Source of the DNA: a virus
Virus record (IMG/VR): IMGVR_UViG_3300010885_014856
Location: 1-22,101 of that record
Reading direction: 5' to 3' (one strand)
DNA: 22,101 nt
The translations under genes and the position numbers were made by a program. Position 1 is the first letter of the stretch. Every line of letters starts with the position of its first letter. Under the pieces are notes generated by a model. It searched no databases and had not been told where the DNA came from. It saw only the letters and a program-made list of their open reading frames with translations. This document shows positions 1-22,101 of the stretch, one piece after another.

Positions 1-474
1 AGAGACCAGTTGATTCGCGAACTACGCAACCAGCACTGGACTCTTGAGGCAATTGCAGCTGCAAGCCACCTAACTCGTGAGCGTGTACGTCAAATTGCAA
101 ATGCTGAACCTAGCACTGAACTTGCCCTTGATACTGGAGTTGAAATTCCAACCCCGCCACTAAAGCCTGAGCGTGTACGCCCGACTTACATCGAGCCTTC
201 TCCAGAAACTCTTGCTCGACTTCTAGAACTTCAGCCACTTGCACAGCAGGTTCGCTCGAACGGAAAGAAGTTTCGTGCCGAGGCAGAAGAGTACACAGCT
301 CTACTAAACCACGCACACGTCAACGAAGGCGTAACCCTTTACCGCCTTGCAAAGCGTCTAGGTGTTACTCATGGTGCTCTGCGTTTCCGTCTGGTTCGCT
401 ACGGCTACAAAAAGCCAATCAACGCAACCTCTAAGGTTTACAACCCAATTCTTGATGTGAACCGCCTAAGATAA
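1..474 (+). CDS. Helix-turn-helix DNA-binding protein, possible terminase small subunit (5' end outside window)
   Basis: The frame is open from base 1. A TTG at base 10 could start it, but the codons before it (Arg-Asp-Gln) continue the same helix, so I treat the gene as cut by the window edge. Counting from the TTG, residues about 5-31 form a sigma region 4-like helix-turn-helix ending in LTRERVRQIANA. Residues about 108-131 form a second one (LYRLAKRLGVTHGALRFRLV). Between them lies a Pro-rich linker and a helical stretch. Two DNA-binding units just upstream of the large terminase would suit a small terminase that recognises the packaging site. A transcription regulator is the alternative. 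The stop overlaps the next ATG by 1 nt. DNA binding is seen from motifs; the terminase role is inferred from position only. Confidence 0.7.
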   Translation, partial: RDQLIRELRNQHWTLEAIAAASHLTRERVRQIANAEPSTELALDTGVEIPTPPLKPERVRPTYIEPSPETLARLLELQPLAQQVRSNGKKFRAEAEEYTALLNHAHVNEGVTLYRLAKRLGVTHGALRFRLVRYGYKKPINATSKVYNPILDVNRLR

Positions 475-767
475 TGCTTACCAATACAGACAAACTTCTC
501 TCTCTGCCTCAACAAGATATTCGAGAACGAGGAATAGGTCTAAACTTTGATGTCATGGCCCCGCAAGACGGATTTAGAAAAGATAATTCACTCTGGTTTG
601 GAAAGTGCACAGTTTGCATGGAAACAGTTAGCAACTCCCTGCACTCCAAACTATGGGAACACAACATTGATATGGAGATTACTTACCACGACAATGGCAA
701 AGATATCCTCTCTAGGAAATCTAAAAAAGTAGACTACTGCCCTCTAGGGGATATAGTTATAGATTAG
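474..767 (+). CDS. Small hypothetical protein with CxxC
   Basis: 97 aa, not recognised. The ATG overlaps the preceding TAA by one base, so it is probably translated by coupling; no clear ribosome site precedes it. It has a CTVC pair (C45, C48) and a third Cys at C89 (DYCPLGD), which could make an incomplete metal site. No signal peptide or membrane segment is visible. It sits between the helix-turn-helix gene and the large terminase and ends 9 nt before the terminase ATG. The gene is supported by tight packing and full-length openness rather than by homology. Confidence 0.6.
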   Translation: MLTNTDKLLSLPQQDIRERGIGLNFDVMAPQDGFRKDNSLWFGKCTVCMETVSNSLHSKLWEHNIDMEITYHDNGKDILSRKSKKVDYCPLGDIVID

Positions 768-776
768 GATAGTTTC

Positions 777-2165
777 ATGGGTAAAAGCATCATGGAACAG
801 CTCGCACTTCTGCCTGACGCAGAGCGATTTGCCATACTAAACGGCATGGACCCGGATGCACTACTCTGGGATTGGTCTGTTTGGGGTCGTCCAGAGCAAC
901 AAGCTCCTGATGGCGACTGGAACGTATGGCTAGTCTTAGCAGGACGTGGTTTCGGTAAGACAAGACTTGCATCCGAATGGGTGCGTGAACAGGCTCGATA
1001 CACAACTACTGGCCAAAGACGTTTTGCACTCGTTGCTCGTACTGCTGGTGACGTTCGTGACGTTATCGTTGAAGGTGAGTCTGGCATTATGAATGTCACT
1101 CCACCCTCAGAAAGACCTCTCTACGAACCATCTAAGCGTCGCCTAACCTGGCCTAACGGAAACGTTGCATCCCTTTTTACTGCTGACGAACCAGACTCAC
1201 TCCGTGGACCTCAGTTTACTCATGCTTGGGGTGATGAAATTGCAGCTTGGAGACAAACTCCAGATGCTGCAGGTATGACCGCATTTGATAACTTGCGTGT
1301 TGGAACTCGTCTAGGCCAACAACCTAAAATTTTAGTTACAACTACCCCAAAACGTACCCCTCTTCTTTACAAACTTATTGAAGAATCCAAGAACGGCAAG
1401 GTTGTAATCACTAAAGGTTCAACCATGGACAACGCTGGAAACCTTTCTGGTGCTTATCTAGACACAATGCTCGGCGTTTATGAGGGTACAGCCCTAGCTC
1501 GACAAGAGCTTTACGGTGAAATGCTTGAGGCTATGGACGGAGCGATGTGGACAGAAGAGACAATTGAGTCAGGAAGACAATTTATTCTTCCGATGGCTAC
1601 CCCTCTAAGAGTTATTGGCGTTGACCCGTCTGTTGCAGAGAACCCACGAGACGAATGTGGCATCGTTGTCTGTGCGTCTACCTCGGAGCACGACCTATAT
1701 AAGCGCAATGCTTGGGTTCTTGAGGACGCCAGCGTCCATGGTTCCCCCGAAGTTTGGGCTCGTAAGGTAGTTGAGATGGCTCGCAAGTGGGGATGTCCTG
1801 TAGTAGCCGAAGTAAACCAAGGTGGAGCCCTAGTTCGCAATGCTATCAACACAATTGACCCGACTGTAAAGGTTCTTGAAGTCCACTCTAAGCAAGGTAA
1901 GCAACTTCGTGCAGAGCCAATTACTATGGCTTACGACCAAGGAAGAGTTCACCACGTTGGTAGAGCTATGCCAGACCTTGAAACCCAGATGATTGCATGG
2001 ATTCCAGGAGAAGGAAAATCTCCTGACCGAGTAGATGCACTAGTTCACGCCCTTACTGCACTACTAATCAAACCTCCTGCGGGCTTTAGTGGAGGCAAAA
2101 TTAGGGCAAAATCACTATCAAATAGGCGTTTACCGGGCTCTAGCGGTCCTTTTAGGGTCAGATAA
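777..2165 (+). CDS. terL: Terminase large subunit (packaging ATPase and nuclease)
   Basis: 462 aa, a usual length. It drives ATP-powered packaging of phage DNA into the prohead and cuts the concatemer. The N-terminal ATPase has the terminase-style Walker A AGRGFGKT (residues 55-62), Walker B with catalytic Glu in HAWGDE (D153, E154) and a coupling motif TTTPK from T188. The C-terminal RNase H-like nuclease has acidic residues in IGVDPS (D283) and DRVDALVHAL (D417, D420). The ATG at 777 follows a weak AGGATAG; an in-frame ATG at 792 is a possible alternative start. The stop overlaps the next ATG by 1 nt. Identity is firm from motif order and from the portal downstream. Confidence 0.95.
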   Translation: MGKSIMEQLALLPDAERFAILNGMDPDALLWDWSVWGRPEQQAPDGDWNVWLVLAGRGFGKTRLASEWVREQARYTTTGQRRFALVARTAGDVRDVIVEGESGIMNVTPPSERPLYEPSKRRLTWPNGNVASLFTADEPDSLRGPQFTHAWGDEIAAWRQTPDAAGMTAFDNLRVGTRLGQQPKILVTTTPKRTPLLYKLIEESKNGKVVITKGSTMDNAGNLSGAYLDTMLGVYEGTALARQELYGEMLEAMDGAMWTEETIESGRQFILPMATPLRVIGVDPSVAENPRDECGIVVCASTSEHDLYKRNAWVLEDASVHGSPEVWARKVVEMARKWGCPVVAEVNQGGALVRNAINTIDPTVKVLEVHSKQGKQLRAEPITMAYDQGRVHHVGRAMPDLETQMIAWIPGEGKSPDRVDALVHALTALLIKPPAGFSGGKIRAKSLSNRRLPGSSGPFRVR

Positions 2166-2524
2166 TGCGTATTATTGAGGATATTTTCCCTGCACATTCA
2201 TCTTTTGCTGCTCCAGGCACTATTGACAACATTGAAACGCTTTATGCTAACCCAGAACAGCAAGATGTCTATTATGTAGGCACTGCAAGGGTAGTTTTGA
2301 CCGAAAACCTTGTTATGGTAGCCATTGATAGCCCTGAAGGGGCAAAAATCGTCTTCCAAGAGGACTATGAGACCTATTTAGCTGCTCATTCTAACGATAC
2401 AACCCATAGACTCATCACAAAGTCAGGAAAAATGGTTGCTTTTAAGCGTGACCACAACTGCGGATGCGGTTCTAGACTCCGAGGATGGAATCCATACAAA
2501 ACTTTAGGCTCAAGTAAGGACTAA
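2165..2524 (+). CDS. Hypothetical phage protein with CGCG-type C-terminal tail
   Basis: 119 aa, function unknown. The C-terminus (residues 97-111) reads HNCGCGSRLRGWNPY, a tail I associate with small proteins encoded next to terminase and portal genes in environmental and actinobacterial phages; that association is from memory. The two close Cys and nearby basic residues could bind metal or nucleic acid, but this is untested. The body is a mixed alpha/beta stretch with a beta-rich region around residues 36-65. It overlaps the terminase stop by 1 nt, and the DUF1360 gene follows directly after its stop. Confidence 0.7.
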   Translation: MRIIEDIFPAHSSFAAPGTIDNIETLYANPEQQDVYYVGTARVVLTENLVMVAIDSPEGAKIVFQEDYETYLAAHSNDTTHRLITKSGKMVAFKRDHNCGCGSRLRGWNPYKTLGSSKD

Positions 2525-2812
2525 ATGCCAGATTTATTTACTTTTTTTATTCTCACGCTTGCAGTTCACCGACTGACTCGCCTGATTACGACTGACACCA
2601 TCTTTTCCACACTACGAGAAAAGATTTGGAACAAATTTCCACCTGATAGAATCAATTTAGGCTATCTAATCACTTGTGATTGGTGCACTAGCCTCTGGGT
2701 ATCTGCTTTTATTGTTGGTTCATACCTTCTAATTCCATCTGCGACAGTTGTGGTATCATTAGTACTAGCAATCTCAACCATTGTTGGTTACTTAGCCGCA
2801 CGAATTCGCTAA
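2525..2812 (+). CDS. DUF1360-family small membrane protein
   Basis: 95 aa. The signature of the family is visible: RLTRLITTD (residues 16-24) and the YLITCDWCTSLW motif (47-58), whose two Cys are typical. Residues about 55-70 and 74-92 are hydrophobic enough for two membrane helices, with a weaker hydrophobic N-terminus. DUF1360 proteins are known from Gram-positive bacteria and their phages and have no established function. The ATG starts the base after the previous stop, with AAGGA at 2516-2520 as ribosome site, so the two genes are probably co-translated. A membrane protein beside terminase and portal is unusual for virion assembly; it may act on the host envelope. Confidence 0.8.
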   Translation: MPDLFTFFILTLAVHRLTRLITTDTIFSTLREKIWNKFPPDRINLGYLITCDWCTSLWVSAFIVGSYLLIPSATVVVSLVLAISTIVGYLAARIR

Positions 2813-2833
2813 TTCGTTCCGTTAACATAAGAC

Positions 2834-2839
2834 AGGGAG
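2834..2839 (+). promoter_or_regulatory. Ribosome binding site that fixes the TTG start of the portal gene
   Basis: AGGGAG lies six bases before a TTG at 2846. No in-frame ATG sits near the N-terminus, and the TTG gives MGIFKRE, a plausible portal start, so the TTG is taken as the initiation codon. Confidence 0.7.
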
Positions 2840-2845
2840 TCCCTT

Positions 2846-4654
2846 TTGGGCATTTTCAAGCGTGAACCAGGCAAAGAGCCACGCAAGCAACCTCAGGTTA
2901 GCCCACTTAGGGCATATACCCCGGGTGCTAGACCTAATAACCCTGCCACATATACAGATTCATTTGGAATCGTTTACGCAGAGCCTGCTGGCTATAACCA
3001 ACCGCGTCCACTAACTGCAGCAGCCGTTCAAATCAAGATGAACGACAAGGGCGAGGCACAGCAATTTAAATCTAGACGTCAAGCAGCATCTACCGCATGG
3101 CAGACTGAAGCTTGGGAGTACTACGACGCGATTGGAGAAGTAAAATATGCATTCAACTTGGTTGCTTCTGTTGTTTCTCGTATTCGTCTTTATGCAGCAA
3201 TTGTAGAAGACCCTGCCGAGGCACCTATCACTGTTCGTAAGTCAAAGGTTGTTGACAAAGACTTAGCTGCGGCTGCTGAGCGTGCACTAGACCGCTTAGA
3301 CTCTGCTTACGGAGGTCAGGCTGGTCTTCTAAAGGATGCTGCCCTAAATCTTCAAGTGACTGGTGAGTGCTATCTAGTTCAGGTTCCAGAGCGAATTGGA
3401 ACTGGATTACCTGAGAGCTGGGATATCCGTTCAACTGATGAACTTCAGATTGACCAAAAAGGAAACTACATCATCAACCCTAGAAGAGATGTTTCTAGTG
3501 GCTCCTCAATGATGTCTACTGGTGGCTCTGACATAATTCGCCTACCTCAGAACTCTTTCATTGGTCGCGTCTGGAAATCACACCCACGCTATAGCCAAGA
3601 ATCCGACTCAAGCCTAAGAGGTCTGTTAGACCTTTGTGCCGAGCTATTACTTCTAAACCGCACCTTCCGTGCGACTGCACGTTCACGCCTAAACGCTGGT
3701 GCTCTCTACCTTCCAGATGGTCTTTCTGTTGCTGCTGCTCCAGACCCTGACTATCCTTATGACGAGAATGGCAACTACAACGAGCAGTACAACCCTGAAG
3801 AGGCTGCTGACGACTTTGAAGACCAACTTGTAGATGCAATGCTTACTCCTATTAAGGATGAAGATTCAGCCTCTGCTGTCGTTCCACTTATTATCCGCGG
3901 ACCTGCTGAGCTTGGCGATAAAATCAAGCAGTTCAAGTTTGAGCGTTCATTCGACCCTATGCTTGCAGAACGTGCTGACCGTGTTCTAGAACGCATCATG
4001 CAGGGCCTAGACGTCCCTAAGGACATCGTTTCGGGTCTGGCTAACGTCAAGTACTCAAATGCCCTACAAATCGATGAGAGCCTCTATAAGGCACACATCG
4101 AACCTCTAATGCTTCTTATCTCAGATGCGTTTACTGTTGTCTACCTACGCCCGTACCTAATCTCTATTGGCTACTCAGAGGCAGATGTAAACCGTCTTGT
4201 TATCTGGTACGACCCTAGCCAAGTTGCAACTCGCAACGACCGTGCAGCAGATGCTGACAACGGCTTTGGCAAGATGGCAGTATCTTATGACACATGGAGA
4301 CGTGCTCACGGATTCTCAGACCAAGATGCACCAAGCCCAATGGAGCTTGCTATGCGTCTTGTAATTGACAAGGGTGCTATTACACCTGAACTCACTGAGG
4401 CGATGCTTGGCGTTGTTGCTCCAGACATTATGGAAGCGACTCGTGCAAAGGCACAGGCTAACTCAGTTGCTCCTGTTCCACCAGAGATTCAAAACTTACT
4501 AAACCCAGCAACACCTAGCAATGCTGCTCCTGCTCCAGTTGGAGCTCCAGCACCAACACCTGCCGCACCTACACCTGCCGAAGCGACTCCACCGACCGAA
4601 CAGCCAGCTGGCCCACCCCCACCTCCGGGTCTAGCTGAACCAACACAACCTTAG
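2846..4654 (+). CDS. Portal protein
   Basis: 602 aa. Twelve copies of a portal protein form the ring at one capsid vertex through which DNA is packaged and ejected. The call rests on position after the terminase and on a signature typical of actinophage portals: a run near residues 365-430 with ADRVLERIMQGLDVPKDIVS, then NVKYSNALQIDESLYKAHIEPL, which I recognise as the portal crown/stem-like region. The last 70 or so residues are very rich in Pro, Ala and Thr and look disordered. The TTG start is supported by AGGGAG six bases upstream. The AGGA covering the stop region serves the next gene 7 nt later. Confidence 0.88.
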   Translation: MGIFKREPGKEPRKQPQVSPLRAYTPGARPNNPATYTDSFGIVYAEPAGYNQPRPLTAAAVQIKMNDKGEAQQFKSRRQAASTAWQTEAWEYYDAIGEVKYAFNLVASVVSRIRLYAAIVEDPAEAPITVRKSKVVDKDLAAAAERALDRLDSAYGGQAGLLKDAALNLQVTGECYLVQVPERIGTGLPESWDIRSTDELQIDQKGNYIINPRRDVSSGSSMMSTGGSDIIRLPQNSFIGRVWKSHPRYSQESDSSLRGLLDLCAELLLLNRTFRATARSRLNAGALYLPDGLSVAAAPDPDYPYDENGNYNEQYNPEEAADDFEDQLVDAMLTPIKDEDSASAVVPLIIRGPAELGDKIKQFKFERSFDPMLAERADRVLERIMQGLDVPKDIVSGLANVKYSNALQIDESLYKAHIEPLMLLISDAFTVVYLRPYLISIGYSEADVNRLVIWYDPSQVATRNDRAADADNGFGKMAVSYDTWRRAHGFSDQDAPSPMELAMRLVIDKGAITPELTEAMLGVVAPDIMEATRAKAQANSVAPVPPEIQNLLNPATPSNAAPAPVGAPAPTPAAPTPAEATPPTEQPAGPPPPPGLAEPTQP

Positions 4655-4661
4655 GACTCTA

Positions 4662-5159
4662 ATGGAAAACCTAGACATGGAACTATCAAACGACTTCAAA
4701 GGAAACACCGACCTAGCTAAGCACCTTGCTATTTGCCTAGGCTCGACTGTTCTTTCAAAGTTTATTGCTCACGGATATCACTGGAATGTAAAGGGCATCG
4801 AATTCTCTCAGTTGCACGACTTCTTTGAGGAAATCTACGAAGACTACGACTCAGCAATTGACCCTTTTGCTGAAAATGTTCGCAAGTTAGGTTATGACGC
4901 ACCTTATCTTCTAACCGACTTTGTTGAACTTTCCTCTATCCCAGAGCCAACCAGAATTACTTCCGATGCATCTGCTATGTTGCTTTCACTTTACGAAATC
5001 AACAACGCACTACACGAGTGTATCAAGAAGGCTTTCAACGTTGCTAACAACTGCAACGAGCAGGGCATTGCTAACTTCCTTGCAGAGCGTATCGACATGC
5101 ACCAGAAGTGGGCATGGCAGCTACGTTCTTCTCTAAAGATGGATGCGTCTAGTTTCTAA
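4662..5159 (+). CDS. Dps/ferritin-like protein with intact ferroxidase residues
   Basis: 165 aa, a normal Dps length. Dps proteins form 12-subunit shells that oxidise and store iron using peroxide and so protect DNA. The family core is clear: YHWNVKG (H40), then LH at H52, E56, D67 and E71. The spacing H-12-H-4-E-11-D-4-E is the same as the E. coli Dps ferroxidase set (H51, H63, D67, D78, E82), with Glu in place of the first Asp. The helical pattern continues to the C-terminus. The ATG at 4662 has AGGA five bases upstream; an ATG at 4677 is possible. The stop overlaps the next ATG by 1 nt, so the gene belongs to the portal operon. It could be virion-packaged or act in the infected cell; the sequence does not decide. 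Confidence 0.9.
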   Translation: MENLDMELSNDFKGNTDLAKHLAICLGSTVLSKFIAHGYHWNVKGIEFSQLHDFFEEIYEDYDSAIDPFAENVRKLGYDAPYLLTDFVELSSIPEPTRITSDASAMLLSLYEINNALHECIKKAFNVANNCNEQGIANFLAERIDMHQKWAWQLRSSLKMDASSF

Positions 5160-7012
5160 TGGCTGACTACTTCTCAGAAATAATCAAGTCCGGAAAGGGC
5201 AACGCTAGCCCTGCCCGAGACGCTATTGATTTAATTCCTGAGGAGCAAGACCTAGCTGAGGCACTTCTAGAAATTGCCGACAAGTACGGTAAATTCAACG
5301 AAGACGATACCGGCATCTGGGCTGGATATACTCCAGCTGAAGAAAACGAAGTCGCATCTATTGGCGTCAAGTGTGGCAACTGCGTTCTCTATCGTGGTGG
5401 CTCTAACTGTGCAATCATCTCAGCCGAGGTTGAGTCTGAAGGCAAGTGTCGTTTTGCTGTAATTCCAGATGGCGTAGTTGATGTAAAAGATAAAACAATA
5501 GAGAAGATATTCTCTAAGGCTCCTTACTTAGCTCAGGGCGAACTAAAGCAAAAAGTAAAAGACCTAGAAGACTATGAGGAAAAATATCTAGACATCTCTG
5601 ACTTGATTCCAACTCAGACTAACCTAGACCCAAACAAATTTAAAGATGCCCGCTCAATCACAAAGCCAGTAATTGTTTACAAAGATGCTGATGGGTACAA
5701 GCTAGTAGATGGACATCACAGATGTGCCTCTAAAGCTATCGCAGGTCATACTCAAATTATGGCAAAGGTTTACGGAGGCTCAGTGACAGCAGCAGCATGG
5801 TTCACCTCAACGCTAATAAGTTCAGACGATATGGAACTCGCAACTGACGACCCTTGCTGGGAGGGCTACAAGCAAATTGGTATGAAGATGAAGGACGGTA
5901 AAAAAGTCCCTAACTGTGTGCCAATAAATGCTTCCGCAACCGAGTTTGCCGTGTCTGAAGATTCTTGCCCACCTGCAACTAGAGACATCGTTCTAAACGT
6001 CAACAACAGACAGAACGCCATCGACAACGTTGGCTATGGCCCACTAAACCCTAACGAGCCAAACGACGAGTTCTGGCAAGAAAAAGCTGACCGCTGGAAA
6101 ACAACTTCAGAAGAGTCGAAGAAAAGTATTTGCGGAAACTGCGTTTTCTTTGTGAGAACTCCTAGCATGCTTGACTGCATCGAAGGTGGACTAGCAGAGG
6201 GTGGTTCCGGAGAGCAAAACGCATGGGATGCAATCGATAAAGCTGAACTCGGCTATTGCGAAGCACTTGACTTTAAATGTGCAGCATCTAGAACTTGTAA
6301 CGCATGGGCTGCTGGCGGTCCGATTACAGAAGAAAAAGCCAAAGTCGCATCTGGAGGAGCTGGAGCAATTGCACCAGTTCTGAAACAGGGAGATATCAAG
6401 AAACCTAGCAAAGGACCGGAATTGAAACCCGCTATGTCTAAAACTAAAAAGATTCGTTACTCACGAAACACTGAACTTGCTCTACGTCAGAAACTTGTAG
6501 AGCACAATGCTACAGCAGATATAAACTGCCTAGCTAACCTAGATATGTTCAAGGCAGTGTATCGCCGTGGTGCAGGAGCTTTTGCTGCATCTGGTAGACC
6601 AGACCAAGAACGCCACGACTGGGCAATGTCTCGTGTTGCTGCATTCTCTTACCTGCTACAAGCAGCTGAACCAAAGAATAGCAACTACACTGCTGACAAT
6701 GACCTACTACCACCTACCCACCCAAAATCAGAACTAGCCGCTAAAGGATTTGCTGCTTCAGGCAAAAACTACTATAATGATTTCTTGGCAGTATCCATTC
6801 TTCAAGAAGATGAATACGAATCTCAGGAGCACGCAGTATTCTCACTAGCAGAATTCTCCGGTCTCGGCTACGAAACTATTCCAGCAATTCGTGCTGCTTG
6901 GATTCGTGGAATCAAAAACAACGAAAACCCATTTGAGCGTGCAGCCCTACTTGCATCTGCTCTGTACGACAGCCCAGACGCTGACCTACTTCCTAAGAAA
7001 GGCACTCTATAA
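5159..7012 (+). CDS. Multidomain head-module protein with Cys-rich modules and ParB-like insertion
   Basis: 617 aa, a mosaic of phage-type modules. Residues about 72-105 hold a CGNC module (C72, C75, C84, C97) ending in FAVIPDG. Residues about 135-205 resemble the ParB/sulfiredoxin nuclease fold (KPVIVYKDADGYKLVDGHHR). Residues 233-255 carry the CWEGYKQIGMKMK...PNCVP motif seen in many phage proteins. A second CGNC module follows from C325, with further Cys to about 390. Residues about 434-524 form the domain with YRRGAGAFAASGRP, WAMSRVAAF and DNDLLPPTHP, common in actinophage structural proteins from memory. The C-terminus is helical. The four-Cys modules may hold Fe-S or zinc; beside a Dps gene an iron link is tempting but inferred. 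No overall function can be assigned. Confidence 0.8.
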   Translation: MADYFSEIIKSGKGNASPARDAIDLIPEEQDLAEALLEIADKYGKFNEDDTGIWAGYTPAEENEVASIGVKCGNCVLYRGGSNCAIISAEVESEGKCRFAVIPDGVVDVKDKTIEKIFSKAPYLAQGELKQKVKDLEDYEEKYLDISDLIPTQTNLDPNKFKDARSITKPVIVYKDADGYKLVDGHHRCASKAIAGHTQIMAKVYGGSVTAAAWFTSTLISSDDMELATDDPCWEGYKQIGMKMKDGKKVPNCVPINASATEFAVSEDSCPPATRDIVLNVNNRQNAIDNVGYGPLNPNEPNDEFWQEKADRWKTTSEESKKSICGNCVFFVRTPSMLDCIEGGLAEGGSGEQNAWDAIDKAELGYCEALDFKCAASRTCNAWAAGGPITEEKAKVASGGAGAIAPVLKQGDIKKPSKGPELKPAMSKTKKIRYSRNTELALRQKLVEHNATADINCLANLDMFKAVYRRGAGAFAASGRPDQERHDWAMSRVAAFSYLLQAAEPKNSNYTADNDLLPPTHPKSELAAKGFAASGKNYYNDFLAVSILQEDEYESQEHAVFSLAEFSGLGYETIPAIRAAWIRGIKNNENPFERAALLASALYDSPDADLLPKKGTL

Positions 7013-7013
7013 A

Positions 7014-8132
7014 ATGAGCGAAAACCAACTACTAACCCGTAAAGAACTAATCGAGCTTTTCAACTCTACTAATGAGGCTCTACTTCCAGAACGCCGTCTA
7101 AATGCACAGGACTTGAACACTGTTATCAATCGTGCTTATGCTGCTACATCTGGTAGAAACATTGCTGCTCGTAACTTTGCTATTCGCAAAGAAGTGAACA
7201 ACTACATTGACCTAGCCACTAAGGGCATTGTTGCAAGTGCTGGAACAAATCACTTTGACTTGCTACCTCCACGCCACCCATTCTTCAAGGGCGAGCATGC
7301 TCTAAGTACAGATGAGCTACGCACTCAGCGTGCTAACTGGGTTGCCGCTGACCCAGAGCTTCCAGAGGAACTACGCCCTGTTGTTGCCGCTGCTTATGTA
7401 CACCCAGAGGGCTCTATCGAGCGTGTCCACGCAGAGATTCGTTTGATGGCACTGACATCTGCTGGAAAGATTTCTGACGCAGTATTCAAATACAATACTC
7501 CACTTACTGCTGCTATCTCAGCTGACGAAGAACTTCCAGACCTAACTGAAAGCTACGAGCTAAGCCGTAGTCACTTACTAAACATTGTTGTTCAGCAACA
7601 GTCTCTAACTGCATCTGGTGCCCACCCATTCGATACTGAAGATAACAGACTAGTTCGTATGATTTATCGTGGCGATTCTAGAGACAGAATTGCTCGTGAA
7701 CTTGCTAAGAACGCTGACTACCAGAGCAGTTTTGCTTTGCTAGATGACAGTAGCCTAACTGACCCTTTTACTGCAAGTGCAAGAGCCGAGTTCGCTGCTT
7801 TCCAGGATGCTCTAACTAACCTAGTTGACCCTGAGTTCCCAGTCGACCTTCGTGCAATTGCTGCTAGCGGAATCAAGAAGTATGATGACGAGGCAGACAC
7901 TCTAGAATCTGCAATTCTTGCTGGTGCATCTTCTTCATATGTCGAGAAGTTGCTAGAAAAGAACAACCAGTGGAAGAGTGATTTTGCTGACTGGGAGTCA
8001 AGCGATGTTGTCTCAGAGCCTACTCAGGATATGGCATCTCGCTGGTCTGAGTTTGCTGCTATTTACTGGGCTCTAAAAGACCTTGATGACGAGGACCCTC
8101 GCTTCATTCCACTAAATGAAATCATTTCCTAA
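7014..8132 (+). CDS. Hypothetical structural-module protein
   Basis: 372 aa from the ATG at 7014, two bases after the previous stop. The open frame extends further 5' to 6891, but that part lies inside the preceding gene and has no better start. It is mostly helical and acidic, with no signal peptide or membrane segment. Residues 79-91 (NHFDLLPPRHPFF) resemble the DNDLLPPTHPKS stretch of the preceding protein, suggesting a shared small motif. Several (A/T)ASG/A tripeptides occur (around residues 74, 198, 252 and 283), a linker type repeated across this gene cluster. Its place before the giant protein suggests a virion or assembly role, but I do not recognise the family. Confidence 0.75.
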   Translation: MSENQLLTRKELIELFNSTNEALLPERRLNAQDLNTVINRAYAATSGRNIAARNFAIRKEVNNYIDLATKGIVASAGTNHFDLLPPRHPFFKGEHALSTDELRTQRANWVAADPELPEELRPVVAAAYVHPEGSIERVHAEIRLMALTSAGKISDAVFKYNTPLTAAISADEELPDLTESYELSRSHLLNIVVQQQSLTASGAHPFDTEDNRLVRMIYRGDSRDRIARELAKNADYQSSFALLDDSSLTDPFTASARAEFAAFQDALTNLVDPEFPVDLRAIAASGIKKYDDEADTLESAILAGASSSYVEKLLEKNNQWKSDFADWESSDVVSEPTQDMASRWSEFAAIYWALKDLDDEDPRFIPLNEIIS

Positions 8133-8226
8133 TCCAAATAGCCTCCTCAAAACTTCTATACACTTTTACTAGGTAAAAATTTTATTGGGATACAATCCCG
8201 ACCTTTAAAAATATAGAAGGATTACA
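8133..8226 (+). promoter_or_regulatory. Intergenic leader with two tandem hairpins and ribosome site
   Basis: This 94-bp gap precedes the giant protein. It contains two perfect small inverted repeats: TTTTAC-TAG-GTAAAA at 8164-8178 and GGGAT-ACA-ATCCC at 8187-8199, followed by GACCT, an A/T-rich stretch and AGAAGGA six bases before the ATG. A -10-like TACAAT (8191-8196) lies inside the second repeat, with TTTACT 20 bases upstream, a poor promoter spacing. The same two-hairpin order recurs at 17667-17753. I read it as a start point of a transcription or translation unit. Whether it is a promoter, an operator or an RNA leader cannot be told. Confidence 0.5.
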
Positions 8227-11200
8227 ATGTCTGGTTATTTTGACAACCTCTTCAACGGCAACAACGATGACAACCTATCTCCAATAGTTGCCGGCATCGG
8301 ATTTGGTAGCGGTGCTAACAAGGGTTTCTGGGAAATCCAGCCTCGTGTCTTGTTTGGTAGAGACAAAGGTCAGTGGATTGAGATGGGTGCAGAGATTCGC
8401 TCTGCCCTAAAAGTTGCTGGAAAGCTTGTTGGCTTTACTGGTAGAGCAGTTGGTTCAAGTGGTAGTCCAGATAGAGTTCGTGCTCTTGTTCAGGGGATGA
8501 GCCATCTTGGTATTCCTGATGGCATGTATGAACTAGATACCAGACACATTGAGTTGATTGGTGCTACTCTCCCAGACGAGTACCTACGTTCTAAGGGAAT
8601 CGACCCTCAAGCCTCTAGCGACCCTTTTGGCTCTCTTCTAGCTCAGTCAGATATTCCTAACATTGAAGATGTACAAAAAGCAGAAATCACTCCAGATGAC
8701 CTTCGTCTTGCTAATGGTGGTGTAAACACCCCTGAAGGTCAGGAAAACGCAGCCTTCAAAAATACTCCAGCAGGTAAGGCAGCAATTGCTCAGCTCCCAG
8801 ACGAGGCTGCCGCTGAAGCTAAACCTTTTGATATCGTTGATTGGGGCCGTACTAACCCTTACCCTAAGATAGTCTCAGAGCCAAAGTATTTAGAGGGACT
8901 TAAAAATAAAAACATCGCTCCAGATGCAGAGGGCGATGGGGTTGATTTAGGTGAACTAACAAAAGCAATTAGAAAAGGCATACGAAGCAGTTTCTGGTCG
9001 AACAATGAAGACGTTAACGACCACATGGACAGATACAACGACGGCCTTGCAAAAGAACTGACAATAAAAGTAGCAAAGAAGTTAGGCCTAGGCGTCGCTG
9101 GGAGCAAGAATTTTCTAGACTATCTAGCAAAAAACTACGATAAGGACTACTTTAGCGGAATAAATGTAGGTAAATTCTCTACCGATGGTTTAGAAGAGTT
9201 TGATAAACTAGTCGATGACTATGCTGCCAACAACATCGCCCCAGATGCGGAAGGTGCCCCAGACTCTGCAGCAAAAGTTGCTGATAAAGCTATTCAAGAT
9301 GCATTCGACGGAGAAGATGTGTCTGATGTAGATTCTCTACTCGATGATGTATTAAACGATACTCCAGCGTCAGATGACATTTCTGACCTACTAGGTCCAG
9401 AAGTAGATACTTCTGATTTTGACCGCCCTGTAGTTGAAAAGGCTAGTGTTGACGAGGCTGGTATTGAGGTTGATGACTTTGTAAACAATCCAGAGAACGA
9501 TGACCTACTAAAGATTACGGACTTTGCTCCTAGAGACAATGGCGGTACTGATTTTACCGGTATCGACCGCGATGGAGTAGAGCAGAGATTTAGCACTAGA
9601 GCTGGCGACATGCTTCGTCGTGTTATTCACGGTGAGCCAGGCGACACTTCTCTTCAAGACTACCTAGCTACACCTACTGTAGCTCCAGTAAAGCCACTAA
9701 AGCCGTTTGAATTTTTACCTAGACCTGTAACTGTTCCAGACAATGCTATCCCTGCGGAAGATTTCTCAGTTGGAGATAAAGTCTGGAATGCTGACGGTAA
9801 TGAAATTGGAACTGTTAGAAAAGTTCTAGAAAAAGGTTTTGACAACTTTGGAAGAGACTACACTAAGGCTGAAGTTGTCGGCCCTGACGGTAAAGTTTCA
9901 ACCACAAAACTTGGTCACGAGCGTGGCTACAAGAAACTTCCTGCTCCTGAAAAGGCGATTGCTCCAGAGAAGCCAACTATTCCTAACGAGCCTGCTGCAA
10001 TTCCAGAACCTACTCAGGTTGAGTTCCCTACTCCTGATGTAGCACCTGCAAGCCCTCCGGGCCCTCCAAATGGTCCTAACCCTAATGGTGCTCCACCGCC
10101 ACCTGAAGACCTAACTCCTCCAACCAAGAAGGCTGAGTCTCTAGTTGCTGGAGATAAAATCTACAACGCAAATGGAACTTCAGGTACAGTTGATAGCGTT
10201 TCTACCGAAAACGGTAAGGTTACTGTTAACTACACTGACCAGAACGGTGAAGCTAAGAGCAAGAGATTCCTCGAAGGCAACGATGTAAATACCAAGCCTA
10301 CTTCTAATATAGCTCCAGACAGAGAAGCTAATGGAAACCCAATTTCTGATATTCAAAAGCAGACTCTAGAAGACCTAGATGCTATGGATACTGCTGACTC
10401 AATTCAAGATAAAGCCTTAAAGCAGCGTTTAATGGATGCATACAATGCTATGCAGGATGAAGATTTCCAAGATGAGGGCGAAATTCAAGACCTTATTGAT
10501 GAAATCAACGACTACTACCTTGCTAAGAACGGTGGAACTCCTGCTGCAACCCCTACTGCTACCCCTACAGCTCCAGCAGTTCGCCGTGGCGACCACGGTC
10601 GCGACATTGCTCCAACTGAAAAGAGCGATGCTGAACTGTTCAATACAAAGGTTTCTAGGAAAGACGGTGCTCAGGACCCTGATGCTATCCTAAATCAGTT
10701 ATCTGAAGACTATCCAGACGGATTCTTTGTTGATGACCCTAATGATACATTTGACGGTGGCTTTATGACTCATCGTAAAACTATCGATGGCGGCAGAACA
10801 AGATTAGAAGTTATTGTTTCTCGTACCATTGGTAACCAGTTCCAAACTGCATTCCGTTTTACTGACCTAAAGACTGGCGAGCAGAAAACCTTTATCTCCC
10901 ATGACTCTCGTGATTCTTACTCAGCTATTCACGGTAAGAAAAATGGTATTGAAGTAATGACTCGCCACTTCTCTGGTGAGACCAGCCCCGTTAAGGTGGG
11001 TAGCGGAGAACACTCAAGATACTTTGCTATCGGTAAAACATGGCAAGACCGCATGAAGTACTGGCGTGGAAAGTTTGATAAGAGTGCTCGTACTGAGGAC
11101 TCATTGAATGATAAGCAGCGTGCAGAGCTTGAAGAGAAGTACAATGGCAACATTGATGCTATGAATAGGGCTCACACAATTGAAGATATGCGTATGCTTA

Positions 11201-12249
11201 CCCTTGAAGAGAAGTTCGAACTTGCTGCAAACGGTGAAGCTGAAACTCTAAATGAGACTACTGCAGTAGTTCTAGGTAACGTTGAGCGTAGTGCAGTTGA
11301 GTCATTTTATAAAGCTGTTGCCGAAGGTGACACTCAGTCAGCTAAATTAAGATTCCAAGCAATGATGAACCAGCTCCCAGACAATTCTACATCTGGAGGA
11401 GTATTTACTAAAGTGATTCGTCAGGGTCTAAAAGATAGACTTGATGCATCTGGAGTCACCGGCAAACAGCGTACTAAAGCTCTACAACAGCTATCTGCAA
11501 CAGTAACTAACTACATCCTACACGCTAACAAGCAGTGGTCTACTGACAACGAAATCAAACTACCTCACGTTTCTGGTGGCGGTATGTTAGTTGTCAAGGA
11601 AGGTGCAAAGGTAGAATTTAGCGATAATAGACGTACAAAAGAATACCCATCTGGACGTAAAATTATTGGTAGAGTAGTTGGACTTCGCCCTAGCAGCAAT
11701 GGTAGAGGTTATAACGACTTTGTTAGACTTCAATTCCTTGGAGAAGATGGCAAACTACATACCTCTGATGCTGACTTAGCCGCTACTCATATGAAGTTAG
11801 TCGATGATAACACTCCACTAACTAGCTATGATGGCTGGGACCGTCTCGGCGACCTAACATTCTCTCGTCTAGGTCAAGAAGCTACTGATAAGCGTAAAGC
11901 TGCTCGTCTGAAGAAGGGTATGTCTTGGAAGGACCCGAGCGACCCTAACTACAACCCTAATAAGGTTGACTTGGCATATCTGGGCAGTGATGGCGTACCT
12001 CAGGGAGAAGACCCTAATACCCCATCTGTAAACCCTAGCGGAGTAACTAAGCAAGCAGCAGACCTTCTTTCTGGAGACACTATCTATGACACTAATGGAA
12101 ACCCTCTAGGTACAGTTGTAAAGACCAAGATTACTTCTAAAAATGGTCAGCCAATTGTTGCAGTTATGTACAAGGATGTCGATGGCAATGTTCAAAAGAT
12201 TGCTTACCACCCTGACCAAGAGATTGGCCCTGACGCCCCAAAAGCGTAG
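8227..12249 (+). CDS. Giant modular virion protein, short (unshifted) product
   Basis: 1340 aa, start ATG behind AGAAGGA. The N-terminal 120 residues form a compact domain (GKGQWIEMG-like core: DKGQWIEMGAEIR). Linkers NIAPDAEG at 229 and 336, and relatives at 694 (NIAPDREA) and 793 (DIAPTEK), divide the chain. Four SH3/KOW-like beta modules, three beginning with a Val/Ala/Ser-Gly-Asp-x-(Val/Ile) and an 'xGT-V' turn, lie near 513-575, 639-685, 1120-1190 and 1280-1335. Residues 590-630 are Pro-rich. A mixed domain (about 810-930) and a helical region (about 935-1110) complete it. No enzyme motif was seen. It is probably structural or tail/head-associated, by size and location. Its stop TAG at 12247 lies one codon after the slippery heptamer CCCAAAA, so it is probably also the N-terminal part of a 2944-aa fusion. 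Confidence 0.85.
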   Translation: MSGYFDNLFNGNNDDNLSPIVAGIGFGSGANKGFWEIQPRVLFGRDKGQWIEMGAEIRSALKVAGKLVGFTGRAVGSSGSPDRVRALVQGMSHLGIPDGMYELDTRHIELIGATLPDEYLRSKGIDPQASSDPFGSLLAQSDIPNIEDVQKAEITPDDLRLANGGVNTPEGQENAAFKNTPAGKAAIAQLPDEAAAEAKPFDIVDWGRTNPYPKIVSEPKYLEGLKNKNIAPDAEGDGVDLGELTKAIRKGIRSSFWSNNEDVNDHMDRYNDGLAKELTIKVAKKLGLGVAGSKNFLDYLAKNYDKDYFSGINVGKFSTDGLEEFDKLVDDYAANNIAPDAEGAPDSAAKVADKAIQDAFDGEDVSDVDSLLDDVLNDTPASDDISDLLGPEVDTSDFDRPVVEKASVDEAGIEVDDFVNNPENDDLLKITDFAPRDNGGTDFTGIDRDGVEQRFSTRAGDMLRRVIHGEPGDTSLQDYLATPTVAPVKPLKPFEFLPRPVTVPDNAIPAEDFSVGDKVWNADGNEIGTVRKVLEKGFDNFGRDYTKAEVVGPDGKVSTTKLGHERGYKKLPAPEKAIAPEKPTIPNEPAAIPEPTQVEFPTPDVAPASPPGPPNGPNPNGAPPPPEDLTPPTKKAESLVAGDKIYNANGTSGTVDSVSTENGKVTVNYTDQNGEAKSKRFLEGNDVNTKPTSNIAPDREANGNPISDIQKQTLEDLDAMDTADSIQDKALKQRLMDAYNAMQDEDFQDEGEIQDLIDEINDYYLAKNGGTPAATPTATPTAPAVRRGDHGRDIAPTEKSDAELFNTKVSRKDGAQDPDAILNQLSEDYPDGFFVDDPNDTFDGGFMTHRKTIDGGRTRLEVIVSRTIGNQFQTAFRFTDLKTGEQKTFISHDSRDSYSAIHGKKNGIEVMTRHFSGETSPVKVGSGEHSRYFAIGKTWQDRMKYWRGKFDKSARTEDSLNDKQRAELEEKYNGNIDAMNRAHTIEDMRMLTLEEKFELAANGEAETLNETTAVVLGNVERSAVESFYKAVAEGDTQSAKLRFQAMMNQLPDNSTSGGVFTKVIRQGLKDRLDASGVTGKQRTKALQQLSATVTNYILHANKQWSTDNEIKLPHVSGGGMLVVKEGAKVEFSDNRRTKEYPSGRKIIGRVVGLRPSSNGRGYNDFVRLQFLGEDGKLHTSDADLAATHMKLVDDNTPLTSYDGWDRLGDLTFSRLGQEATDKRKAARLKKGMSWKDPSDPNYNPNKVDLAYLGSDGVPQGEDPNTPSVNPSGVTKQAADLLSGDTIYDTNGNPLGTVVKTKITSKNGQPIVAVMYKDVDGNVQKIAYHPDQEIGPDAPKA

Positions 12250-12303
12250 AAGGTAACCCCCCATCCGGGAACATTGAGCCGGATGCAGAGGGGTTACCGG
12301 ATG
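12237..12303 (+). promoter_or_regulatory. -1 programmed ribosomal frameshift signal (slippery heptamer plus stem-loop)
   Basis: In the upstream frame the codons read GCC CCA AAA GCG TAG. The heptamer C CCA AAA (12237-12243) fits X-XXY-YYZ exactly, so both tRNAs can re-pair as CCC AAA in the -1 frame. After an 8-nt spacer (12244-12251), GGTAACCCC (12252-12260) pairs perfectly with GGGGTTACC (12290-12298). Inside it CATCCGG (12262-12268) pairs perfectly with CCGGATG (12279-12285), leaving a 10-nt loop. A second CCGGATG at 12297-12303 could compete for the same partner. There is no U-tract, so it is not an intrinsic terminator. The downstream frame opens only at 12234, so the shift must occur within 12234-12246, where the heptamer lies. 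Confidence 0.9.
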
Positions 12304-15300
12304 CTCCTAGGAATCAATCTCTAGACATTGATTTGTCTGACATTGATTTTGATGACGAGTCAACTAGTGATGACTTAACGGACGCTCCGTCTACCCTAAA
12401 CCCTAAGCAAGAATTAGACCACACTCTAACTAAAGTTGCTAATGCAGCAGATGGTGGTGTTGGTGCTAAAGAACTGAGCTCAGCGATTGATGACCAGCTT
12501 CTAGCATCCATCACTGGACCTGAAGCTGAGCGTGTTTCTAAACTAGAGCTAAAGGCACTTACTGCTAGAAATCACCTAGAAGATGCCCTAAGTGATGAAC
12601 CTCAGGACCCTGTTGCAGTAGCAGCAGCTAAGAAACTTTATACTGATGCTCTACAAAATCAGCTAGATTTCCACGACTATCTTGCTCAGTCGTATGCTAC
12701 ATTCCTAACATCTGATTTCCAAAATAAGCTGACTAACGAGCCACTGCTATCTAGTGATGAAATTGCAAAACTAAATAACAATATTCGTCCAGCAGACATG
12801 GCCGGCCGTTTTGTATCTCCAGACCAAGTAACTGCTGCTAGAAATGCAATAGATGAGGCTACTGGTAAAGACAACCCTGGTGAAGACTTCTTCCGTACTC
12901 CTGCGAGACTACAGCAGCATAATGAAGCAGTTAGAAAAGCTGCATCAGAACTATCTCTACCGGATGGCTGGGACGTAGTCTTTGATGATGAAAATGCTTT
13001 AGCTGAAATTGCTAAGATTCCGGGCCGCCTTGAGAGACAAGCTGCCTACAAAGGTTATGCGTTAAACTCTAGACCACGCCACCTAGTTATCAAGCACAGA
13101 GACCCAGCTCTAAACAAGCACAACCTGATGTTTGAGCTAGACCCTAATGACTCGTCTATGATGGCTACCCCTGATGAAGTAAATACTCTTCTAAACGCAC
13201 TCACTGAGTTCCACAGCAAGATAGATATTTCTAACTTGCAAAATATTTTAGCTGGTAGCTACATAAGCACTTTCAACCCTACCGGTGCTATTGACATCAA
13301 ACTTGGAAGACATGCACCACTACGCTCAGGGGATATTGGAGTTGACTCAGTTTCTAAAGCTGTCATAAATGCGGCAACAGGCACTAATGGTCAGCTGTAC
13401 ATAAATATTGACAGAATGCGACTATTCGACACTCCTGAGTTTAGAAAAGAAAAAGAAGGTTTCTACTGGAATGAGAATAAGAGTAGTTTAGAAAAGATAA
13501 AAACCACTCTTCACCATGAGCTCGGCCATCAAATTCAATATGCAACTACTGACACTAAAAATCCTGAAAAAATTAAGGGTGAAGCTGAGCATGCTGGCGA
13601 AGATGGCGAAGTTAATAATACATATGCTGTCGTATCTAATGGTGAACACTTTGCTGAATCTGTCGGCCGCTACATCTCTACAGGTGAAGCAACAGACCGC
13701 GTCAAGGGCATTCTTGAAAGCAACGGCCTAATCAAATCTACTGAGCCAGAACAGCTTGCTGCAGCTGAAGGTGCTCCAGAACCATTTGCAGGTGCAACAA
13801 CTGTTGCTCAGGTACAGGGTGTTTTAAAGAAAGCTGGCACATATCTAAGCACTGTGTCTAATGGAAAATATTACCGTAGTACTGGAGTGTATGCTGTCGC
13901 TTCTGACCGTAATGGCGGAAACTCTTACAAAGAGGTTAGAAAAAAGTATAAGAAATCTAGGGGTCAGGGGGTCTACTGGGATACAGTAAGAGAGCCTATT
14001 AGAGAAGCTGTTATTGTAGGCTATAACGAAAATGCCGCAACTGAAAGTCCCGAGTATGCTGCAGAAAGATTAATTAGAAATAATAGAGCCGTAGATAAAG
14101 CCGTAGAAGCTTTAAGGTTAGCTGGATTTACGGCTACCCGTATGGAAGGTGAAGAGTACAAATTCCTCGTAACTAAAAAAGTTGCTGCCCCTACCCCTGA
14201 TGCTGAAGGTGCTCCTAGCTCCCTAGACAACCTAGGTATAGACTTCCAGTCAGCAACTATGGATGCAAGCGGAACTCGTCTACCAACTCCGGGTGCCTTC
14301 ACTGGTGAATTCCAGAATATTATGAAGGGTGCTAAGAGCTGGAAAGATGTTCAAGAGCGTCTAAAAGATAAGACAATAACTTATTTTGACTTCGAGACTA
14401 CAGGTATCTCAGATTACGATGGCCAAGATATTACCAATGACTCTGTTCAGCTCGGTGCAGTGCAGGTTAGAAATGGAAAAATTGTAAAGCGTTTCAACGT
14501 CTACACAAACCCTGAAAGCAAACTCTCTGAATGGTCAGCAAAGAACCTAGGTCGCGATGTTCTAGATGAGAATGGCAACAGAATTTTGGATGAGAATGGT
14601 AAACCAAAAACCACTCCAGTAACTCCAGAGTGGCTTGCTCAGCAAAAGAGTAAGAATGACGCTATTAGAGAGTTTATGGAGTTCATCGGTCCTAATGCTC
14701 TCTTGGGTGGACAGAACGTTCCATTTGACATTGAGATTCTAAAGCGTATGGCAGCAGATGCTGGCGTAGAGCTAGACATTGCTGGAACTATTGACTCTAA
14801 GGACCTTGCCTCACTTCTACCTAAGTATGACCCCGAGAAAGGCACTGACGGTCCTAAGGCACCAGACCGCAAGACTGGTGAAATCAAGGCTACATCTAGC
14901 CTCGGTCCTGTTGCAAACTTCCTAGGCTTTGAGCCTGCAAACTGGCACTCAGCTGATGGAGATGCTGAAGATTCTTATAACCTAGTTTCTAAGATTATTG
15001 ACCGTGCTGCTGCCGAGGATAACCAAGACCTGAGCCTTCTAGACTTCCCTGCAATGAAAAAGCGTTATGAAGAACGCATGGCTGAGTTCAAGAATGTTGT
15101 TTCACCTAACAACCCTATAACTGAAAACCAGCAAAAAGCACTAGAAGAATTCTCTAATTCAAATAATCCAGAAATATCTAAACTTGCTAAAGATACTCTT
15201 GCTACTGCGACTACTCGTGGAGATGCTGCTAAAGCTCTAGCCGAGCTTCACAGTCTTCAGCCGGAGAATATCGCCCCTGATGCCGAAGGCACCCCGGAGT

Positions 15301-17060
15301 CAATTAAGCCTGCTAGAAATGAAGCTTTAGATATTGACCTTTCAGACTTTGACTTTGATGATGACGGTGAGCTAGAGCCTAACGAGATTAAAGCAGCGGC
15401 TAAGGCTATAGCTGCATCTGGCCATGGTATGAAACTAGATGGTAGAAAATCTGATTCTGAACGAGCAATAGATACAAAAGGTACAAAAATATCTATAGCT
15501 GATTCAACTAGGACTGCTCAGGCTCCGTCTCAGCAGGCTACTGATGTGAAGAACAGCATCATCGAACTTGGCTCTAAGGTTAGAGAAGCTGCTGAAAAGA
15601 AAGCCGAAGCTAAACTAAGAAAAGAACTAGACATTCCAGATGACGCTGATGTCAAAGAATTTATATCTAATAAAATTAGAGAAATAGAGCATGAAAATCA
15701 GCGTATAGATACTGAAATTATGAACTCTAGAGGTCAACTGCAAGCTATGCTATTTTCTGAAATAGAAAAAGAAGCTGCAACTATCACTGAAGAAGACCTA
15801 AAAGCCTATCTGCGAGAAGCAAGACATTACGATGAAGGAATCTCAGAAGAAGAGATTGCTCAGGCTACTTTAGATAACAATTACAGACCTAAAATTGGAA
15901 GATGGGGAATTCCTTACAATATTTCTCCTGATAGCAAGTCTGGTGCGTCATTTGATACAGGTAATGCAATTAGTTATAATTTTGGCAACTCATATTTAAA
16001 TACTAAAACTACAAACAGAATAAGACTTGCAGCCGTAAGGTTGGCTGAAAAGTCTAAAAATTCTGACTACCCTGAAATACAAAAATTAGCAGAGGAAGCT
16101 AAGGCTAAAGCCGATATTCAAGCTAAGAATAGAGAAAAACTTGTCGATATTAAAGAAAAAAGAACTTTTGCTTCTAGAGATGCTCTAGTTGAGACGCTTA
16201 AAGAAAACGGAGTAGAGTTTGACTCGGTTGATATGTCGCAATATATTGGTAAGTGGGAGCCAAGATTGCGTAGATATTCTGAAAACTCTAAACTAAGTAA
16301 GAAAACCAGAGCTGAAATAGAAAAAGCTTTCCAATATATTCCTAAAGACTTCCTACTTGCTGCAATTAGTTACTTGAAGACTACTAGAGATGCTAGTAGC
16401 AATCCATACGCACATATGGGTAGAATTAGAATCATTGAGTCTGGTGCCCGTGCTCACTACTATAGTGATGGTGGAAATGGTGGAGTCATTCGTGGAGATG
16501 ACCACGGTGATTTTGTTCACGAATTCTGGCACTTCTTCCAGCAAATCAACCCAGACATCGGTGCTTTAGAGCATGCTTTTACCTACGATAGAATTAAAGA
16601 CCAAAATGGCAATCTACCGTCAGTGGAATCTAAAGACTGGAGCTTTGTATTTAATGGCGGAAATTTTGTAAGTAGCTATACATCGAAGCAATACCCTAGA
16701 GGTGGTGTTGGAGACTTTAGTCCATCCAATAGGTCTACCGAGGTAGGAAGTACTGGAATGGAAGACTTATTTACTAGTCCTGGAAGGTACTCCACTCCTG
16801 GAGGCGGCTGGTGGGCAGATGCTCCAACTCTAATTGTAGGAAGTGGAAGAAATAGAAGTTCCTATAGAAACCCTCACATGGATATTGCTACTGGTATTTG
16901 GTATACTGATTCTTCTATGGCCACAAAAATTCCGGGACAAGATTTACCTAACCAAAAAACCTATCTAAAAGGAAGACTAGATAGTCTAGGTGAAGATACT
17001 GAATTTAGGAACTTTAACATTGGTATGCTTCTGTCCATGCTGGATTGGAATAGTAAATGA
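12243..17060 (+). CDS. Frameshift-only extension of the giant protein: two metallopeptidase-like domains and a DEDDh exonuclease
   Basis: About 1605 residues added by a -1 shift. The only nearby candidate start, TTG at 12333, has no ribosome site, and sequence before it (NIEPDAEG...RNQSLDID) is homologous to an internal linker. Numbering from 12333: HELGH at 395-399 with E442 in HFAES looks like a gluzincin peptidase. Residues about 680-905 form a DnaQ-type 3'-5' exonuclease with all motifs: DFETTG (D686, E688), NVPFD (N795, D799) and HSADGDA (H872, D877). Linkers PDAEG recur at 622 and 979. A charged helical region spans about 1040-1260. A second peptidase-like site is HEFWH at 1396-1400 with E1477 in STGMEDLF. 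Targets are unknown. The stop overlaps the next ATG (ATGA). Confidence 0.85.
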   Translation, partial: SVEGNPPSGNIEPDAEGLPDAPRNQSLDIDLSDIDFDDESTSDDLTDAPSTLNPKQELDHTLTKVANAADGGVGAKELSSAIDDQLLASITGPEAERVSKLELKALTARNHLEDALSDEPQDPVAVAAAKKLYTDALQNQLDFHDYLAQSYATFLTSDFQNKLTNEPLLSSDEIAKLNNNIRPADMAGRFVSPDQVTAARNAIDEATGKDNPGEDFFRTPARLQQHNEAVRKAASELSLPDGWDVVFDDENALAEIAKIPGRLERQAAYKGYALNSRPRHLVIKHRDPALNKHNLMFELDPNDSSMMATPDEVNTLLNALTEFHSKIDISNLQNILAGSYISTFNPTGAIDIKLGRHAPLRSGDIGVDSVSKAVINAATGTNGQLYINIDRMRLFDTPEFRKEKEGFYWNENKSSLEKIKTTLHHELGHQIQYATTDTKNPEKIKGEAEHAGEDGEVNNTYAVVSNGEHFAESVGRYISTGEATDRVKGILESNGLIKSTEPEQLAAAEGAPEPFAGATTVAQVQGVLKKAGTYLSTVSNGKYYRSTGVYAVASDRNGGNSYKEVRKKYKKSRGQGVYWDTVREPIREAVIVGYNENAATESPEYAAERLIRNNRAVDKAVEALRLAGFTATRMEGEEYKFLVTKKVAAPTPDAEGAPSSLDNLGIDFQSATMDASGTRLPTPGAFTGEFQNIMKGAKSWKDVQERLKDKTITYFDFETTGISDYDGQDITNDSVQLGAVQVRNGKIVKRFNVYTNPESKLSEWSAKNLGRDVLDENGNRILDENGKPKTTPVTPEWLAQQKSKNDAIREFMEFIGPNALLGGQNVPFDIEILKRMAADAGVELDIAGTIDSKDLASLLPKYDPEKGTDGPKAPDRKTGEIKATSSLGPVANFLGFEPANWHSADGDAEDSYNLVSKIIDRAAAEDNQDLSLLDFPAMKKRYEERMAEFKNVVSPNNPITENQQKALEEFSNSNNPEISKLAKDTLATATTRGDAAKALAELHSLQPENIAPDAEGTPESIKPARNEALDIDLSDFDFDDDGELEPNEIKAAAKAIAASGHGMKLDGRKSDSERAIDTKGTKISIADSTRTAQAPSQQATDVKNSIIELGSKVREAAEKKAEAKLRKELDIPDDADVKEFISNKIREIEHENQRIDTEIMNSRGQLQAMLFSEIEKEAATITEEDLKAYLREARHYDEGISEEEIAQATLDNNYRPKIGRWGIPYNISPDSKSGASFDTGNAISYNFGNSYLNTKTTNRIRLAAVRLAEKSKNSDYPEIQKLAEEAKAKADIQAKNREKLVDIKEKRTFASRDALVETLKENGVEFDSVDMSQYIGKWEPRLRRYSENSKLSKKTRAEIEKAFQYIPKDFLLAAISYLKTTRDASSNPYAHMGRIRIIESGARAHYYSDGGNGGVIRGDDHGDFVHEFWHFFQQINPDIGALEHAFTYDRIKDQNGNLPSVESKDWSFVFNGGNFVSSYTSKQYPRGGVGDFSPSNRSTEVGSTGMEDLFTSPGRYSTPGGGWWADAPTLIVGSGRNRSSYRNPHMDIATGIWYTDSSMATKIPGQDLPNQKTYLKGRLDSLGEDTEFRNFNIGMLLSMLDWNSK

Positions 17061-17440
17061 TAGATTACAAACTAAACTACACTTCACCAGATTTTGAAAA
17101 AACTAAGCCTTGGACTTTTACTATTGACGGTATAACCCTTACTTGGGCTCCTCAATCGCCTTTTATTATGTCGGGTGGCACTAAAGATGGTAATCATATT
17201 ACTAATCAAATACTTATGTTTATTAGTTCCATAAGTGTTGATAGAAATAATGAGTTCCCTGCTACAGCAACCGGACCTATGCTTGTAGCTCATCCGTCTG
17301 CTCCTTATACCGTACTATACGCTATTTACGAAATTTATGGAGACGAGCTAGAGATTCTATCTTTTTCAGAAAATGCTCCAAAACTTAGTGATTTCAATGG
17401 GGATGAAGAAGATAGCACTGACGAAGAAGTAGTCTACTAA
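17057..17440 (+). CDS. Small acidic hypothetical protein
   Basis: 127 aa, not recognised. The ATG overlaps the stop of the giant protein as ATGA, the usual arrangement for coupled translation, so its amount may depend on how many ribosomes reach the end of the frameshifted frame. The body looks beta-rich (KPWTFTIDGITLTWAPQS) and the last 20 or so residues are strongly acidic. There is no signal peptide. The tight coupling suggests it could be a chaperone or partner of the giant protein, but that is inference. Confidence 0.7.
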   Translation: MIDYKLNYTSPDFEKTKPWTFTIDGITLTWAPQSPFIMSGGTKDGNHITNQILMFISSISVDRNNEFPATATGPMLVAHPSAPYTVLYAIYEIYGDELEILSFSENAPKLSDFNGDEEDSTDEEVVY

Positions 17441-17462
17441 GACTTAGTGATAGGATTTTATT

Positions 17463-17666
17463 ATGGATAATAACAAAAGACCGGACGGCATTGAGTTCAT
17501 CATTGAGACCGATAACGGAGCTGAAACACGCTTTGTAAAGTTCTCTGAGATGGATAATGGCTCGCTGGTTGGATATATTATGAAGTATCCATACGCCATG
17601 ACCGAGTGGATGAACCGCCTCGATGAAATGGAAAAACAATCAAACAAAACTGAGCCAGAACAATAA
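17463..17666 (+). CDS. Very small hypothetical protein
   Basis: 67 aa, not recognised. An AGGA at 17452-17455 precedes the ATG by 7 nt, and the gene fits the gap between its neighbours on the same strand. The sequence is charged, with a beta-like N-terminal half (IEFIIETDNG) and a helical C-terminal half (WMNRLDEMEKQ). No membrane segment is present. The gene call rests on spacing and ribosome site only. Confidence 0.55.
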   Translation: MDNNKRPDGIEFIIETDNGAETRFVKFSEMDNGSLVGYIMKYPYAMTEWMNRLDEMEKQSNKTEPEQ

Positions 17667-17753
17667 ACACACTTACCTCAGAATAAGGTAAAATTATTGC
17701 AGGCTCCTAATGTTGGGCTAGTAACTCTACCCGACCTAACAATAAGGAAATAT
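17667..17753 (+). promoter_or_regulatory. Second copy of the tandem-hairpin leader
   Basis: This gap holds TTACCT...AGGTAA (arms 17673-17678 and 17686-17691) and then GGG-c-TAG...CTA-CCC (17715-17732, one bulged C), followed directly by GACCT and AAGGA before the ATG at 17754. The order, the AGGTAAAA...ATTATTG stretch and the shared CCCGACCT match the leader at 8133-8226, while the stem bases differ yet still pair. This points to a conserved structure. It probably marks the start of the unit with the next two genes. Confidence 0.5.
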
Positions 17754-18107
17754 ATGTCATACGCATCAGAGTTCTCAACGCAAATCTACGCATATGTAGA
17801 CCCATCTAGCGGAGAGGCAAAATCTCTATTTGTTTCTACCCCTATCGGCCTTACTGTCCGTGAGGGTGGGGAGTGGAGACTTCCAGCAAGTCAGGCAGAA
17901 GTTGACCAGATGACTGGTGGCTACGATGCGTACATGCTGAACTGGGATAAGAATCTAGAGAACACCCCTGAAGATGTTCCAGATGACTACGATGAAGAAC
18001 ACGAAGCTGTTTACGAGTTTGACAAAGGTGAACTAAACCTAAGCAACATCGAGCAATACTTTGACCTAGCCTACAAGGCTGGCGAAGGCATACCTAACCA
18101 AGAATAG
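17754..18107 (+). CDS. Small acidic hypothetical protein
   Basis: 117 aa from the ATG at 17754, chosen because AAGGA (17744-17748) lies just upstream. The frame is open back to a TTG at 17697, but that would place the leader hairpins inside the gene. The N-terminal part (STQIYAYVDPSSGEAKSLFV) resembles in style the start of the protein at 21443 (a short beta region about the value of something 'Pro/Ser-Asp-Pro'), but the match is weak. The C-terminal half is very acidic (DDYDEEHEAVYEFD). No family recognised. The next ATG follows 8 nt after its stop. Confidence 0.7.
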   Translation: MSYASEFSTQIYAYVDPSSGEAKSLFVSTPIGLTVREGGEWRLPASQAEVDQMTGGYDAYMLNWDKNLENTPEDVPDDYDEEHEAVYEFDKGELNLSNIEQYFDLAYKAGEGIPNQE

Positions 18108-18115
18108 TAGGAAAA

Positions 18116-21100
18116 ATGACCGATTTCGTTGGTCGCGATGGTTTCCTTGCTGTATTCAGCAACGCAACCGACGCTGTAATCATTGACACTAACCTAAACT
18201 TAGTTGTTGGCCTCGGTAAATCCGATGTAGTCCTGCCTAGCCGCGACTGGGAGCCTACCAACGAAACATTTAGCGACTCTACTCTAGAGCTTGCTACTGG
18301 TGCACTAACCACCCTTGATATCAAGGTTATTACTGCTTCTGGCCGTATGTACACTATTCCTGCTGGCGTTGTGTCTGAGGCCAAGAAATCTCTTGAATGG
18401 CACAAGGAGCACCACCGAGGTGGAACTCCTGTTGGTCTAAACACTGCTCGCACTCTTGCTCGTGGTGGTCAGATTGGCATTGAGAAGGTCCGCCACATTG
18501 CAAAATACTTCCCTCGCCACGAAGTAGACAAAAAGGGTAAAGGCTGGCAGCCTGGGCAAGATGGCTTCCCGAGCAACGGAAGAATCGCGTGGGCCCTGTG
18601 GGGCGGAGACTCCGCTCGTCGTTGGGCTAGTGCAATTGTTGAGCGTGAGAATAAGAAGGCTACCACTGCTAGCGGATATGCCATCAATGGTTATGATGCC
18701 GACTCCGAAATTTACAAAACTCCTGAAAGCTACGAATCTAACGTAGATGCTTTCAAAGATGCTTTTGAGCTAGGCGAAGGTGTTGCACCTGAGTTCATGG
18801 CTCGTGTTCGCCTAGATGGTTCTGGTATGGACCGCCTATACAAACTAGACACTGATGGTCAGGTTTATGTGTGGGACGATATGGGCTGGGATTCTCTTGG
18901 CCACGTTGATGGCGATGTTTGGACTTACGACAAAGCTCTAGATGACCCTTACGATTCTTGCGAAAAAGACCACACCATTATTGACCCTGAGTCAGCAATG
19001 ATTATGTCTGCTCTACTTCAGGAAAGTCCTTTTGGCATTGTTTCAATCAATGATATTGACCCTGAAGAAGCGGAACTTTTTGAGGACGCTGCTCCTCAGG
19101 AAGACTGGGATTTCCTAAAGAGCATTACTGCTGCTATGCCACCTGCTGCTGCTCAGCAAAAGGGACCTTCAGGTGCAGTTGCTAAAGACTCTGTCTATTC
19201 TCCTAAAGAGCGTTCTATCAATGCTAAGAGTCAGACCCGTGATGCTGGCGGTATGTTTGTTGCTAAGGGTAGCCGTGTAGTTGTTGGAAACGATGGCGAA
19301 AATGGTCGTGGTCAGGTTACTGGTCTGAACCCTGCTACTGGTGCGACCACGGTTGAGCTGGATAATGGTAAAACCATTGAAGTTCCTGCAAAGCTTACTC
19401 AAAAAGAAGATAAGTTTGCTCAGGCGGCGGCTCCTGTAGCTCCTGCAAATGTGCCTACTGCTGAAGAACTATCAGAGCCTCTAGATGTTTCTGGTGTTCT
19501 TGGTGAGCCTCGTTCTCCAATCAATCAGGCTGCTGCTAAACTTCCAGGTACTTTACCTCCAATGAATCAGGGTGCACTTCAAGATGTTCTACAGAACTGG
19601 GGAGGTTTTGTTGAATCTCAGCGTGCCGCTTTCAAGCCAATCACAGACCAGCAAGCTAAAGACTACGCAAAAAGGACTGGCCAAACTGCTATCCCAAATC
19701 CAGCACAGCTAGACCCAAATACAACTAAAAATGCTGGAGCTGCTAGCAAGCAAGTTGCTGTCCCGGGCGAGAACGGACAGATTTCTGTTCAAGATGCTCC
19801 TATGATGGCTGGTCGTGCTGGATTTAAAAAAGATACCCAAGATGACTCTGGTAAAGATGATGGCAAAGATAAACTTAGGGAACAACTTCAAGGTATCAAA
19901 GACCGAACTACTTACCACAACAAAATATTTACCCCATCTGAAAAAACAGCAGCCCCTGCCAAGCCAGCTCCTAGCTCAAGTAAGGGAACTCCAGGAAATG
20001 GCTCTGGACGTGGCGGTGCTAAGCCAGCTCCAAGCAAGGGACAGCCTGGTGCATGGAGCACTTCTCCTACCAAACCAACGCCATCTAAAGGTCAACCAGG
20101 GGCGTGGGACACAGGCAAGAATGGTACAGGCAGACCTAACGTAAAATCAGAGCCAGGTGCTTGGGATACAGGTAAAAATGGTACAGGACGTACTGGACCT
20201 GCTGCCCCTACTAGCCCATATGACTCTAAGGGTCGCTATGTAGTACAAAAAGGCGATAGCCTCTGGAGTATTGCTGAGAAGACTACCCCTAAAGGTAAAT
20301 CTGTAGGCGAGCACTGGCGAGACATTATGAAGTCAAACCCTAATATGAAGAGCGGTGACCCTAACAAGATTTTCTCTGGTGAACGTGTTTGGATTCCAGG
20401 TCAAGGTAAGCCTAAGCCTGTTACTCAGGTTCCTTACAAGCCGGGTGCAAAAGTCCCAGCTCAGAAGCCAAACTTCCTAGACAAAGTAAATGAAATTCGC
20501 AAGTCTAACAAGCCAGCTCCAAGCAAGGGTCAGCCGGGCGCTTGGGACACAGGTAAAAACGGAACTGGTAGAACAGGACCGGTACAACCTAAGGGCAATC
20601 CTGGAGCGTGGAGTACATCTCCTACAAAGCCGACAAAGCCAGTTGCACCGTCTGGAAAAGGCTCTGGAAGTGCTGGTACAAAACCAGGTACAGGCAGTAA
20701 AGGTCAACCGGGAGCTTGGAGTACTTCTCCTACCAAACCAACGCCATCTAAAGGTCAGCCGGGCGCTTGGGATACAGGTAAAAACGGAACTGGTAGAACT
20801 GGAAAAGCTGCTCCTACTGGAATGTATGACTCAAAGGGTCGTTATGTTGTCCAGAAGGGCGACAGTCTGTGGTCTATCGCTGATAAGACAAAGCCTGAAG
20901 GAACCTCTACTGCTAAGCACTGGACTGATGTAATGAAGTCCAACAAGGGCAATATCAAGAGTGGTAACCCTAGCCTTATCTACTCTGGCGAACGTCTAAA
21001 TATTCCTAACAAGCCTAAGCCTGGCCCAGACAAGTCTAAGGCTGGAGCTTGGGATACTGGAAAGAATGGTACAGGACGTACAGGGCCAGTACAGCCTAAG

Positions 21101-21376
21101 GGCAACCCTGGTGCTTGGAGCACATCTCCTACTAGACCAGCAGCTCCAACTAAACCAACTAGACCGGTACCTAAACCTGCTGCACCTAAGCCAACTGGAA
21201 AACCGGGAGCTTGGGATACTGGAAAGAATGGTACAGGTAAACCGAGTGCTACTACATCTGAACCTAAATACAAGCCAGTTGGCGATAACAAAATTGCTGC
21301 ACATGCAAGAGCTGGTCTAGATGCAATTATAAAGCCTAAAGGTAGTGCTGGTGCTAGAAAACGTAAGTCTAACTAA
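18116..21376 (+). CDS. Large repeat-rich protein with two LysM domains, probable virion or cell-wall-binding protein
   Basis: 1086 aa, start ATG after AGGA. Residues about 79-182 form a domain I know from actinophage structural proteins: IPAGVVSEAKKSLEW, RGGTPVG, YFPRHEVDKKGKGW and GRIAWALWGGD. Residues about 380-427 are an SH3-like barrel (FVAKGSRVVVGNDG). From about 610 onward it is Pro/Gly/Lys/Thr-rich with six AWDTGKNGTG and four AWSTSPT repeats. Two LysM domains are embedded, near 706-762 and 908-964 (YVVQKGDSLWSIAEK and YVVQKGDSLWSIADK). LysM binds the N-acetylglucosamine of peptidoglycan, so wall binding is the expected role. There is no lytic motif. It could be a tail or head decoration or a baseplate-like protein. 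Confidence 0.85.
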   Translation: MTDFVGRDGFLAVFSNATDAVIIDTNLNLVVGLGKSDVVLPSRDWEPTNETFSDSTLELATGALTTLDIKVITASGRMYTIPAGVVSEAKKSLEWHKEHHRGGTPVGLNTARTLARGGQIGIEKVRHIAKYFPRHEVDKKGKGWQPGQDGFPSNGRIAWALWGGDSARRWASAIVERENKKATTASGYAINGYDADSEIYKTPESYESNVDAFKDAFELGEGVAPEFMARVRLDGSGMDRLYKLDTDGQVYVWDDMGWDSLGHVDGDVWTYDKALDDPYDSCEKDHTIIDPESAMIMSALLQESPFGIVSINDIDPEEAELFEDAAPQEDWDFLKSITAAMPPAAAQQKGPSGAVAKDSVYSPKERSINAKSQTRDAGGMFVAKGSRVVVGNDGENGRGQVTGLNPATGATTVELDNGKTIEVPAKLTQKEDKFAQAAAPVAPANVPTAEELSEPLDVSGVLGEPRSPINQAAAKLPGTLPPMNQGALQDVLQNWGGFVESQRAAFKPITDQQAKDYAKRTGQTAIPNPAQLDPNTTKNAGAASKQVAVPGENGQISVQDAPMMAGRAGFKKDTQDDSGKDDGKDKLREQLQGIKDRTTYHNKIFTPSEKTAAPAKPAPSSSKGTPGNGSGRGGAKPAPSKGQPGAWSTSPTKPTPSKGQPGAWDTGKNGTGRPNVKSEPGAWDTGKNGTGRTGPAAPTSPYDSKGRYVVQKGDSLWSIAEKTTPKGKSVGEHWRDIMKSNPNMKSGDPNKIFSGERVWIPGQGKPKPVTQVPYKPGAKVPAQKPNFLDKVNEIRKSNKPAPSKGQPGAWDTGKNGTGRTGPVQPKGNPGAWSTSPTKPTKPVAPSGKGSGSAGTKPGTGSKGQPGAWSTSPTKPTPSKGQPGAWDTGKNGTGRTGKAAPTGMYDSKGRYVVQKGDSLWSIADKTKPEGTSTAKHWTDVMKSNKGNIKSGNPSLIYSGERLNIPNKPKPGPDKSKAGAWDTGKNGTGRTGPVQPKGNPGAWSTSPTRPAAPTKPTRPVPKPAAPKPTGKPGAWDTGKNGTGKPSATTSEPKYKPVGDNKIAAHARAGLDAIIKPKGSAGARKRKSN
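20033..21241 (+). repeat. Degenerate coding repeat with ten Gly-Ala-Trp units around two LysM domains
   Basis: Ten copies of a unit based on SKGQPGAW occur. Six continue as DTGKNGTG and four as STSPT(K/R)P. They separate and flank the LysM domains. The copies differ at many third codon positions, so the repeats are kept by selection on the protein rather than being a recent DNA expansion. They make several long out-of-frame open stretches in this interval, which are artefacts of the repeat. Confidence 0.8.
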
Positions 21377-21442
21377 CGTCTAAAATAGCCTAGTTCAATC
21401 CAAAGTATACTAATAAATAGAGTTTAAAAGTAAAGGCATAGC
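21377..21442 (+). promoter_or_regulatory. Intergenic region, possible promoter, shares AATAGCCT with the 8133 leader
   Basis: A 66-bp A/T-rich gap. AATAGCCT (21384-21391) and a downstream TATAC (21406-21410; TATACT resembles a -10 box) also occur in the same order at 8138-8145 and 8157-8161. No convincing -35 box and no terminator hairpin were found. AAAGG just before the ATG at 21443 is the ribosome site. Confidence 0.35.
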
Positions 21443-22101
21443 ATGGCAGATGAAGTAAAACCTGTACCACAGGCACCTGCAAAAGCCCCTACTCAGGCGG
21501 CTACTAAAATGACTCCGGAGACTACTGACGTAGCTCCTATGTACTTTGCTATTGTCTCTCCAGATGACCCTAATGCTGTTATGGACCTAGTTTGCTTGGT
21601 GCCGAAAGATTCTACTTCCACTGAGCCTATTGCCTACAAGCGTGAAGATAAGCAGTGGATTGCAGATGAGCAAGTTATTCGCGACCTAAAATCAGCCACC
21701 CCTCCTCCAGTAGTCCCACTTGACGCATCTGTTCTTGACAATGTTCTACAGCAGGTAGACGGTTTAGCTAAGGTAACTGCATCTGGAGCTATCGTTGCAT
21801 CGCTACTTAGCGACTCTCCACTTGACCTTCCAGAGTATTCTCCGTTTGAGGAGCTTAGTGCCGAAGATTATGCACTTATTGAAGAAGAGGGTCTGCTAGA
21901 AGAGTTTGCTCTTCAGGCTGCTGGTGGATTAGACCGCAACCGAGGCAATGCCGAAGAACTTCGCCGATACTGGACACATGGTAAAGGTGCTCTAAAAATT
22001 CGCTGGGGAACTCCTGGCGACTGGACTCGCTGTGTTCGCCATCTTTCAAAGTATATGGGTGTTCGTGCAAAGGGCTATTGCCAACTTCGCCACAAGGATG
22101 C
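21443..22101 (+). CDS. Phage structural-module protein (3' end outside window)
   Basis: The frame is open from the ATG at 21443 to the window edge (219 full codons). The first 30 residues are Pro/Ala/Lys/Thr-rich. Residues about 32-100 form a small domain followed by a Pro-rich break. Around residue 112 the KVTASG motif recurs, then an acidic helical region. Residues 166-219 carry RNRGNAEELRRYW, KIRWGTPGDWTRCVRHL and KGYCQLRHK, a conserved domain I recall at or near the termini of actinophage structural proteins, often joined to different neighbours. The function is unknown. What follows outside the window could include the capsid genes. Confidence 0.8.
   Translation, partial: MADEVKPVPQAPAKAPTQAATKMTPETTDVAPMYFAIVSPDDPNAVMDLVCLVPKDSTSTEPIAYKREDKQWIADEQVIRDLKSATPPPVVPLDASVLDNVLQQVDGLAKVTASGAIVASLLSDSPLDLPEYSPFEELSAEDYALIEEEGLLEEFALQAAGGLDRNRGNAEELRRYWTHGKGALKIRWGTPGDWTRCVRHLSKYMGVRAKGYCQLRHKD

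Follow-up and report, generated by a model that had tools for sequence, protein, structure and literature searches.

A probable −1 ribosomal frameshift ahead of a metallopeptidase module in polyvalent-type giant proteins of phages

Ribosomal frameshifting of the −1 type is well known in phages, where the conserved cases are mainly tail chaperones together with a few shell proteins. The −1 frameshift in the tail assembly chaperones (lambda G-GT) was reportedly described by Xu, Hendrix and Duda in 2004. Like lambda G-GT, the locus discussed here carries an XXXYYYZ heptamer near the end of a first ORF, a second ORF in the −1 frame and, as we propose, two products in a fixed ratio. Unlike lambda G-GT, the gene is located between the portal and capsid-protease genes and does not adjoin the tape measure gene, and the shift adds 1605 aa (an addition that is usually enzymatic) in place of a small chaperone domain. 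Tail chaperones are recognised by two small ORFs that precede the tape measure gene; the present frames are 1340 and 1605 aa long. Among 2476 joined frameshift genes from SEA-PHAGES, 2397 are tail chaperones and 79 are hypotheticals (PMC10885494). Frameshifts in the capsid and tail-shaft genes of T7 (10A/10B), T3, A2, PSA and Privateer generate minor, C-terminally extended isoforms (PMC5009743, PMC7881722). The product proposed here would likewise be a minor form, extended at its C terminus, from a phage structural gene; those frameshifts, however, add small or Ig-like domains to abundant shell or tail proteins, whereas in the present case a giant protein would gain an enzyme module.

Two further systems are relevant. 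The first is retroviral Gag-Pro-Pol, to which the likeness is one of logic only: the assembly part is encoded in frame 0, and the peptidase and other enzymes are reached only through the frameshift. Gag-Pol keeps the peptidase attached to the part that is packaged by Gag (discussed in PMC5009743). The two systems are not homologous, and on the phage side, where packaging and processing are putative, the peptidase is of the zincin type. The second comprises the phage polyvalent proteins (Iyer et al. 2017, PMC5512222), which share with the present locus a giant multidomain protein, a zincin metallopeptidase (MPTase), ArdC-N, a ParB-like neighbour and a portal neighbourhood. Polyvalent proteins are thought to be packaged and injected. 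Their MPTase, recognised by Iyer et al. from a relationship to lethal factor, has been proposed as the enzyme that processes them, whether ahead of packaging, inside the capsid or once they have left it; cleavage precedes packaging in P1 DdrB, and N4 vRNAP enters the capsid intact (PMC5512222). In contrast to the proteins described there, the MPTase module here lies behind a −1 shift, and frameshifting is not mentioned in that paper. A search of the open-licence literature found no description of a conserved frameshift ahead of the peptidase in a polyvalent-type giant protein, in agreement with a preliminary description of this DNA, whose author knew of no such giant-protein frameshift.

The window, that is, the whole stretch of DNA analysed, is a 22,101-nt (22.1-kb) virus record, IMGVR_UViG_3300010885_014856 (positions 1 to 22,101). 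Its portal shares 74% identity with the portal of Actinomycetia phage DSL-LC01 and 59-66% with those of several Microbacterium phages, including Pumpernickel and Zooman; by inference, the host is an actinobacterium. The genes run from terminase and portal through a small DNA-binding-like protein and two mid-size proteins to ORF A and ORF B, which are followed by two small genes and a large capsid-protease-like protein, the N-terminal half of which is homologous to a DSL-LC01 gene annotated as capsid maturation protease. Hence, the A/B pair sits between the portal and the capsid-protease-like gene. The latter protein (1086 aa, 18116-21376) carries two LysM repeats behind its capsid-protease-like half. 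A 617-aa protein at 5159-7012 shows a weak ParB-like match, and relative to its homologue at L007:4122-5951 the order of its segments is permuted (214-404, then 25-205, then 391-617), which suggests domain shuffling.

The features of A and B in the window all lie on the plus strand. ORF A (8227-12249) encodes a 1340-aa zero-frame product that ends in Pro-Lys-Ala followed by TAG (12247-12249). The slippery heptamer C-CCA-AAA (12237-12243) is in phase with frame A and separated from the stop by one codon, GCG. Nucleotides 12234 to 17060 are open in the −1 frame, so that the overlap contains the heptamer; counted from CCC, ORF B (12237-17060) has 1607 codons and adds 1605 aa after Pro-Lys, giving a fusion of 1339 + 1605 = 2944 aa. 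An 8-nt spacer, GCGTAGAA, leads to a putative stimulatory stem-loop (12252-12298) in which the outer 9-bp stem, GGTAACCCC (12252-12260) with GGGGTTACC (12290-12298), encloses a 7-bp stem, CATCCGG (12262-12268) with CCGGATG (12279-12285). Both pairs are exact reverse complements. Folding of 12237-12320 gives −34.4 kcal/mol (z = −4.06; 0/200 shuffles were as good), and an Rfam search returned no match. In frame B, the first ATG or GTG lies 548 nt past the A stop and the first TTG at 12333. The preliminary description had named the in-phase CCCAAAA one codon ahead of TAG, the 8-nt spacer with its nested perfect stems, the opening of the downstream frame at 12234, the lack of a nearby ATG or GTG and a product of about 2944 aa from frames of 1340 and 1605 aa, and all of these hold on re-examination.

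It had also proposed a comparison of relatives for the heptamer and stem. Loci with a readable syntenic giant gene were gathered by a portal-based scan of viral contigs, followed by scans with one A relative, a neighbour gene and two other portals, and frameshifting loci were picked by scanning for slippery heptamers at −1 overlaps. Single-protein queries with A or B against viral_contigs gave no direct relatives, which were reached through the portal and neighbour-gene searches; a profile search with the A core failed because it has too few conserved stretches, and a portal search of bacterial genomes found nothing. Three heptamer-scan hits (L131, L144 and L154) were judged to be ordinary gene overlaps, having a start at the junction or close to it, and were left out; L066, whose layout is the same as that of L067, was counted with it as one locus. 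The same arrangement, with B always in the −1 frame, is present in 27 distinct viral contigs (window included), all of them metagenomic. No cultured phage with the A core was found, and beyond short domain matches, searches of phage records gave no direct relatives of A or B.

At every one of the 27 junctions the heptamer is in phase, being CCCAAAA in 16 loci and AAAAAAA in 11, and the A stop follows 0 or 3 nt past it (TAG in 18, TAA in nine, TGA never). The loci were themselves collected by a heptamer scan, but two observations do not depend on that choice: neither heptamer is found in phase at the remaining 30,528 codon positions in the 27 A ORFs, and homologous genes found regardless of the motif, those of L007 and L032 among them, have their junction at the same residue. 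The stems vary in sequence among loci and yet recur, with a single exception (L123, where no perfect stem was found). They begin mostly 4-9 nt past the heptamer in the other loci (11-12 nt in L010, L192 and L194), and several are short (5-6 bp). Folds of 45 nt taken from 5 nt beyond the heptamer rank, as the median, in the lowest 0.5% of windows from the same gene; the Fisher combined p is ~1e-24 (23 loci, with related loci treated as independent), and some folds, e.g., those of L051, L067, L074 and L082, are not significant against shuffles. Compensatory base-pair changes number two between the window and L007, its closest relative, and one within the L050 group. Three features expected of a −1 frameshift site were thus found in the sequences: an in-phase X-XXY-YYZ motif within the overlap, downstream structure, and conservation of the site together with coding in the new frame. 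The reading put forward in the preliminary description gains from the recurrence of heptamer, frame and stem in 26 further contigs at high divergence, and we consider it highly probable that A and B are joined by −1 programmed ribosomal frameshifting at this site. In L194, the A gene is broken near 5607-5649 (ORFs 4915-5649 and 5607-7763; a single ORF in L192 and L193), either by an assembly error or by a further frameshift.

What, then, are the proteins so joined? The preliminary description gave no identity for the giant protein beyond setting it apart from tail chaperones, a view in keeping with its gene neighbours and with the lack of a PHROGs match. ORF A of the window has no Pfam, PHROGs or NCBIfam match. 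It begins with a "header" domain (8275-8778) that an iterative HMM search finds in proteins of 104 loci, including those of cultured Microbacterium phages and DSL-LC01; it lies at or near the N terminus, and in most of these loci the carrier is the giant protein. A conserved C-terminal core follows, and the last domain (12040-12234), which ends just ahead of the heptamer, is modelled by AlphaFold2 as an EF-P/eIF5A-N-like KOW/SH3 barrel (pLDDT ~80-90; VIA Z 9.0, rmsd 1.8 over 60 residues). With Foldseek alone, neither this model nor that of the zincin discussed below had a significant match; VIA gave matches for both. From its position and the header domain, we infer that A is an assembly protein. 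A second header-bearing protein is found upstream of the portal at L186:3085-5730, L190:987-4931, L198:3239-5008 and L058:1-1359, which fits a targeting or packaging header common to both proteins. Between domains of the fusion lie five exact copies of a PDAEG linker, in most cases as N-I-A-PDAEG (at A residues 232 and 339 and B residues 15, 654 and 1014), and eight other window proteins have none; they may be domain joints or processing sites, and a role as general processing sites was rejected, as they are not conserved in relatives.

ORF B of the window contains a zincin-like metallopeptidase module (12867-13736, with HELGH at 13515-13529), identified by alignment, profiles and modelling. 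In the aligned module (alignment A5), H427, E428, H431, Y463, E470 and A473 are invariant, profiles match PDB zincins, and the model matches M34-type peptidases (lethal factor, Z 11.1; Pro-Pro endopeptidases, ~9). It has no Pfam MPTase-PolyVal match and is placed by profile and fold. Downstream is a DEDD/RNase_T-type exonuclease domain (14334-15101; Pfam PF00929, E 2.5e-10; NCBIfam PolC-type, E 1.6e-10), a module that is 77% identical in L082, and a motif search marks a second HExxH (HEFWH) at 16518-16532. In L051, L081 and L035, B matches ArdC-N and MPTase-PolyVal (E 1e-37 to 1e-49, each with two matched stretches). The added length is 265-980 aa in the other loci with a complete B. The A-B fusion is a polyvalent-type protein: very large and multidomain, with a zincin MPTase and other conflict domains, and encoded among portal and head genes.

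The purpose of the shift is less certain than the shift itself. By a logic like that of Gag-Pro-Pol, the frameshift may set the share of these polyvalent-type proteins that carries the peptidase; we judge the chances for and against such a dosing role to be about evenly balanced. The frameshift could instead serve to keep a toxic or costly effector module rare, in favour of which the variety of B modules (exonuclease, ArdC-N/MPTase, unknown domains) and the lack of HExxH in L063 and L221 speak; we hold this to be rather unlikely, since the zincin is the one element that is nearly always there, in the fused relatives discussed below as well. HExxH is present in B of 23 of the 27 loci, i.e., in 22 of the 24 complete B frames and in L007, which is truncated; B is cut by the contig end in L057 and L082. 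The two complete frames without the motif belong to the sisters L063 (8386-9183) and L221 (15831-16628), and the peptidase is therefore not obligatory. The L063 B shares 72% identity with the B of L093 over the first ~250 aa of the latter, which runs on into a zincin.

Turning back to the frameshift itself, B might be a gene in its own right, read by ribosomes that reinitiate or that enter at a start of its own past the A stop, and in various loci an ATG, GTG or TTG does lie 44-390 nt past that stop. Codons of the B frame are, however, under selection ahead of any such start. Between L050 and L070, differences from the heptamer to the first ATG or GTG fall 12/3/47 at codon positions 1/2/3, and 2/0/9 when TTG and CTG are also counted as starts; the bias is clear in close pairs and weaker in more diverged ones. 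This excess at third positions ahead of the first possible start indicates that the B frame is translated from the slip site. Moreover, the first ATG or GTG of B lies tens to hundreds of codons in, at a place that is not conserved, the window and L007 align from the first B residue on (~52% identity), and a separate gene would leave the heptamer unexplained; we regard it as very improbable. Slippage of RNA polymerase on a homopolymer, giving a mixed mRNA population, is conceivable at the A7 of 11 loci. The other 16, the window included, have C3A4, which is too short for known transcriptional slippage, and a stem a few nucleotides downstream points to ribosomes; we give this explanation equally little weight. 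Even less probable is an indel in the C4A4 run that split one gene, which would be in keeping with the continuous giant ORF of DSL-LC01 and several relatives; random indels would produce both frames and no motif, and sequencing error is ruled out by the conservation of the same −1 junction, motif and adjacent TAA or TAG in 27 contigs of differing sequence.

Relatives without the frameshift do exist. The C-terminal ~570 aa of A are homologous in 18 other frameshifting and 10 fused relatives (in L035, L081, L051 and L057, which also frameshift, A lacks a core match and has the header domain). The 10 fused relatives have a single open frame across the junction and no slippery site, and fused relatives carry a terminal HExxH. 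Where their junction aligns, it is mostly Pro-Lys, encoded by CCT-AAA or CCT-AAG (L014, L033, L053, L071 and L095), synonyms that break the heptamer; in L060 it is Pro-Asn. The preliminary description had counted uninterrupted relatives without a slippery site as evidence against the frameshift. They are indeed found, and the frameshift reading nevertheless stands because they are interleaved with frameshifting loci on the A-core tree and mostly keep Pro-Lys at the aligned junction. On this unrooted tree, at least five changes between the CCCAAAA and fused states are needed, and the AAAAAAA sites form one clade; each change may be a gain or a loss of the site.

In the mechanism that we propose, ribosomes translating A would meet C-CCA-AAA, followed 8 nt later by a stable stem. 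The majority would stop one codon on and release A, a polyvalent-type core among the head genes that consists of the N-terminal header, the conserved core and the KOW/SH3 barrel up to the slip site. On the Pro and Lys codons, a fraction would move one base back and continue through B to give the 2944-aa fusion. In this way the frameshift would fix the ratio of A to A-B, with A alone presumably the major product, and B would supply the M34-like zincin and, in this phage, the exonuclease. Through their shared A part, both products may enter the capsid, packaging and injection being suggested by analogy with polyvalent proteins, and the peptidase may then process the protein once it has been assembled or injected. 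The frameshift might exist, as in Gag-Pol, to limit the dose of the peptidase while tethering it to the packaged part. In its broadest form the proposal is tentative, and we put it at slightly short of an even chance: these would be a lineage of DNA phages with Gag-Pro-Pol logic, in which a −1 frameshift at a single Pro-Lys junction, with five or more gains or losses behind it, determines the share of virion-packaged giant proteins that carry an autoprocessing metallopeptidase and effector cargo.

Automatic annotation is likely to split such proteins into two unrelated "hypothetical" genes. If the proposal is true, recoding would have a new role in phages, that of controlling access to a peptidase module, and the arrangement would represent an independent convergence on that of Gag-Pro-Pol. 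It would also suggest how phages dose their polyvalent peptidases.
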